Of a DNA stretch of 64,000 bases, positions 1-64,000 are shown in pieces (within the stretch, counting starts at the first letter, position 1; every line of letters begins with the position of its first letter). The notes under the pieces were generated by a model. The model made no database searches, was not told where the DNA came from, and worked only from the letters and a program-made list of their open reading frames with translations. The position numbers and the translations under genes are program-made. The stretch comes from Gemmobacter sp. 24YEA27 (GTDB lineage: Bacteria > Pseudomonadota > Alphaproteobacteria > Rhodobacterales > Rhodobacteraceae): the NCBI RefSeq assembly GCF_030052995.1, contig NZ_JASJPW010000001.1, positions 3,338,001 to 3,402,000 of the forward strand. The letters run 5' to 3'.

Positions 1-365
1 TCAGAAGACAGCATATTGCCCGCAGCCACCACGCCCTCGCCCCGCGCCGAAGCGTGACGGCCAAGCGTCCGGGCGCCGGAATAGCTGGCGGTGCCGCCGG
101 TCCGGTCCACGAGCGCGAGCTGGCGGTAGTCGATATGCGGTGCCTCTGCCACCAGCTGCGCCAGTGCCTCTGTAGCTGAAAGACCGGCGGCCATCAGGTC
201 CAGCCCTTTCGGCCCCAGCGACGGGTCGGTGATGTTCTGGGTCGAGACCGCCCCCACCCCGGCCCGCACATGGGCGCAGCGCGCCGCGACCGAAGGCGAG
301 GACGAACTGACCGCGATCCCGAACATGCCGGTATCAGCGCAGCGGGCCGAGATGGAGAAGGTCAT
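1..365 (-). CDS. DUF1028 family protein, C-terminus cut by window edge
   Basis: Reading the minus strand from the ATG at 365 gives an uninterrupted frame of about 121 residues to the window edge. It opens MTFSISARCADTGMFGIAVS and continues with the SSSSPSVAARCAHVRAGVG and STQNITDP blocks typical of DUF1028 proteins. These resemble Ntn-hydrolases but have no agreed reaction. The full family length is usually about 220 residues, so roughly half is present. The start lies 4 bases after the stop of the Rid gene, so it is the last visible gene of the operon that begins near 10143. DUF1028 genes commonly sit beside Rid genes in amino-acid and amine catabolic operons, which fits here. The family call is confident; the function is unknown. 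Confidence 0.8.
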   Translation of the reverse strand, partial: MTFSISARCADTGMFGIAVSSSSPSVAARCAHVRAGVGAVSTQNITDPSLGPKGLDLMAAGLSATEALAQLVAEAPHIDYRQLALVDRTGGTASYSGARTLGRHASARGEGVVAAGNMLSS

Positions 366-369
366 GGGA

Positions 370-792
370 TTATGCCTCGTCCGGGATAACGGCAGTGGCC
401 TCGATCTCGACCAGCCATTCCGGGCGGGCCAGGGCCGAAACCACGAGACCGGTCGAGACCGGGAAGACGCCCTTCAGATATTCGCCCATCACATTATAGA
501 CCGCCTCGCGGTAGCGGATGTCGATCAGATAGATCACCACACGGCAGATATGGGTCAGATCCGAGCCGGATTCCTCCAGCAGCATCTTGATGTTTTCCAT
601 GGCCTTACGCGCCTGGCCGGCCACGTCACCGATGCAGACGCTCTCGCGGGTGTCGAGGTCCTGGCCGATCTGGCCGCGCACGAACACTGTCGCCCCGCGC
701 GCCACAACGGCCTGGCAGAGGTCGTTGTTCAGCTTTTGCTCAGGGTAGGTTTCTTTGGTGTTGAAGGGGCGGATCCGCGTGTGGACGGGCAT
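370..792 (-). CDS. Rid (YjgF/YER057c/UK114) family protein
   Basis: A 140-residue protein of normal Rid length, covering the whole trimeric chorismate-mutase-like fold and ending in the conserved VEIEATAVIPDEA strand. Canonical RidA enzymes hydrolyse reactive enamine/imine intermediates with an arginine equivalent to E. coli Arg105. By eye alignment that position here is Ser113 (segment PVSTGLVVSA), so this is probably a non-RidA Rid subfamily member whose substrate may differ. It sits between the GMC oxidoreductase and the DUF1028 gene in one operon. In such catabolic operons Rid proteins are thought to remove or convert imine products of amine oxidation. The family is certain; the subclass is inferred. 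Confidence 0.88.
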   Translation of the reverse strand: MPVHTRIRPFNTKETYPEQKLNNDLCQAVVARGATVFVRGQIGQDLDTRESVCIGDVAGQARKAMENIKMLLEESGSDLTHICRVVIYLIDIRYREAVYNVMGEYLKGVFPVSTGLVVSALARPEWLVEIEATAVIPDEA

Positions 793-912
793 GTCATGCT
801 CCTGAAGGGTAAAGCCTTGGCCAAGATGTAGCGCGCTTGCCCCGGCCAGGGGATGAATATTTGTTGACCCTGTGTTTCAGCGAAACCTATGCCACTGGCC
901 CGCCCCGCCCCG

Positions 913-2511
913 TTACGCGGCAAGGATCGCCCTTGCTGCCTTTTCACCGATCATCTGGCTGGGCGCATTGGTATTGCCGCCGATCAGCGTCGGCATGACC
1001 GAGGCATCGGCGACGCGCAGCCCTTCGATCCCATGCACCTTCATCGAGACCGGATCGACCACCGCCATCGCATCCACCCCCATCTTCGCGGTGCCGACCG
1101 GGTGATAGACGGTCAGCGCCTCGGCGCGAAGGTAAGCGAGGATCTCGTCATCGGTCACGACGCCAGGCCCGGGCAGGATCTCGCGGCCCTGAAGGCTTGC
1201 CATCGGGGCCGCACCAAAGATCCGGCGCGAGAGTTTGATCCCTTCGACCAGAACGCGCGCATCACGAAAATCACTGAAAAAGCGGTGATCGATCTCATGG
1301 GTCACGCCATCGCCCTGGCGGCGCAGCCGGATCTCGCCGACCGAACGCGGGCGCAGGACGCAGGTGTGAACGGCGAAACCATGGCCCCATTCGACCAGCC
1401 GGCCGCGATGGCTCCGATAGCCGGGGACGAAATGGAACTGCACATCCGGCAGGTCATCTTCGGCCAGAGGCGTGCGGCCAAAGCCGCCTGCGACCACGTA
1501 ATTCGTCGACAGCATCCCCTTGCGGTTTGCGGCGAAGCGGAAGGGTGCGGCCATGAGTTTCAACGCGTTGCGCAGCGAAAAGCCCAGCGTCCTGGTCGAA
1601 TCTGATCGCACCGTGATCATGCCGTCGACATGGTCTCGCAGGTTCTGACCGACGCCGGCCAGGTCATGGACCACGTCCACCCCCTGCCCCTGCAAGGCCG
1701 CGCCGGGCCCGATCCCCGATGCCATCAGCGCCATCGGTGTGCCGATCGCTCCGGTCGAGAGCACGACCTCGCCCCGGCAATGGATGATCTCGCGGGAACC
1801 GCCGCGCGTGACCTCGACCCCGGTGACGCGGCGGTCCTGCAGGATCAGGCGCTTCAGATCGGTGCCGGTCATGATGGTGAGGTTCGGGCGGCTCCGCACC
1901 GGCTCAAGATAGGCATTATAGGCGGAAAACCGGATGCCGTTCTTCTGCGTCACGTCATAGATGCCAAGGCCGAGCTGGCTGTCACCGTTGAAATCCCGGT
2001 TGCGCGGCAGGCCGATCGCCTCGCCCGCGCGGATATAATCCTCGCAAACCGGGTTCGGATCTTTCGGACGGGCCACGATCAGCTCGCCTTTGGTGCCATG
2101 CAGACGCGGATCCTGGCCGACCTGGTTCTGTTCGAGATGCTTAAACAGCGGCAGAACATCAGACCAGGACCAGCCCTGGCAGCCAAGCGCAGCCCATGTG
2201 TCGTAATCCGCAGCTGCGCCCCGGATATAGAGCATCGAATTCAGCGAAGAAGACCCGCCCAGCATCCGCCCCCGGTTGACCGGAATATTGCGGTTGTTCA
2301 GCTCGGGCTGCTTCACGCCGGTATAGCCGTAGTCAAAGCGCTTGCGGCCATACATCGCAAGGATCCCGGCCGGCACTTTCACGCGGATATCACGATCGGA
2401 GCCGCCGGATTCGATCACCAGCACCGAGGTTTTCGGATTGGCCGAAAGCCGGTTCGCCAGCACACAGCCCGCCGCCCCGGCCCCGATGACGATATAGTCG
2501 AAAGCATCCAT
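913..2511 (-). CDS. GMC family FAD-dependent oxidoreductase, choline dehydrogenase-like
   Basis: A 532-residue flavoprotein. The dinucleotide motif GAGAAG is at residues 10-15, GMC signature 1 (GRMLGGSSSLNSMLYIRG) at about 81-98 and signature 2 (GAIGTPMALMASGIGP) near 255-270. The catalytic histidine is in HPVGTAKMG (about 470) and the partner asparagine in GGNTNAP (about 515). Family members oxidise alcohols to aldehydes, choline being the best-known substrate, but the sequence does not fix the substrate. I chose ATG at 2511, which overlaps the amidohydrolase stop by one base (TGATG), over an upstream in-frame TTG. The amine dehydrogenase, importer and aldehyde dehydrogenase nearby suggest an amino-alcohol substrate, which is inference. 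Confidence 0.9.
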   Translation of the reverse strand: MDAFDYIVIGAGAAGCVLANRLSANPKTSVLVIESGGSDRDIRVKVPAGILAMYGRKRFDYGYTGVKQPELNNRNIPVNRGRMLGGSSSLNSMLYIRGAAADYDTWAALGCQGWSWSDVLPLFKHLEQNQVGQDPRLHGTKGELIVARPKDPNPVCEDYIRAGEAIGLPRNRDFNGDSQLGLGIYDVTQKNGIRFSAYNAYLEPVRSRPNLTIMTGTDLKRLILQDRRVTGVEVTRGGSREIIHCRGEVVLSTGAIGTPMALMASGIGPGAALQGQGVDVVHDLAGVGQNLRDHVDGMITVRSDSTRTLGFSLRNALKLMAAPFRFAANRKGMLSTNYVVAGGFGRTPLAEDDLPDVQFHFVPGYRSHRGRLVEWGHGFAVHTCVLRPRSVGEIRLRRQGDGVTHEIDHRFFSDFRDARVLVEGIKLSRRIFGAAPMASLQGREILPGPGVVTDDEILAYLRAEALTVYHPVGTAKMGVDAMAVVDPVSMKVHGIEGLRVADASVMPTLIGGNTNAPSQMIGEKAARAILAA

Positions 2512-4154
2512 CAAAGGGCTCCATAGGTGATTTTGCCGGCGCAGACCGTCAGCGCAACCGAGGCTGCGCTCTCGCTGTCAGCGAGGCCTTCCAGGCTGCC
2601 ATCAATCAGCACCAGATCGGCGTCAAAGCCGGGGGCCAGCCGCCCGGCGCGGTTTTCCGCGAAATCGGCATACGCGCCGCCGGTCGTATAGGCGGCGAGG
2701 CAGTCGTCAAGGCTGAGGCGCTGATCGGGCAGATCCGCGCGCCAGGGCTTACGCGTCAATGCGCAATGGATCGCGTAAAGCGGTGAGAGCGGCGAGACCG
2801 GCCAGTCGGTGCCAAAGGCCAGAGGCACATCGCGGGCAAGAACCATCGCCCAGGGGAAGGCGGTGGGCCAGCGCGCCGCGCCCATGATGGTGATCGTGGG
2901 CTCCAGCGGCAGGCCCGCCGAACCCGGCGGATGCACCGGCTGCATCGAGGCGGTGATGCCCAGCGGGCCAAGCCGGCCCAGGTCTGCAGGCGTGATCGTG
3001 TCGATATGTTCGATCCGGTGGCGCGCGTCGCGCGGGCCATTGGCGGCAAGCGCGGCCTCATAGCCGTCGATCACCGCGCGCACCGCGCCATCGCCCACCG
3101 CATGGGTGGTGATCTGCAGCCCCCTCCGGTCGGCCTCGACACAGATCGCGTTGAACTGATCCAGCGGGATCAGCGGCTCGGACCGAAAGCCGGGGCGGTC
3201 GGGGTAATCGGTGACCGTCAGCGCGGTCCAGGTATCAAACACCCCGTCCATGAACAGTTTGATGCGGGCAAATGACAGCCAGCCCGGAACCTCCGGTCCG
3301 AATTCATCCAGCAGGTCAATGCCCTGGACCCCGTCTTTCGCCTCGAGCATCAAAGGCAGGCTGACCCTGACCGGCATCTCGCCCGCCAGCGCCAGATCGC
3401 GCATCAGACCGGCCTGCCAGGCATTGCCATCCATATTCACCGCGCGCGTGATGCCATGGCGGGCGCAATAGTCGCCTGCCGCGCGGATCACCGCCCGGTC
3501 ATGTTCGCGCGCGCCTTCGCCTTCGGCGCCGGTCATGCGGTAATCCATCGCATCGCGGCCTTGCAGGCGAGAGAGCATCTTCACCCGGTTCATCGCGGCA
3601 AATTCGCGCAATTCACCACTGGCCAGCCCGTCATCGCCCATCACCACCTCAGACCCCGGCCCGAGATCGGCACCATGGAGGATCCCTGCCAGCTCCAGCG
3701 CCTTTGTATTGGCCCAGGCGCAATGGAGGTCGGTGGCAATCAGGCAGAGCGGGCGATCACCGATGATCCGGTCGAGGATATGGCGATCAGGCCTTTCTTC
3801 GCCAAAGATCACATAATTCACCGCATAGCCGAACAGGATCCCCTCCCCGGGCTGGCGGGCCGCGAAGTCCAGAAGCGCCTCCCGCACCGGGTCGAACCCG
3901 AAAAGCGCACCCATATTCAGCATCGAAAGCGAGGCGCCGCCCATCATCAGATGCAGATGGCTTTCGATGAAGCCGGGCATCAGTTCGCGCCCGGCAGCAT
4001 CGATCACCCGGGTTTCCGGGCCGATATGCGCGCGGATCGCGCGGTCATCCCCAAGCGCCAGGATCACACCATCCGCCACCGCAATCGCGGTGGTGCCGGG
4101 GGCGGCAAAAAGCGGGCGCAGGCGCGCGTTCAGGATCACCAGATCGGCGGTCAT
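2511..4154 (-). CDS. Amidohydrolase family 3 (YtcJ-like) metal-dependent hydrolase
   Basis: A 547-residue protein. The N-terminal beta strand region (MTADLVILNARL) is followed by the metal site motif ESHLHL near residues 60-70, the EHIDTI histidine near 360 and the catalytic aspartate in FGTDWPVSPL near 445. This order is that of the amidohydrolase-3 group (YtcJ/N-substituted formamide deformylase-like), which cleave amides or N-formyl groups in the cytoplasm. ATG at 4154 is preferred to the in-frame ATG at 4172 because GGAG lies about 7 bases upstream. A G+C hairpin separates it from the solute-binding protein gene upstream, and its stop overlaps the GMC gene start. It may release the amine from an amide or formamide; the substrate is unknown. 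Confidence 0.87.
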   Translation of the reverse strand: MTADLVILNARLRPLFAAPGTTAIAVADGVILALGDDRAIRAHIGPETRVIDAAGRELMPGFIESHLHLMMGGASLSMLNMGALFGFDPVREALLDFAARQPGEGILFGYAVNYVIFGEERPDRHILDRIIGDRPLCLIATDLHCAWANTKALELAGILHGADLGPGSEVVMGDDGLASGELREFAAMNRVKMLSRLQGRDAMDYRMTGAEGEGAREHDRAVIRAAGDYCARHGITRAVNMDGNAWQAGLMRDLALAGEMPVRVSLPLMLEAKDGVQGIDLLDEFGPEVPGWLSFARIKLFMDGVFDTWTALTVTDYPDRPGFRSEPLIPLDQFNAICVEADRRGLQITTHAVGDGAVRAVIDGYEAALAANGPRDARHRIEHIDTITPADLGRLGPLGITASMQPVHPPGSAGLPLEPTITIMGAARWPTAFPWAMVLARDVPLAFGTDWPVSPLSPLYAIHCALTRKPWRADLPDQRLSLDDCLAAYTTGGAYADFAENRAGRLAPGFDADLVLIDGSLEGLADSESAASVALTVCAGKITYGAL

Positions 4155-4181
4155 CGGTCTCTCCGGCAGCAAGGGGAAAAG

Positions 4182-4203
4182 GGGCCGGGGTTACGCCCGG
4201 CCC
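4182..4203 (-). terminator. Hairpin after the solute-binding protein gene (attenuator)
   Basis: Perfect 8-bp stem GGGCCGGG/CCCGGCCC with a 6-base loop, just downstream of the stop of the binding-protein gene on the minus strand. It is followed in that direction by CCTTTTCCCCTT, a weak T tract. It probably lowers read-through into the amidohydrolase gene and protects the abundant binding-protein message. Confidence 0.5.
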
Positions 4204-4216
4204 TCGTCTGAACGGC

Positions 4217-5233
4217 TTATTGCAGCAGCTGGGTCCAGACCCGGTTCACCAGATCCTGCGCCGCAGGCGAGCAGGTGCGCGAAAACTCAACCGGCACTTC
4301 CGGATAAAGCTCGGGCGCTTTTTCCTTGGTATAGACGACCTTATCCGCGACCAGCGTCATCGGCGAGGAATGGGCGTAGAAGTTCATCTGCTCGGTCGCG
4401 TTTTCCGGCTCCGACATGAATTCGATGAATTTGATCGCATTCTCGCGGTTCGGGGCGCCATTCGGGATCACCATCGAGTCAATCCAGCCCACCAGACCCT
4501 CTTTCGGCAGCGCATAGGCGAAAGGCGCGCCATTGACGCGGGCCTTCAGCTCTTCGCCATCCCACCAGAAATGCGCCGCAACCTCGCCCGAGGCCAGACG
4601 GCTTGCGATATTATCCGAGGAATAGGCGGCGACCGCAGGCTTTTGTGCCGCCAGCAGATCGTAGACCCGCTTCATCTCATCAGCATTTTCCGAGCAGAAC
4701 GGCACGCCGAGGTAAAGCTGCGCCGCACCGACCACCTCATCGGGATAGGACAGCATCGCGATCTTGCCGGCCAACGGGGCTTCGGGTTCGAGGAAATAGC
4801 TCAGGCTGTCGAGCGGGCCGGTATATTCATTGGTGTTGACCGCGAAACCGGCCGTGCCATAGGCGACCGGGATCGAATAGGCCTGGGTCTCATCCCACCA
4901 CTGGTTCTTCCAGCGCGGGTCGATCAGCTCATAGGCTTTCAGCTTGCTTGCGCCGTAATCCTGGATCAGCCCCTCATCGATCATGATGCGCAGGAAATGC
5001 TGCGAGGGGGTCGAGACATCATAGCCCGAAGACCCGGCCTGAAGCTTTGTCAGCAGATCCTCATTCGAGGTATAGCCGTCGACATTGACCTTAACATCAT
5101 ATTCTTTCGAGAATTTCTCGATCAGCTCAGGCGAAAAGCTTTCCGACCAGACATAAAGGTTCAGCTTGCCTGCGGCATCAGCGGCAGTCGCAGCGCAAAG
5201 CGCGAAGACAGAGGCAGTGACGAGGTTTTTCAT
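4217..5233 (-). CDS. ABC transporter periplasmic substrate-binding protein, PotD/PotF-like
   Basis: A 338-residue binding protein with a Sec signal peptide (about residues 1-20, ending ATAADA) followed by the LNLYVWSESFSPELIEKF block characteristic of the spermidine/putrescine-binding PotD/PotF group. The mature part has the expected length. It would capture an organic cation or amine in the periplasm and deliver it to the permeases encoded immediately upstream. The binding residues cannot be assigned without a structure-based alignment, so the ligand is open: polyamine, agmatine, histamine or a quaternary amine are all possible. Gene order on the minus strand is ATPase, permease, permease, binding protein. 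Confidence 0.9.
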   Translation of the reverse strand: MKNLVTASVFALCAATAADAAGKLNLYVWSESFSPELIEKFSKEYDVKVNVDGYTSNEDLLTKLQAGSSGYDVSTPSQHFLRIMIDEGLIQDYGASKLKAYELIDPRWKNQWWDETQAYSIPVAYGTAGFAVNTNEYTGPLDSLSYFLEPEAPLAGKIAMLSYPDEVVGAAQLYLGVPFCSENADEMKRVYDLLAAQKPAVAAYSSDNIASRLASGEVAAHFWWDGEELKARVNGAPFAYALPKEGLVGWIDSMVIPNGAPNRENAIKFIEFMSEPENATEQMNFYAHSSPMTLVADKVVYTKEKAPELYPEVPVEFSRTCSPAAQDLVNRVWTQLLQ

Positions 5234-5263
5234 TATAACTTCCCTTGTTGGTTTGTTTTTTAT

Positions 5264-6064
5264 TCAGGTGTTTTTGATGCCCCGCCGGGCGACGAGCAGC
5301 GCAATGGTGGCAAGGATCAGAGAGGCCAGGATCATCAGCGTGCCGATGGCGTTCAGCTCGGGCGAGGTACCGGCGCGGATCAGCGAGAAGATATAGACCG
5401 GCAAAGTGGTGGTGCCGCCCGAGGCCAGCATGTTCGAGGTGATGAAATCATCCATCGAGATCAGAAAGGCGAGCATGGCGCCGGAAAACACCCCCGGAAA
5501 GATCAGCGGCAGCGTCACCCGGCGAAAGGTCGTCCAGCGGCTGGCATAGAGATCGGCGCTGGCCTCTTCGAAATCCAGCGACATGCCCTGAAGCCGCGCC
5601 CGGATCGGCAGAAAGGCAAAGGGCGTGCAAAAGGCCGAATGGGCGAGGATCAGCTTCAAGAGCCCGTTTTGCAGCCCGACCAGCGAGAACAGGATCAGGC
5701 TCGCCACCGCCAGCACGATCTCGGGCAGCAAAAGCGGCAGGTTCACCACCGTTTCGGACAGCCGCCGGAACCGCACATTCTTGCCCCGGATGATGGCGAG
5801 CGCCGCCATCAGCGCCACGGTCGTCGCCACCGCCGTCGCGATCAGTGCCACCAGAACCGAGGTTTTCAGCGCATTCATCAAGGGGCCATTGTTCAGCGCG
5901 GCCACATACCAGTCGAGCGAAAATCCGGTCCAGACACCGGCAATGCGGTTCGCGTTGAAGGAATAAACCACCACGACCAGAAGCGGCAGATAGAGCCAGA
6001 CGAAGAAGACAATCGTCAGAAGACCAAAGCCCGGATAGCGTTTGACATCATGATGGCGGCTCAT
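5264..6064 (-). CDS. ABC transporter permease, PotC-like
   Basis: A 266-residue inner-membrane protein with about six hydrophobic segments. The cytoplasmic EAA loop is visible as EASADLYASRWTTFRRVTLP (roughly residues 165-184), where the ATPase docks. Length and motif match the PotC/YdcV permeases of polyamine-type importers. Its ATG at 6064 overlaps the end of the upstream permease by four bases (ATGA), showing translational coupling. It pairs with the PotB-like permease to form the channel. Confidence 0.92.
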   Translation of the reverse strand: MSRHHDVKRYPGFGLLTIVFFVWLYLPLLVVVVYSFNANRIAGVWTGFSLDWYVAALNNGPLMNALKTSVLVALIATAVATTVALMAALAIIRGKNVRFRRLSETVVNLPLLLPEIVLAVASLILFSLVGLQNGLLKLILAHSAFCTPFAFLPIRARLQGMSLDFEEASADLYASRWTTFRRVTLPLIFPGVFSGAMLAFLISMDDFITSNMLASGGTTTLPVYIFSLIRAGTSPELNAIGTLMILASLILATIALLVARRGIKNT

Positions 6065-6950
6065 GCGCGTGCCTCCATCCCGGCGGTACGTCGTGCAGCG
6101 CGCAGCGCGGTGAAGATCAGGAACAGCATCACCAGCCCCATCAGCACCATCGCAATCGCGGCGCCAAACGGCCAGTTGCGCCCGCCCCCGAATTGCAGCT
6201 GGATCAGTGACCCCATCATCATCTGCTTGCCACCGCCCATCAATGTGGGCTCCAGCACCGCGCCCAATGCAGGAACAAAGACAAGGATCGCGCCCGAGAC
6301 GATCCCCGGCGCGGTCAGCGGCAGGATCACGCGGCGGAAGGTGGTCAGGCGGTTCCCGTGCAGATCATGCGAGGCTTCGATCAGCGTCAGGTCAAGTTTC
6401 TCGATCGAGGCATAGATCGGCAGCACCATCAGCGGCATACAGGTATAGACCATCGCCACCAGCGTCGCGGTATCATTGAACATGAAACTGGTTCCGGGCG
6501 CGAGGCCGAAGGTCTCAAGGAACCGCGGCAGCGGGCCGTCTTTGCCAAGGATGATCATCCAGGCATAGACCCGCAGGATCATCGAAACCCAGAAGGGCAG
6601 CGTCACCAGATAGACCAGCAGCGCCCGCATCCCCGGCGTCTGGCGCGAGATATACCAGGCGACCGGCAGTGCGAAAACCAGACAGATCAGCGTCGTAAGC
6701 CCCGCGAGCAGATAGGTCCGCCCGATGATCAGAAGGTATTGCGGCGTGAATTCCAGCTCGCCCGACCAGCCCTCGTTAAAGAGGATCTGGCTGTAGCCCG
6801 ACAGGTTGAAATCCCAGGTGAACCCGCCATGCGAGCCGCGTGTGGCCACCGAGACGGCGGCAATGATCAGGATCGGCAGGATCAGCGCGAAGCCCATCAG
6901 CGCCCAGGCCGGCATTAGCCCCCAGAAGGGCAGATTACTGGCAAGCCGCC

Positions 6951-6954
<4 letters not shown>
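6061..6954 (-). CDS. ABC transporter permease, PotB-like
   Basis: A 297-residue inner-membrane permease with about six transmembrane segments. The EAA loop is EASHDLHGNRLTTFRRVILP (about residues 197-216), as in PotB/PotH-type proteins. It overlaps the ATPase gene upstream by four bases (ATGA) and the second permease downstream by four bases. All members of this importer are therefore translationally coupled. It forms the heterodimeric channel with the PotC-like protein. Confidence 0.92.
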
Positions 6955-8051
<1,097 letters not shown>

Positions 8052-8061
8052 GACCATTCCT

Positions 8062-10143
8062 TCAGAGCGGTTCGAGTTCGGTAACTTCGCGGCGGAACGG
8101 CAGCGCGTCGCCAATATCGGGGGTGTCGAGCTCGCGGGCATAGCGGTGGCCGGCATAGGTCGCCCAGGCGATGGGCGCAGGTGCCGCCGCGTCGCCGATC
8201 AGTTTGACCGACCGGATACCGGCATCGGCCCATTCGGCCTCGCGCGCCATAAGATCGTTGTAAAGCGCATCATCACCCAGTCGCGAGGCGACCATCACGA
8301 CGGCATCGGCCGCGAGGTCGCGGCGTTGGTCGGTATAGCTGCAATTGACCTCGACCGCGCCCGCGCGCACCGCCGTCATGCCGGTGTTCAGCCGGATCCC
8401 GACACCGAGCTCCACCAGCCGCAGATGGATCGCGCCCTGCTCCAGCGTGTTGCGCGTCCAGTCCGAGACATAGGCCGAGGGCGTCACGAGGATCACCTTT
8501 GCACCGGCCTTCGCCATGACCTCGGCCATGACGCCGCCCATGTAATAATGGTCGTCATCATAAACGACGACGGTCTTGCCGCTCAGATCGGCGGGGTGTT
8601 TTCCCGCCATCACATCATCAGGTGTCCAGACGGGCATGGCCGCATCAATCGCCATCGGCACCACATGCTGACGCGCGACCCCATCGGCCCGCCAATGCGC
8701 CCCGGTCGCGATGCAGACATTCTGGAAGCCGAATTCGAGGATCTCTTCGGCCCCCAGGCGGCTGTCGAAATAGGTCTCGACATTCGGGCGCTGACTGATC
8801 TGGTATTGCCGGTAATCGACCACGCGGCCCCAGGCGGAAAGGCCGGGCAGCAGGCGTTCCCGCGCGACACGGCCGCCAAGGGTCGTGGTCGCCTCGGCCA
8901 TGGCCACGTCATAGCCCCGCAGGGACAACGCGCGGGCGGCCTCAAGCCCGGCAGGGCCGGAGCCGACGATCAGCACGGTCGAGCTGTCGCCTTTGGCGTT
9001 CATCTTTTCGGGATGCCAGCCCTTGCGCCATTCCTCCATGAAGGTCGGATTCTGAGTGCAGCGCGAGATCGACATCGTCATATCGCCGGTGATGCAGATA
9101 TTGCAGCCGATACATTCGCGGATATCCTCGACCCGCCCCTCGTCGATCTTTTTCGGGATGAACGGATCGGCAATCGAGGGCCGCGCGCAGCCGATGAAAT
9201 CCAGCACGCCCTGGCGGATCATCCGCGCCATCACATCGGGCGAGGTGAAGCGGCCCACACCGACCACGGGTTTCGATGACAGCTCACGGATGCCGGAGAC
9301 CAGCACTTCCTGCGCCGCTTCCTCTTTGAAGCGCGAGGGGCCAGAACAATCCTCCCATGCGCCCTGGGCCAGATCCCAGAGATCGGGAAGATCGCCGTTC
9401 AGTTCGACGAATTCGCGCACCTCGGCATTGGAAAAGCCAAGATTGCCGATATGTTCGTCCAGGCTGACGCGCATGGTGATCGCCATCGTGTCACCCACGG
9501 CATCGCGGATATCCGCGACCACTTCGCGGGCAAAGCGCGAACGGTTTTCCAGGCTGCCGCCATATTCATCGCTGCGCTGATTGGTGGCACGCGACAGGAA
9601 ATGCTGGAAAATGCCGAAGCCATGCGCGCCGTAAAGGCAGATCAGGTCGAACCCGGCGAGTTTAGAACGTTTCGCGGCATTGACGAACCAGCGCCTGAGA
9701 TCGGTGATGTCGGATTTCGACAAAGCGCGCGCCGAGACCGGGTCATTCGTGAAGGTGCGGATCGGCAGGGCCGAGGGCGCCAGTGGCACCTCTTTGGTGT
9801 AGAAATTCGGGCCGTTGATCCCTGAATAGGCCAGCTGGATCCCGGCCAGCGCGCCACGGGTCTTCATCGCATCCGACATCCGGCGAAGCCCCGGAATGTC
9901 TTTGTCTTCCCAAAGCCTTAACTCGATGAAAGGTGTGATTTCCGAACTGTGGTGCATCTCGGTCTGTTCGGTGAAAATGACCCCCCAGCCGCCTTCCGCC
10001 TTGATGCCGCGCATGGCGGCCGCAGCAGATGGATCGCGGTAGCCGCCCCCATTGCAATGCGGCACCTGGTAAAAGCGGTTCTTCGCCACAAGCGGGCCAA
10101 TGGCCAGTGGCTCGAACAGGATATCATATTTCGGGTCGCGCAT
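8062..10143 (-). CDS. FMN/4Fe-4S/ADP-binding amine dehydrogenase, histamine/trimethylamine dehydrogenase family
   Basis: A 693-residue protein. It has an N-terminal old-yellow-enzyme TIM barrel (about 1-340), a 4Fe-4S motif (Cys344, 347, 350, 362) and a C-terminal dinucleotide-binding half starting VLIVGSGPAGLEAA near 390. The opening MRDPKYDILFEP and NRFYQVPHC match trimethylamine dehydrogenase, and Cys30 is the residue that carries the covalent 6-S-cysteinyl-FMN there. Of the three aromatic-bowl residues that bind trimethylamine (Tyr60, Trp264, Trp355), the equivalents here are Gln60, Trp263 and Asp354. As I recall, that Gln/Trp/Asp set is the one in Nocardioides histamine dehydrogenase. 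The predicted reaction is oxidative deamination or N-demethylation of an amine to an aldehyde plus ammonia or a lower amine. ATG at 10143 has AAGGA upstream. It leads the importer operon. Confidence 0.9.
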   Translation of the reverse strand: MRDPKYDILFEPLAIGPLVAKNRFYQVPHCNGGGYRDPSAAAAMRGIKAEGGWGVIFTEQTEMHHSSEITPFIELRLWEDKDIPGLRRMSDAMKTRGALAGIQLAYSGINGPNFYTKEVPLAPSALPIRTFTNDPVSARALSKSDITDLRRWFVNAAKRSKLAGFDLICLYGAHGFGIFQHFLSRATNQRSDEYGGSLENRSRFAREVVADIRDAVGDTMAITMRVSLDEHIGNLGFSNAEVREFVELNGDLPDLWDLAQGAWEDCSGPSRFKEEAAQEVLVSGIRELSSKPVVGVGRFTSPDVMARMIRQGVLDFIGCARPSIADPFIPKKIDEGRVEDIRECIGCNICITGDMTMSISRCTQNPTFMEEWRKGWHPEKMNAKGDSSTVLIVGSGPAGLEAARALSLRGYDVAMAEATTTLGGRVARERLLPGLSAWGRVVDYRQYQISQRPNVETYFDSRLGAEEILEFGFQNVCIATGAHWRADGVARQHVVPMAIDAAMPVWTPDDVMAGKHPADLSGKTVVVYDDDHYYMGGVMAEVMAKAGAKVILVTPSAYVSDWTRNTLEQGAIHLRLVELGVGIRLNTGMTAVRAGAVEVNCSYTDQRRDLAADAVVMVASRLGDDALYNDLMAREAEWADAGIRSVKLIGDAAAPAPIAWATYAGHRYARELDTPDIGDALPFRREVTELEPL

Positions 10144-10467
10144 CTGGGGACATCCTTGATGCAAGGTCAGGGGAAAAAGCGGGATCTGCCCCATAGGATT
10201 GCCGGGGCCTGGTCTGGTAAATGATGGGTTTCGGAAGCCTTGCTTAGACTGCGCCTAATCAGCACCTCACCTGGACGGGATGCCTGGGCATAGCGCGGTT
10301 CAAGGCAGCGAAAAACAATACCAATTATAAGAAAAGAAACAACTATTCGCAGGGTTGCGACGTTTCAGCCGCGCATGCGGTTCTGCCCCGCCGCAAGCCG
10401 GGATGCGACGGGGGAACGGGCCGGACCCAGGCTTCCCGGCCTGCGCCCGAAAAAGAGGCTTAGCTGC
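10144..10467 (-). promoter_or_regulatory. Leader/promoter region of the amine operon
   Basis: A 324-base gap with no gene between the dehydrogenase start and the aldehyde dehydrogenase stop, both on the minus strand. It contains an AT-rich island at about 10311-10345 inside otherwise GC-rich DNA. On the minus strand this gives a perfect TATAAT (10329 down to 10324), a plausible -10 element. I see no convincing -35 element at 16-18 bases, which may mean activator dependence; a LysR gene lies upstream. The implied leader is about 175 bases. Nothing else is recognisable. Confidence 0.35.
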
Positions 10468-11957
10468 TTAGTATTTGATCCAGATTGTTTTCAGCGCCGA
10501 ATATTTGTCAAAGCTGTGCAGGGACAGATCGCGGCCGAATCCCGATTGTTTCATACCGCCAAAGGGTGTCATTGCCGAAAGCGCATCCACCGTATTGACC
10601 GAAACCGTGCCGGCATGGAGGCCGTCCGACACCGACAGGGCCCGGCTCAGATCCCGGGTCCAGACCGAGGCGGCGAGGCCATATTCGCTGTCATTGGCAA
10701 TCTTCAGCGCCTCTTCCTCGCTGTCAAACGGCGTCACGGCAAGGACCGGGCCGAAGACCTCTTCCTTCGCGATCCGGGCGTCAGGCGCAACATCGGCAAA
10801 GATCGTGGCGCCAATATAGCAATCCGATCCGTCCCGCGTCTCGCGCTCGCCGCCATGGACCAGCCGCGCCTCGGCTTTGCCGATCGCGATATATTGCGCA
10901 ACCTTGTCGGCATGGGCTTTCTCGACAAGCGGCCCCATGCGGGTGGCCAGATCCAGCGGGTCTCCCAGAGGCCAGGCGGCGGTGGCCGCGATCAGCTTTT
11001 CGGTGAATTCCTCCTGCACCGCGCGCGCGACCAGGATGCGGGAATTGGCAGAACAGACCTCGCCCGAATTGAACAGGATCCCGAAGGCCGCCATGGTTGC
11101 GGCCTGATCCAGATCGGCATCGGCAAAGATCAGGTTCGGGGATTTGCCTCCGGTTTCCAGCCAGACCTGTTTCATATTGCTTTGGGCGGCATAGTTCATG
11201 AACCGCTTGCCGGTGGCGGTCGATCCGGTGAAAACCAGCGCATCAACATCGCCGTGCAGCCCAAGTGCCTGGCCTGCCTCGACGCCGTAACCCGGAACCA
11301 CATTCAGCACCCCGTCAGGCAGCCCGGCCTCAGAGGCAAGCTCGGCAAGGAACAAAGCCGACAAAGGCGATTGCTCCGCCGGTTTCAGCACCACCGAATT
11401 CCCCATCGCCAGCGCGGGCGCCAGTTTCCAGGTCGCCATGTCGAGCGGGAAATTCCACGGCACCACCGCCCCGATCACGCCCAGGGGCGCGCGCCGGATC
11501 AGCGCCAGATCGCGGCCCCCGGTGGGCGCGACCTCGTCGTAAAGCTTGTCGATGGCCTCGGCATGCCACTGGAAGAAATGCGCCGATCCGGGCGCGTCGA
11601 TGGTCGAGCTGTCACCGATGGGCTTGCCCATATCCAGCGTTTCCAGCAGCGCGAGCTCCGCGACATTCTCGCGGATCAGGCCCGCGAGCTTCAAGAGCAC
11701 TTCTTTGCGCGCCGATGGCGTCTGGCGCGACCAGCGCCCGTCGTCAAAGGCCCGCCGCGCCGCCGCCACCGCCAGATCAATATCCGCCGCCATGCCGCGC
11801 GACACTTCGGTCAGCACCGAGGCATTCGCGGGGTTCACCGTGGCAAACCGCCCCCCGCCTGCGCATCCCGGAACGCCCCGTCGATATAAAGCTGGTTGCG
11901 AAAGCGCAGGCTGTCTGCGCGGGTGCGCCATTCGGCAGAGGTGGCGGGAAGGGTCAT
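10468..11957 (-). CDS. Aldehyde dehydrogenase, PuuC-like (frame broken near the N-terminus)
   Basis: Closest by eye to PuuC (gamma-glutamyl-gamma-aminobutyraldehyde dehydrogenase), an NAD(P)-dependent aldehyde oxidiser. The catalytic glutamate is in VWLETGGKSPN, the catalytic cysteine in NSGEVCSANS and the C-terminus ends KTIWIKY, as in PuuC. The true start is ATG 11957 (AGGAG upstream), giving MTLPATSAEWRTR. The frame is lost at a run of six C at 11851-11856; one extra base restores FRDAQAGGRFATVNPA and a 496-residue protein. Read literally, only a 487-residue frame from 11931 with an unrelated N-terminus is open. It lies 13 bases after the LysR gene. Likely role: oxidise the aldehyde made by the amine dehydrogenase or the GMC enzyme. 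Confidence 0.88.
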
Positions 11958-11970
11958 GGTCTTGCTCCTG

Positions 11971-12918
11971 TCAGGTCTCGGGTGGCACCGAGAGGCGGCG
12001 GATTCCGGGATGCACCCCGTCTTTCAGCTTCTCGCTGCAAAATTCGATGAAACGGCGCACGGTCAGCGATTTCGCCGCGTCGCGCATGGTGATGATCCCC
12101 AGACGCATCGGGCGCGGATTGCCACTCAGCGGGATGTCGATCAGCCGCCCGCCATCCAGCGCCAGATCAATCGCGGGCCGGATATTGGCGATGGAATAGC
12201 CGAAGCGATTGGCCACCAGGGCCCGCATCACCCAGATGTCGCGCGTGCGCTCGACGATATTGGGGGTGCAACCGGCATCGCGAAAGAGCGAGATGAAATA
12301 GCTCGCGCTATAGGGCAGATCGAGCAGGATCATCGGATGTTCGGCCAGCTCGTCAAGGCTGACACTGTCCTTGCCCGCCAGCGGATGGCCCTCGTGCAGG
12401 ACGGCATGGGGTGGCAGGGCGCCAAGCTCGTGGAATTCCATATCGGACGGGATATCAAGGTCATAGCTCAGCGCGAGGTCAAAGCGCGCGAGCCGCAGGC
12501 CTTCGATGATACCCGCGTGATCCAGCTCGTTCTGCGCGAATTCCACCTCGGGATAGCTTTCGCAGAAGGTGCGGCGCAACGCGGGGATCACGACCTGTGC
12601 AAAGGTCATCAGGCAGGCGACATGCAAAGGCCCCCGCACCTGCCCCGTGACCTCATTCGACAGCGCATTCAGCGCAGCCGCCTCGGTCAGGATGCGGCGC
12701 GCCTGTTCGACAAAGCTGCGCCCGGCCTGGGTCAGCGACAATCCATGCGCATGGCGTCGCACGAAAAGCGTGATGCGGAATTCGCGTTCCAGCTGCGATA
12801 TCGCCGCGGAAACCGAGGGCGCCGAGACATTCACCCGCTCTGCCGCCTCGGTGACCGAGCCGTAATCCCCCACCGCCACCAGATATTCCAGCTGTCTGAG
12901 CGTGAACCTGAGCGCCAT
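11971..12918 (-). CDS. LysR family transcriptional regulator
   Basis: A 315-residue protein with an N-terminal winged helix-turn-helix (about residues 4-62, TLRQLEYLVAVGDYGSVTEA through FVRRHAHGLSLTQAG) and a C-terminal periplasmic-binding-protein-like effector domain. ATG at 12918 is preferred to an in-frame upstream ATG because it starts the conserved HTH helix directly and has a purine-rich GGAAAGGGG stretch before it. It is immediately upstream of, and codirectional with, the aldehyde dehydrogenase gene, so it is the best candidate regulator of the amine/aldehyde operon. The effector is unknown. Confidence 0.9.
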   Translation of the reverse strand: MALRFTLRQLEYLVAVGDYGSVTEAAERVNVSAPSVSAAISQLEREFRITLFVRRHAHGLSLTQAGRSFVEQARRILTEAAALNALSNEVTGQVRGPLHVACLMTFAQVVIPALRRTFCESYPEVEFAQNELDHAGIIEGLRLARFDLALSYDLDIPSDMEFHELGALPPHAVLHEGHPLAGKDSVSLDELAEHPMILLDLPYSASYFISLFRDAGCTPNIVERTRDIWVMRALVANRFGYSIANIRPAIDLALDGGRLIDIPLSGNPRPMRLGIITMRDAAKSLTVRRFIEFCSEKLKDGVHPGIRRLSVPPET

Positions 12919-13078
12919 CCCTGCCCCTTTCCGATCCCCTGTTGCGGGCAGAGCATAGACCAGACCCTGGCCCGACCGCGAGACTTGCACGGAGCCGTCG
13001 GACGAATTTGCAACAGGATGCGCGCCAGAGATCATCGCTCCGGCACCCGGATATGGAACATGGGCGGCCTCATCCCCC

Positions 13079-14488
13079 TCACCGCGGCCCTGGCGGCAGG
13101 GTCGGACGGGTCAGATTTTCAGGGCTGAGGATCGCGGTCAGCAGCGCCTCGGGCAAAAGCCCGCGCTCCAGCGCCAGCTCGCAGACGCCCCGGCCCGAGG
13201 CAAAGGCCTCGCGCGCCAGATCGGTCGCGTTCTCATAGCCGATATAGGGGTTCAGCGCGGTGACGATGCCGATGGAATGCGTCACCGCGCGTGCCAGCAC
13301 CTCATGATTGGCGGTAATGCCGCTGATACAATGCGTCCGCAGGGTCTCACACCCCGCCGTCAGATGCCGGATCGAGCGCGAGATGGTACAGGCGATCACC
13401 GGCTCAAAGGCGTTCAGCTGCAATTGCCCGGCTTCGGCGGCCATGGTGATGGTGATATCATTGCCGATCACCTCGAAAGCGATCTGGTTCACCACTTCGG
13501 GGATCACCGGATTGACCTTGCCCGGCATGATTGAAGACCCGGCCTGGCGCGCAGGCAGGTTGATCTCACTGAAGCCGGCGCGGGGGCCCGAGGATAACAA
13601 CCTGAGATCGTTGCAGGTTTTCGAAAGCTTGACCGCCACCCGCTTCAACACGCCCGAGACCTGGACAAAGACGCCGCAATCCTGGGTCGCCTCGATCAGG
13701 TCCGGCGCGGTGATCAGCGGAATGCCGGTCAGCGCCTCAAGACGGGCGCGGGCCAGGGCGGCGTAACCGGGATGCGCGGTCAGGCCGGTGCCGATGGCCG
13801 TCGCGCCAAGGTTGATCTCGCATAACAGCGCGCGGGCCTCGGAAAGCCGCGCCTCGTCTTCGCCGAGCATGGTGGCGAAGGCGCCGAATTCCTGACCCAG
13901 GGTCATAGGGACCGCTTCCTGCAACTGGGTACGGCCCATCTTCAGGACATCGCTGAACTCCGCCGCCTTGGCCGCGAAAGCCTGCCGCAGATCCGCCAGC
14001 GCGATCAGAAGCCGGCCAATCGCCGTCCAGGTCGCCAGCCGCAGCGCGGTCGGATAGACGTCATTGGTACTTTGGCCCAGATTGACATGCTCATTCGGGT
14101 GCAGATGCGCGTATTCGCCTTTCGCCCGGCCCATCAGCTCCAGCGCGCGATTGGCGATGACCTCATTCGCATTCATATTGGTCGATGTGCCGGCACCGCC
14201 CTGGATCTGATCGACCACGTACTGGTCGTGCAGTGCGCCCGCCATGATCTCACGGCAGGCGGCAATGATCGCCGCAGCGCGGCTTGCCTCCAGCAGGCCG
14301 AGATCGCGATTGGCCTCGGCCGCCGCCAGTTTGATCGCGGCCAGCGCATGGATCAGATCGCCCTCTTCGCCGATCACCCGGCCCGAGATCGCGAAATTCT
14401 CGCGCGCCCGCAGGGTGTGGATGCCCCAATAGGCCGCACCGGGCACCTCACGCGGGCCAAGCAGATCCTGTTCGATGCGGACGGTCAT
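13079..14488 (-). CDS. aspA: Aspartate ammonia-lyase
   Basis: A 469-residue member of the fumarase/aspartase superfamily. The signature GSSIMPGKVNPVIPE (about residues 310-325) contains the catalytic serine of the flexible loop. The GGAGTSTNMNANEVIANRA and HPNEHVNLGQSTND blocks are aspartase-like rather than fumarase-like. It interconverts L-aspartate with fumarate and ammonia in the cytoplasm. ATG 14488 is selected because GGAG lies six bases upstream; an open frame extends further upstream but encodes no family residues. It precedes the LysR gene with a 160-base gap. Some paralogues act on other amino acids, so substrate identity carries modest uncertainty. Confidence 0.85.
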   Translation of the reverse strand: MTVRIEQDLLGPREVPGAAYWGIHTLRARENFAISGRVIGEEGDLIHALAAIKLAAAEANRDLGLLEASRAAAIIAACREIMAGALHDQYVVDQIQGGAGTSTNMNANEVIANRALELMGRAKGEYAHLHPNEHVNLGQSTNDVYPTALRLATWTAIGRLLIALADLRQAFAAKAAEFSDVLKMGRTQLQEAVPMTLGQEFGAFATMLGEDEARLSEARALLCEINLGATAIGTGLTAHPGYAALARARLEALTGIPLITAPDLIEATQDCGVFVQVSGVLKRVAVKLSKTCNDLRLLSSGPRAGFSEINLPARQAGSSIMPGKVNPVIPEVVNQIAFEVIGNDITITMAAEAGQLQLNAFEPVIACTISRSIRHLTAGCETLRTHCISGITANHEVLARAVTHSIGIVTALNPYIGYENATDLAREAFASGRGVCELALERGLLPEALLTAILSPENLTRPTLPPGPR

Positions 14489-14558
14489 TGCGGCTCCGGC
14501 AAGCGGGGTCAGGCCCGGGCGACGACCCGCCCGGGGGAATATCACACCACGCCCGGGC

Positions 14559-15803
14559 TCAGGCCGGAACCGCCCGCTCTGCCGCGATATGGCCGGCAAG
14601 GCGGTCGGCATCATGCCAGACCCCCCAGATGAAGGAGGAGCCGCGCATCGACAGCCAGGGCAGACCGAGGAAATAAAGCCCCGGCACTGCCGAGACGCCG
14701 CCTGAATGCGAGGGGCGGCCGCGTTCATCGAAGATGTCGGCCTTGATCCAGCTGAAATCCAGCGCATAGCCGGTCGCCCAGAGGATCGTGGTGATGCCCT
14801 CTTTCGCCAGATCCAGCGCCAGCACCGGATCGGTGAGGCAGTCAGGATCCGCGCCGATCAGATGCGCCTCTGGTTCCTCAGGCAGGTCGAGACCCTGGCG
14901 CGCCACATGGGCATCGGCCTGCTGCAAAAGACCGAGGTAATTCGCATCGCCCTGCGCCACATTCTTCGCGAGATCGGGCGCGAAATGCATCACGCCGTTC
15001 TCATAGCGCGCGGTCATGCCAACAAGCCCCATGCCCTCATTCGCGAGGCGGCGGAAATCGACGGTCTGGCCGCCGCGCGCGCCGCTCACGGCGATGGTCA
15101 CATGTTCGGTGCCGGGCGTGGGCGTCGTCGTGTCCCAGATGCCAAGCGCCCCCAGCCACCAGACGAAATCCTTGCCGCGATAACGCCGCGGCGGGCGGTC
15201 ATGCGCCCCGACCGAGAGCCAGACCTTGCGGCCCGCGCGCCGCAGCTCATCGGCGATCTGCACCCCCGAAGACCCGGCGCCGACCACAAGCACACCGCCT
15301 TCGGGCAACTGATCGGGGTTCTTATAGCCATGCGAATGCAGCTGATGCAGGCCGGCGCTTGCAGGCACCACCGGCGGGATCACCGGTTTCTGGAATGCGC
15401 CGGTGGCCGCCACAACATTCTGCGCCTCGATCACGCCTTCAGAAGTCTCGACCCGGAAACCCGCCTCAAGCGGCTGAACCGAAGTGACCGTCACACCGCA
15501 GCGCACCGGCGAGTTGTTTTGCGCGACGCAGGCCTCGAAATAGGCCGCGACCCGGTCGTGATGGGCAAAAGCGTCGGGGTCAAGCTCCTCGAAGGTCAGC
15601 GTCGGGAAACGGTCATGCCAGACCGGGCCATTGGCCACCAGCGAATCCCACCGCGCCGTGCGCCAGCTTTCCGCGATGCGGTTCTTTTCCACCACCAGAT
15701 GCGACAGGCCGCGCCGGCCCAGATGCTCGCTCATCGCGACGCCGGCCTGACCGGCCCCGATCACGAGAGTATCGACTTTTTCGACAGACGTTTCGGCGGA
15801 CAT
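14559..15803 (-). CDS. Flavin-containing monooxygenase-like NAD(P)/FAD oxidoreductase (CzcO-like)
   Basis: A 414-residue flavoprotein with an FAD-binding GAGQAG near residues 17-22, a second dinucleotide site GAGSSG near 170-175 and the ATGY strand near 340, the layout of class B flavin monooxygenases and CzcO. The LHQLHSHGY segment resembles the family fingerprint. Such enzymes oxygenate nitrogen or sulfur nucleophiles or ketones; several are annotated as linked to K+ transport without firm proof. It lies upstream of aspA on the same strand. N-oxidation of an amine would fit the neighbourhood but is inference. Confidence 0.82.
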   Translation of the reverse strand: MSAETSVEKVDTLVIGAGQAGVAMSEHLGRRGLSHLVVEKNRIAESWRTARWDSLVANGPVWHDRFPTLTFEELDPDAFAHHDRVAAYFEACVAQNNSPVRCGVTVTSVQPLEAGFRVETSEGVIEAQNVVAATGAFQKPVIPPVVPASAGLHQLHSHGYKNPDQLPEGGVLVVGAGSSGVQIADELRRAGRKVWLSVGAHDRPPRRYRGKDFVWWLGALGIWDTTTPTPGTEHVTIAVSGARGGQTVDFRRLANEGMGLVGMTARYENGVMHFAPDLAKNVAQGDANYLGLLQQADAHVARQGLDLPEEPEAHLIGADPDCLTDPVLALDLAKEGITTILWATGYALDFSWIKADIFDERGRPSHSGGVSAVPGLYFLGLPWLSMRGSSFIWGVWHDADRLAGHIAAERAVPA

Positions 15804-15984
15804 TTCGGCTTCCTCACGCGGAAAGTGACAGAGGGTGACCGCCGGATCGGCCGGTCGCCTGAGGAAATGATGCCGCCGAAAAACCTGATTTGCCTATGAG
15901 CGATTCTTGCAGCCCTGATTAGGGCGGCGCTAAGCCGCATCTTCGCGGCCCATCAAAGCAGGATGTGCAAAAGAGGGCGCGGCC

Positions 15985-16935
15985 TCAGCCGCAGGGACGT
16001 TTCCAGTCGAAAAAGCCCGGGCCCGCGCGGCTCAGCAGATCACGCGCCAGGCGCGCGCCAAGCGCTGCGGCCTCTGCGGCGGGGCAACTGCCCTCGACCG
16101 TCATGCGCTCGGCGCCATTGGTGCGCAGGATCTCGCCGCGGAAATGGATCACGTCATCGCGCAGCCGTGCGAGGCCCGCGATCGGGGTCTGGCAATTCCC
16201 TTCCAGCGTCCCGAGAAAGCTGCGCTCGCAGGCCATTTCGCGCTCGCAGACCGGATCATGCAGCGGCATCAGCAGGTCGCGCACCCAGAGATCGCCCTTG
16301 CGGCGCTGGACCGACAGCGCGCCCTGGCCGATGGCGGGCAGCATCTCTTCCGTCCCGATCACCGTCCAGCTTTCAGCGGACATTCCAAGCCGGTTCAGTC
16401 CCGCCAGTGCGAGGAAGGTGCAATCCGCCAGGCCCTGCTCAAGTTTGGAAAGCCGCGACTGCACATTGCCCCGGAAATTCACGATGCGCAGATCGGGGCG
16501 CGCGAACAATGCCTGCGCGCCGCGCCGCATACTGGATGTGCCGACCGAGGCGCCCAGAGGCAATTCCTCCAGGCTGCGATACTTATGCGACACCAGCACA
16601 TCACGCGGGTCTTCGCGCGGCAGGAAAATATCCGAGACCAGCCCTTCGGGCTCGGCCACCGCCATATCCTTCACGCAATGAACCGCAAGGTCGATGCGGC
16701 CATCCAGCAGCGCCTCTTCCAGTTCCTTGGTGAAAAGCCCCTTGCCGCCGATCTCTTTCAGGAGCTTGTCGAGCACCCGGTCAGCCGTGGTCTTGATCAC
16801 CACAATCTCGAAAGCCTCGACCGGCAGATCGTGCTGCACCCGCAGCCAGTCCCGGGTCTGGAACGCCTGTGCCAGCGCCAGTGGCGATCCGCGTGTGCCG
16901 ATACGAAGGGGAGTGCTGGCGTCAGGCTGTCTCAT
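15985..16935 (-). CDS. hemC: Hydroxymethylbilane synthase (porphobilinogen deaminase)
   Basis: A 316-residue cytosolic enzyme that joins four porphobilinogens into hydroxymethylbilane in tetrapyrrole synthesis. Visible family blocks are LRIGTRGSPLALAQA at the N-terminus, GKGLFTKELEEALL with DLAVHCVKDM, the SSMRRGAQ loop and LEGNCQTPIAG. The cysteine of LEGNCQTPIAG carries the dipyrromethane cofactor. ATG 16935 with GGAAG upstream fits the usual start; a 12-residue longer frame exists. Downstream neighbours are unrelated, so it is probably transcribed alone or with the unknown gene upstream. Confidence 0.96.
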   Translation of the reverse strand: MRQPDASTPLRIGTRGSPLALAQAFQTRDWLRVQHDLPVEAFEIVVIKTTADRVLDKLLKEIGGKGLFTKELEEALLDGRIDLAVHCVKDMAVAEPEGLVSDIFLPREDPRDVLVSHKYRSLEELPLGASVGTSSMRRGAQALFARPDLRIVNFRGNVQSRLSKLEQGLADCTFLALAGLNRLGMSAESWTVIGTEEMLPAIGQGALSVQRRKGDLWVRDLLMPLHDPVCEREMACERSFLGTLEGNCQTPIAGLARLRDDVIHFRGEILRTNGAERMTVEGSCPAAEAAALGARLARDLLSRAGPGFFDWKRPCG

Positions 16936-17063
16936 GGGGCTTCCGATAGGCTGGCAAAGCTGCGCTGGCAACTGGAATCATTCTCAAACAGCCAGATTGA
17001 CGCGACGCGATTTGTCGCAGCTGGCGGCGGTTTCTGCGGGGCTCAGGGCGGGAATGGAGCGGC

Positions 17064-17606
17064 TCAGCCGCCAGCGGCCGCGCGCATGCGGCCCGCTTCG
17101 CTGTCATGGTCGATCAGATTGCGCATCAACATGACGCCGCCCATGAATTCGACCCCGCCCGCCATGGAATCCATGATTACCTTGACCGTCTCATCGGCGC
17201 CGATCGCATTGCCGTCCAGCGCAACTTCCGAGGGCAGTTCCACCACACCCAGCGTGGTCATCGTCTTATAGGCCTGGCTCAGATGCGGGCAGGACCATTC
17301 CATATGCATGGTCAGCGGACATTTGATGAAAAGGCCGGGCTTTGTGTGCCAGAGCTTCAGCTCATTGCGATCCTCCAGCGCGAAGGACAGTTCCACCGCG
17401 CTGTTAAGGCGGAATTCCTGCTGGAAGATGCGCCGCGCCACCTGTTCGCATCCCGCGAGCAGCGCGTCGAAATCGATGGCGTCAAGCGGCTGCACCACTT
17501 CGCCGCTGCCATTGCCGGTGTAACGGACCCGCAATTCGCGGGCGCCATCGGCCGCCGTCCCGATCTTCGCCGAGGTGATCGAAAGGTTGTAAGACTGGAC
17601 TGACAT
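17064..17606 (-). CDS. Conserved-looking protein of unknown function
   Basis: A 180-residue soluble-looking protein starting MSVQSYNLSITSAKIGTA, with no signal peptide or membrane segment. I do not recognise the family. It has a strand-rich N-terminal half, a central cysteine region (ECPLT-like LFIKCPLTMHMEWSCPHLSQ) and a C-terminal helix-glycine region with VEFMGGVMLMRNLIDHD. Codon use matches its neighbours and the frame is clean over its length. It is upstream of hemC on the same strand with a 128-base gap, and downstream of the broken 2-hydroxyacid dehydrogenase gene. ATG 17606 is used because the longer frame adds a non-conserved-looking basic stretch. Confidence 0.7.
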   Translation of the reverse strand: MSVQSYNLSITSAKIGTAADGARELRVRYTGNGSGEVVQPLDAIDFDALLAGCEQVARRIFQQEFRLNSAVELSFALEDRNELKLWHTKPGLFIKCPLTMHMEWSCPHLSQAYKTMTTLGVVELPSEVALDGNAIGADETVKVIMDSMAGGVEFMGGVMLMRNLIDHDSEAGRMRAAAGG

Positions 17607-17690
17607 GGCGGGATCCCTGATATGCATGCGCATAATATAGGCCGCGATGCCGCGTCTCACAACGGTTTCTCCAGGGATCTGCACGCGCCC

Positions 17691-19045
17691 TCAGCCTTTC
17701 CAGGGACCGGCCAGCCCCTCTTCGCGCATCAGCCTCGTCAGCTGGTTCGCGGCCAGCATCAGGGCCTCGCCCGACAATGTGCCGGCTTCCGACCCCGCAA
17801 AGGCATCGGCCAATGCCCGCGCCGCAACCGGAAGCCCGCCTTTCGCAAACCGCGCCAGATCCTGCGGTGATACGCCCCCCAGCCCCGCAGGGGTCAGCGG
17901 GCCGCCATCGCTGTAGCCTTCCGGCAGATCGCCCTTCAGATTGCGCACCACCCCGGTTGAAATCGCGTCAAGCAGCTGATCCGCCGCCTGGATCGCACCC
18001 GCAACCCGGGTCGGGTGGTCGGTATCCGCCGCGGCATGCGGCAAGAGCGAGAGCTTCGTGCCATGCCGCTCCACAAGACCCAGATAGGGCGCCATCGGGC
18101 CCGAAAGCGCGCCCGCCGAATCCACGAAAAGATCCGCATCAATCGCCGCGAACCCGACCTGCCCCGCGCGCAGCGCGCTTTCCAGCGCCGCGATATCGAC
18201 CAGCTCACCCCGGTCATAGTTCAAGAGGACCGCCCCCGGTGCCAGCGCCGCCAGCACCGTCTCATTGATCAGCCCGGCATTGGCGAACCCGTCAGGCCCC
18301 TTCGGCCCAAGGCCGAGATGGACCGACAGAGCATCCGCCCCGCGCGCGGCCTCTTGCGGGGTGGCGGCATAGCGGAACCCTCGCTTTCGATCCAGATCCG
18401 GTGGCGCGGACGGGCATGGATCACCACCTCCATGCCGAAGGCGCGGGCCAGCAGCGCCACTTCGCGCCCGATATTGCCATAGCCGATCACCGCGAGGCGC
18501 TGGCCCTCCAGTTTGCGCGTCGGATAGCGCAGGAGGTCGCGCCCGGTATCGAACCGGCCTGCCACCACAAGGTCATGCAATGCCCCGACCGGCAGATCGG
18601 GGCGCTGACCAAGCAGCGCCTTCATCACCATCTGCGCGGTGGCGCGGGCATTGATCCCGGGCGTGTTCATCAAAGGCGCAACGCCGCCGATCCCGTCGCC
18701 GCCGCCCCAGCTTGCCGATCCCATATTGCCGGTTCCGGTGCCGATCCTGACGCCACCAAGGTCAAAGCGCGTCTCGGCCGGCAGGATAGTCGCCGCGGCG
18801 ATCACCGCATCATAAAGCCCGTCACCGGCCTCGGCGATCAGCTCATCCCGGGTCGAGAGATGCGGCATGTAGAAAAACGTCGCCCGCCCCTCATCGGCCC
18901 GCGCTCCGCGCGCCGAACCGATGTGAAATCGCCCGCCCCGGCTTTCGACATGGGCGCGAAACGCTGACGCATCGGGCGCCCCGCCCGTATCAAACGCCAG
19001 GCCGACGAGGTCGGCCACGAGGATTTTCGGGCTGTTGCGGTCCAT
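17691..19045 (-). CDS. D-isomer specific 2-hydroxyacid dehydrogenase family protein (frame broken)
   Basis: Two abutting frames make one protein of about 451 residues. The first carries the N-terminal substrate domain and the NAD-binding VIGYGNIG motif; the second carries the catalytic arginine region NYDRGELVD and the histidine region LLPHAAADTDHP. The frame is lost at 18378-18380; one extra C on the plus strand (G on the coding strand) joins ...WIESEG to FRYAATPQEAARGADALS. The family reduces 2-keto acids or oxidises D-2-hydroxyacids with NAD(P). The C-terminal tail of roughly 100 residues after the catalytic histidine is longer than in typical members. ATG 19045 has AAGGA upstream. Confidence 0.8.
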
Positions 19046-19407
19046 CGGTCAGTCCTTCTTAAAGGAGGGTCGTCTTGTTTTTACGGTCACGGCCCATGAC
19101 AGAGCCGGGTCAGGGCATAGCTGCAAGCGATTTTTTCACCCCTGCGCCGCGCAAGCTGCGAATAAAAATCCCCGCCGCCGCGCAATATGATTTCGCCCCG
19201 GGGTCAGAGGAGCAGAGCAGAACAACCTCCGCTTCCTGCCGGGGCGAGGAAGGAACCGACTGTTTTTGACCATATGGTCTGAAATCCGGCACACTGCCCC
19301 TGGCCCCTGGCGAAAGAAATCCACTGCGGTTTGTCTGAATTTGGAATGGCGTGGTGCGGTGTTCGGGCTTTATCACGACGGCACTTGTCGGGATTGAGGA
19401 AAGCCGT
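19046..19407. promoter_or_regulatory. Divergent intergenic region upstream of the sulfur-scavenging operon
   Basis: A 362-base region between the minus-strand dehydrogenase gene and the plus-strand FMN reductase gene with no gene inside. It holds a perfect 12-base palindrome (19268-19279, listed separately) overlapping a TTGACC that could be a plus-strand -35 element. It also has a ribosome-binding site GAGGA seven bases before the reductase ATG. No clear -10 element was found at the expected distance. Two short A/T-rich stretches (19130-19140, 19160-19170) interrupt otherwise GC-rich sequence. Confidence 0.4.
19268..19279. promoter_or_regulatory. Perfect palindrome GACCATATGGTC, candidate operator
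   Basis: Twelve-base perfect dyad 129 bases upstream of the FMN reductase start, overlapping a possible -35 hexamer TTGACC (19267-19272). Dyads of this size and position are typical binding sites of GntR- or TetR-type regulators. No regulator gene is adjacent. Confidence 0.4.
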
Positions 19408-19968
19408 ATGTCCGAACTTCATATCGTGGGTCTTGCGGGGAATATCACCGCGCCGTCGAAAACGCGTGCGCTGGTCGGGCAGGCGCTGGATCTGGCCGGG
19501 GCCGGGCTGCATTCGCGCACAACCCTGTTTGACATCGCCGATTTCGGCGAGGATCTGGGCCGGGCGCGGCGCGCCGATGACCTCAGCCCCAAGGCGCGGC
19601 AGAACCTCGATACGCTTTTGAATGCCGATGCGCTGATCGTCGCGACGCCGATCTATAAGGGCTCTTATCCCGGTCTTTTCAAACACCTGATCGACCTGAT
19701 CGACCCTTCTGCGCTGCTGCGCAAGCCGGTGCTGATCGCCGCGACCGGCGGGGGCGAGAAACATGCGCTGGCGGTGGAACATCAGCTGAGGCCGCTGTTC
19801 GCCTTTTTCGAGGCCCGCGTGCTCTCGACCGCCGTGCATGTCTCGGACCGCGATTTCAGCGAGGGGCGGCTGGTATCGGACCCGGCGCTGAACCGGCTCG
19901 CCCGGGCCATTGACGAATTCACCACGATTTTCCCCGGCGCCGCGCGGATCCGTGCCGCGGCAGAATAA
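19408..19968 (+). CDS. NADPH-dependent FMN reductase (MsuE/SsuE-like)
   Basis: A 186-residue flavodoxin-like protein with IVGLAGNITAPSKT at the N-terminus (FMN phosphate loop), the DALIVATPIYKGSYPGLFKHL block near residues 75-95 and IAATGGGEKHAL near 110-121. These are the conserved segments of the SsuE/MsuE reductases. It would supply reduced FMN to the two-component monooxygenase encoded next, which needs FMNH2 to cleave C-S bonds. ATG 19408 has GAGGA seven bases upstream; an in-frame ATG at 19351 lacks one. It is the first gene of the operon that continues to 26146. Confidence 0.88.
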   Translation: MSELHIVGLAGNITAPSKTRALVGQALDLAGAGLHSRTTLFDIADFGEDLGRARRADDLSPKARQNLDTLLNADALIVATPIYKGSYPGLFKHLIDLIDPSALLRKPVLIAATGGGEKHALAVEHQLRPLFAFFEARVLSTAVHVSDRDFSEGRLVSDPALNRLARAIDEFTTIFPGAARIRAAAE

Positions 19969-19993
19969 GCCGCCGCCCAATAAGCCGCCGCCG
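19964..19993. repeat. 15-bp tandem duplication across the stop codon of the FMN reductase gene
   Basis: Two adjacent 15-base units (19964-19978 and 19979-19993) of the form AATAAGCCGCCGCCx, followed by AATGA. Because the period is a multiple of three, each unit repeats the in-frame TAA stop and a TGA follows. Confidence 0.75.
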
Positions 19994-20036
19994 AATGACC
20001 CGTCTCGCCGGATAACCCGTTGCACAGGGGCTGCAC

Positions 20037-21127
20037 ATGACCTCCGATCCCGTCAAATTCACCTATTGGGTGCCCAATGTCTCGGGCGGCCTCGTGATCT
20101 CGGATATCGAACAGCGCACCAGCTGGACGCCGGACTATAACCGCAAACTGGCGCAGATCGCCGAGGACGCGGGCTTTGACTATGCGCTGAGCCAGATCCG
20201 CTTTACCGCGGGCTACGGCGCTGAAAACCAACATGAATCCGTCTCGTTCAGCCAGGATCTGCTGGCCCATACCGAACGGCTGAAGGTGATCGCGGCGCTT
20301 TTGCCCGGCCCCTGGAACCCGGCGCTGGCGGCGAAACAAATCGCCACGATCAGCCATCTCTCGGGCGGGCGGATCGCGGTCAATGTGGTCTCGGGCTGGT
20401 TCCGGGGCGAATTCGCGGCGATAGGCGAGCATTGGCTGGATCATGACGAGCGCTACCGCCGGTCCGAGGAATTCATCCGGGCGCTGCGCGGCATCTGGTC
20501 TGAGGAAAGCTTTACCTTCCGGGGCGATTTCTACCGCTTCAACGACTATAGCCTGAAGCCCAAACCCCTTGATCCGCAACCGGAAATCTTCCAGGGCGGC
20601 TCGTCGCGCGCGGCGCGGGATATGGCGGCACGGGTCTCGGACTGGTATTTCACCAATGGCAATACGCCGGAAGGGCTCGGCGCCCAGGTCGGGGATATCC
20701 GCACCAAAGCGGCAGCGAACGGGCATAAGGTCAAGGTCGGCATCAACGCCTTCGCCATCGTGCGCGAGACCGAAGCCGAGGCGCAGGCGGTGCTGCGCGA
20801 GATCATCGCGAAGGCCAATCCCGAAGCCGTCCAGGGCTTTGCCGGACAGGTGGTCAATGCCGGTCGCGCCAGCCCCGAGGGCGAGGGCAACTGGGCGAAA
20901 TCCTCCTTCGAGGACCTCGTGCAATATAATGACGGCTTCCGCTCGAACCTGATCGGCACGCCCGACCAGGTCGCCGAACGCATAATCGGCCTGAAAGAGG
21001 CCGGCGCCGACCTCATCCTTCTCGGCTTCCTGCATTTCCAGGAAGAGGTTGAGTATTTCGGAAAACACGTCCTCCCCGCGTCCGCGCCATCGAAGCCCGC
21101 AAAAAACAAACCCTCGCCGCCGAGTAA
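20037..21127 (+). CDS. sfnG: FMNH2-dependent dimethylsulfone monooxygenase (frame broken near the C-terminus)
   Basis: The N-terminal VKFTYWVPNVSGGLVIS and the blocks FTAGYGAENQHESV, NVVSGWFRGEF and YFTNGNTPEG are those of SfnG, a luciferase-like monooxygenase that converts dimethylsulfone to methanesulfinate plus formaldehyde with FMNH2 from a partner reductase. The frame is lost at the C run 21074-21077. With one more C the protein ends HVLPRVRAIEARKKQTLAAE at TAA 21125-21127 and is 363 residues, the usual SfnG length. Without it the frame runs on into the next gene and mimics a 664-residue fusion. It follows the FMN reductase by 68 bases, with AGGGG before the ATG. Confidence 0.92.
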
Positions 21128-21155
21128 CGCGGCGCCCTTCCCTCCGGAGACAGAA

Positions 21156-22031
21156 ATGACAGGCCTTGCCCTGAGCGAGCCGGCTTTGCAGCCGGAGCGG
21201 CGCAGCTTTGCGTCCCGGATCGCCCCCGTGACGCCGGTCACGGCCAGCGCCGCGCCTGCCTTGCAGCTCAGCGGCATCTCGCTGGCTTTTGGTGGCATCC
21301 GTGCGCTGAAAGACGTGTCCTTTGATGTTCACCCCGGCGAGATCCGGGCGGTGATCGGGCCGAATGGGGCGGGAAAATCCTCGCTGGTCAATGTGATCAG
21401 CGGGCTCTACCGCGCCGACAGTGGCCGGATCGCGCTTGGCGGCGAAAGCTTTGCCCATGTGCCGCCCGGGCGCCTCCCGGGCCTAGGGGTGGCGCGGACC
21501 TTCCAGAATATTGCGCTGTTTCCGGGGCTGAGCGTGGCCGAAAACATCGCCTCCGGCCTTGTGTTCCGCAGGCCCGCCTTTGCCTGGCTGCCCTTTATTC
21601 CGGCCTCACGGCGCGAGGGGCGGGAGACTGCGATCCGGGTGCGCGAGATCGCGGCCTTCCTGGGGCTTGAGGCACATCTGCCGCGCCTGGTTTCAACCCT
21701 GCCCTTCGGGTTGCAAAAACAGGTCGAACTGGCCCGCGCCATGATCGCAAATCCGCAGCTTTTGCTGCTGGACGAGCCGATGGCCGGGCTGACCGGCACC
21801 GAGAAAGGCGCGATGGCGGCCCATATCCGCGCCATCCGCGACCGGCTTGGCCTGTCGGTGATCCTGATCGAGCATGACATCGGTGTCGTGATGGGGCTTT
21901 CCGACCGTATCGTCGTGCTCGACCATGGCGAGGTGATCGCAGATGGCCGCCCCGATGAGGTGCGCCGCGACCCCGAGGTGATCCGGGCCTATCTCGGCAG
22001 CGATGCCGCACCACTGGCGGGGGCCGCGTGA
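21156..22031 (+). CDS. ABC transporter ATP-binding protein, LivG-like
   Basis: A 291-residue ATPase of the branched-chain/urea (HAAT) importer type. Walker A is GPNGAGKSSLVN near residue 80, the glutamine-loop region RTFQNIALFPGLSV follows, the degenerate signature is STLPFGLQKQVELARAM, Walker B is LLLLDEPMAGLT and the H-loop HD lies in LIEHDIGVVMGLS. The ATG at 21156 has GGAG seven bases upstream, so it is an independent gene even though the broken sfnG frame runs into it. It has an unusual N-terminal extension of about 45 residues before the ATPase fold. Its stop overlaps the permease start by one base (TGATG). Confidence 0.93.
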   Translation: MTGLALSEPALQPERRSFASRIAPVTPVTASAAPALQLSGISLAFGGIRALKDVSFDVHPGEIRAVIGPNGAGKSSLVNVISGLYRADSGRIALGGESFAHVPPGRLPGLGVARTFQNIALFPGLSVAENIASGLVFRRPAFAWLPFIPASRREGRETAIRVREIAAFLGLEAHLPRLVSTLPFGLQKQVELARAMIANPQLLLLDEPMAGLTGTEKGAMAAHIRAIRDRLGLSVILIEHDIGVVMGLSDRIVVLDHGEVIADGRPDEVRRDPEVIRAYLGSDAAPLAGAA

Positions 22032-22927
22032 TGGACTGGTATGAATTTCTCTTCGTGATCGAGGTTGCGGTGGGCGGGCTGTTGTCGGGGGTGATGTACA
22101 GCCTTGTCGCCATCGGTTTCGTGCTGATCTACAAAACCTCGGGCGTGCTGAATTTTGCGCAAGGGGCGATGGTGCTGTTCGCGGCGCTGACATTCGTGAG
22201 CCTGGTGGAGCGTGGGGTGCCCTTTGCCCTTGCCCTCGTGATCACGCTTTTGATCATGGGGCTGCTGGGGCTGGCGATTGAACGCACGGTGCTGCGCCCG
22301 CTGGCCAATCGCTCGCCGATGACGCTCTTCATGGCGACACTGGGCCTGGCCTGGGTGATCGAAGGCGGCGCACAGCTGATCTGGGGCACCCAGGTCCATG
22401 CGCTGGATCTTGGCATCTCGAACGCGCCCTTCGAGATCGGCGGCATCTTCATCTCGAATTTCGACCTGGTGGCGGCGGCTATTGCGCTGGCGCTGGTCGT
22501 GGTGCTGACGAGCTTTTTCCGCTTCACCCGCACCGGGCTGTCTTTCCGCGCCGTGGCCGATGACACTTTCGCCGCCATCGCCATCGGGCTGAAACTGAAC
22601 CGTATCCAGGCGGCGGTCTGGACCGCAGCCGGCGTGGTCGCACTGGTCGCGGGCCTTCTCTGGGGCGCGCGGCTCGGGGTGCAGTTCTCGCTGTCTCTCG
22701 TCGTGCTGAAAGCGCTGCCGGTGCTGGTGCTGGGCGGGTTCGACTCGGTCCCCGGCGCGATTGTCGCCGGGCTGATCATCGGCGCTTCCGAGAAACTCGC
22801 CGAAGTCTATCTCGGCCCCTATGTCGGCGGCGGCATCGAGGGCTGGTTCGCCTATGTCGTGGCACTTGCGGTGCTGCTGATCCGGCCGCAGGGCCTGTTT
22901 GGCCGCAAGATCACCGAGAGGTTCTGA
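22031..22927 (+). CDS. ABC transporter permease, LivH-like
   Basis: A 298-residue inner-membrane permease with about eight hydrophobic segments. It has the LivH-type blocks GVMYSLVAIGFVLIYKTSGVLNFAQGA near the N-terminus and the cytoplasmic loop region TRTGLSFRAVADD with AIAIGLKLNRI, where the ATPase docks. ATG 22031 is preferred to GTG 22028. It forms the channel with the LivM-like protein encoded three bases downstream. Confidence 0.93.
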   Translation: MDWYEFLFVIEVAVGGLLSGVMYSLVAIGFVLIYKTSGVLNFAQGAMVLFAALTFVSLVERGVPFALALVITLLIMGLLGLAIERTVLRPLANRSPMTLFMATLGLAWVIEGGAQLIWGTQVHALDLGISNAPFEIGGIFISNFDLVAAAIALALVVVLTSFFRFTRTGLSFRAVADDTFAAIAIGLKLNRIQAAVWTAAGVVALVAGLLWGARLGVQFSLSLVVLKALPVLVLGGFDSVPGAIVAGLIIGASEKLAEVYLGPYVGGGIEGWFAYVVALAVLLIRPQGLFGRKITERF

Positions 22928-22930
22928 CCC

Positions 22931-23968
22931 ATGTCCCTCGCGGTTACGGCGCCCGCGCGCCCGCTTCTCACCGGCCAGAGATTATCGATCCTGGCCCTTT
23001 TGGCCCTGGCATTCCTTGGCGTGCCGGCCTTCGCCTCGCCCTGGACGATTGAGGCGATCCTGCTGCCGTTCCTGGCGCTCTCGCTGGCGGGGCTGGGGCT
23101 TAATCTGCTTACGGGCTATGCGGGTCAGGTCTCGCTGGGCTCGGCTGCATTCATGGCGGTCGGTGCCTATGCCGCGTTCAACATCCAGCTGCGGCTTGGC
23201 CTGCCTTTGCCGCTGACCTTCCTCTTTGCCGCGACCACTGCGGCGGCGGTGGGGGTGATCTTTGGCCTGCCATCCCTGAGGCTTAAGGGCTTTTACCTCG
23301 CGGTCTCGACCCTGGCGGCACAGTTCTTCATCCAGTGGCTCCTGAACAAATTCGGCTGGTTCTCGAATTACAGCGCCTCCGGCGTGATCTCGGCCCCGGT
23401 TCTGGGCTTTGCCGGCATCACATTTGACAGCCGCGAAAGCCGCTACCTGCTGGCGCTGAGCACTGTCACCCTCATCACCATCTTCGTCCATCGCCTGGTG
23501 ACCGGCCCGGCCCGCATCAACCTGATCGCTGTGCGCGACAATGAGACCGCCGCGAAGGTCATCGGCGTCCCGGTTCTGCGCACCAAACTCGCCGCCTTCG
23601 CGCTGTCATCGGCGATCATCGGCGTCGCGGGCGTCTTGTGGTCCTTCACCTATCTCAGGACCATCGAACCCGAAGGGTTCAACCTCGACCGATCCTTCCA
23701 GATCCTGTTCATCGCGATCATTGGCGGGCTGGCAACCATTCGCGGCGCTTTCCTTGGCGCCGGGCTGATCGTGGTCTTTCCGCTGCTGCTCTCACGCGGC
23801 TCGGCCTGGATCTTTGACGGCGGGCTGGATGCCGGCTCGGTCCAGCTGACGCAGCGCATCGTCCTTGGTGCAACGATCATCACCTTCCTGATCCTCGAGC
23901 CGAACGGGCTCTCCTCCATTCTCGACCGGGTCACCGCCCGCGTCAGAACCCTGCTGGGCCGCACATGA
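22931..23968 (+). CDS. ABC transporter permease, LivM-like
   Basis: A 345-residue inner-membrane permease with about nine hydrophobic segments. LivM-type landmarks are the LTGYAGQVSLGSAAFMAVGAY block near residue 60, the GLPSLRLKGFYLAVSTLA block near 115, the loop INLIAVRDNETAAKVIGV and the GGLATIRGAFLGA near the C-terminus. It lies three bases after the LivH-like gene in the same operon. Confidence 0.93.
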   Translation: MSLAVTAPARPLLTGQRLSILALLALAFLGVPAFASPWTIEAILLPFLALSLAGLGLNLLTGYAGQVSLGSAAFMAVGAYAAFNIQLRLGLPLPLTFLFAATTAAAVGVIFGLPSLRLKGFYLAVSTLAAQFFIQWLLNKFGWFSNYSASGVISAPVLGFAGITFDSRESRYLLALSTVTLITIFVHRLVTGPARINLIAVRDNETAAKVIGVPVLRTKLAAFALSSAIIGVAGVLWSFTYLRTIEPEGFNLDRSFQILFIAIIGGLATIRGAFLGAGLIVVFPLLLSRGSAWIFDGGLDAGSVQLTQRIVLGATIITFLILEPNGLSSILDRVTARVRTLLGRT

Positions 23969-24001
23969 GCCGCGCGCCCCCCCTTTCAAACCGGAGCAAA
24001 C

Positions 24002-25339
24002 ATGTCCTTTTTCCGTCGCCTCGCGCCTGCCCTTCTGGCCGCAACCATCCTGACAGGCGCTATCGCCCCCGCCCATGCGGATGAACAGTTCTTCCCGCTG
24101 CAATCCTACCGCGTCGGCCCCTATGCCGCCGGTGGCACCGGGTTTTTCGGTGGCTTCATCGACTATCTGACCCTGATCAATGACCGCGACGGCGGCGTGA
24201 ATGGTGTGAAACTGACCTGGGCCGAGGGCGAGACCGAATATGAGGTCGAAAAGGGTGTCGAGGTCTATCAGCGCCTGAAATCCACCCCCGGCATAGCCGC
24301 CTGGAACCCGCTTTCGGTGGGCATCGCCTACGCCATGATCGACGGCGTGACCGAAGACAAGGTGCCGCTCCTGACGGTGAACCATGGCCGCACCGATACC
24401 ACCGATGGCCGCGTCTTTCCTTACGTCTTCCCGCTTTTGCTGAACCCCTATTCGGAAAGCTCGGGGATCATCAATTACATCGCCGCAAAGGAAGGCGGGG
24501 CAGAGGCACTGAAGGGCAAGAAGATCGTCGTCCTTTATCACGGCTCGCCCTATGGCAAGGAAACCATCCCGATCTATGAGCTGCTGGCCGAGAAATACGG
24601 CTTTCAGCTGATCCAGATCGAGGTGCCGCATCCGGGATCCGAGCAACAGGCGCAATGGCTGCAGATCCGCCGTGAACGCCCGGATTACGTCGTGCTGCGC
24701 GGCTGGGGGGTGATGAACCCGGTGGCGCTGACCACTGCGCAGCGGAACGGCTTCCCCGCCGATAAGATTATCGGCAATGTCTGGTCGAATTCCGAGGAAG
24801 ACGTGCTTCCGGCGGGTGAGGCCGCGATTGGCTATACCGCCATCACCACCCAGGCCTCGGGCCAGGACTATCCGGTGCTGAAAGAGGTGATCGCCGGGGT
24901 CTATGACAAAGGCCAGGGCAACCTGTCAGACAAGGCGCGGATCGGCTCGGTCTACCACAATCTCGGCATCGTCAACGGCATCCTGAATGTCGAGGCGATC
25001 CGCATCGCCCAGGCCAAATTCGGCAACCGCACCCTGACCGGCGACGAGGTCCGCTGGGGCTTTGAACATTTGCAGCTGTCCCCGGAACGGGTGAAGGAAC
25101 TGGGTGCCGAAGGGCTGTTCCATTCGATCAACGTCACCTGGGACAATCACGAGGGCGAAGGCTACGTCACCTTCCAGCAATGGGATGGCAAGAAATGGAA
25201 CGTGGTCTCGGACTGGATCGCGCCGGACTGGGCCTTGCTGCGCCCGATCATCGAGGCATCTTCCGAAGCCTATGCCAAAGAGAAGGGTCTGACGATCCGC
25301 ACCGAGGCCGATGTCGACACGGTAATCGGCCCGAACTGA
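24002..25339 (+). CDS. ABC transporter substrate-binding protein, LivK/HAAT type
   Basis: A 445-residue periplasmic protein with a Sec signal peptide (about residues 1-26, basic MSFFRR, hydrophobic core, PAHA cleavage region). The mature start DEQFFPLQSYRVGPYAAGG is typical of the hydrophobic-amide-amino-acid binding proteins, but at about 420 mature residues it is longer than LivK (about 345). Its gene lies between the permeases and the second ATPase of the operon begun by the FMN reductase and sfnG. The ligand is unknown; a sulfonate, sulfone or related organosulfur compound is inferred only from context. Confidence 0.9.
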   Translation: MSFFRRLAPALLAATILTGAIAPAHADEQFFPLQSYRVGPYAAGGTGFFGGFIDYLTLINDRDGGVNGVKLTWAEGETEYEVEKGVEVYQRLKSTPGIAAWNPLSVGIAYAMIDGVTEDKVPLLTVNHGRTDTTDGRVFPYVFPLLLNPYSESSGIINYIAAKEGGAEALKGKKIVVLYHGSPYGKETIPIYELLAEKYGFQLIQIEVPHPGSEQQAQWLQIRRERPDYVVLRGWGVMNPVALTTAQRNGFPADKIIGNVWSNSEEDVLPAGEAAIGYTAITTQASGQDYPVLKEVIAGVYDKGQGNLSDKARIGSVYHNLGIVNGILNVEAIRIAQAKFGNRTLTGDEVRWGFEHLQLSPERVKELGAEGLFHSINVTWDNHEGEGYVTFQQWDGKKWNVVSDWIAPDWALLRPIIEASSEAYAKEKGLTIRTEADVDTVIGPN

Positions 25340-25345
25340 CCCCAT

Positions 25346-25371
25346 GGCGGCCCCGGATAGCCGGGGCCGCC
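25346..25371 (+). terminator. Strong hairpin between the binding-protein and LivF-like genes
   Basis: Perfect 11-bp stem GGCGGCCCCGG/CCGGGGCCGCC with an ATAG loop, followed by TTT. It sits 7 bases after the binding-protein stop, within the operon. It likely acts as a partial terminator or 3' RNA stabiliser that keeps the binding protein more abundant than the ATPase. Confidence 0.65.
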
Positions 25372-25390
25372 TTTCCTGAAAGGTGCCGCC

Positions 25391-26146
25391 ATGCCTGACG
25401 TTATCCTGCAATTCGACGATGTGTCGGTGCGCTATTCCGGTTCGATCACTGCACTCAGCGGTGTCAGCCTGACAGTCCGCCAAGGTGAAATCGCGGCGCT
25501 CCTGGGTGCGAATGGCGCGGGCAAGACGACGCTTCTGAAAGCGGCATCGAACCTTTTGCCGGCCGAACGCGGCCGCATCACCGGCGGGCGTATCACCTTC
25601 CGGGGCGAGGATGTGACCCGCAAAAGCCCCGATGACCATATCCGCAAGGGCCTCGTTCCGGTGCTGGAGGGGCGGCGGCTCTTCAAATCGCTGACCATCG
25701 AGGAAAACCTGATCACCGGTGGCATCGGCGCCGGTCTGCGCCAGCCCGCGATCCGCCAGGGCCTTGATCAGGTCTATGACTTCTTCCCGCGCCTGAAAGA
25801 GCGCCGGCTTTCCCGCGCCGGCCTCACCTCGGGCGGCGAGCAGCAGATGGCCGCCATCGGACGCGGGCTGATGGCGCGCCCGACGGTTTTCCTGCTTGAT
25901 GAGCCTTCGATGGGGCTTGCGCCGCTGGTGGTGGCCGAGATTTTCGCGACGCTGGCGCGGCTGAATCGCGAGACCGGGCTGACGATCCTCGTGGCGGAAC
26001 AAAACTCCTCGGTCGCATTGAAACACGCGCTGCATGCGGTGGTGATCGAGAACGGGCGTTCGACCCTTTCCGGCCTTGCTGCCGATCTGGCCAGCCGCGA
26101 TGAGATCCGCGAGGCCTATCTCGGCGGCGCGGCCCGCGCCTCCTGA
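25391..26146 (+). CDS. ABC transporter ATP-binding protein, LivF-like
   Basis: A 251-residue ATPase with Walker A GANGAGKTTLLKA (about residues 39-51), signature TSGGEQQMAAIGRGLM near 143-158, Walker B VFLLDEPSMGLAP and an H-loop segment VAEQNSS as in LivF. It is the last gene of the sulfur-scavenging importer operon and would pair with the LivG-like subunit. The ATG has GAAAGG upstream. Confidence 0.93.
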   Translation: MPDVILQFDDVSVRYSGSITALSGVSLTVRQGEIAALLGANGAGKTTLLKAASNLLPAERGRITGGRITFRGEDVTRKSPDDHIRKGLVPVLEGRRLFKSLTIEENLITGGIGAGLRQPAIRQGLDQVYDFFPRLKERRLSRAGLTSGGEQQMAAIGRGLMARPTVFLLDEPSMGLAPLVVAEIFATLARLNRETGLTILVAEQNSSVALKHALHAVVIENGRSTLSGLAADLASRDEIREAYLGGAARAS

Positions 26147-26319
26147 CCACCCCAGCGCATCCTGCTGCGGCCTCACCACAGGCGGCTCTGGAAATTTCCA
26201 GGTCACAGGCCCGGCACAATTTCGGATCGCAGCGGCCAGTTAGCCTCTCGTCTCGCCAGATCGGGCAAATGAGAGGCCGGGATCCCGATACGCCCTGCCC
26301 CAGAGCAAGGCCAAAGAAA

Positions 26320-26350
26320 AAGGGCAGCACCGGCGACCGGCACTGCCCTT
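26320..26350 (-). terminator. Rho-independent terminator of acnB
   Basis: On the minus strand an 8-bp stem (AAGGGCAG with CTGCCCTT) extended by inner CCGG pairing is followed by TTTTTCTTT. It lies about 30 bases past the acnB stop. The rest of 26147-26377 shows no gene. Confidence 0.75.
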
Positions 26351-26377
26351 CCCTGTCTCAGCTGACCAGATTTCCGG

Positions 26378-29167
26378 TCAGAAATGAACCGACCGTGCCA
26401 GACCCGGCTTTTCCAGCGGCGGTGCGAAACGGGTCAGGTCGATGCCTTCGACCGCTTCCTTATATTCCTCGGCAGAAGGGGTGCGCCCGAGGATCGCGGA
26501 AAGCACCACGACCGGGGTCGAGGCGAGCAGGCTCTCGCCCTTTTTCTCGGCGCTGTCTTCGACCACACGGCCCTGGAAGAGGCGGGTCGAGGTCGCCAGC
26601 ACAGTATCGCCCTTCTCGGCCTTTTCCTGGTTCCCCATGCAAAGGTTGCAGCCCGGGCGTTCGAGATAGAGGATATTCTCATACTCGGTGCGGTTTTTCG
26701 TCTTCGGCAACAGATCGTCGAATTCAAAACCGGAATAGCGCTGGAGGATCTCCCAATCGCCCTCGGCCTTCAGTTCGTCGATGATGTTATAGGTGGGGGC
26801 CGCGACGACCAGAGGCGCTTTGAACTCCACCTTACCCTTTGCTTTCTCGACATTTTTCAGCATCTGGGCGACGATCTTCATATCGCCCTTATGCACCATG
26901 CACGAGCCGACAAAGCCCAGATCCACCTTCTTCGTGCCGCCATAGTAAGAAACGGGCCGGATGGTGTCATGGGTATAGCGGCGCGAGACATCGGCATTGT
27001 TGACATCGGGATCGGCGATCATCGGCTCGTCGATGATGTCGAGATCGACCAGCACTTCGGCGAAGTATTTCGCGTTTTCGTCCGGCGTCAGCGCGGGCTT
27101 CTCGCCCGAACGGATCTCGAAGATCCGCGCATCGGCCCTGGCGATCAGACCAGCCAGCACCTGCGCCGCATTGTCCATGCCTTTGTCGATCATGATCTGG
27201 ATGCGCGATTTCGCGATCTCCAGGCTTTCGATCAGGGTCTCGTCTTCCGAGATACAGATCGAGGCCTTGGCCTTCATCTCGGCCGTCCAGTCGGTGAAGG
27301 TAAAGGCCTGGTCCGCCAGCAGCGTGCCGATATGAACCTCGATGATGCGGCCCTGGAAGACGTTGTCGCCATGCTGTTTCAGCATCTGGGCCTGGGTCGC
27401 ATGAACCACATCGCGGAAATCCATCCAGGGCTTCATCTTGCCCCTGAAAGTGACTTTCACCGATTGCGGGATCGGCATCGTCGCCTCGCCGGTCGCCAGT
27501 GCCAGCGCCACGGTGCCGCTGTCTGCGCCAAAGGCCACGCCTTTCGACATGCGGGTATGGCTGTCGCCGCCGATGATGATTGCCCAGTCATCCACGGTGA
27601 TGTCGTTCAGCACCTTATGAATAACGTCCGTCATCGCGTGATAGACGCCCTTCGGGTCGCGCGCCGTGATCACCCCGAAATTGTTCATGAATTTCATGAG
27701 TTTCGGAATGTTCTCCTGGGCCTTTTTATCCCAGACCGATGCCGTATGGCAGCCTGACTGATAGGCGCCATCGACCAGCGGCGAAATGACGGTCGCCGCC
27801 ATCGCCTCCAGCTCCTGCGCGGTCATGAGACCGGTCGTGTCCTGAGAGCCGACGATATTCACCTTCACCCGCACATCCGACCCGGCATGCAGGATCTTGC
27901 CCGGGCTGACGCCGACCGCATTGCGATTGAAGATCTTTTCAACCGCGGTCAGGCCCTGGCCCTCAACGGTGATCTCTTTGTTCGGAGCAAAGACCGGCAC
28001 CGCCTCGACGCCGAGGGTCTGGGCGGCGAATGTCTGCAGTTTCTTGCCGAAGACGATGGCGTAGGACGACCCCGCCTTCATGAATTCCATCTTTTGCGGG
28101 GTGAAAGACCCTGCCACATCGACCAGTTCATCGCCCGAAGCCGATTTCAGTTTACGGTTCTTCACATCGATGGTCAGAACCGTGCCGGTCTCGACCGAAT
28201 ATTTCTGTTCGAGGATCGGGTTGCCGTCATTGTTCAGGATCGGCTTGCCATCCTCATCGGTCTTTTTGACCCAGTTCTTGAGGTTGATCCCGATGCCGCC
28301 GGTCACATCGACTGTGGTCGCGAAAATCGGCGAGATGCCATTGGTGCCGGCCACCACGGGCGCGAAATTGACGAAGGGCACATAGGGGCTCGACTGTTTG
28401 CCGGTCCAGAGCGCCACATTGTTCACGCCCGACATCCGGGAAGACCCCACGCCCATGGTGCCTTTTTCCGCGATCATCATCACGCGGGCATCGGGATGCG
28501 CCTTTTGCAGCGCGACGATCTCGGCCTGGGCGGCCGGCGCGATCATGCACTGACCATGCAATTCGCGGTCAGACCGCGAATGCGCCTGGTTGCCGGGGGA
28601 CAAGAGGTCAGTCGAAATATCGCCTTCGGCGGCGATGAAGGTGACAACCTTGATCTCATCTTCGACCGGCGGCAGTTTGGTGAAGAATTCGGCCTGAGCA
28701 TAGCTTTCCAGCACCGACTTCGCGACCGGATTGCCCGCCTTATAGGCATCGCGCAGGCGGAACATATCGGCGTCATAAAGGAAGACCTGGGTCTTCAACA
28801 CCTCGCCTGCTTTCGCGGCAATGGCGGCGTCCGTCCCAAGCGCCACATCCAGCAGCACCTCGACCGAGGGTCCGCCCTTCATATGCGACAACAGCTCCAG
28901 TGCAAAATCAGGGGTGATTTCGGGAACGGCCGTCGCACCGGTCACGATCTTCTTCAGGAAAGCCGCCTTGACGCCTGCCGCACTCGTGGTGCCGGGAAGC
29001 GTATTATAGATGAAAAATTTCAGGGAATCGTCCCGATACGGATTGCCCGGCACTTCGATCTGGGTGATCAGCTCGGCCACCAGCGCGCCATCATCGATGG
29101 GCTTGGGGTGCAGCCCCTGGGTCTTACGGGTTTCGATCTCGGTTAGGTAGTCTGTGTACAAGCTCAT
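26378..29167 (-). CDS. acnB: Aconitate hydratase B (2-methylisocitrate dehydratase activity possible)
   Basis: A 929-residue TCA-cycle enzyme that isomerises citrate to isocitrate with a 4Fe-4S cluster. The AcnB-specific N-terminal HEAT-like domain (about 1-160) precedes the swivel and catalytic domains. Cluster ligands are visible in RPGCNLCMGNQ near the C-terminus and in GSCMVHKGDM. The IGGDSHTRMSKGVAFGADSG block is a hallmark of the family. ATG 29167, with AGGG upstream, gives MSLYTDYLTEIETRKTQG, the normal AcnB start. It is transcribed alone, with its own promoter and terminator. Confidence 0.97.
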   Translation of the reverse strand: MSLYTDYLTEIETRKTQGLHPKPIDDGALVAELITQIEVPGNPYRDDSLKFFIYNTLPGTTSAAGVKAAFLKKIVTGATAVPEITPDFALELLSHMKGGPSVEVLLDVALGTDAAIAAKAGEVLKTQVFLYDADMFRLRDAYKAGNPVAKSVLESYAQAEFFTKLPPVEDEIKVVTFIAAEGDISTDLLSPGNQAHSRSDRELHGQCMIAPAAQAEIVALQKAHPDARVMMIAEKGTMGVGSSRMSGVNNVALWTGKQSSPYVPFVNFAPVVAGTNGISPIFATTVDVTGGIGINLKNWVKKTDEDGKPILNNDGNPILEQKYSVETGTVLTIDVKNRKLKSASGDELVDVAGSFTPQKMEFMKAGSSYAIVFGKKLQTFAAQTLGVEAVPVFAPNKEITVEGQGLTAVEKIFNRNAVGVSPGKILHAGSDVRVKVNIVGSQDTTGLMTAQELEAMAATVISPLVDGAYQSGCHTASVWDKKAQENIPKLMKFMNNFGVITARDPKGVYHAMTDVIHKVLNDITVDDWAIIIGGDSHTRMSKGVAFGADSGTVALALATGEATMPIPQSVKVTFRGKMKPWMDFRDVVHATQAQMLKQHGDNVFQGRIIEVHIGTLLADQAFTFTDWTAEMKAKASICISEDETLIESLEIAKSRIQIMIDKGMDNAAQVLAGLIARADARIFEIRSGEKPALTPDENAKYFAEVLVDLDIIDEPMIADPDVNNADVSRRYTHDTIRPVSYYGGTKKVDLGFVGSCMVHKGDMKIVAQMLKNVEKAKGKVEFKAPLVVAAPTYNIIDELKAEGDWEILQRYSGFEFDDLLPKTKNRTEYENILYLERPGCNLCMGNQEKAEKGDTVLATSTRLFQGRVVEDSAEKKGESLLASTPVVVLSAILGRTPSAEEYKEAVEGIDLTRFAPPLEKPGLARSVHF

Positions 29168-29468
29168 GACGATCCCTGCGATTCCATGGTGCGACAAGCT
29201 GGAACACCGGTCTCTCAGAAGTTCTCGCAGAAACTCTGGCAGGCGGCGGCGAGCTCATTGTATGCAATTGTATGCCGAACATGGTCCGGTTTCAAGCGCT
29301 GTTATTCTGCCAGTGCGAAAGACCTTTCCGCAAGAGCAGTATGGGGGCTTTGAGGCCGATGCTGCGGATTGCTGGCACTGGCGGTGGCGTTGTGCCAAAG
29401 CTATGGGCCAGACCTGAGCCAACGCCGTGGCTCTCACCCGCCCCCGACCTGATCCCGGACCCCGCAAG
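29168..29468. other. Divergent intergenic region between acnB and waaA
   Basis: About 300 bases without a gene. It contains the acnB promoter (listed separately) and two adjacent 10-base units attgtatgc(a/c) at 29257-29276, one of which forms the -10 element. For the waaA side I see no clear promoter; an in-frame GTG at 29427 would lengthen WaaA by 14 residues. Confidence 0.5.
29267..29295 (-). promoter_or_regulatory. Predicted sigma-70 promoter of acnB
   Basis: On the minus strand TTGAAA (29295-29290) and TACAAT (29272-29267) are separated by exactly 17 bases, each with one mismatch to consensus. The start of transcription would be near 29260, giving a leader of about 90 bases before the acnB ATG. 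Confidence 0.6.
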
Positions 29469-30761
29469 ATGCCCTTCGCGAATGACCAGAGCCCAAAGGC
29501 TGACGGCTGGCAACTCCGGCTCTGGCTCTGGCTCAGGCCGCTTTTGCAGCCGCTGATGCGCCGGATCCTGCGCAGGCGGCTCGCACAGGGGCGCGAGGAT
29601 CCGCAGCGAATGGGCGAGAAACTGGGCGAAGCCACCCTGCCCCGCCCGCCGGGCCGCCTCGTGTGGCTGCATGCGGTCGGGCTTGGCGAGGTGATGGCGC
29701 TGCGCCCGCTGATCGCGCAGATGCGGGACCTCGCGCCGGATCTGCGGTTTCTGATCACCTCGACCGCGCGGTCTTCCGCGGGGGTGATCGGGCAGAACCT
29801 TCCCGAAGGCGCGGAGCATCAGTTCCTGCCGCTGGATGGGCCGGATTTCGGCGCGCGGTTTCTGGATCACTGGCAGCCGTCGCTGTCGGTGTGGTCGGAA
29901 CAGGATCTCTGGCCAGGCCTGATCTGCGACACCGCCCGGCGTGGCATTCCGCTGGCCTGGGTCAATGCGCGGATGAATGACGGCAGCCTGAAAAAACGCC
30001 GCCGCCTGCGCGGGCTCTACCGCGATGTCATGGCGCGTTTCGCCCTGATCGAGGCACAGGATGCCCGCAGCGCTGCGAACCTGCGCAAGCTGGGCGCGGC
30101 TTTCGTGCGCGAAGGCCATTCGCTGAAACCCGCCGCCGAACCGCTGAGCGTCGACAGCGGCGCGCTGACCGCGCTGCAGGCCACGCTGGCGGGGCGCCGC
30201 ATCATCATCGCCGCCTCGACCCATCCCGCCGATGAGGCGGTGCTGATCCCTGCCTTCCGCGACATCGCTGCGCAGGATCCTGCGGCGCTGCTGATCCTCG
30301 CCCCGCGCCTGCCCGCGCGCGCAGGCGAGATCGCGGCCGCACTTGACACGGCAGGCCTCAGCCATGCGCGCCGCAGCCTGGGCGAGACGCCCACGCCTGC
30401 CACCCGGGTCTGGCTTGCCGACACATTCGGCGAGCTGGGGCTTTGGTACCGCCTCGCCACCCAAGCCTTTATCGGCGGGGCGATGGGCGAGACCGGCGGT
30501 CATAATCCGTGGGAGGCGGTCTGCCTTGGTCTGCCCGTGATCCATGGGCCGAATGTGGCGAATTTCGCCCATGACTATGCCGGGCTTCACGCCGCCGGCC
30601 TTGCCACCGAAGTGCCGCCTGATCCGCTTGCCCTGAGCGCCGCCCTTGCCGCGCCCCTGACGGACGCCACCGCAAAGGCCGAAACCCTTGTCGGCGAGGC
30701 CCGCGCCGCGCTGCAACCACTCGCCGCCGATCTGGTCGCGCTGATCGGAGACCGCGCATGA
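29469..30761 (+). CDS. waaA: 3-deoxy-D-manno-octulosonic acid (Kdo) transferase, WaaA-type
   Basis: A 430-residue GT30 protein that adds Kdo from CMP-Kdo to lipid A precursor at the inner membrane. The N-terminal domain has LVWLHAVGLGEVMALRPL near residue 60 and, just before it, EKLGE, corresponding to the family ERLG motif with the catalytic glutamate. The C-terminal GT-B half has STHPADEAVL, LWYRLATQAFIGGAMGETGGHNPWEA and the nucleotide-sugar binding region. ATG 29469 is used; GTG 29427 is an alternative. Its stop overlaps the start of a second WaaA-like gene by four bases. Confidence 0.85.
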   Translation: MPFANDQSPKADGWQLRLWLWLRPLLQPLMRRILRRRLAQGREDPQRMGEKLGEATLPRPPGRLVWLHAVGLGEVMALRPLIAQMRDLAPDLRFLITSTARSSAGVIGQNLPEGAEHQFLPLDGPDFGARFLDHWQPSLSVWSEQDLWPGLICDTARRGIPLAWVNARMNDGSLKKRRRLRGLYRDVMARFALIEAQDARSAANLRKLGAAFVREGHSLKPAAEPLSVDSGALTALQATLAGRRIIIAASTHPADEAVLIPAFRDIAAQDPAALLILAPRLPARAGEIAAALDTAGLSHARRSLGETPTPATRVWLADTFGELGLWYRLATQAFIGGAMGETGGHNPWEAVCLGLPVIHGPNVANFAHDYAGLHAAGLATEVPPDPLALSAALAAPLTDATAKAETLVGEARAALQPLAADLVALIGDRA

Positions 30762-32124
30762 TCCTGCATCTCTTCCTGATCCTCTGGCGGCTTTTGTGGA
30801 TTCCGCTTTTGCCGCTTTTGCTGGTCTATCTCTGGCGGCGCGGCCGCCGCGATCCCGATTACACCCGCCACCTGGCCGAGCGCTTCGGCATCTATTCCCG
30901 CCCGCTGCCGCAGGGCGCGATCTGGTTTCATGCTGTCAGCCTTGGCGAGACGCGCTCGGCCACCGCGCTGATCCGCCTGTGCCTTGCGCGCGGAGACCAG
31001 GTCGTTCTTACCCATTTCACCCCTGCCGGAAGGCGCGAATCCGCCCGGCTTTTCGCGTCCGAGATCGCCTCGGGTCAGCTGGCGGCGGTCTGGGTGCCGC
31101 TGGATATGTTCTGGTGCTGGCGGCGGTTCTTCCGGGCCTGCCGCCCCCGGATCGGGCTGACGCTGGAGATCGAGATCTGGCCCGCGATGATCTTCGCAGC
31201 GCGGCGCGCGGGCGTGCCTTTGTTCATGTGCAATGCGCAATATCCCTCGCCCTCGCTGGCGCGTGACAGCAAGGGGCTGAGGCTGAGGCAAAGGGTGATC
31301 CGGGGATTTGCCGGGGCTTTCGTGAAATCCGAGCTGCAAAAAGCGCGGTTTGAAAGCATCGGTCTGGACACTATCACCGTCACCGGCGAGCTGCGGTTCG
31401 ATCAGCCGCTGCCGCCGGGCCTTGACGAGGCGGCAAGCGCGATCCGCCACTGGCTGGCGCCTGAGGGCCAGATCATCACCATCGCCAGCGGCGTCGAGGT
31501 CGAAGAGCCGATCTATGCGACCGTGATCCGCGAGATGCGAGATGCGGCCCAGGCCCGGGGTCTGCCCCCCCGCTGTTTCTCTATGTCCCCCGCGCGCCAG
31601 AACGGTTCGATGCGGTTTATGACGACCTGACCGCCCAGGGCCTGAACGTGCTGCGGCGCAGCAGCGCACTGCCCCCCGGGGCCGCCGGATTTGCCCATCG
31701 CCCGAATGGCAGTCACGATCTGGGCGAGGTGGATGTCTTCCTTGGCGACAGTCTGGGCGAGATGTTCTTCTGCCTCGCCCCGGCAGACCGGGTCGTGGTC
31801 GGCGGCGGCTTCAACCCGCGCGGCGCACATAATATTTCCGAGGCGCTGATGCTGATGAAGCCGGTGGTCACCGGCCCCTGGACCTGGACCATCGAATTCC
31901 CGTTCGAAGAGGCCGCCCTTGCCGGGGTCGCGGTCAGCCTCGGCAACCAGACCGACGCGCCCCCCGCACTCGCGGCCAGGCTGACCGCCGCGCTGTCGCA
32001 GCCCGACCAGACCGATCCGGCGCAGATCCGGGCCTTCCTCGACCAGCAGCAGGGCGCCAGCGCGCGAACGCTTGCGGCGATTGACCGGGTGCTTGCCGCC
32101 GGCACAGCGCGTCAGGTCGGATAG
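30758..32124 (+). CDS. Second Kdo transferase-like GT30 protein (frame broken)
   Basis: A WaaA paralogue. It has an N-terminal membrane anchor (about residues 1-27), then ERFGIYSRPLPQGAIWFHAVSLGE containing the catalytic-glutamate motif, EIEIWPAM and, after the break, DVFLGDSLGEMFFCLAPADRVVVGG with FNPRGAHNISEAL. The frame is lost in a run of seven C at 31565-31571. One extra C joins ...ARGLPPP to LFLYVPRAPERFDAVYDDL and gives about 455 residues. It overlaps the first waaA by ATGA, so both are cotranscribed. It may add a second Kdo or another octulosonate; the specificity cannot be read from sequence. Confidence 0.82.
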
Positions 32125-32295
32125 ATCCTCTTTTCGCCCGCTGCGGGGGTAAATTTCACCTGTTTGCCCCCTGCGAAGCGCCTGGGATATTTTCTTGCGC
32201 GGCGGGGACATGGCCGCAAGAATGGCGCGTCGCGCGGCGTTGAGGCCCGCATCACCCGACACCCAAGCCAGATGGCCAGGAAAGAGGATCCGACC

Positions 32296-32631
32296 ATGCT
32301 TCCGCCCCCCCAGCCCCCCACCCTGAGAGGGCTGCTTGCCGCCCTGACGATTGCCACAGTCGCCGCTCCTGGCTTTGCCCTTGCGCAGGGCACTGTATCC
32401 GAGGCCCAGATCCTCGCCGGTCCCTGTGCCAGCTGCCACGGCCCCGCCGGCCAGTCGCCGGGCGCCATCCCCTCGATCGCCGGTCTCACGGAAGCCGATC
32501 TGACGGCGAAACTGACCGCGTTTCGCGACAACCCGCCCGCAGGCACCACCGTCATGACCCGCCATATGAAAGGCTATGATGACGGTCAGATCGCCGCCCT
32601 GGCGAAGTATTTCGCGGAGGTGGAAGGATGA
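32296..32631 (+). CDS. Monohaem cytochrome c subunit of flavocytochrome c sulfide dehydrogenase (FccA/SoxE-like)
   Basis: A 111-residue periplasmic cytochrome. It has a signal peptide (about 1-31, ending FALAQG), one haem-binding CASCH at about residues 44-48 and the likely axial methionine in [11 protein letters not shown]. Such c-type subunits accept electrons from the FAD subunit that oxidises sulfide. ATG 32296 has AGAGGA seven bases upstream. The stop overlaps the start of the flavoprotein gene by ATGA, as in fccAB and soxEF pairs. It has one haem, whereas the Allochromatium FccA has two. Confidence 0.82.
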
Positions 32632-33920
32632 ATACGACCCGCAGAACCCTCATCGCAGGCCTTGGGGCAGGCCTTGGCGCAGGCGCCGCCACTTTCGCGC
32701 TTCCTGGCCTGATCCGGGCGCAGAACGCCTCGGCCCATGTCGTCGTCGTGGGCGGCGGCTTTGGCGGCGCCACAGCGGCCCGCTACCTGCGCCGCTACAG
32801 CCCCGATCTGAAAATCACCCTGGTCGAGCCCTCGCAAACATTTGTCACCTGCCCGTTCTCGAACCTCTATCTCGGCGGGCTGCGGACCTGGGACAGCATC
32901 ACCCATGGCTACACCGCCCTTACCGCCGAGGGGATCGATGTCATCCACGCCAGTGCCGAACAGATCGACGGCGCGGCGAAGAAAGTGACGCTCTCGGATG
33001 GCACGGTGCTGGATTATGACCGGCTTGTCCTGTCGCCGGGCATCGACATCAAATGGGGCGCGCTGGAGGGCTATGACGAAGCCGCGTCAGACCGCGCGCC
33101 GCATGCCTGGAAGGCCGGGCCACAGACGCAGCTGCTGAAATCGCAGCTCGAGGCGATGGAGGATGGCGGCACATTCGTGATGTCGATCACCGATGGCGCC
33201 TTCCGCTGCCCGCCGGGGCCCTATGAGCGTGCCTCGCTGGTGGCGCATTACCTGAAAACCAACAAGCCGAAATCGAAGATCCTGCTTCTCGACAGCAAAG
33301 AGACCTTCTCGAAACAGGGATTGTTCAAACAGGGATGGGAGGCGCTTTACGGCGATATGATCGAATGGATCAGCGCCGATAATGACGGCAAGGTTGCAAA
33401 GGTCGATGCCGGCGCCCTGACGGTCGAGACCGCATTTGGTGTGACGCATAAGGCCGATGTACTGAATGTGGTGCCGCCGCAGAAAGCGGGCTGGATCGCA
33501 GACCGCGCCGGGGTCACCAATGACACCGGCTGGGTGCCGGTGAAGGGCAACACGTTCGAATCCGCGCAGGTGCCGGGGATCTATGTGGTGGGCGACGCGA
33601 CCATTGCCGCCCCGATGCCGAAATCGGGTTTCTGTGCCAATGCGCAGGGCAAGGTGGCGGCCGCCGCGATCATCGCCGATCTGGCAGGCGCCGAGCCGGC
33701 GCCGGCGAGTTTCGTCAACACCTGTTACAGCCTTGTGGGCCCGGAATGGGGGATCTCGGTCGCCGGGGTCTATTATTTCGACGGCGAGAAGATCGCCGAG
33801 CGCGAAGGCTCCGGCGGGGTCAGCCCGCTTGAGGCCGATGCCAGCTTCCGCCAGGCCGAAGCGGTTTATGGCGCGGGCTGGTATGCCTCGATCAGCGCCG
33901 ATACCTGGGGTACGGTATGA
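32628..33920 (+). CDS. Sulfide dehydrogenase flavoprotein subunit (FccB/SoxF-like)
   Basis: A 430-residue periplasmic flavoprotein with a twin-arginine-type leader (TTRRTLIAG, about 1-32) and an FAD-binding GGGFGG at about 42-47. It has the FAD-linking cysteine context [13 protein letters not shown]. The redox-active cysteine pair of the family is in [11 protein letters not shown] and NTCYSL. It oxidises sulfide to sulfur or polysulfide and passes electrons to the cytochrome encoded just upstream. The export signal implies folding with FAD in the cytoplasm before Tat transport. All key residues are present. Confidence 0.9.
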
Positions 33921-33947
33921 GGGCATAAACAGGTTAAGGACGGCTCA

Positions 33948-34982
33948 ATGGACGCGGTAACTCTCGGTCTTGGTCTTGGCTTTGTGTTCGGGGCCGCGGC
34001 CAGGGCGGGGAAGTTCTGCCTCCTGCGGGGAATGAAAGGGCTGATGGGCGGGGGGGATCTCTCGCCCCTTCGCGCATTCGCGCTGGCGCTCGCGGTGGCG
34101 ATTGCCGGTACCCAGGCGCTGAATTTCCTCGGGCTGACCGATCTGTCGCGCGCGCTGCCGTTGCGGGGGTCGTTTGCCGCAGGCGGGCTCTTCATCGGCG
34201 GCGCGGTTTTCGGGCTGGGCATGGTGCTGGCCAATGCCTGTGGTGCGCGCTCGCTGGTCTTGCTGGCAGGGGGCAATCTGCGGTCACTTCTGGTGCTGTT
34301 ATGCCTTGGGCTGGCGGCCCAGGCCAGCCTGACCGGTGTATTGGCCCCCTGGCGCCAGGCGCTGCAACTGGGTCAGATCAGCCCTGAAGCGCTGAGCCTG
34401 ACCGGATTCCTGCGCGGGTTTGGCCTTTCGCCGATGATCGCGCTTGTGCTGGCGGCGGGCCTGCCGGTGCTGATCCTGATCTGGTTCGCGCGCCCGGTTT
34501 TGAAACGGCCGGTCGAGGCGTTTTCCGCCCTTGTGATCGGGCTTTGCGTGGTCGCGGGCTGGTGGATCAGTTTCACCACCGATGACCCGTTCGACCCGAA
34601 AATCCTGTCTTCCATCAGCTTTGTCGCGCCCGTCGGCGAAGGGTTTTTATGGCTGATGTTGTCCTCGGGCCGCGCGGTCGCCTTCGGCCTCGCCGTGGTC
34701 GGAGGCACTCTTGCGGGCGCCTTCCTCATCGCGCTCGTCACCCGCAGCTTCGCGCTGGAAAGTTTCACCTCGGGAAGCCATTCCCTGATTGCCGCCCTTG
34801 GAGGAATTTTGATGGGCTTTGGCGGCGTTCTTGCAATGGGTTGTTCTATCGGGCAAGCTTTGAGCGGTGTCTCGACACTTTCGCTGGCCAGTCTGGTCGC
34901 AAGCGCCGGTATTCTCGCGGGGATTGTGGCTGGTCTGGCTGTGATGCGCCAGACAACTCTCGGGAGGAGTTCCAGCCAATGA
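33948..34982 (+). CDS. YeeE/YedE (SoxT/TsuA-type) sulfur-compound transporter
   Basis: A 344-residue inner-membrane protein with about nine to ten hydrophobic segments. It has the conserved cysteine motifs of YeeE proteins: AGKFCLLRG near residue 22, VLANACGARSLVLLAGG near 95 and GVLAMGCSIGQALSG near 300. Members move thiosulfate or sulfur-containing ions across the inner membrane and several are encoded in sox clusters as SoxT. It lies 27 bases after the FccB-like gene and overlaps the next flavoprotein start by ATGA. The transported species here is inferred. Confidence 0.88.
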   Translation: MDAVTLGLGLGFVFGAAARAGKFCLLRGMKGLMGGGDLSPLRAFALALAVAIAGTQALNFLGLTDLSRALPLRGSFAAGGLFIGGAVFGLGMVLANACGARSLVLLAGGNLRSLLVLLCLGLAAQASLTGVLAPWRQALQLGQISPEALSLTGFLRGFGLSPMIALVLAAGLPVLILIWFARPVLKRPVEAFSALVIGLCVVAGWWISFTTDDPFDPKILSSISFVAPVGEGFLWLMLSSGRAVAFGLAVVGGTLAGAFLIALVTRSFALESFTSGSHSLIAALGGILMGFGGVLAMGCSIGQALSGVSTLSLASLVASAGILAGIVAGLAVMRQTTLGRSSSQ

Positions 34983-36325
34983 TGAAAGCCCCGCATTTCA
35001 CCCGCCGCAAGCTGCTGACCGCCGCGCCGTCGCTGGCGCTTCTGACCGGGATCGGCGGGGCCGCCCTGGCCGCGCCCGAAGGTCTGACATCCGAGACGCT
35101 CCTGATGTCGCGCTCGGGCAAGGGCCCGAGGATCGTCATTTGTGGCGGCGGCTGGGGCGGGCTTTCCGCCGCGCGCCATCTGCGCGAAGAGCTCCCCGGG
35201 GCCGAGATCATCGTGCTGGAGAGGAACCCGATCTTCTGGTCCTGCCCGATGTCGAACAAATGGCTGATCGACGTGGTCGACACTGCTTTTCTGACCCAGG
35301 ACCTGCTGCGCCCGGCGCAGAAATGGGGCTATTCCCTCGTGCACTGCGAGGTGACGAATATCGATCGGGCGGCAAAGACCGTCCATACTTCAAAGGGCAA
35401 GGTCGATTACGATTTCCTGATCCTCGCCGGGGGCATCCGCAACGCCTATGAGGCCTGGTTCGGCGAGGACCGCCAGGCCGCCGAATATACCCGCCAGAAT
35501 TTCGGATCGGCCTATATCCCGAATGCCGAGCATCTCGCGCTGAAAAACAAGATCCACAATTTAAAGGGCGGCACCATCGTGATGACGCTGCCGCCGCCAC
35601 CGCATCGCTGCCCGCCCTCGCCCTATGAGCGCGCCTGCGTGATGGCCTGGCATTTCAAGGTAAACAACATCCCGGCAAAGATCCTCATTCTCGATCCGAA
35701 ACCGCAGATCGCCCCGATCGGCGCCGGCTATGAGGCAGCGTTTGAGGAGCTTTACCCCGATATCATCACCCATGTGCCAAATGCGAAGGTGAAAGAGGTC
35801 GATCCCTATAACAAGCGGATCATGACCGAGGCCGGGGATTTCGACTTTGACGATGCGGTCTTCATGCCGCCGCATCAGGCATCAGACATGGTCTGGTATG
35901 CCGACCTGATCGGCAAGGGCGAAGACGGCAGGCCGACCGGCTGGGCCGATATGGATCCACGTTTCTTCACCGCGCGGGGCGATGACAGCGTCTATATCAT
36001 CGGGGATTCCATGGGCGCGATTTCCCCGCATTTCGGCCATTACCCGAAATCGGGCCATGTCGCGAACTATATCGGGCGGATCGTGGCCGGGAATATCGGC
36101 CAGCGGGTCAGGGGCGAGGATGTGGTGGCGGAACTGCCCGATAATCTGTGCTATATGCTGGTGAATGGCGACCCGCAGGAGGCGATCTCGGTCGAGTTCA
36201 CCTATGCGGTCGGCCAGGACGGTCTGGTACATCAGACGCAGATCGACATCGATGTGCGGACACCAGATCTCATGGCCGAGGATTTTGTCTGGATTGATGG
36301 GATGTTCAATGACTTCCTGCGCTGA
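34979..36325 (+). CDS. Second FccB/SoxF-like FAD-dependent sulfide dehydrogenase flavoprotein
   Basis: A 448-residue periplasmic flavoprotein distinct from the first. It has a twin-arginine leader (FTRRKLLTAAPSLALL, about 1-34), dinucleotide motif GGGWGG, the FAD-linking cysteine context FWSCPMSNKW and the redox cysteines in HRCPPSPYERACVMAW and DNLCYMLVN. It keeps every catalytic position of the family but has no dedicated cytochrome gene next to it. ATG 34979 overlaps the transporter stop and has GGAGGAG upstream. It may share the upstream cytochrome or act on sulfur bound to SoxYZ; this is inference. Confidence 0.87.
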   Translation: MMKAPHFTRRKLLTAAPSLALLTGIGGAALAAPEGLTSETLLMSRSGKGPRIVICGGGWGGLSAARHLREELPGAEIIVLERNPIFWSCPMSNKWLIDVVDTAFLTQDLLRPAQKWGYSLVHCEVTNIDRAAKTVHTSKGKVDYDFLILAGGIRNAYEAWFGEDRQAAEYTRQNFGSAYIPNAEHLALKNKIHNLKGGTIVMTLPPPPHRCPPSPYERACVMAWHFKVNNIPAKILILDPKPQIAPIGAGYEAAFEELYPDIITHVPNAKVKEVDPYNKRIMTEAGDFDFDDAVFMPPHQASDMVWYADLIGKGEDGRPTGWADMDPRFFTARGDDSVYIIGDSMGAISPHFGHYPKSGHVANYIGRIVAGNIGQRVRGEDVVAELPDNLCYMLVNGDPQEAISVEFTYAVGQDGLVHQTQIDIDVRTPDLMAEDFVWIDGMFNDFLR

Positions 36326-36326
36326 A

Positions 36327-36806
36327 ATGAACCGCCGTCAGGTGATGATCATGGGGACAGCAATGGGGGCGGCGCTTGGCGTCTCTCCGTTTCTGGGAAC
36401 CGCAGCGGCAGCACAAAGCTCGACCGCAGCCGCACGCGCCGATACCGCAGAATCCGACCGCATTGCGGCGGAATTCATCGGCACGGCAGAAGCGGTGAGC
36501 GAGGGCCTCGCGCTTGACCTGCCGGCTCTTGGCGACAACCCTTCGGCGGTGCCGGTCCGGGTGCATGTGACGGAAACAATCACCGATGACATCTGGTGTG
36601 AGGAACTGATCGTGCTGGCCGAGCGGAACCCGATGCCGCTGGCCTGCCGGTTCCGCTTTTCTCAGGCCAGTGGTGCGGCAGATGTGGCGGTCAGGCTGCG
36701 GCTGATCGAGACGATGCATGTGCGCGCGCTGGCGCGGATGAATGATAGCCGGGTGTTCGACACCCGCGGCCAGATCACCGTCGCCGCCGGCGGCTGCGGC
36801 CTTTAA
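36327..36806 (+). CDS. soxY: Thiosulfate-oxidation carrier protein SoxY
   Basis: A 159-residue periplasmic carrier. It has a twin-arginine leader (MNRRQVMIMG, hydrophobic to about residue 32) and an Ig-like domain. The C-terminal swinging arm ends GGCGL, the cysteine to which sulfur intermediates are attached in Sox metabolism. The canonical ending is GGCGG, so the last residue is changed. ATG 36327 is one base after the upstream stop; an in-frame ATG at 36309 inside the flavoprotein gene is possible but less likely. It is followed by soxZ 14 bases on. Confidence 0.88.
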   Translation: MNRRQVMIMGTAMGAALGVSPFLGTAAAAQSSTAAARADTAESDRIAAEFIGTAEAVSEGLALDLPALGDNPSAVPVRVHVTETITDDIWCEELIVLAERNPMPLACRFRFSQASGAADVAVRLRLIETMHVRALARMNDSRVFDTRGQITVAAGGCGL

Positions 36807-36819
36807 GGAGGATGTAAGG

Positions 36820-37145
36820 ATGGCAAATCCCCCCGGATCTGGCTGAGCAATGAGACGCCCGCAAAAGACGAGATCGTCCGGGTGCGCGCCCAGGTCGTGC
36901 ATATCATGGAAAGCGGTCTGCGCCTTGATGCGGCAGGCGCCCCGATCCCTCGCGACACACTGACGCGGTTCGAGGCCAGGCTGGGGGAGACCCTGGTGCT
37001 GGACTGGCTGCCGGAAACGGCAATCTCGCAAAATCCCTATATCGAGTTCACCTTCAAAGCGCGCGAAAGCGCTGTGCTGAAAATGACCTGGACCGATCAG
37101 CATGGCGTCCTGGCAGAGGCCGGGCGACAGATCACCCTATCCTGA
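36820..37145 (+). CDS. soxZ: Thiosulfate-oxidation complex protein SoxZ (frame broken at codon 4-5)
   Basis: Partner of SoxY. The ATG at 36820 has GGAGG eight bases upstream, but the frame stops after eight codons. One more C in the run of six at 36829-36834 gives MANPPRIWLSNETPAKDEIV followed by VRAQVVHIMESGLR and a normal 108-residue SoxZ ending GRQITLS. SoxZ has no signal and is exported bound to SoxY by the Tat route. It is the last gene of the sulfide island and ends 18 bases before a double hairpin. Confidence 0.87.
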
Positions 37146-37163
37146 CGCCGCGCCCGGCACGAG

Positions 37164-37211
37164 GCCGGTTTCTGCACAGAAACCGGCCCGGAATTTTTCT
37201 TAAAATTCCGG
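37164..37211. terminator. Double hairpin, bidirectional terminator between soxZ and the HIT gene
   Basis: Two adjacent perfect inverted repeats: arms GCCGGTTTCTG/CAGAAACCGGC around CA (37164-37187) and CCGGAATTTT/AAAATTCCGG around TCTT (37188-37211). They lie between convergent genes. The second has T-rich arms usable as a terminator in either direction. The TTTCTGCACAGAAA core recurs at 62765-62778. Confidence 0.7.
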
Positions 37212-37228
37212 TCGCGCGGCTGCGGCGC

Positions 37229-37600
37229 TTACGCTTTTTCGACAAGCCGGCCGAGGACGCGGCCGCCGAGGATATGCAGGTGGTAATGCGGCACTTCCTG
37301 CATCCCTGAACTGCCGGCATTGGTGATGGCGCGGTAGCCTTCCGGCCCGGAAAGTCCCAGATCGGCAATCACTTTCGCCACCGTGCGGTGGAAGTCGATG
37401 ATCTCGTCCTCTGGCGCCTCAGCGGCGAAATGGTCGAAATTGACATAGGCGCCTTTAGGGATCGCCAGAACATGCACCGGCGCATGCGGCGCGATGTCGT
37501 GAAACACCAGCGTATGCGCGCTTTCCGCCACGGTCTTGTTCGGGATCTCACCGCGCAGGATGCGGGCGAAAATATTCTGCGGATCGTAATTCCAGCTCAT
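37229..37600 (-). CDS. HIT family (HINT-like) nucleotide hydrolase
   Basis: A 123-residue protein of normal HINT size. The histidine triad is EVPHYHLHILGGR near the C-terminus, where the central histidine attacks the phosphate of AMP-amide type substrates. The N-terminal block NIFARILRGEIPNKTVAES is also typical. Cytoplasmic hydrolase of purine nucleoside phosphoramidates. It is 33 bases downstream of the start of the glycosyltransferase gene's end on the same strand, with no clear functional link. Confidence 0.93.
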   Translation of the reverse strand: MSWNYDPQNIFARILRGEIPNKTVAESAHTLVFHDIAPHAPVHVLAIPKGAYVNFDHFAAEAPEDEIIDFHRTVAKVIADLGLSGPEGYRAITNAGSSGMQEVPHYHLHILGGRVLGRLVEKA

Positions 37601-37633
37601 GGGCAGGCTCCGGTTTGGAAAAATTGCGGATCT

Positions 37634-39211
37634 TCAGTCCACAAAGAGATAGGATGTGCCGGCGATTTCTTCCGCCTCGCTCAGCGGGATGCCGAAGAAA
37701 TCCTGCAAAACCCGGGCATTCTCTGCCGCCGTGCCGCGCTGGCGGATGCGGTGGAATTCGGGGAAGTCATTCTCGCGGATACGGTCGCTTTCGAATTTCA
37801 CATCATAGCGGATGGTCGGCAGCAGGCGCTCCAGCGTCTCGCGCGGAGAGCCGGGACCGGCCAGCCCCACCCGTTTCGCATGCCCGATCAGATAGTCATC
37901 GGTAAAATCGCAGTCGATCTCAAGAAGTTTCACCCGCGCCTTGTCATTGTAGAAATCCTGCATCAGTTCGACCGAGGCCGGGTCGATACAGAAGACCAGC
38001 CGGTCGGTCTGCCAATAATCGTACAGCATCCGCACGAGCGCACGCCGGTGCCGCGTGCGTTTCTCCAGCGTCGACTGGATGCCCCCCAGATCAGGCAAGG
38101 GCGTGCTGTCTTCGTTGAAAAGGTAATCCACGGCCCGGAGGCTGCTGACATTCCGCGCGCGTTCGACCAGCCGTTTTGCCACATGCCATTTCTTGCAGGT
38201 GACCATCATCAGCGTGCGTTCGCGCCCGAGGCTGGCCTCGGTTTCCCAAAACCGCTGGGCGTAACGCCGCCCCACCCTGCCGCGCGCGCTCAGAAAGCGG
38301 AACAGACTACGCCCCTCATCCGAGATCTGAAAGGTTTTGCCCTTTTGCGCATAAAGATCGCCTAGCCGCGCCCTCAGATCGGTGGCTTCCGGGCTGACCT
38401 TGCGTGCGAAAAGATAATCCTGGCTTAAGAGCAGGTCATAATGGTCGTTATAGAAGACCACCGGCATCCCGTAATCGGTGAACAGAAGGAAGGTCAGGGT
38501 CCGGGTGCGGATCTCGTTTTCCGGCACGATATGATGCACTAGGGTCTGGAAGAAGGTCTCATCCGGGATCCAGGTCGTGCGGAAAAACCGCATCACATCC
38601 CGGCGCCTGCGAATGAAGTCCAGCAAGGCCTCGACGGTGCGGCGGCGCAGGCACCACCACTGGCTGCCTATCTGCATCACCAGATCAGCGGGGATCTTAC
38701 GTTCCAGCCCAAGCCGCTTTTGCCACGCCAGGGACCGGTAGAACCAGGTCTTGCTGCTGCGTTCATTGAACCAGTGGCGATAGATCAGCCGCTCTTCCCT
38801 GATGCCGGTCTTGATCCAGTCCGAGCGGAAGAAGTCGAAGCTCTCGATATAATCCACATCCTCGCGGCCGAGGACGTCATGGGCATATTCCGCCGTCTTG
38901 ACCGGCATGCAATCGCCCGAAAGCATGTAGAAATGCGTGGCTCTGGGGAAGGCCGCAACCGCCGCGCGCAGGGCAAGCAGCGTGGCCTCTACGAGGCTCC
39001 ATTCGCCCCAGCCACATCGGATGCGCCGTTTCGCGAAAACCACCAGCGGATTGCCGGCAAGCGCCATGCGCAGCTGATCGAAATCGGCCTGCGACGAGCT
39101 CGCGTCGAAATGGATGGCGATGCAATCCCCGGCCGCGGTCAGCCGCTCTGCCTGGGCGATGATCCCGGCAGGATCCTTGTGACATAACAGGATATAGGCA
39201 ATCGTCGCCAT
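37634..39211 (-). CDS. Core-2/I-branching type glycosyltransferase with DUF5928-like C-terminal region
   Basis: A 525-residue protein. The N-terminal half (about 1-270) resembles GT14 beta-1,6-N-acetylglucosaminyltransferases: IAYILLCHKDP, IHFDASSS, GWGEWSLVEATLLALR, FYMLSGDCMPV and the WIPDETFFQTL segment. The C-terminal half (about 300-525) contains VTCKKWHVAKRL and resembles the DUF5928 region found with such transferases in Rhodobacterales. It has no signal peptide or membrane segment. It probably makes a surface or extracellular polysaccharide and is divergently placed from a sulfotransferase gene, which suggests sulfated glycans. The product is unknown. Confidence 0.8.
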   Translation of the reverse strand: MATIAYILLCHKDPAGIIAQAERLTAAGDCIAIHFDASSSQADFDQLRMALAGNPLVVFAKRRIRCGWGEWSLVEATLLALRAAVAAFPRATHFYMLSGDCMPVKTAEYAHDVLGREDVDYIESFDFFRSDWIKTGIREERLIYRHWFNERSSKTWFYRSLAWQKRLGLERKIPADLVMQIGSQWWCLRRRTVEALLDFIRRRRDVMRFFRTTWIPDETFFQTLVHHIVPENEIRTRTLTFLLFTDYGMPVVFYNDHYDLLLSQDYLFARKVSPEATDLRARLGDLYAQKGKTFQISDEGRSLFRFLSARGRVGRRYAQRFWETEASLGRERTLMMVTCKKWHVAKRLVERARNVSSLRAVDYLFNEDSTPLPDLGGIQSTLEKRTRHRRALVRMLYDYWQTDRLVFCIDPASVELMQDFYNDKARVKLLEIDCDFTDDYLIGHAKRVGLAGPGSPRETLERLLPTIRYDVKFESDRIRENDFPEFHRIRQRGTAAENARVLQDFFGIPLSEAEEIAGTSYLFVD

Positions 39212-39437
39212 GGGTCTCGTCTTACTGTGCCGCCGGCTTTGCGGGCCGGCGCTACGCTCTTACCAGACTATCTGATAAAGGGCTTCATACTTCCTTGAAA
39301 AGGTCGGATTTCTTTGCTTTTTCCAGGCGACGCTCTTGTGGTACACCCCGGCGCCTGGCACGCATGCCTGCAGGGGTGCATGTGTGTTTGGCCCGGAACA
39401 GGGCATCGCGCCGCAGTTCGGAAAAAGGATGATGTGA

Positions 39438-40256
39438 ATGGGCTTTCCCGGCACCTGGATGACCGAAAGTGAAAGCGTGGTTTACCGCGTGGTGCCGAAA
39501 TGCGCCTGTTCGACCATTGGTCAGATCATGTTCTACTCCGATCATGGCCGCTTCTTTGACGGCGATATCCATGATGCCACCGCCGATATGCACAAATGGG
39601 CGATGGAGGCGAGCCAGCCGAAGATCGAGGCCAATGTGAAGGCGCATAAGAGCTATGCCTTCACCTGTGTCAGGAACCCCTATACCCGGATCCTGTCTTC
39701 GTTTTTCGACAAGATCTGCGGCATTCAAAGGAATGGCCGCCGCTACCGGGGCAATCTGGTGCCGCTTCTGATCCAGAAATACGGGGTCGAGGTCGGCGGC
39801 GAGGACGGCAAGCAGGAGTTCGACCAGATCAGGAGCTTCCGCCGCTTTCTGCTGTTCGCGCGCGACACCATCCGCTGGAAAAAACCGATGGAGCCGGATA
39901 TTCACTGGTCGGCCATGGCTGGCCATGTCTCGACCTTTATCGTGAATGGCGGCCGCTATGACCGCATCTTCTTTACCGAGAAATTCAACGAAGGCATGCA
40001 GTCGGTGCTCGACAGGATCGAGGTCGCGCATCCAGTTGATCTGAAAGCCATCCCGCGGTTCAACGAATCAGAGGGTCACGGGCCCAAACGCCTGCACCCC
40101 GTCGAGGATTACTTCGACGATCTCTCGATGCATCTGATGTGGGAGATCTACAAACGCGACTTCCAGCTCTTCCGCTACGATTTCGACAATCCCGGCAACA
40201 AGATGCCAAAGGGCGAGGTCGATCTCGACGAGGTTCACGCCAGGCTGGGCAATTGA
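39438..40256 (+). CDS. Sulfotransferase family protein
   Basis: A 272-residue protein. The N-terminal VVPKCACSTIGQIM (about 17-30) matches the 5'-phosphosulfate loop of PAPS-dependent sulfotransferases of the carbohydrate type. AFTCVRNPYTRILSSFFDK (about 73-91) matches the 3'-phosphate site with the Arg-x7-Ser pattern. It would transfer sulfate from PAPS, probably to a glycan, given the divergent glycosyltransferase gene 226 bases away. The ATG has AAGGA upstream. The acceptor is not readable from sequence. Confidence 0.85.
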   Translation: MGFPGTWMTESESVVYRVVPKCACSTIGQIMFYSDHGRFFDGDIHDATADMHKWAMEASQPKIEANVKAHKSYAFTCVRNPYTRILSSFFDKICGIQRNGRRYRGNLVPLLIQKYGVEVGGEDGKQEFDQIRSFRRFLLFARDTIRWKKPMEPDIHWSAMAGHVSTFIVNGGRYDRIFFTEKFNEGMQSVLDRIEVAHPVDLKAIPRFNESEGHGPKRLHPVEDYFDDLSMHLMWEIYKRDFQLFRYDFDNPGNKMPKGEVDLDEVHARLGN

Positions 40257-40391
40257 GGCGCGGCACTTACGTGAGGGCCGTGCCGTGACCACATTACGGC
40301 ATGTGAGGCGAGGCCGGGATCTGACATCTGTGTCCTGACCCACCCGGGCCGTTGCCCTGGAAGCGGCCGTTCCGGATTCTGCGCCAAAGGG

Positions 40392-41627
40392 TCAGACCGG
40401 ATCGGGCAGCCTGGCTGCGGACCGGTACCAGTCGATGATCCGGCGGCGCTCGGACTCTTCCATGAAGCTCAGATTGCCCGGCGGCATCGCATGGGTGACG
40501 CCCGCCTGGAGGTAGATCCGCCGCGCCTCATGCGCGATTTGCGCCTCGCTTTCCAGCACCACCGCTTTCGGGGGCCAGAGCATCCCCTCCCAGGCGGGTT
40601 CCGCCGCGTGACACATCGAGCAGCGCCCCTGCACGATCGACACGACATCCCCGAAGCCGGGCGCGCTCGCATAGCGCAGCGCCTCGCCTTTCAGCGCGGC
40701 TTCTTCGGGTTGCAGCCGCAAGGGCGCAGTCGAGAGCCAGGCGATGATCAGGAACAACACCACCGTCACGCCCCAGGTCCAGTGCGGATTGCCGCGCCCG
40801 GCATGGCGGGTGTTGAACCAGTGGCGAATGGTGACGCCCATCAGGAAAACAAGGCTCGCGATGATCCAGTTATATTCGGTCGCGAAGGCCAGCGGGTAGT
40901 GGTTTGACAGCATCAGGAACAAAACCGGCAGCGTCAGGTAGTTGTTATGCGTGCTGCGCTGCTTGGCGATGCGGCCATATTTCGGATCTGGCGTGCGGCC
41001 CGCTTTCAGATCCGCCACCACGATCTTCTGATTAGGGATGATCACCAGGAAGACATTGGCGGACATGATCGTCGCGGTAAAGGCGCCCAGATGCAAAAGC
41101 GCCGCCCGACCAGAAAAGACCGATGCATAAAAATACGACATCGCCACCAGAACGCCGAACAATGCCAGCATGACAAGGCTTTGATTGGATTTCACAAAGA
41201 CCCGGCAGATCGTGTCATAGGCCAGCCATCCGAAGGCGAGCGATCCGACCGAGATCGCCACTGCCTGCCAGACCTGCAGCTCCATCACCCGGGGGTCGAT
41301 CAGGAAAAGCTCGGCGCCCATGTAATAGACCAGCACCAGCATCAGGAAACCCGACAGCCATGTGGCGTAGCTTTCCCATTTGAACCAGATCAGGTGTTCG
41401 GGCAGGCGCGCGGGGGCGACAAGGTATTTCTGGATATGGTAAAAGCCGCCGCCATGAACCTGCCATTCCTCGCCATAGGCCCCAGGCGGAAGGTCGGGGG
41501 ATTTCCTCAGCCCCAGATCCAGTGCGACGAAATAAAAGCTCGATCCGATCCAGGCGATGGCCGTGATCACATGCAGCCAGCGCGCCGCCAGCTGCATCCA
41601 GTCCCAGAGTACCGTGAAATCATACAT
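40392..41627 (-). CDS. puuD: Urate hydroxylase PuuD (cytochrome c-type urate oxidase)
   Basis: A 411-residue inner-membrane protein with about eight hydrophobic segments (roughly residues 15-300), opening DWMQLAARWLHVITAIAWIG. A C-terminal cytochrome c domain carries the haem motif CSMCH near residue 342. PuuD oxidises urate to 5-hydroxyisourate and passes electrons to the respiratory chain instead of directly to oxygen. It is divergent from a LysR gene and followed in the region by the enzymes for the next steps. It has full family length. Confidence 0.93.
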   Translation of the reverse strand: MYDFTVLWDWMQLAARWLHVITAIAWIGSSFYFVALDLGLRKSPDLPPGAYGEEWQVHGGGFYHIQKYLVAPARLPEHLIWFKWESYATWLSGFLMLVLVYYMGAELFLIDPRVMELQVWQAVAISVGSLAFGWLAYDTICRVFVKSNQSLVMLALFGVLVAMSYFYASVFSGRAALLHLGAFTATIMSANVFLVIIPNQKIVVADLKAGRTPDPKYGRIAKQRSTHNNYLTLPVLFLMLSNHYPLAFATEYNWIIASLVFLMGVTIRHWFNTRHAGRGNPHWTWGVTVVLFLIIAWLSTAPLRLQPEEAALKGEALRYASAPGFGDVVSIVQGRCSMCHAAEPAWEGMLWPPKAVVLESEAQIAHEARRIYLQAGVTHAMPPGNLSFMEESERRRIIDWYRSAARLPDPV

Positions 41628-41763
41628 GGGTGCCGCCTCTTCTGCCTGAATGCCAGGCTATACCGAAGCCGGCTTTCCTGTTAACCGGGATAATCTCTCG
41701 GCACTTTCAAACAGGGCCGAACAATCAAACGTTCTCCGCTTCTGCGCCAATCCGGATTTCAGG

Positions 41764-42699
41764 ATGAGCTATGTCAACAATCTGAGGATGTTCGTCAGGG
41801 TCTATGACCTTGGCTCGATGTCAGCGGCAGCGCGGGATCAGCGCTGTTCGCCCGCCGTCGCCTCGTCCAGGATCTCCGAGCTGGAAAAGCATCTTGGCAC
41901 CCGGCTGTTCAACCGCACGACGCGCTCGCTGCAACCGACCTCGAACGGGCGGCTGTTTTACGACGGCGCGCTCAGGGTGCTTGAGGCGATTGCAGAGGCC
42001 GAAGCGGCCCTGATGACCGCCACGCAAAATCCGCGTGGCACCATTGTCATCTCGGCACCGCTGGGCGTCGGGCGGCGGCTGATCGCGCCACATGTGCCCG
42101 CCTTCAAGGATCTCTGGCCGCAAATCGAGCTGCGGCTGCGGCTTTCGGACCGGCCGGTGGATATCCTGGCCGAGGGGATCGACCTCGCCTTCCATCTTGG
42201 CATGCCCGAGGATTCCTCGCTGAAAATGCGGTTGATCTCAGGGGCGCCGCGGGTGCTTTGTGCCGCGCCGGACTATATCGCGCGGCGCGGAATGCCGGCG
42301 GATGGCGCGGCGCTGCTCAGGGACGGGCATGACTGCCTGATCCTGCGCTATCCGGGCGTGCGCGAATATCGCTGGACGCTGGAAACCCCTGACGGGCCGC
42401 AGCAATTCGCCGTCAGCGGCCCGTTTGAAAGTGATGACGGCGATGTGCTGACCGGCTGGGCGCTGGATGGGCGGGGCATTGTGCTCAAACCGCTGTTTGA
42501 GGTGGCGGCCCATCTGCGCGAGGGCCGGCTGGTGCCGGTGGCGGTGGCCACGCCGCCGCTCGACACCCAGCTCGCGATCCTGATGCAGCACCGGCGGCTG
42601 AAAGACCCCAAGCTGCAGCTCTTTGCCGATTACATCGTGACGCATATCCGCGACGCGATCCGGCGCGAGACCGATGGCCCCGCAGCCGCCCTTTTGTAA
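41764..42699 (+). CDS. LysR family transcriptional regulator, probable urate catabolism regulator
   Basis: A 311-residue regulator with an N-terminal winged helix (NNLRMFVRVYDLGSMSAAAR through ELEKHLGTRLFNRTTRSLQPT, about 4-62) and a C-terminal effector-binding domain. ATG 41764 gives the usual short run-in to the helix; the frame is open for another 38 residues upstream without recognisable sequence. It is divergent from puuD across 136 bases, the classical arrangement for a LysR regulator and its target. I could not pick out a clear T-N11-A box. The effector is probably a purine breakdown product, by context. Confidence 0.87.
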   Translation: MSYVNNLRMFVRVYDLGSMSAAARDQRCSPAVASSRISELEKHLGTRLFNRTTRSLQPTSNGRLFYDGALRVLEAIAEAEAALMTATQNPRGTIVISAPLGVGRRLIAPHVPAFKDLWPQIELRLRLSDRPVDILAEGIDLAFHLGMPEDSSLKMRLISGAPRVLCAAPDYIARRGMPADGAALLRDGHDCLILRYPGVREYRWTLETPDGPQQFAVSGPFESDDGDVLTGWALDGRGIVLKPLFEVAAHLREGRLVPVAVATPPLDTQLAILMQHRRLKDPKLQLFADYIVTHIRDAIRRETDGPAAALL

Positions 42700-42734
42700 A
42701 CCGCGTTCCCGCAACCACATCCCCCCAAATGCAG

Positions 42735-42758
42735 AACGCGGCCCCGAAGGGCCGCGTT
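42735..42758. terminator. Bidirectional hairpin terminator between LysR and DUF2125-like genes
   Basis: Perfect 10-bp stem AACGCGGCCC/GGGCCGCGTT with a CGAA tetraloop, midway between two convergent genes. The T tract is short, so it may act with Rho or as a weak terminator. Confidence 0.65.
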
Positions 42759-42784
42759 CCGGTTTGTCAGGCTGTGGCCCCGGC

Positions 42785-44299
42785 TTATTGCAGCTGCTGG
42801 CCGTTTGCGAAGATGCTGAAGCCTTCTTTGAACTCGATTTTCGAGGTCAGGCTGTCGGGCTCCGAGCCCGGGACCATGAACATGCCCATCATCATCCGCG
42901 CGCCCATTGCATCCTGTTCCGCGAGGACACCGATGGAGATCAGGCCGTTGATCAGCTGCTCTGCCCCGGTGAGGTTCACATTCACTTCGCCCAGCGGAGC
43001 CGGGAAGCCGATGCTGTTGTCGAAGGTCAGCGCGCCGGTTGCGTTAAGAGCGGCACCGGCCAGTTTCAGCGCGGCCTGGGTGATGTTCAGCGATTCCGGC
43101 TGCGGGACTACCGGCTCACCGCCGGTCTCATCAGCAACCGCCATCGCGATCCAGTCGACTTTCGCCTTGCCGCTGAGGTCAAGCGCCAGATCGATGGGGT
43201 CACGCTTCAGCGCGGCATTCGGGTCAAAGAGGCCCCAGCTTTCGTCATTCAGCGTCAGCTGACCAAGGATCAGCTTCAAGCCGTAATCGGCAGCCGTTTC
43301 CCCCGACATGACCGGCGAAAGCAGGTTCATCTCGACATCAGCGATGGTGATCTTTGCCGGGGCCGGCAGGTCATCAGAGGTCACGATGATCTCCATGCCT
43401 TCATTGCCTTTCGAGGCAAGGCTGAAGACATCCTTGTTGAACAGCACATCCGCCGTGGCCGGGCCGGCCTTCATATCCATGTCAAACGACATGAACATCG
43501 ACTTCTCGCTGGATTTGCCCGTGGAGGCGCCGTTGGTGGTGTTCAGCTTGAGCTGGAGACCCTGTTGCAGCGCGGTGCCGAAATCAGCCGGCGACTGGAT
43601 CTCGCCAAGGGTGATCGTGGTCGGAAGGGTGAATTCAGCGGCCAGCGCCAGATTGACGGATTCGCTGCTCGAGATGCTTTTGCTGTCGAATGACGGCTGG
43701 TCGGAATTGATCGCATAGATCAGCTTCGCCGTCTCAAGCGCCACCGAGAACACGCGGTTGGTGCCCGGGATATCGCTGTAGCTGCCCTTCAGCCCTTCAA
43801 AAGTGAAGTTGCCATTATCCTTGCCCGGCTCCGGGGTCTCATCTTCGCCGTAAGCAAAGCCCGGGGTGGTGAAATCATAGGCAATATCGAGCTTTTTCGC
43901 CGAATAGTCATAGATGATGCCACCATTATCGCCTTCGCGGGCGATGATGGACAGGCCGTCATGGGTCAGTTTCGCCGTGCCACCCTCTTCGGCGGTGCCG
44001 GTCTGGAAACCGATCGCGTCGCCGGGGGTGATGGTGACGGTGCCGTCGCTGTTTTCGGTCAGGGTCAGCGCCGAGACGGTCAGCGGATCCGGCGCGTCTT
44101 CCGGCGCGATGCTCAGTCCGTTGAGGGTCAGAGTGCCGCCCGAATTTGCTTCGGTCGCGACATTGATGGTCAGCCCGATCAGGCCGGCGCCGTCCTTCCA
44201 GGACTGCCAGACCTGATCAGCGGTCAGCGCCGCATGGGCGCTTCCGCTCATCAGAACGACCATTGCGGGAACGGCAAAGCCATGCCTCAGAAACGCCAT
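42785..44299 (-). CDS. Periplasmic DUF2125-like protein
   Basis: A 504-residue exported protein. It has a Sec signal peptide (about 1-23, ending GSAHA) followed by ALTADQVWQSWKDG, typical of the large Rhodobacterales DUF2125 proteins, then strand-rich repeats with many acidic and threonine residues. Its lower arginine and higher acid content fits a periplasmic or envelope beta-rich protein. There is no enzyme motif. ATG 44299 with GGAGAG six bases upstream is preferred to an upstream in-frame ATG at 44317. It sits between the LysR gene (convergent) and uraH (codirectional) but no link to purine breakdown is evident. Confidence 0.65.
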   Translation of the reverse strand: MAFLRHGFAVPAMVVLMSGSAHAALTADQVWQSWKDGAGLIGLTINVATEANSGGTLTLNGLSIAPEDAPDPLTVSALTLTENSDGTVTITPGDAIGFQTGTAEEGGTAKLTHDGLSIIAREGDNGGIIYDYSAKKLDIAYDFTTPGFAYGEDETPEPGKDNGNFTFEGLKGSYSDIPGTNRVFSVALETAKLIYAINSDQPSFDSKSISSSESVNLALAAEFTLPTTITLGEIQSPADFGTALQQGLQLKLNTTNGASTGKSSEKSMFMSFDMDMKAGPATADVLFNKDVFSLASKGNEGMEIIVTSDDLPAPAKITIADVEMNLLSPVMSGETAADYGLKLILGQLTLNDESWGLFDPNAALKRDPIDLALDLSGKAKVDWIAMAVADETGGEPVVPQPESLNITQAALKLAGAALNATGALTFDNSIGFPAPLGEVNVNLTGAEQLINGLISIGVLAEQDAMGARMMMGMFMVPGSEPDSLTSKIEFKEGFSIFANGQQLQ

Positions 44300-44459
44300 G
44301 TGATCTCTCCGGAACAATGCAATTACGCGAGTGACATGCCAAGGTTGGGGGCAGACTGCAAGTCAGCCTTTCCCGACCGGCGGAATTCTACGTAATTTGT
44401 CGCGCCTTGCAAAATTAACATCCGAAGGCATCGCAATCCAGGCAAAAAAGACCCTGGAG

Positions 44460-44816
44460 TCAGCTGCCCCGATAGGTGGAATAGGCGAAGGGGCTCAGCA
44501 GCAGCGGCACGTGATAATGCTGGTCTGGATGCCCAATCCCAAAGCGGATCGGGATCTGGTCAAGAAACAGCCCCTCGCCCTGCGCCTGGCCGCTCTGGCG
44601 CAGATAATCGCCCGCTTCAAAGACCAGCTCATATTCCCCGGCCCGCATCGCCTCCCCCGCCAGCAGTGGCGCATCGCAGCGTCCATCCGCATTGGTCACC
44701 ACCCGGGCAAGCAGCATGCGCCCGTCCCCTTCAATGCGCCACAGGCTGATCGCAAGCCCCGCTGCCGGCTGCCCCCGCGCGGTGTCCAGCACATGTGTCG
44801 TCAGCCTGCCACCCAT
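44460..44816 (-). CDS. uraH: 5-Hydroxyisourate hydrolase
   Basis: A 118-residue transthyretin-related protein. It opens with [17 protein letters not shown], containing the first active-site histidine, and ends in the diagnostic YRGS tetrapeptide. It hydrolyses 5-hydroxyisourate from PuuD to OHCU. It is divergent from the puuE-uraD gene, whose product performs the next steps. The length is standard. Confidence 0.96.
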
Positions 44817-44988
44817 CTGCCGCCCCTCTCCTGATCAGTGCCGCCAGCAAAGCATGGCAGCGCCGCGCAGGCGAGTCTCCTGCAACAAGACCCGCAAGAC
44901 CAGGAAGGAGTTTCGCGCAAAACAGAAAAGCCTTGCCGCCCGCCACGCGCTATTCTCCTGTGTGACAGCACTGCCGGAGCCCGTATCC

Positions 44989-46403
44989 ATGACCCGCTAC
45001 CCCGCGATTTCCGAGGCTATGGCCCCAATCCCCCCGATGCGGCCTGGCCCGGTGGCGCGAAGATCGCCATCTCGCTGGTGCTGAATTATGAAGAGGGCGG
45101 CGAGAATAACATCCTGCATGGCGATGCCGGGTCCGAAGCCTTCCTCTCGGATATCGCGGGCGCGCAGCCCTGGCCCGGCCTGCGCCACTGGAATATGGAA
45201 TCGCTTTACGATTACGGCGCGCGGGCGGGGTTCTGGCGGCTCCACCGCCTCTTCACCCGGCGGGGGATCCCGGTCACGATCTACGGGGTCGCAACTGCCC
45301 TGGCGCGCAACCCCGAACAGGTGGCCGCGATGCAGGAAGCGGGCTGGGAGATCGCCAGCCACGGGCTCAAATGGGTCGAACATCGCGATATGCCCGAGGC
45401 GGATGAGGCCGCAGCGATTGCCGAGGCTTTCCGCCTGCATGAAGAGGTCACCGGGGCGCCGCCTTCGGGCTGGTATACCGGACGCTGCTCGATGGACACG
45501 GTGCGGCTTACGGCAGAGACACGGCGCCTGGCCTGGATTTCCGACACTTATGACGACGATCTGCCCTGGTGGCTGACCACCGGCGACCATGATCAACTGG
45601 TGATCCCCTATACGCTCGAGGCAAATGACATGCGCTTTGCCACTGCGCCGGGCTATATCACCGGCGAGCAGTTCTTCACCTATCTGAAGGACAGCTTTGA
45701 TGTGCTTTATGCCGAAGGCGTCGCGGGTCATGCGAAGATGTTTTCCATAGGCCTGCATAACCGGCTGATCGGGCGGCCCGGAAAATTTGCCGGCCTGCAG
45801 AAATTTCTCGATTACGCGCAGGGTCATGAGGGCGTCTGGTTTCCCCGCCGCATCGATATTGCCGATCACTGGCGGCGCATCCATCCGCCGGTCGCGCAGG
45901 ACCGCCCCTCGCAAATGTCGCGCGAGGCGTTTGTCGCCCGGTTCGGCGGCATTTACGAACATTCGCCCTGGATCGCGGATCAGGCCTGGGAGCTGGAGCT
46001 TGGCCCCGCCCATGACAGTGCTGCGGGGCTGGCCTCGGCGCTGGCCCGCGCCTTCCGCCGCGCATCCCCCGAGGCACGGCTTCAGGTGCTGCGCGCCCAT
46101 CCCGATCTCGCCGGCAAACTGGCCGCCGCGAAACGGCTGACGGCGGAAAGCACCTCCGAACAGGCCTCGGCGGCGCTTGATGCCCTGACCGATGCCGAGC
46201 GCGAAACCTTTAAGCGCCTCAACACCGCCTATACCGCGCGCCACGGCTTTCCGTTCATCATCGCGGTCCGTGACAACACCAAAACCTCGATCCTCGCCGC
46301 GTTTGAGGCCCGGCTCGCCAATGACAGCGAGACCGAGTTCAGGACCGCCTGCACCCAGGTGGAACGCATTGCCACCCTTCGTCTGAAAGGCCTCCTGCCA
46401 TGA
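44989..46403 (+). CDS. puuE-uraD: Fused allantoinase PuuE and OHCU decarboxylase UraD (frame broken at codon 5)
   Basis: The N-terminal about 310 residues are a NodB-like polysaccharide-deacetylase-type allantoinase (AISLVLNYEEGGENNILHGD, EIASHGLKWVEH, WYTGRCSMDT). The C-terminal about 160 residues are OHCU decarboxylase with the catalytic histidine in RAHPDLAGKLAAAKRLT. The true start is ATG 44989 (GGAG upstream). The frame is lost at a run of four C at 45000-45003 and one extra C gives MTRYPRDFRGYGPNPPDAAW and a 471-residue protein. UraD makes S-allantoin and PuuE hydrolyses it to allantoate, so the fusion channels two consecutive steps. The next gene overlaps by ATGA. Confidence 0.92.
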
Positions 46404-47254
46404 CCACACGCAGCTATTACGCTCCCGAAGGCGGCCTGCCCCCCCAGACCCGGCTGATGACCGGAAGGGCCGTGTTCACCGATGCCTATGCGGTGATCCC
46501 GAAGGGCTGTTTCTCCGACATCCTCACCAGTTTCCTGCCGGGATGGGATAAAACCAGGCTCTGGCTGATCGCCCGCCCGATGTCGGGCTTTGCGGAAACC
46601 TTCAGCCAATATGTGATGGAGGTCGCGCCCGGCGGTGGCTCCGCGACCCCCGAACCCGATGCCGGCGCCGAGGGCTGGCTCTTCTTCACCGGAGGTCTCG
46701 CCACCCTGACGCTGAACGGCGAGGGCTATGAGATGGAAGCAGGCGCCTATGCCTATATCCCGCCCGGCACCGCCTGGACGCTGTTTGCCGGAGGCCGCAG
46801 CCCCGCGCGGTTCCACTGGATCCGCAAACTGTGGGAGCCCGCACCGGGCCTGACGCCCCCCGACCCCATCGTGATCAATGAGCGCGATATCGCACCGACC
46901 CCGATGCCCGAGACAAACGGCGCTTGGGCCACCACCCGTTTTGTCGCGCCCGAGGATCTGCGCCATGACGGCCATATCACCGTCGTCACCTTCCAGCCCG
47001 GCGGCGTGATCCCGTTTGAAGAGACCCATGTCATGGAACACGGTCTTTACGTGCTCGAAGGCAAGGCCGTTTACAAACTCAACCAGGACTGGGTCGAGGT
47101 CGAGGCGGGCGATTTCATGTGGCTGCGCGCCTATTGTCCCCAGGCCTGCTATGCCGGCGGCCCGGGCCCGTTCCGTTACCTGCTTTACAAGGACGTCAAC
47201 CGCCACGCGAAACTGCGCGGCCCCGGCGCCTTCGGCAGCCCGTCCGGGCGCTGA
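46400..47254 (+). CDS. uglY: (S)-Ureidoglycine aminohydrolase
   Basis: A 284-residue bicupin protein (AllE/YlbA/UglY). The C-terminal cupin has the metal-binding pattern EETHVMEHGLYVLEGKAVY with later VEAGDFMWLRAYCPQACYAGG. It releases ammonia from S-ureidoglycine to give S-ureidoglycolate. It overlaps the puuE-uraD stop by four bases, so it is translationally coupled. The enzyme that makes its substrate (allantoate amidohydrolase) is not in the window. Confidence 0.92.
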   Translation: MTTRSYYAPEGGLPPQTRLMTGRAVFTDAYAVIPKGCFSDILTSFLPGWDKTRLWLIARPMSGFAETFSQYVMEVAPGGGSATPEPDAGAEGWLFFTGGLATLTLNGEGYEMEAGAYAYIPPGTAWTLFAGGRSPARFHWIRKLWEPAPGLTPPDPIVINERDIAPTPMPETNGAWATTRFVAPEDLRHDGHITVVTFQPGGVIPFEETHVMEHGLYVLEGKAVYKLNQDWVEVEAGDFMWLRAYCPQACYAGGPGPFRYLLYKDVNRHAKLRGPGAFGSPSGR

Positions 47255-47265
47255 AACCCGCCCCT

Positions 47266-47317
47266 TTTCATCTGTCTGAAAATATCCTCGGGGGTCCGGG
47301 GGGCCGAGGCCCCCCGG
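47266..47317. repeat. Dispersed intergenic repeat with hairpin (copy A)
   Basis: A 30-base segment (47266-47295) matches 56961-56990 at 28 of 30 positions. It is followed here by a perfect hairpin with arms CCGGGGGGCC/GGCCCCCCGG around GA (47296-47317). It fills the gap between the aminohydrolase and allA genes and probably acts as an RNA hairpin or partial terminator. Confidence 0.75.
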
Positions 47318-47343
47318 CGCTCACCACAAGCATAAAGGCCGCC

Positions 47344-47855
47344 ATGGAGATCCACCCAGAACCCCTGACACCCGAAGCCTTCGCCCCCTTCGGCGACGTT
47401 CTTGCGGCAACCGGCCCCCATCGCCTGATCAATGACGGTCTCTGTCAGCGCCATCATGACCTTGCCCGCCTCGATTTCGGCGAAGACAGTTCTCCGCCCG
47501 GCCGCGCCGGTATCTCGGTTTTCAAGGCCGCGCCCCGCGCCCTGCCCTATGAATTTGACCTGATCGAGCGCCACCCGGATGGCTCACAGGCCTTCATCCC
47601 GATGTCGGATCAGCCCTTCCTGGTGATCGTCGCCACGGGCCCGGGCGCGACGCCCCGCGCATTCCTGACCAATGGCGCGCAAGGCGTGAACCTGCATCGT
47701 GGCACCTGGCATGGGGTGCTGACGCCGCTCAGCGCGCCGGGGCTGTTTGCGGTCGTGGACCGGATCGGTGAAAGCCGCAATCTCGAGGAATACCGCTATT
47801 CGCACCCCTGGCTGGTGGTGAAAGCGGGGCTCCCCCCGCAGCGCCGGGCATTTAG
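47344..47855 (+). CDS. allA: Ureidoglycolate lyase (frame broken near the C-terminus)
   Basis: MEIHPEPLTPEAFAPFGDV and the later VNLHRGTWHGVLTPL are AllA landmarks, the latter with metal- or substrate-binding histidines. It splits ureidoglycolate into glyoxylate and urea. The frame is lost at a run of six C at 47832-47837. One extra C makes it end VKAGLPPAAPGI at TAG 47853-47855, 170 residues, the normal AllA size. As given, the frame instead runs for hundreds of codons antisense to hisG. The last gene of the puuE-uraD/uglY group, separated by a repeat element. Confidence 0.9.
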
Positions 47856-47868
47856 GTCAGGAGGAAGA

Positions 47869-48573
47869 TCAGATCCCCGGCATCGGAAGGCCCAGCCTCG
47901 CCGCAAGCGCCGCGAGGGTCGCGGTCTGATCAGGCGCCCAATCCGCGTTGCGGGCCAGGAACAGGGTTGCCTGGCTTTGATGGATCAGCCCTTCCGGGAG
48001 GATTTTCAGGTGGTTGGCGCGCAGCGTCTCGCCCGACGAGGTGATATCGGCAATCGCCTCGGCAGTGAGGTTTTTCACCGTACCCTCCGTCGCGCCCTGG
48101 CTGTCCACCAGCGCATAATCGGCGACGCCATTGGCGGTCAGGAAGTCGCGCACGAGGCGGTGATATTTCGTCGCGATCCTGAGGCGAAACCCGTGTTGCG
48201 CCCGGAAGGCGCTTGCGGCAGCATCCAGATCATCCAGCGTATCGACATCGACCCAGGCCTGGGGCACCGCGATCACCAGATCGGCATGGCCAAAGCCAAG
48301 CGGCTGCCAGTCGGTCACCTGGGCGCGCCACGCCGCCAGCTTGTCGCGCACCAGATCCGATCCGGTCACGCCCAGATGAATGCGGCCCGCCGCCAGCTCG
48401 CGCGGGATCTCGCCGGCGGAAAGCATCACCAGCTCGACCCCGTCGATCCCGTCGATCCGGCCGGAATATTCCCGCTCATTTCCGGTTTTCCCCATCGCGA
48501 GCCCGCGCGCGCCGAACCAGTCGAAGGTCTTTTCCATCAGCCGGCCCTTGGACGGCACCCCGATCTTCAGCAT
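47869..48573 (-). CDS. hisG: ATP phosphoribosyltransferase, short form catalytic subunit
   Basis: A 234-residue first enzyme of histidine synthesis, joining ATP and PRPP. It has the short-form start LKIGVPSKGRLMEKTFDWFGARG and the PRPP-site stretch SGETLRANHLKILP. It lacks the C-terminal regulatory domain of long HisG, so it needs HisZ, encoded immediately upstream with a one-base overlap (TGATG). The assembled enzyme should be a HisG4-HisZ4 octamer under histidine feedback. Confidence 0.95.
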   Translation of the reverse strand: MLKIGVPSKGRLMEKTFDWFGARGLAMGKTGNEREYSGRIDGIDGVELVMLSAGEIPRELAAGRIHLGVTGSDLVRDKLAAWRAQVTDWQPLGFGHADLVIAVPQAWVDVDTLDDLDAAASAFRAQHGFRLRIATKYHRLVRDFLTANGVADYALVDSQGATEGTVKNLTAEAIADITSSGETLRANHLKILPEGLIHQSQATLFLARNADWAPDQTATLAALAARLGLPMPGI

Positions 48574-49682
48574 CAGATTGCCCCTTTCAACCGCGCCACC
48601 AGTTCGGGGCGGATGATGCCCCCGACGGCGGGGATCGAGCCGCCCTGGCCCAGATGCGCCGTCAGCGCGTCATAGCGCCCCCCCGACGCCACCGCCGGCA
48701 GGGCCGGATCGGCGGCCGCCAGGGTGAAGACAAAGCCGTCATAATATTCCAGCGTGGTACGGCCATGACTTGCCTCGAAAGGCAGGGTTTCGACATTGAC
48801 GCCGCGCGCCTTCAGCGCTTCGAGCCGCGCGGCAAATCGTTCAATCGCCGGGGTGATCGCGGGCAGCATGGGCGCAATCCCGCGCAGATGGGCGAGCGCC
48901 GCCAGCGAGGGCGCCTGGAGCGTCAGCAGATCATAAAGCAGCGCGGCCTCGGTCGCAGCGATGGGTGGCGTCGCCGCATCTTCGATCAGCGCGGCGGCAC
49001 GTCCGGCGATATCTTCGGCAGAGCGCAGGCCGACAAGCGGGCCCGCAGCCTCGATCAGCGCCTCTGGCGCATCGGATTTCAGACGATCGAGCAGCGCGGC
49101 CCGGGCCGGAGACGGTGCCGCACGCCCCGCAAAACGGTCGAGCAGCGCGCGAAACCGCTTAGGGCGCCAGATATGGCGCAAGAGGGCCGCCTTGCGCCGG
49201 TCTGACGTCGAAAGCCCGCGCACGGCAGCCATCAGGATGCCGATATCGCCGGTGGCCGGGCGCAGGGCCAGCGGCGCCATCAGGTCGGAAAACAGCGCGA
49301 AGACCTCGGCATCGGCCTCGGGCGCGGCGCGGTCAAACACCTCGAACCCGACCTGGAGATATTCGCGGGCGCGGGCATCGGGGTCTTCCTGGCGGCGAAA
49401 GACCTCGCCCATATAGGCATAGCGCGCAGGCTCGGCCCCGTCGCGCATATGGGCCTCGACCACCGGCACGGTGAAATCGGGGCGCAGCATCATCTCGCCA
49501 AGGGTCGGATCGGCGGTCACATAGGCGCGGGCGCGGATATCCTCGCCGTAAAGATCCAGAAGCGGGCCGGCAGGCTGCAGGATCTCGGTCTCGACCGCCA
49601 CGGCACCGGCGGCGAGAAGCTGGCCGTAAAGCTCGTCGGCGACTGCGCGGATGGCGGCCCTGTCACTGGCGGAAAGCATCAT
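48573..49682 (-). CDS. hisZ: ATP phosphoribosyltransferase regulatory subunit
   Basis: A 369-residue histidyl-tRNA synthetase paralogue without tRNA-charging function. Class II core motifs are visible: [35 protein letters not shown] and the C-terminal [14 protein letters not shown]. It activates and confers histidine sensitivity on short HisG. ATG 49682 overlaps the hisS stop by ATGA; a second ATG follows at once. The anticodon-binding domain present in HisS is absent. Confidence 0.93.
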
Positions 49683-51163
49683 TGCCCCAGCATCTTGCGC
49701 ACAGTCGCGACGAGATCGCCGCGCGGGGCTTCGACCTGCGCAGGGCGGTCTTTCCATTCCTCAAGCGTGGCATTCTCGGCGATTTTCGCGCCGAGGATCA
49801 GGTCTTTCAGCACCACTACGCCACGCGCCGCCTCGTCCGAGCCCTGGATCACCGCCACCGGGCTTTGGCGTTTATCCGCATATTTCAGCTGGTTTCCGAA
49901 ATTCTTCGGATTGCCGAGATAGACCTCGGCACGGATGCCTGCATTGCGCAGGTCCGCGACCATCGACATGTAATCGGCCATGCGGTCACGGTCCATCACG
50001 GTCACGACGACCGGGCCAGTGGTATCCGCCGCCACGCGGCCTTTCGCATGCAGCGCCGCTAGGAGCCGGTCGACGCCAATTGACACGCCGGTCGCAGGCA
50101 CCGCCTGGCCGGTGAAGCGTTTCACCAGATCATCATAACGCCCGCCGCCGGCGACCGAGCCGAACTGGCGCTTGCGGCCCTTTTCGTCGAGGATTTCGAA
50201 GGTCAGCTCGGCCTCGAACACCGGGCCGGTGTAATAGCCCAGGCCGCGCACCACGCCCGGGTCGAGCACGATCCGGTCAGGCCCATAGCCCTGGGCATCG
50301 AGCAGCGCCGCGATGGTTTCCAGCTCATTGACGCCCTCGGCGCCAAGCGCTGAGGCACCGACCAACTCGCGCAGACGCGCAACCGTCTCCGCGCCACTGT
50401 CGCGTTTGGCGGAAACGAAGCCCATCACCACCTCGGCCTGCTCAGACGACAGCCCCGCGCCTTTGGTGAAATCACCGCTCTCGTCCTTACGGCCTTCTCC
50501 CAATAGTGCGCGCACCCCCGCATCGCCCAGCCGGTCGATCTTGTCGATGGCGCGGAGCACAATGCCGCGCTCGGCCTCGAACCGGGTGGCGTCGGACGGG
50601 TCGAGAACCCCCGCGACCTCCATCACGCCGTTCAGCACTTTGCGGTTATTGACCTTGACCACATAATCGCCGCGCGGGATGCCGACCACTTCCAGCGCAT
50701 CCGAGAGCATGGCGCAGATCTCGGCATCGGCGGCGACCGAGCCGGTGCCGACCGTATCGGCGTCGCATTGGTAGAACTGGCGGAACCGGCCCGGGCCCGG
50801 CTTTTCATTCCGCCAGACCGGCCCCATCGCATAGCGGCGATAGGGCGAGGGCAGATCATTGCGATATTGCGCCGCAACCCGCGCGAGAGGCGCGGTCAGG
50901 TCGTAGCGCAAGGCCATCCAGGCCTCATCCTCATCCTGCCAGGCGAAGACCCCCTCATTCGGGCGGTCAACATCGGGCAGGAATTTGCCAAGCGCCTCGA
51001 CGGTTTCCACCGCCGATGTCTCCAGCGCCTCGAACCCGTAGCGATGATAGACCCCGGCAATGGCGTCGAGCATCGCCTTGCGTTCGGTGACCTCGGCCCC
51101 GAAATAATCACGAAATCCCTTGGGGGTCTCGGCCCGGGGGCGGCGGATCTTGCCTTCGGACAT
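49679..51163 (-). CDS. hisS: Histidine-tRNA ligase
   Basis: A 494-residue class II synthetase. The blocks in order are KGFRDYFG, the ATP motif [11 protein letters not shown], motif 2 [21 protein letters not shown], the histidine-specific region YYTGPVFE and motif 3 [12 protein letters not shown], followed by an alpha/beta anticodon-binding domain. ATG 51163 has AAGG upstream; a longer in-frame start is less likely. It heads the hisS-hisZ-hisG operon. Confidence 0.96.
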
Positions 51164-51267
51164 GGGTCTTGCCTTCGGATAGAGGAGCCTTTGCGGGCGA
51201 TTGCGGCCCGGCGACAGTTGCTGCATCCTCTAGCGGATGGGGCAAGAGGCGACAAGCGGGGGATAGT

Positions 51268-51468
51268 ATGGCCACGACAGAGGCGGTGGAGGAGCGGATC
51301 GCGCATCTGATCCGGGCGGTGGATGACCTGTCGGATGTGGTGGCGCGCCAGGATCGCGAGATCACCCAGCTGAATCGCCGGGTGCATATGCTGATGGAGC
51401 GCGAGGCCGAACGCGAGCAGATGGCGGGCGAGGCCCCGGCTGCGAACCAGCCGCCGCCGCATTGGTGA
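51268..51468 (+). CDS. slyX: SlyX family protein
   Basis: A 66-residue coiled-coil protein (ERIAHLIRAVDDLSDVVARQ, heptads to about residue 50) ending PPPHW, as SlyX proteins typically do. The function is not established. It is divergent from hisS and separated by about 100 bases. Confidence 0.85.
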   Translation: MATTEAVEERIAHLIRAVDDLSDVVARQDREITQLNRRVHMLMEREAEREQMAGEAPAANQPPPHW

Positions 51469-51582
51469 TGGCGGGGGAAAGCTGCGCTGACCCGGTGCAG
51501 AAGCATTGCGGGCAAAAGCGTTGCGGGCTGGAAGGTCTGCCGGGCCATTGTCAATTGGGGGGCACAGGCGCGCAGACATCGG

Positions 51583-51643
51583 CTGGCCCGAAACTCTGGT
51601 CTGAACTCTGGCCTGAAACTCTGGCCTGAAACTCTGGCCTGAA
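51583..51643. repeat. Short tandem repeat, 12-13 bp unit
   Basis: Five consecutive units of CTCTGGCCTGAA(A), the first degenerate (51583-51593), then 51594-51605, 51606-51618, 51619-51631 and 51632-51643. They lie in the 230-base gap between slyX and the unknown secreted protein gene. No spacers, so not a CRISPR array. Confidence 0.8.
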
Positions 51644-51698
51644 TTCTAACACATTTGGGCGAAAAGCTCTCCCCGAGATCTGATCCGGTGATTGTACC

Positions 51699-52715
51699 AT
51701 GCTGAGCCCATTTTTCCTTTGCCTCGTCTTCCTTATCAGCGCCCTGCCCGCCCCCGGCATGGCCGATCTGCCGCGCCCGCTGGATAATCGGCACATGATG
51801 CGGATGGTGCTGGATGAGATGCATAAGCAGGCGCCGGATCTGGCGGAGCGCTATGCCGAAAACCTGAACCGACGCATAATTCCTGGAAAAATTCCCAATA
51901 TCGGGTTGCAGGACCTGACGGTCAGCCTGCGCGAGGAAACGGACGGAGCCAGGCGCGAACAGTTGGTACAGGCCTTCGCGTCAGAGTTGCTGAAGCAATA
52001 TGAGGAGAACTCCGCCCGCAGCAGGGCCCGTCCTGCGCCCACGCCACCACAGCCCGGGCTGATCGTGCCCCGGATCATGCTGAAGGGTGACCTTGATGCC
52101 TGGGACGCAAAGCCCTGGAAGAGGAAGAATGGCGTCAGCACAGCCCTCACGGAACAGTTTCAGGTGCACTGGGGGATGTGGCAGCGCATTTCGGACAAGG
52201 GATACAATTATCATTTTACGCCTGAATGTCTGAAAAGGCGCGTCGGACATTCGGCCTGCAATCGCAGGGAAACCGTCAATGCAGGGCTGGCCAATCTTAC
52301 GGCGATGACAGCCGGCCTGCCTGCACAGATCCTGGAAGGGGGGCGTATCTACATGGTTATGGGCGACGACGCCTGGAGCCTCATGCTGCAAAACGCGTTC
52401 CGGGAGTCGAACGCAGCCCCTGGTTCGCGGATCGTCGCCGCAATGCCTCGCACAGATCTGATCTTATGGGTCACGGACCCTGACGGGAATGATCTTGCCG
52501 ATCTGCGGCAACTCACGGGGTGGGCCATGAGCTACGCAAAGGACGCCGATGCAGTCCAGGCCAGATACAAGGCCGATCTCTGGGCGCGGCATGCCGCGTC
52601 ACCCGACAGATTTCCCCCCCGACTGATCATCATCCAGAATCTCTCAGCCGATCTCATGACCCGCATCGGGCCACAGCTCTGGGACAATGCGGGCTGGGCG
52701 GTGCTGGCAGAATAG
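51699..52715 (+). CDS. Secreted or periplasmic protein of unknown function
   Basis: A 338-residue protein with a clear Sec signal peptide (MLSPFFLCLVFLISALPAPG, cleavage probably after AMA/GMA near 21-22). I do not recognise a family. The mature part has a helical acidic/basic N-terminal segment (about 25-105), a proline-rich stretch PAPTPPQPG near 113 and a folded C-terminal part. That part has two cysteines close together (ECLKRRVGHSAC, about 177-188) that could form a disulfide. It is slightly less GC-rich than its neighbours and its stop is only three bases from the convergent dnaE stop. A 12-13 bp tandem repeat precedes it. It may be lineage-specific. Confidence 0.75.
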   Translation: MLSPFFLCLVFLISALPAPGMADLPRPLDNRHMMRMVLDEMHKQAPDLAERYAENLNRRIIPGKIPNIGLQDLTVSLREETDGARREQLVQAFASELLKQYEENSARSRARPAPTPPQPGLIVPRIMLKGDLDAWDAKPWKRKNGVSTALTEQFQVHWGMWQRISDKGYNYHFTPECLKRRVGHSACNRRETVNAGLANLTAMTAGLPAQILEGGRIYMVMGDDAWSLMLQNAFRESNAAPGSRIVAAMPRTDLILWVTDPDGNDLADLRQLTGWAMSYAKDADAVQARYKADLWARHAASPDRFPPRLIIIQNLSADLMTRIGPQLWDNAGWAVLAE

Positions 52716-52718
52716 GTC

Positions 52719-55700
52719 TCAGACCTCTTCGACCATCACCACGCCCTGCATCGCCTTGATCGCGCCCCGTATCTGCGGGCTGACCGGGTAAGGGTCGGGC
52801 AGCAAGAGGTCGATCTCGCGCCCTTCTTCATCCGGCACACAAAGCGTGATGCGGCCGCGCATTCTGCCTTCGGATTTCCCAAGCAACAGCGCGATGGAAT
52901 TCACCGCCTCGGGCCGGTCGATATGGATGCGGATGTCAGCCGCCTCGGCTTTCGCCGCCACGCGCTCGATGGGTTCCACGCCATTGGCCAAAAGCTTCAC
53001 GCCCTCGCCTTCCGGGTCAACCTTGACCGTCAGCACCACATTGCAACCGGGTTCCAGAAACTCGCGGCAGGCCTCCAGCACATCCGAGAAACAGGTGACC
53101 TCGTAAAGCCCGGTCGGATCCGAGAGGGAGACAAAGGCAAATCGGTTGCCCTTGGCCGATTTGCGTTCCTGGCGCGCCGAAACCGATCCCGCAATCTTGG
53201 CAATACAGGTGCCTTTCGCCAACGCCCTTTTGGTGATCTCGGCCAGGGTCTCGACCTTCTGACGTTTCAGCGCGGGCATGTAATCATCCAGCGGATGGCC
53301 GGAAAGATAGAAGCCCACCGCCTGATGTTCATGGCCCAGCCGTTCCACCGGCAGCCAGTCATCGCGGAAGGGGATGCGCGGCTCCGGGATATCCGAGCCC
53401 GAAGACCCAAACAGCGAGACCTGGGCGGATGCCGCCGCCTCATGCACCGCCGCCGACCAGGCGACCAGACCATCGAGCGCCTCGAAGATCCGGGCGCGGT
53501 TGGGGTCAAGCTGATCAAAGGCGCCGGCACGGGCCAGCATCTCCATCGGGCGCTTGCCGATCTTTTTCAGATCCACCCGGCGGGCAAAATCGAAGATCGT
53601 GGCGAAAGGCCTGTCGCCACGCGCGGCGACGATAGACCGCATCGCCTCGACACCGACATTCTTCAGCGCGCCAAGCCCGTAGACCAGTTGCTGATCCTTG
53701 ACGGAAAAAACCGCGAGCGAGCGGTTGACGCAAGGCGGCACGACCCTGACCTCCATCCGGTCCAGCTCGCGTTTGTAGACTGCGAGCTTGTCGGTCAGAT
53801 GGATATCGCAATTCATCACGCCGGACATGAATTCGACCGGGTGGTTCGCCTTCATCCAGCCGGTCTGGTAGCTCACGACCGCATAGGCGGCCGCGTGGGA
53901 TTTGTTGAACCCGTAATTCGCGAATTTCTCCAGCAGGTCAAAGACCTCGCCGGATTTTTTGGTGTCGATCTGGTGGGTAGCGGTGCAGCCCTCGATGAAT
54001 TTGGGCCGCTCTTTCGCCATTTCCTCGGCGATCTTTTTCCCCATCGCGCGGCGCAACAGGTCGGCGCCGCCAAGCGAATAGCCCGCCATGACCTGGGCGA
54101 TCTGCATCACCTGTTCCTGGTAGACGATGATTCCTTGTGTCTCTTTCAGGATATGGTCGATGGTCGGGTGGATCGATTCCAGCGCGCGGGTGCCGTTCTT
54201 CACCTCGCAATAGGTCGGGATGTTTTCCATCGGGCCGGGTCGATACAGAGCCACCAGTGCAACGATATCCTCGATACAGGTCGGCTTCATGCGCCGGAGC
54301 GCATCCATCATGCCTGAGCTTTCCACCTGGAAGACCGCAACCGTGCGCGCGGCGGAATAGAGGTCATAGGTCGGTTTGTCATCAAGCGGGATATGCCCGA
54401 TGTCGTTTTCCGCACCCTTTGGCGGCTCGTAAAGCTGCGTGCCATCCGGGCCGATATGCAAAGGCCGCCCGGCCTCAAGCACCTGGCGGATCGCATCCTT
54501 GATCACCGTCAGGGTCTTCAGCCCGAGGAAGTCGAACTTCACCAGCCCCGCCGCCTCGACCCATTTCATATTGAACTGGGTGGCGGGGGTATCGGAGCGC
54601 GGATCCTGATAAAGCGGCACCAGCTCATCCAGCGGCCGGTCGCCGATCACCACACCGGCAGCGTGGGTGCCGGCAGAGCGGTAAAGCCCCTCGACCTGTT
54701 CGGCATATTTCAAAAGCCGCGCGACAACCTCTTCTTTCGCCGCCTCGCGCAGACGCGGCTCATCCGCCAGCGCCTTGGTGATCGAGACCGGCTTGACCCC
54801 TTCGACCGGGATCATCTTCGCCAGCCGGTCCACCTGGCCGTAGGACATCTGCAGCACACGCCCGACATCGCGCACCGCCATTTTCGACAGCAACGCGCCA
54901 AAGGTGATGATCTGCGCCACTTTGTCATGGCCGTATTTGTCCTGCACATAGCGGATCACCTCCTCGCGGCGATCCATGCAGAAGTCGATGTCGAAGTCGG
55001 GCATCGAGACCCGTTCTGGGTTCAAAAACCGCTCGAACAGCAGCGCATAGCGCAGCGGATCAAGGTCGGTGATCAGCAGAACATAGGCGACGAGGCTGCC
55101 CGCCCCCGAACCCCGCCCCGGCCCGACCGGAATATCATGGTCCTTGGCCCATTTGATGAAATCGGACACGATCAGGAAATAGCCGGGAAAGCCCATACGC
55201 TCGATGATCGAGAGTTCGAATTTCAGCCGTTCTTCATATTCCTCGCGCGGCGCGGCGAGCGGAATCACGGCGAGGCGTTTCTCCAGGCCGTCCCAGGCCT
55301 GGCGCCGCAGTTCCTCGACCTCATCTTCTGCGAAAACCGGCAGGATAGGTTTGCGCTTATAGGCCATGAAGGCACAGCGGCGCGCGATCTCGACGGTGTT
55401 TTCCAGCGCCTCCGGCAGATCGGCAAACAGCGCGCACATCTCGGATTCGGATTTCAGATAATGCTGCGGCGTCAGCCGGCGGCGCGGCTCCAGCTGGTCG
55501 ACATAGGCGCCTTCCGCGATGCAGATCAGCGCGTCATGCGCCTCATACATGTCGGTTTTCGGGAAATAGACGTCATTTGTCGCAACCAGCGGCAGGTTCA
55601 GCTCATAGGCCAGCTCGATATGGCCGCGCTCGGACAGGGCTTCGGCCTGCGGCAGCCGCCCGCCCTCGCCCGGATGGCGCTGCAATTCGATATAAAGCCG

Positions 55701-56207
55701 GTCGGGGTAGATCGCCGCCAGCTTTTCCACCAGCGCCCGCGCCTTCGGCATTTGCCCGCCCTGCAACAGCCGCCCCAAAGGCCCGTCCGGCCCGCCGCTC
55801 AGACAGATCAGCCCGGCGCTGTGGGCCGCCAGCTGATCCACCGTCACCTGCACCAGCTGCCCCGCCTTGCCCAGATAGAGGCAGGAATTCAGCTTCATCA
55901 GATTCTCATAGCCCGCCTCGGTCTGCGCCAGCAGCACAAGCGAGGCCGGCAGGCGCGGCTTTTCGCCCGGCGCCGCCGGATCATATTCCAGCGCCACCTG
56001 ACAGCCGACGATGGGCTGGACCCCGGCATCCTTGCAATGGCTGGAAAACTCCAGTGCGCAGAACATATTGTTGGAATCGGTGACCGCGATGGCCGGCATC
56101 CCGGCGCCCGCCGCCAGTTTCACAAGCTTCTTGACCGGGATCGCGCCTTCCAGCAGCGAATGTTCGGTATGGGTGCGAAGATGGATGAATTTGGGGGCGC
56201 GTGACAT
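52719..56207 (-). CDS. dnaE: DNA polymerase III alpha subunit
   Basis: A 1162-residue replicative polymerase. The PHP domain starts with IHLRTHTEHSLLEGAI. The palm has GPGRGSGAGSLVAYVL and the catalytic aspartates in PDFDIDFCMDRREEV (about 410-425). Finger and little-finger domains, a helix-hairpin-helix region and an OB-fold (IAGSVSARQERKSAKGNRF near 1000) follow. The frame is intact at full DnaE1 length. Upstream 56208-56463 has an AT-rich patch at 56302-56340 that probably contains its promoter, but no clear -35/-10 pair could be fixed. Confidence 0.97.
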   Translation of the reverse strand: MSRAPKFIHLRTHTEHSLLEGAIPVKKLVKLAAGAGMPAIAVTDSNNMFCALEFSSHCKDAGVQPIVGCQVALEYDPAAPGEKPRLPASLVLLAQTEAGYENLMKLNSCLYLGKAGQLVQVTVDQLAAHSAGLICLSGGPDGPLGRLLQGGQMPKARALVEKLAAIYPDRLYIELQRHPGEGGRLPQAEALSERGHIELAYELNLPLVATNDVYFPKTDMYEAHDALICIAEGAYVDQLEPRRRLTPQHYLKSESEMCALFADLPEALENTVEIARRCAFMAYKRKPILPVFAEDEVEELRRQAWDGLEKRLAVIPLAAPREEYEERLKFELSIIERMGFPGYFLIVSDFIKWAKDHDIPVGPGRGSGAGSLVAYVLLITDLDPLRYALLFERFLNPERVSMPDFDIDFCMDRREEVIRYVQDKYGHDKVAQIITFGALLSKMAVRDVGRVLQMSYGQVDRLAKMIPVEGVKPVSITKALADEPRLREAAKEEVVARLLKYAEQVEGLYRSAGTHAAGVVIGDRPLDELVPLYQDPRSDTPATQFNMKWVEAAGLVKFDFLGLKTLTVIKDAIRQVLEAGRPLHIGPDGTQLYEPPKGAENDIGHIPLDDKPTYDLYSAARTVAVFQVESSGMMDALRRMKPTCIEDIVALVALYRPGPMENIPTYCEVKNGTRALESIHPTIDHILKETQGIIVYQEQVMQIAQVMAGYSLGGADLLRRAMGKKIAEEMAKERPKFIEGCTATHQIDTKKSGEVFDLLEKFANYGFNKSHAAAYAVVSYQTGWMKANHPVEFMSGVMNCDIHLTDKLAVYKRELDRMEVRVVPPCVNRSLAVFSVKDQQLVYGLGALKNVGVEAMRSIVAARGDRPFATIFDFARRVDLKKIGKRPMEMLARAGAFDQLDPNRARIFEALDGLVAWSAAVHEAAASAQVSLFGSSGSDIPEPRIPFRDDWLPVERLGHEHQAVGFYLSGHPLDDYMPALKRQKVETLAEITKRALAKGTCIAKIAGSVSARQERKSAKGNRFAFVSLSDPTGLYEVTCFSDVLEACREFLEPGCNVVLTVKVDPEGEGVKLLANGVEPIERVAAKAEAADIRIHIDRPEAVNSIALLLGKSEGRMRGRITLCVPDEEGREIDLLLPDPYPVSPQIRGAIKAMQGVVMVEEV

Positions 56208-56463
56208 GGCGCCAGTCTAACCCCGCCCCGCCGCGCAAGGAAGGGTCGAAAGACAGGCGCGGCGGCCTGCGCAGAAAACCGGCAGCCGCTTTCGCGTCTC
56301 GCGATAAACTCTTTCTATCATCCGATTAATAATTTTTCTTGCCAGCCCATCCGCAGCCCGGCTTGATGAGGTGATAAGCAAAGGGGCGCACCGCCTGGCC
56401 CTACGCCGCATCGGGCCGGCAGGCACAGACCCCGCCACAGGGAGTATCGCGGCGGATTGAAGA

Positions 56464-57868
56464 ATGACCGGTATCAGTTTCTGGCTGAACGGAGTTGAAA
56501 CCCAAATCCCGGAGGCCGAAAGCCCCACAAGGACGCTGCTCGACTGGCTGCGCGACACAGGCGGGCTGAAAGGCACGAAAGAGGGCTGCAACGAAGGCGA
56601 TTGCGGCGCCTGTACCGTCATCCTGCGCGACGAGACCGGCGCCCGCGCGGTCAATGCCTGCATCCTTTTCCTGCCACAACTCAAAGGCAAAGCCATCCGC
56701 ACCGTCGAAGGCATCACCGGCCCCAAGGGCGAGATGCATCCCGTCCAGCAGGCCATGATCACCCATCACGGCAGCCAATGCGGCTTTTGCACGCCGGGCT
56801 TCATCGCTTCGATGGCCGCGGCCCATCTGAACGGCGACCGGAGCCACGATGACAACCTCGCCGGCAATCTCTGCCGCTGCACCGGCTATGCGCCGATCCT
56901 CCGCGCCGCCCGGGCTGCCGAGACCGCCCCCATCCCCGACTGGCTTGAAAAAGATGCCGATTTCATCTGTCCGGAAATATCCTCGGGGGTGAGGCCAAAG
57001 GCCGAGGGGGCAGACAGCCCCCCTGACCCCGACCACCACAGACGCCCTCGCAGCCCTTTATGCCGCGACGCCCGAGGCCACGCTGATCGCCGGCGCCACC
57101 GATATCGGCCTCTGGGTCACAAAACAGCTCCGCTCCCTCTCACCGGTCATATTCCTCAACCAGATCAAAGACCTGCAAAGCATCACCGAAACCCCCGAAG
57201 GCCTGCGCATCGGCGCCATGGTCACCATCACCCGCCTGCGCGACGCGGTGAAAGCCAGCCATCCCGGCCTCGCAGAGCTCCTGCGCCGCTTCGCCTCGGC
57301 CCAGATCCGCAACACCGCCACAATCGGCGGCAATATCGCCAATGGCTCGCCCATCGGCGACGGGCCGCCCGCGCTGATCGCCGCCGGCGCCAGGCTGCAT
57401 CTGCGCCAGGGCGACACAAGCCGCAGCCTCGCGCTTGAGGATTTCTTTCTCGATTACCGCAAACAAGACCGGCGCCCCGGCGAATTTGTCGAGGCGATCA
57501 CCCTGCCCGCCGCCCCGGATCTGAGCTGCTACAAGGTCTCGAAACGCTTCGACCAGGACATTTCGGCGGTTTGCGGCTGTTTCAACATCACGGTGACCGG
57601 GGACCGCATCACCGCCGCCCGCATCGCCTTTGGCGGCATGGCCGCCATCCCGAAACGCGCCCACGCGGCCGAGGCGGCGCTGATCGGCGCGGACTGGAGC
57701 GAGGCGACGATCCGCCATGCGATGCGCGCCATGGCGCAGGATTACCAGCCGCTTTCCGATATGCGCGCCTCAGCGGGCTACCGGCTTACTGTCGCGCAAA
57801 ACCTCTTGCTGCGTTGCTATCTTGAGCGTTGCGGCATCGAGACCTCGGTGCTGAAGGTGGCGCCATGA
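56464..57868 (+). CDS. xdhA: Xanthine dehydrogenase small subunit, 2Fe-2S and FAD domains (frame broken in linker)
   Basis: The N-terminal about 165 residues carry both 2Fe-2S clusters ([12 protein letters not shown] with an upstream partner and QCGFCTPGF...NLCRCTGY). The C-terminal part is the FAD domain ([50 protein letters not shown]). A match to Rhodobacter capsulatus XdhA runs through both halves. The frame changes between 56990 and 57025, in a segment that matches a repeat from 47266. Removing one C from the run at 57018-57023, or adding two bases, gives a single protein of about 467 residues. It transfers electrons from the Mo subunit to NAD+. It ends in ATGA overlap with xdhB. Confidence 0.88.
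56961..57023. repeat. Dispersed repeat (copy B) inside the xdhA linker
   Basis: The first 30 bases (56961-56990) match the intergenic element at 47266-47295 at 28 of 30 positions. A hairpin-forming segment GGGGGC...GCCCCC (57006-57022) follows. It lies between the iron-sulfur and FAD domains, where the reading frame also changes. Confidence 0.7.
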
Positions 57869-60243
57869 GCATCGGGAAACCCCTCCCCCACGATTCCGCG
57901 CCTTTGCATGTGGCAGGAACCGCGCGCTATCTCGACGACATCCCCCTGCCCCAGGGCGCGCTGCATCTGGCTTTTGGCCTGGCCGGCATAGCGCGCGGGC
58001 GGGTTGACAGCATCGACCTCGCGCCCGTGCTGGCCGCGCCCGGTGTCGTCCGGGTGATTACGGCGGATGATCTGATCGCCGCTTTCGGCGCCGTGCCGGA
58101 TTGTTCCCCTTCGACCCATGACGAGCCGCTGCTGAGCCCGGATGCCATCCATTTCCACGGCCAGCCGCTGTTTATCGTGCTGGCGGAAAGCCATCTCGCG
58201 GCACGGCGGGCGGCGCGGCTGGCCCGGATCGATTACCACGAGGAAAGCCCGATCCTGACCCTTGAAGAGGCGCTGGAAGCAGACAGCCGCTTTGAACAGG
58301 GGCCGGTGATCTGGGCGCGGGGCGATGCGGCGGCGGCAATGGCGGCGGCACCGCGGCGGATCGCGGGCCGCTTCCCGGTCGGCGGCCAGGAGCATTTCTA
58401 CCTTGAGGGTCAGATCGCGGCGGCACTGCCGCAGGAAGACGGGATGCATATCCTGTCCTCGACCCAGCATCCGAGCGAGATCCAGCACAAGGTCGCCCAT
58501 GCGCTGCATCTGCCGATGGCCGCGGTCCGGGTCGAGACAAGGCGGATGGGGGGCGGTTTCGGTGGCAAAGAAAGCCAGGGCAATGCGCTGGCGATTGCCT
58601 GCGCGGTGGCGGCGCGCCTGACCGGTCAGGCCTGCAAGATGCGCTATGACCGCGACGACGATATGGTCATCACCGGCAAGCGCCACGATCTCGAGATCCG
58701 CTACGAGGCGGGGTTCGATGATGATGGCCGGGTGCTCGGGATAGCGGTCACGCATCTTTTCCGCTGCGGCTGGAGCCAGGATCTGTCTTTGCCGGTGGCG
58801 GACCGGGCGATGCTGCATGCGGACAATTGTTATTTCCTGAAGGATATCCGGATCGAGAGCCATCGGCTGAAAACCAATACGGCATCCGCCACCGCCTTCC
58901 GGGGCTTTGGCGGGCCGCAGGGGATGATCGGGATCGAGCGGGTGATGGATCATATCGCATTCGCCCTCGGGCGCGAGCCGCTGGAGGTGCGGCGGATCAA
59001 TTTCTACGAGCCGGCCATTGCAGCAGAGGAACCGGGTGGCCAGCCCCCCGGCGCGTCACGGAGTATTCCGGGCAGGAAGAAGGGCGGAGTTCAGACCACA
59101 CCCTATCAGATGCCGGTCGAGGATTTCGTCGGGCAGGAGCTGGTGGCGCGACTGGTGCAAAGCTCGGATTATCAGGCGCGAAAGGCGGAGATTGCGTCCT
59201 GGAATGCGCGATCACAGGTGCTTAAGCGCGGGATTGCGCTGACGCCGGTGAAATTCGGGATTTCCTTCACCCTGACCTGGCTGAACCAGGCGGGGGCGTT
59301 GGTGCATGTCTACCAGGACGGCTCGGTGCATCTCAATCACGGTGGCACCGAGATGGGTCAGGGGCTGAACCTCAAGGTGGCCCAGGTGGTGGCGGAGGTC
59401 TTCGGACTTGAGGCAGGCGATATCCGCATCACCGCGACTGATACGGCGAAAGTGCCCAATACCTCGGCCACGGCAGCCTCGTCAGGGTCGGATCTGAACG
59501 GGATGGCATCGCGCGAGGCGGCTTTGGTGATCCGGGGGCGGCTTGCCGGTTTTCTGGCCGAAAAGCACCAGGTCGCGGTGGAGGCGGTGCGGTTCCAGGA
59601 CGGGCTGGTGCGGGTGGCGGGCGAAGAATATCCTTTTGCCAGGGTCGCGGCCTGGGCCTATCAGGCGCGGATCTCGCTGTCTTCGACCGGCTTCTATGCC
59701 ACGCCGAAAATCACCTGGGACCGGGTGAAGGGCCAGGGGCGGCCGTTTTTGTATTTCGCCTATGGCGCCGCGGTGAGCGAGGTGGTGATCGATTGCCTCA
59801 CCGGCGAGAACCGCATTTTGCGCACCGACATCCTGCATGACACCGGATCGCCGCTGAACCCGGCGATTGATATCGGCCAGATCGAGGGCGCCTATGTTCA
59901 GGGCGCAGGCTGGCTCACGACCGAAGAGCTGGTCTGGGACCGCAAGGGCCGGCTGATGACACATGCGCCCTCGACCTATAAGATCCCGGCCTGTTCCGAC
60001 CGGCCGCCTGTCTTCAATGTGGAGTTGTGGAACCGGCCCAATCGTGAAGCGACGGTGGGGCGCTCAAAGGCAGTGGGCGAGCCGCCTTTCATGCTGGGGA
60101 TCTCGGTCCATGCCGCTTTGTCGGCGGCTGTGGCGGCCTGTGGTGCAGATGGCGGGGATAAACGGGTCTGGCCCGATCTGGCAGCGCCCGCAACGCCGGA
60201 GGCGGTGCTGGCCGCGGTGGAAAGGGTCAGGCGCGATGTTTGA
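57865..60243 (+). CDS. xdhB: Xanthine dehydrogenase large (molybdopterin) subunit
   Basis: A 792-residue molybdenum subunit that hydroxylates hypoxanthine and xanthine to urate. It has [16 protein letters not shown] at the N-terminus and [15 protein letters not shown] near residue 240 in the Mo-cofactor site. [12 protein letters not shown] lies near 350 and the catalytic glutamate is in [17 protein letters not shown] near 740. The frame is intact. It overlaps xdhA by four bases and xdhC by eight. Confidence 0.96.
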
Positions 60244-61225
60244 CGCGAGAATCCTGCGGGCAATAATTGCGGAACATGGGCCGGTGATCCGGGTGGTGAT
60301 CGCCGGACATCAGGGGTCTTCCCCGCGCGAGGACGGGGCGGCGATGCTGGTCTGGGGCTGCGGCCAGCTGGGCACGATCGGCGGCGGCGCGCTGGAATAT
60401 CTCGCCGTGACCGGCGCGCGGCAGATGCTGGCGGGGGCCGGGAATGGCGGGCTGACACGCCATGCACTTGGCCCGGGCCTCGGGCAATGCTGTGGCGGCG
60501 TGGTCGATCTTGTCAGCGAGCTTTGGGACGAGGCGCGGCTTGCCGGTGCGACCGGCCCGATCGTTGCGCGACCTGTCAGCCCGGAAGCGGGCGCGATGCC
60601 TTTCCGGGTTCGTCGTGCCCTGTCCCGGGCGCGCAATGGCCAGGGCTGGGAGGGCGGCCCGATCTGCGCCGGCGGCTGGCTGGCGGAGCCCCTGAGCGCG
60701 GCGGCCAGCCCGCTCTGGATCTGGGGGGCGGGCCATGTCGGACGGGCACTGGTCGCGGTCCTGGACCCTCTGCCGGATTTCGCGCTGACCTGGATCGACA
60801 CGGCGCGCGCGCGCTTTCCCGACATCCTGCCCGAAGGCGTCGATGCGATCTGGGCGGAGGATCCGGCGCAGCTGGTGCGTCACGTGCCGCCGGGCGCTGA
60901 CCATCTGATCGTCACCTTCTCGCATGCACTGGATCTCGATCTCTGCCACCTCCTGCTGGGGCAGGAGACCGCGGGAATCGGGCTGATCGGATCGGCGACG
61001 AAAGGGGCGCGGTTTCGCAGCAGGCTCCTGGCCCTTGGGCATAGTGCGGCTGAAATATCGCGCATCACCTCGCCGATTGGTGATATGAGCCTTGGCAAAC
61101 ACCCACAGGCCATTGCGGTTGGTGTGGCGGTGCAACTATTGAAACGGAAACGGGAATCCGGATTGGCCTCCGGTTCGGCAGCGGTGGAAAGGGCGGGGAT
61201 CACGGATGACAGCCGGTTCGGATGA
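60236..61225 (+). CDS. xdhC: Xanthine dehydrogenase accessory protein XdhC
   Basis: A 329-residue chaperone that binds sulfurated molybdenum cofactor and inserts it into XdhB. It has the N-terminal VVIAGHQGSSPREDGAAMLV block, the cofactor-binding GQCCGGVVDL cysteines near 85 and a C-terminal Rossmann domain starting WIWGAGHVGRAL near 160. It ends with IGLIGSATKGARFRSRL. ATG 60236 lies within the end of xdhB. The stop region overlaps the ABC ATPase gene by 20 bases, tying purine oxidation to uptake. Confidence 0.94.
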   Translation: MFDARILRAIIAEHGPVIRVVIAGHQGSSPREDGAAMLVWGCGQLGTIGGGALEYLAVTGARQMLAGAGNGGLTRHALGPGLGQCCGGVVDLVSELWDEARLAGATGPIVARPVSPEAGAMPFRVRRALSRARNGQGWEGGPICAGGWLAEPLSAAASPLWIWGAGHVGRALVAVLDPLPDFALTWIDTARARFPDILPEGVDAIWAEDPAQLVRHVPPGADHLIVTFSHALDLDLCHLLLGQETAGIGLIGSATKGARFRSRLLALGHSAAEISRITSPIGDMSLGKHPQAIAVGVAVQLLKRKRESGLASGSAAVERAGITDDSRFG

Positions 61226-62738
61226 GCTTCTGCGGCTGGAGGGTCTGACCAAGGCCTATCCGGGTGTCATCGCCAACAGCGATGTGTCTTTCACCATCCG
61301 CGCGGGCGAGATTCACGCGCTTCTGGGCGAGAATGGCGCCGGAAAATCGACGCTGGTGAAGATGATCTACGGCCTCGTGCGGCCCGACCAGGGGCGGATG
61401 ACCTTGCGCGGCCAGCCCTATGCGCCAGCGCGCCCCGCCGAGGCGCGGCGTCTTGGCGTTGCGATGGTCTTCCAGCATTTCAGCCTGTTCGAGGCGCTGA
61501 CAGTCGCCGAAAATGTCGCCCTCGGGATGGAGGATCCGCCGCCGATGCGCGCCCTTTCTGCGCGGATCCGCGAGGTTTCCGAAGCCTATGGCCTGCCGCT
61601 TGATCCGGGCCGCAATGTGGGCGACCTCTCGGCGGGGGAAAGGCAGCGGGTCGAGATCATCCGCTGCCTGCTGCAGGATCCGAAACTCCTGATCATGGAT
61701 GAGCCGACCTCGGTGCTGACCCCGCAGGAGGTGGAGATCCTGTTTCGCACGCTCCGGCAGCTGGCGGCGGCGGGGACCTCGATCCTTTATATCAGCCATA
61801 AGCTGGAAGAGATCCGGACGCTCTGTGATGAGGCGACGATCCTCAGGCGTGGCCGGGTGGTGGCAACCTGCACGCCGCGCGAGCGGTCAGCGCGTGAGAT
61901 GGCGGAGCTTATGGTGGGCGCCTCGCTGGCGGTGCCGGCGCGACGCAAGGGCCAGAAGGGCGAGATCGCGCTGGAGGTGAATGATCTGTCACTGGCCTCG
62001 CCGATCCCTTTCGGCACTGCCCTCAAAGCGGTGGGCTTCGGCGTGCGAAAGGGTGAAGTGCTGGGGATCGCCGGAGTTGCGGGCAATGGCCAGGACGAGC
62101 TTTTGCTGGCCCTGTCGGGCGAAATACTGGCGCCGGCAGGCGCGATCCGGCTTGGCGGAACCGGGATCGGCACGCTTGGCCCGGCCCGGAGGCGTGCGGC
62201 GGGGCTGGTGGCCGCGCCCGAGGATCGCTACGGCCATGCGGCGGCACCGGATATGAGCCTTGTCGACAATGCCTGGCTGACCGCGTCAGTGCGGATGGAC
62301 CTCTCGGATCGCGGCTTTATCCGCCGCGCCAGGACGCGGGACTTCGCCGAAGAGGTGATCCGCGATTATGATGTGCGGACACCAGGGCCCGATGTGGCAG
62401 CGCGGGCGCTGTCGGGGGGAAATCTGCAGAAATTCCTGATGGGGCGCGAGCTGAAACAGGGGGCCGATGTCATCGTGATCAACCAGCCGACCTGGGGGGT
62501 GGATGCCGCGGCCGCAAGCGCGATCCGGCAGAAGATCCTCGATTGCGCGGGCCAGGGTGCGGCCGTGGTGGTGATCAGCCAGGATCTCGACGAGCTGATG
62601 GAGATCGCCGACAGCTTTGCAGTGCTGAATGAAGGCCGTCTCTCGGTGCCGCGCCCGGTCGAGGGGCTGACCACCGAAGAGATCGGCCTGATGATGGGCG
62701 GGGCCCATGGGATGGAGGAGGCGCATCATGCGACCTGA
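61206..62738 (+). CDS. ABC transporter ATP-binding protein, BMP/purine-nucleoside type
   Basis: A 510-residue protein with two ATPase halves, as in the sugar- and nucleoside-type importers. The first half has Walker A GENGAGKSTLVKM, signature LSAGERQRVEIIRCL and Walker B LLIMDEPTSVLTP. The second half has a non-canonical P-loop region GVAGNGQDELLLALSG, signature LSGGNLQKFLMGRE and a degenerate Walker B VIVINQPTWGVD. This pattern is that of the nucleoside/purine importers (NupA/YufO-like). Its overlap with xdhC suggests import of purines for XdhAB. The substrate is inferred. Confidence 0.9.
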   Translation: MTAGSDELLRLEGLTKAYPGVIANSDVSFTIRAGEIHALLGENGAGKSTLVKMIYGLVRPDQGRMTLRGQPYAPARPAEARRLGVAMVFQHFSLFEALTVAENVALGMEDPPPMRALSARIREVSEAYGLPLDPGRNVGDLSAGERQRVEIIRCLLQDPKLLIMDEPTSVLTPQEVEILFRTLRQLAAAGTSILYISHKLEEIRTLCDEATILRRGRVVATCTPRERSAREMAELMVGASLAVPARRKGQKGEIALEVNDLSLASPIPFGTALKAVGFGVRKGEVLGIAGVAGNGQDELLLALSGEILAPAGAIRLGGTGIGTLGPARRRAAGLVAAPEDRYGHAAAPDMSLVDNAWLTASVRMDLSDRGFIRRARTRDFAEEVIRDYDVRTPGPDVAARALSGGNLQKFLMGRELKQGADVIVINQPTWGVDAAAASAIRQKILDCAGQGAAVVVISQDLDELMEIADSFAVLNEGRLSVPRPVEGLTTEEIGLMMGGAHGMEEAHHAT

Positions 62739-62761
62739 AGCGCCGGCATCGGCCAGAGGAC

Positions 62762-62805
62762 CGATTTCTGCACAGAAATCGTGCCAATTCCTGTGCAGGA
62801 ATTGG
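62762..62805. repeat. Double palindrome between ABC genes
   Basis: Two adjacent perfect inverted repeats: CGATTTCTG/CAGAAATCG around CA (62762-62781) and CCAATTCCTG/CAGGAATTGG around TG (62784-62805), in the 96-base gap between the ATPase and permease genes. The TTTCTGCACAGAAA core is shared with 37169-37182. Probably an RNA hairpin that tunes downstream expression. Confidence 0.75.
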
Positions 62806-62834
62806 TCGGTGCGGCAGGCGGGCGGGGGCGTCCC

Positions 62835-63928
62835 ATGCTGAGGCTCGAGCGGCGCGCCACTCCGTCGCAGTTCTGGCTGTGGTTCACGCCGGTACTGGCC
62901 GTTTTCCTGACCATGGTGGCGGGGGGCTGCTGTTTGCGGCGCTCGGCTCCAATCCCTTTACCGTCATCCGGACCATATTCTGGGAGCCGCTCGCGGGGGC
63001 CAATGCCTCCTATTTCCGCGCCCAGCTCTTCATCAAGGCAGCCCCCCTGATCCTGATCGCCGTCGGCCTTGCCATGGGCTTTCGTGCCGGCATCTGGAAT
63101 ATCGGCGCCGAGGGCCAGTATATCATGGGTGCAATCATCGGCGCCTCGGTCGGCCTCGCCTTCTACCCGACGGAAAACCGGCTGATTTTTCCCGTGATGG
63201 TCGTGGCCGGCGCCTTCGGCGGCTGGGCCTGGGCCATGATCCCGGCCATCCTGAAAACGAAATTCAACACCAATGAGATCCTTGTCTCTCTGATGCTGGT
63301 CTATGTCGCCCAGGCGATCCTCGCCAAGGCGGCGTTCGGCTTTCTGAGAAACCCCGACGGCATGGGCTTTCCCGGCAGCCGCAATTTCTCGACCTATCCC
63401 GCCGCGCGCAATGTCGACCTGATCGAGCGCAGCGGGTTCCACTGGGGGGCGGTGGCAGCGCTTGGTGTGGCGGTGGCGGCCTATGTGCTGCTGACCCGCC
63501 ACGGTATCGGCTTTCGCATCCGGCTTGCCGGCCAGGCCCCGCGCGCCGCACGGTTCCACGGTGTCAGCCCTGCCCGGCTGGTGATCTTTTGCCTCGGACT
63601 TGCCGGCGCGCTGGCGGGTCTTGCGGGGATATTCGAGGCCAGCGGCCCGTCCGGACAGATCACCGATAAATTCGCCACCGGCTACGGGTTCACCGCGATC
63701 ATCGTGGCCTTCCTGGGCCGGCTGAACCCGCTGGGGATCATCTTGGCCGGGCTTTTGATGGCGCTGACCTATGTCGGCGGCAGCCTGGCCGAGTCGCGGC
63801 TGAACCTGCCCGCAGCCTCGATCCAGGTCTTTCAGGGCATGCTGCTCTTCTTCCTGCTGGGTGTCGATATGCTGACGAATTACCGCATCCGCATCGGCCG
63901 GAGCCTTCGCAAAGGAGCAGGCGCATGA
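62835..63928 (+). CDS. ABC transporter permease, BMP/purine-nucleoside type (frame broken)
   Basis: Inner-membrane permease of about 364 residues with about nine hydrophobic segments. The start is ATG 62835 (MLRLERRATPSQFWLWFTP). The frame is lost at a run of six G at 62921-62926. One extra G joins LAVFLTMVAGG to LLFAALGSNPFTVIRTIFW. Family blocks such as GMGFRAGIWNIGAEGQYIMG-like IWNIGAEGQYIMGAIIGA, NTNEILVSLMLVYVA and GFTAIIVAFLGRLNPLG follow. Partner of the ATPase upstream and of the permease that starts at 63925 (ATGA overlap). Confidence 0.87.
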
Positions 63929-64000
63929 TCATCGGTGGTCTTGATGTGGCGATCCTGCTCGCCTCGCTGATGGTGGGCGCGGTGCCGATCCTGCTCGCGG
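63925..64000 (+). CDS. Second ABC permease of the purine-type importer, cut by window edge
   Basis: The first 25 codons only, MIIGGLDVAILLASLMVGAV and on, a hydrophobic start typical of the second permease of BMP-type importers. It overlaps the preceding permease stop by ATGA and has AAGGAG upstream. The rest lies outside the window. Confidence 0.7.
   Translation, partial: MIIGGLDVAILLASLMVGAVPILLA

Follow-up and report, generated by a model that had tools for sequence, protein, structure and literature searches.

The window analysed here is the whole 64,000-nucleotide stretch of Gemmobacter sp. 24YEA27 DNA, and positions 32296 to 37145 of its forward strand hold a block of six genes and nothing else. 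A sequence-only reading had described two FccB-type flavoproteins, a YeeE transporter and SoxYZ as packed together here, and we recovered all six genes in the following order:

32296..32631, + strand: small monohaem c-type cytochrome (CASCH), FccA-like (PF00034, 33.6 bits)
32628..33920, + strand: FccB1, flavocytochrome c sulfide dehydrogenase flavoprotein with a twin-arginine start (PF21706, 165.9 bits; PF09242, 94.3 bits)
33948..34982, + strand: YeeE/SoxT-like membrane sulfur transporter, predicted (PF04143, 180.4 bits)
34979..36325, + strand: FccB2, flavoprotein resembling flavocytochrome c sulfide dehydrogenase, with a twin-arginine start (PF21706, 88.6 bits)
36327..36806, + strand: SoxY carrier with an MNRRQ start, arm end GGCGL and carrier Cys157 (PF13501, 86.6 bits)
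36819..37145, + strand: SoxZ frame, disrupted near its expected start (PF08770, 77.6 bits)

The cytochrome c and FccB1 frames overlap by 4 bases, as do those of YeeE and FccB2, while FccB2 is separated from SoxY by a single base; the block is likely a single transcription unit. Because the cytochrome lies directly upstream of FccB1, overlaps it, and has a homologue in 62/80 related loci by clustering, it is the probable partner of FccB1. The window SoxZ has no in-frame ATG, GTG or TTG 5' of its first conserved motif, and none that is usable before a GTG at 36882, unlike the copies in all four relatives compared (L034, L005, L006 and L008), which have a start codon. This disruption could be either a sequence error or a genuine defect. 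A kdo transferase gene of the window strain is split as well.

FccB1 matched 5n1t_A (E 1.4e-147) and 1fcd_A (E 1e-128), and its cysteines C75, C194 and C366 are conserved in 64/64, 64/64 and 63/64 linked sequences, respectively. Cysteine positions were taken from the 1fcd alignment, and we take the roles of these residues to be those of a flavin tether and a redox pair. The cytochrome c and FccB1 together have the central and C-terminal domains, flavin-tether Cys, redox Cys pair and adjoining c-type cytochrome that define a flavocytochrome c sulfide dehydrogenase (FCSD), and resemble FccAB/SoxEF (1fcd, 3vrd, 5n1t) in domains, cysteines and gene order. The window YeeE has a Sulf_transp domain and three channel cysteines (C24, C98 and C299, kept in 53/53 linked sequences), which place it in the same family as SoxT1/SoxT2 and TsuA. 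It differs from these in falling far below the NCBIfam TsuA cut-off (70.7 bits versus 400), and its identity to YeeE proteins from five sox regions is 32-35%. With the L186 copy left aside, the YeeE tree needed one label change, and since the separating branch had an SH-aLRT of only 31, linked YeeE is not established as a lineage apart from sox-region YeeE.

FccB2 is 32% identical to the window FccB1. Its AlphaFold2 model (pLDDT 86) aligned to 5n1t in Foldseek with a TM score of 0.89 on the target (0.87-0.89 on the target across FccAB/SoxEF structures), predicting that it has the FCSD fold, and the redox pair C211/C391 was kept in 81/81 copies. Unlike FccB1, the window FccB2 gave no PF09242 match in a domain search. 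The flavin-tether Cys is present in 21/81 FccB2 copies and missing from 60/81, an extra cysteine, C220, occurs in 81/81 FccB2 and 0/64 FccB1 sequences, and the gene sits by SoxYZ; FccB2 is a distinct subfamily. The suggestion that FccB2 retains all redox cysteines thus held for the FCSD pair, while the tether found in the window copy (C89) is not conserved across the subfamily. Loss of the second redox Cys, which a KSGHVAN segment might have indicated, was rejected: the 1fcd alignment and a column count put this site at the invariant C391.

SoxY and SoxZ share their domains and a C-terminal carrier Cys on a Gly-rich arm with the Sox carrier (2oxg, 4uwq). Both scored under their NCBIfam cut-offs (TIGR04488, 85.1 versus 125 for SoxY; TIGR04490, 74.5 versus 76 for SoxZ), so NCBIfam does not count the former as a true SoxY. 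The window SoxY ends in GGCGL rather than the canonical GGCGG, and the tip of linked SoxY is CG[MLI] in 67/71 sequences; one of the four exceptions (L088) ends in GGCGG. Since picking canonical SoxY by a GGCGG end would be circular, sequences for the tail comparison were picked by position: the tail was GGCGG in 15/15 SoxY encoded no more than 5 kb from a SoxB that passed its cut-off. Among SoxA-adjacent SoxY (n = 21), 16 had this tail and 5 had others. At L050, the SoxB-reference match (22-27% identity) is to a protein scoring 67.5 bits against a SoxB cut-off of 550. In a tree built with arm tips removed, linked SoxY formed one side of a branch (72 sequences, SH-aLRT 94), the comparison group being 15 sequences picked by their GGCGG end, of which 14 lie no further than 5 kb from SoxB. 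Linked SoxY is therefore one lineage, separate from SoxB-associated SoxY.

The absence of a Sox core near the block, which the sequence-only reading had pointed out, extends for SoxA, SoxB and SoxC to the whole genome (G000; 5.08 Mb, 98.6% complete). SoxY had exactly one match, the module copy. Searches of this genome with SoxA (TIGR04484) and SoxC (TIGR04555) returned no matches, while the same SoxA search exceeded its cut-off in 19/43 other genomes and SoxC did so in 3/24. No SoxB match exceeded the 550-bit cut-off, the best reaching 58 bits; matches of this kind also turn up in 10/14 control genomes, and SoxB was over cut-off in 16/43 other genomes. We thus rejected the idea that a Sox core encoded in the same genome serves the module in trans. 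Unlike the Sox carrier system, then, the module lies here in a genome with neither SoxA nor SoxC and no SoxB over cut-off, and its SoxY belongs to a separate lineage with its own arm tip. PF13686, which we take as a proxy for a DsrE2/E3-type sulfur transferase and used as a stand-in for the sHdr/rDsr route, matched 1/22 genomes, a Hyphomicrobium, and had no match in the window genome; it is a proxy only.

We compared 80 related alpha- and betaproteobacterial loci, some of them cut short, of which 78 were readable. FccB2 was followed by SoxY-SoxZ in 71/78 readable loci, making these three genes the steadiest core of the module, and the identical six-gene order was found in 40/80. FccB1 was present in 64/80 loci and YeeE in 54/80, with part of the 26 loci missing YeeE being truncated. 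FccB2 occurred without SoxYZ in 7/80 loci, and all four of these seven genomes that were tested for SoxB were positive. Because of the recurrence of both the core and the full order, the block is a standing module and not a fragment, and co-conservation, proposed earlier as a check, extends far outside the genus. Within the genus, FccB2 and SoxY occur together in 7/13 genomes and are both missing from the remaining 6. In one member (G004), YeeE, FccB2 and SoxZ are each split across frames, and FccB1 is without a match. SoxY was found in 44/44 FccB2 genomes versus 105/194 relatives of the window genome, these being different taxon sets. SoxA is carried by 19/44 FccB2 genomes. At the search cut-offs, both SoxA and SoxB are missing from 25/44, and 16 of these 25 have the module copy as their sole SoxY. 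The module is found in many common bacteria of soil and sewage, and occurs in heterotrophs including Comamonas, Alcaligenes and Paracoccus relatives.

Fifteen dN/dS comparisons gave values of 0.06-0.40 and one more gave 0, indicating purifying selection. A degenerate Sox remnant was rejected on these values, the single linked-SoxY lineage and the wide distribution. Partial correlations of evolutionary distances over 44 loci, values that block transfer or gene order can also yield, were 0.30 for FccB2-SoxY, 0.41 for FccB2-SoxZ, 0.42 for YeeE-SoxY and -0.12 for FccB1-SoxY. They were 0.73 for FccB1-YeeE, -0.45 for FccB2-YeeE and 0.49 for FccB1-FccB2. Among genomes whose locus lacks FccB1, 4/16 had no FccB1-type protein genome-wide, so a relay from FccB1 to SoxYZ would not be universal; two metagenome-assembled genomes, G227 and G237, have FccB2-SoxYZ and no FccB1-type match.

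With about as much confidence as doubt, we propose that the block is a self-contained periplasmic sulfide-oxidizing module that uses SoxYZ without SoxXA, SoxB or SoxCD, with FccB2 as the dedicated partner of SoxYZ. The co-conservation of FccB2 and SoxYZ, the genomes free of SoxA and SoxB, the distinctive FccB2 and SoxY sequences, purifying selection and the FccB2-SoxY, FccB2-SoxZ and YeeE-SoxY correlations speak for this reading. Counting against it are the loci with FccB2 and no SoxYZ, the genomes without an FccB1-type protein, the broken genes of G004, the 19 SoxA carriers, the disrupted SoxZ start of the window, and the FccB2-YeeE and FccB1-FccB2 correlations. By homology, the cytochrome c and FccB1 form a flavocytochrome c sulfide dehydrogenase of the usual kind. 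FccB2 would oxidize sulfide, or accept persulfide made by FccB1, and place sulfane sulfur on the SoxY arm Cys, with electrons leaving through the small cytochrome c. Where present, YeeE may use its three channel cysteines to bring sulfur from SoxYZ into the cell, where the sulfur would be assimilated or oxidized. Exchange of sulfane sulfur between FccB2 and SoxYZ would thus be by direct transfer, and import by YeeE is plausible and optional: as only 54/80 loci encode it, the transporter is not an obligatory step everywhere. The earlier idea that a flavocytochrome hands sulfur to SoxYZ and then to the transporter therefore gains from the SoxA- and SoxB-free genomes and the co-conserved genes, and loses its obligatory transporter. 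A more specific version, which we advance more tentatively, is that FccB2 is a sulfide:SoxY persulfide synthase with a Cys211/Cys391/Cys220 relay, for which the CG[MLI] tip is a docking mark, in a SoxXA/SoxB-free pathway widespread in heterotrophs.

Some of this has precedent. In draft SAR324 bins, a flavocytochrome c was described in 2016 next to soxYZ, no other sox subunit having been found, and coupling of Fcc to a soxYZ-only complex was proposed (PMC4782131). The pairing of Fcc with a lone SoxYZ is thus not wholly new, going by the accessible text of that account, which is likened to the module by description rather than by sequence and mentions neither a second flavoprotein nor an arm tip nor a broader distribution. 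A role of SoxT in importing sulfur from SoxYZ has likewise been put forward, as the available part of PMC11582611 describes. According to the portion of PMC5336275 at hand, SoxYZ is unable to react with sulfide unless its Cys bears a leaving group, and loading from sulfide would therefore require an oxidant. Counting against the module, H2S degradation with canonical Paracoccus SoxYZ required all Sox proteins, as stated in the consulted section of PMC5371076.

The SoxF of Chlorobaculum and Paracoccus is a monomeric FCSD-like flavoprotein that acts with or near SoxYZ, and FccB2 is similar by description as an FCSD-like flavoprotein near SoxYZ. FccB2 might be a SoxF-type maintenance enzyme that strips or rearranges blocked SoxYZ conjugates, with SoxYZ loaded non-enzymatically by polysulfide from FccB1. 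The monomeric soxF flavoprotein of Chlorobaculum tepidum, which, going by the title of Ogawa 2010, reportedly stimulates thiosulfate oxidation in vitro, offers a precedent, as do the SoxS/DsbA-type partners of SoxYZ discussed in the available part of PMC11582611. Given the missing PF09242 match and the tether Cys gone from most copies, FccB2 need not be a cytochrome-coupled dehydrogenase. The invariant FCSD redox pair and the predicted FCSD fold argue against a maintenance role, as does the finding that FccB2, and not FccB1, is the steadiest SoxYZ neighbour, including in the two genomes without an FccB1-type match, and we consider it doubtful. Slightly less probable is that one operon serves two functions, with FccAB detoxifying sulfide and SoxYZ and YeeE acting in sulfur assimilation or sensing. 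Both import and regulation are ascribed to canonical soxT genes in the accessible text of PMC11582611, and the grouping of FccB1 and YeeE distances is in keeping with such a division; however, YeeE is missing from 26/80 loci and FccB2 mostly remains with SoxYZ, and no regulator or TusA was recognized among gene families common to at least 20 loci. TusA itself was found in 22/22 genomes tested and is uninformative, because 11/14 controls carry it too.

Even with SoxA in 19/44 and SoxB over cut-off in 16/43 FccB2 genomes, it is highly improbable that the block is left over from, or a satellite to, a complete Sox system, acting with SoxXAB/SoxCD in trans. The window genome has none of these searched components over cut-off, so SoxA and SoxB would both have to lie in the missing 1-2% of its assembly, and more than half of the FccB2 genomes lack both. 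Five of the six sox regions read have their own SoxYZ and YeeE, two have their own FccB-type protein, and L185 has none of the six; the sox-region SoxYZ, YeeE and FccB-type copies are 28-47% identical to the proteins of the window. Purifying selection and the single lineage of linked SoxY also argue against this.

The six-gene set seems to oxidize toxic sulfide and put the sulfur on a carrier best known from a much larger Sox machinery that its hosts often lack. A soxYZ pair without soxXAB is easily recorded as a partial or questionable Sox system, as in Alcaligenes faecalis NLF5-7, where it is listed as 'SOX system (soxY, soxZ)' in the available part of PMC9872586. If the self-contained module is real, many heterotrophs from sludge, soil and wastewater would hold an unrecognized route for sulfide oxidation, and FccB2 Cys220 together with the SoxY CG[MLI] tip would help to distinguish it from true Sox systems in genomes. 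SoxYZ would then be a general periplasmic carrier of sulfane sulfur, rather than part of one pathway.

The sequence-only reading had described a minimal sulfide island in which two FccB-type flavoproteins, a YeeE transporter, and SoxYZ lie together without SoxXAB or SoxCD. All six genes were found, separated by gaps of 1 to 27 bases apart from two 4-base overlaps between neighbours.

32296-37145: whole block, six co-directional genes, cytochrome c to SoxZ
First gene of the block: small monohaem cytochrome c
Second gene: FccB1, flavoprotein with both FCSD domains (5n1t, E 1.4e-147; 1fcd, E 1e-128), probable partner of the cytochrome (FccAB)
Third gene: YeeE-family transporter
Fourth gene: FccB2, second FCSD-like flavoprotein, with the FCSD central domain and no PF09242 match
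Fifth and sixth genes: SoxY and SoxZ
36807-36882, + strand: SoxZ start region, in-frame start missing
30758-32124, + strand: second kdo transferase gene, split between two frames

The flanks are ordinary: the block is preceded by two kdo transferase genes and one for aconitase, and followed by genes for a HIT protein, a glycosyltransferase, a sulfotransferase, and a urate oxidase-like protein. A loose twin-arginine pattern was present within the first 60 residues of FccB2 (81/81 rows) and FccB1 (62/64 rows), and the window SoxY begins with MNRRQ, so all three proteins are probably exported. SoxZ would be exported together with SoxY, as in known Sox systems. The window SoxZ has no usable start codon ahead of its first conserved motif, while related loci L034, L005, L006, and L008 have one, and the second kdo transferase gene, which immediately precedes the block, forms one continuous frame in L034 and L035. 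Two apparent indels less than 6 kb apart suggest sequencing errors, although a real defect at either site may be the alternative. Comparable codons were under purifying selection (dN/dS 0.06-0.40 in 15 comparisons, 0 in one).

Genome-wide searches of the window's assembly (5.08 Mb, 12 contigs, 98.6% complete) returned no SoxC and no SoxA, for which a repeat search gave positives in other genomes, and a single SoxY, the module's own. No SoxB exceeded the cut-off of 550; a lone 58-bit match lay away from the block, and similar sub-cut-off matches were seen in 10 of 14 control genomes. Thus, no full sox cluster was detected elsewhere, and SoxYZ occurs here without one, as had been proposed. Because close relatives include Paracoccus sp. 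IB05 (98% identity in FccB2) and Pseudogemmobacter hezensis, humi, and faecipullorum, the strain is most likely a Pseudogemmobacter.

Within the genus, FccB2 was found in 7 of 13 genomes (78-98% identical to the window copy in the other carriers) and SoxY in the same 7; the remaining 6 lacked SoxY and gave no match resembling FccB1 or FccB2 at E 1e-20. The order FccB1-YeeE-FccB2-SoxY-SoxZ-HIT was retained in the six intact genomes over the extent of the pieces fetched. SoxY was present once each in the window's genome (G000), G001, G004, G006, and G008, three times in G005, and twice in G009. In G004 (L009), frame breaks interrupt YeeE, SoxZ, and FccB2, the last of which was recovered in pieces, and FccB1 was not among the listed matches. 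This suggests either decay of the module or a poor assembly at this locus.

To look beyond the genus, a 23-sequence FccB2 alignment was scanned against 84,980 species genomes, and the best 80 of 267 relatives were kept. These span Paracoccaceae, Neomegalonema, Hyphomicrobiales, Comamonadaceae, Alcaligenaceae, Zoogloea, Rubrivivax, Lautropia, and others, with FccB2 identities of 60-83% except for the nearest two (95 and 98%). FccB2 was followed by SoxY and SoxZ in 71 of 78 readable loci (L052 and L073 stop short of SoxY), and the exact six-gene order recurred in 40/80, which supports the co-conservation that the sequence-only reading had asked to be checked. FccB1 was near FccB2 in 64/80 loci and YeeE in 54/80. 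Apart from dropped spurious hits, neither SoxA nor SoxB lay within 8 kb of FccB2 in any of the 80. Clustering of all open reading frames gave 14 families in at least 20 loci, the six module genes and eight unlabelled families; the latter were rejected as shadow frames, with 85-100% of their members overlapping module genes, so the six genes look like the whole set. FccB2 occurred without the other five genes in 7/80 loci (L074, L075, L099, L106, L109, L111, and L112). SoxB was present in all four such genomes checked (L074, L075, L106, and L109), as if the lone FccB2 served canonical SoxYZ. Among 72,556 plasmid records, one carried FccB2 beside SoxY (Paracoccus alcaliphilus, 402 kb, NZ_CP067126.1:20645-21892), a possible route of spread.

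SoxA and SoxB were surveyed in 43 of these best 80 of 267 genomes, picked by us and mostly isolates, plus the window's genome. SoxB exceeded the cut-off in 16/43, a count that leaves out G201, where it lies in two pieces under the cut-off, and SoxA did so in 19/44. SoxY was present in 44/44, compared to 105/194 relatives of the window's genome. Neither SoxA nor SoxB exceeded the cut-off in 25/44 genomes, of which 16 had one SoxY, the module's, and 9 had two to four. Five of six sox regions read have their own SoxYZ and YeeE, the latter sharing 32-35% identity with the window copy. An FccB-type protein was present in two regions, and the sixth region (L185) had none of the six module genes.

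Other arrangements were also observed. SoxY lies beside SoxA but not beside SoxB over the cut-off in L192, L194, L195, L189, and L191, with tails such as GACTALPGRY, GACESLTVRY, and GACLEE; this is a further type of Sox arrangement without SoxB and differs from the FccB2 module. Outside its FccB2-SoxYZ locus, Paracandidimonas soli carries cytochrome c-FccB1-YeeE and then an open frame with SoxY and SoxZ domains (L186:5377-9387, - strand), which is another FCSD/SoxYZ pairing. In Aquamicrobium zhengzhouense (L188:7309-9485, - strand), SoxZ-SoxY (tail GGCTG) adjoins an FccB1-type protein away from the FccB2 locus.

FccB2 and SoxY carry marks of specialisation. When 81 FccB2 were aligned with the 64 FccB1 of their loci, both redox cysteines, C211 and C391, were present in 81/81 FccB2. 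C220, nine residues past C211, was found in 81/81 FccB2 and 0/64 FccB1, and the flavin-tether cysteine in 21/81 FccB2, including the window copy, and 64/64 FccB1. Foldseek matches of the AlphaFold2 model (pLDDT 86.2, pTM 0.85) to 5n1t, 3vrd, and 1fcd (TM 0.87-0.89 by target, 0.78-0.79 by query) identify FccB2 as a predicted FCSD flavoprotein. With the arm tip, the C-terminal end around the carrier cysteine, cut off, the 72 SoxY linked to FccB2 were split from the others by a single branch (SH-aLRT 94) in a quick tree with few columns and some long branches. Their arms end in CG[MLI] in 67/71 cases (GGCGL in the window; exceptions L088 GGCGG, L089 GGCGE, and L095 and L104 GGCNG), and SoxY within 5 kb of SoxB over the cut-off end in GGCGG in 15/15. 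Since linked SoxY form one lineage, the CG[MLI] tip may reflect one event, not 67. YeeE channel cysteines were present in 53/53 linked rows and also in 8/8 others, and so are no hallmark of the module. The linked YeeE separated from seven sox-region copies only on a weak branch (SH-aLRT 31).

The SoxY arm bears sulfane chains, but SoxYZ cannot react with sulfide when its cysteine has no leaving group attached (PMC5336275). Loading SoxYZ from sulfide would therefore need an oxidising enzyme. FCSD-type flavoproteins are enzymes of this kind. Partial correlations of distances across 44 loci, soft evidence that operon shuffling can also yield, were 0.30 for FccB2-SoxY and 0.41 for FccB2-SoxZ, compared to -0.12 and -0.01 for FccB1; the same table gave FccB1-YeeE 0.73, FccB1-FccB2 0.49, FccB2-YeeE -0.45, and YeeE-SoxY 0.42. 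Because FccB2 is the steadiest SoxYZ neighbour and its distances track SoxYZ, while FccB1 does neither, FccB2 could be the SoxYZ partner and FccAB the bulk sulfide dehydrogenase. YeeE might then receive sulfur from SoxYZ, as proposed for SoxT (PMC11582611). The YeeE-SoxY correlation fits this transporter step, yet YeeE is missing from 26/80 loci. Of 16 genomes without FccB1 at the locus, 12 encode an FccB1-type protein elsewhere, and none was found in the other 4. Two of these, L042 and L095, both MAGs, have FccB2-SoxYZ, suggesting that FccAB may be dispensable for the action of FccB2 and SoxYZ; the L095 genome has SoxA and SoxB. PF13686, which we take as only a proxy for DsrE2/E3 proteins, matched in 1/22 genomes.

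The nearest precedent is in SAR324 bins, where flavocytochrome c was reported between SoxY and SoxZ genes, no other sox subunit was reported from the bins, and a novel mechanism using soxYZ only was suggested (PMC4782131). For Alcaligenes faecalis NLF5-7, 'SOX system (soxY, soxZ)' is listed in PMC9872586. With Paracoccus enzymes, H2S degradation required all Sox proteins (PMC5371076), which is opposite to our interpretation but concerns canonical Paracoccus SoxYZ. Divergent symbiont SoxY are described near YeeE, DsrAB, and alcohol dehydrogenases, with no FccB neighbour named in that description (PMC11237559). No closer precedent was found in PMC11034169, PMC13047784, PMC7074706, and PMC10708946, and no description of FccB2, Cys220, the CG[MLI] tip, or their distribution appeared among the papers listed by searches of open-licence PubMed Central literature. 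The proposed route from flavocytochrome through SoxYZ to the transporter is thus partly supported and sharpened: no SoxA, SoxC, or SoxB over the cut-off was found in the genome and the genes are co-conserved, but YeeE is not universal. Collectively, these comparisons point to a widespread FCSD-SoxYZ module, independent of SoxXAB as judged by SoxA and SoxB, that has a flavoprotein and a SoxY lineage of its own and whose putative mechanism is open to direct test.
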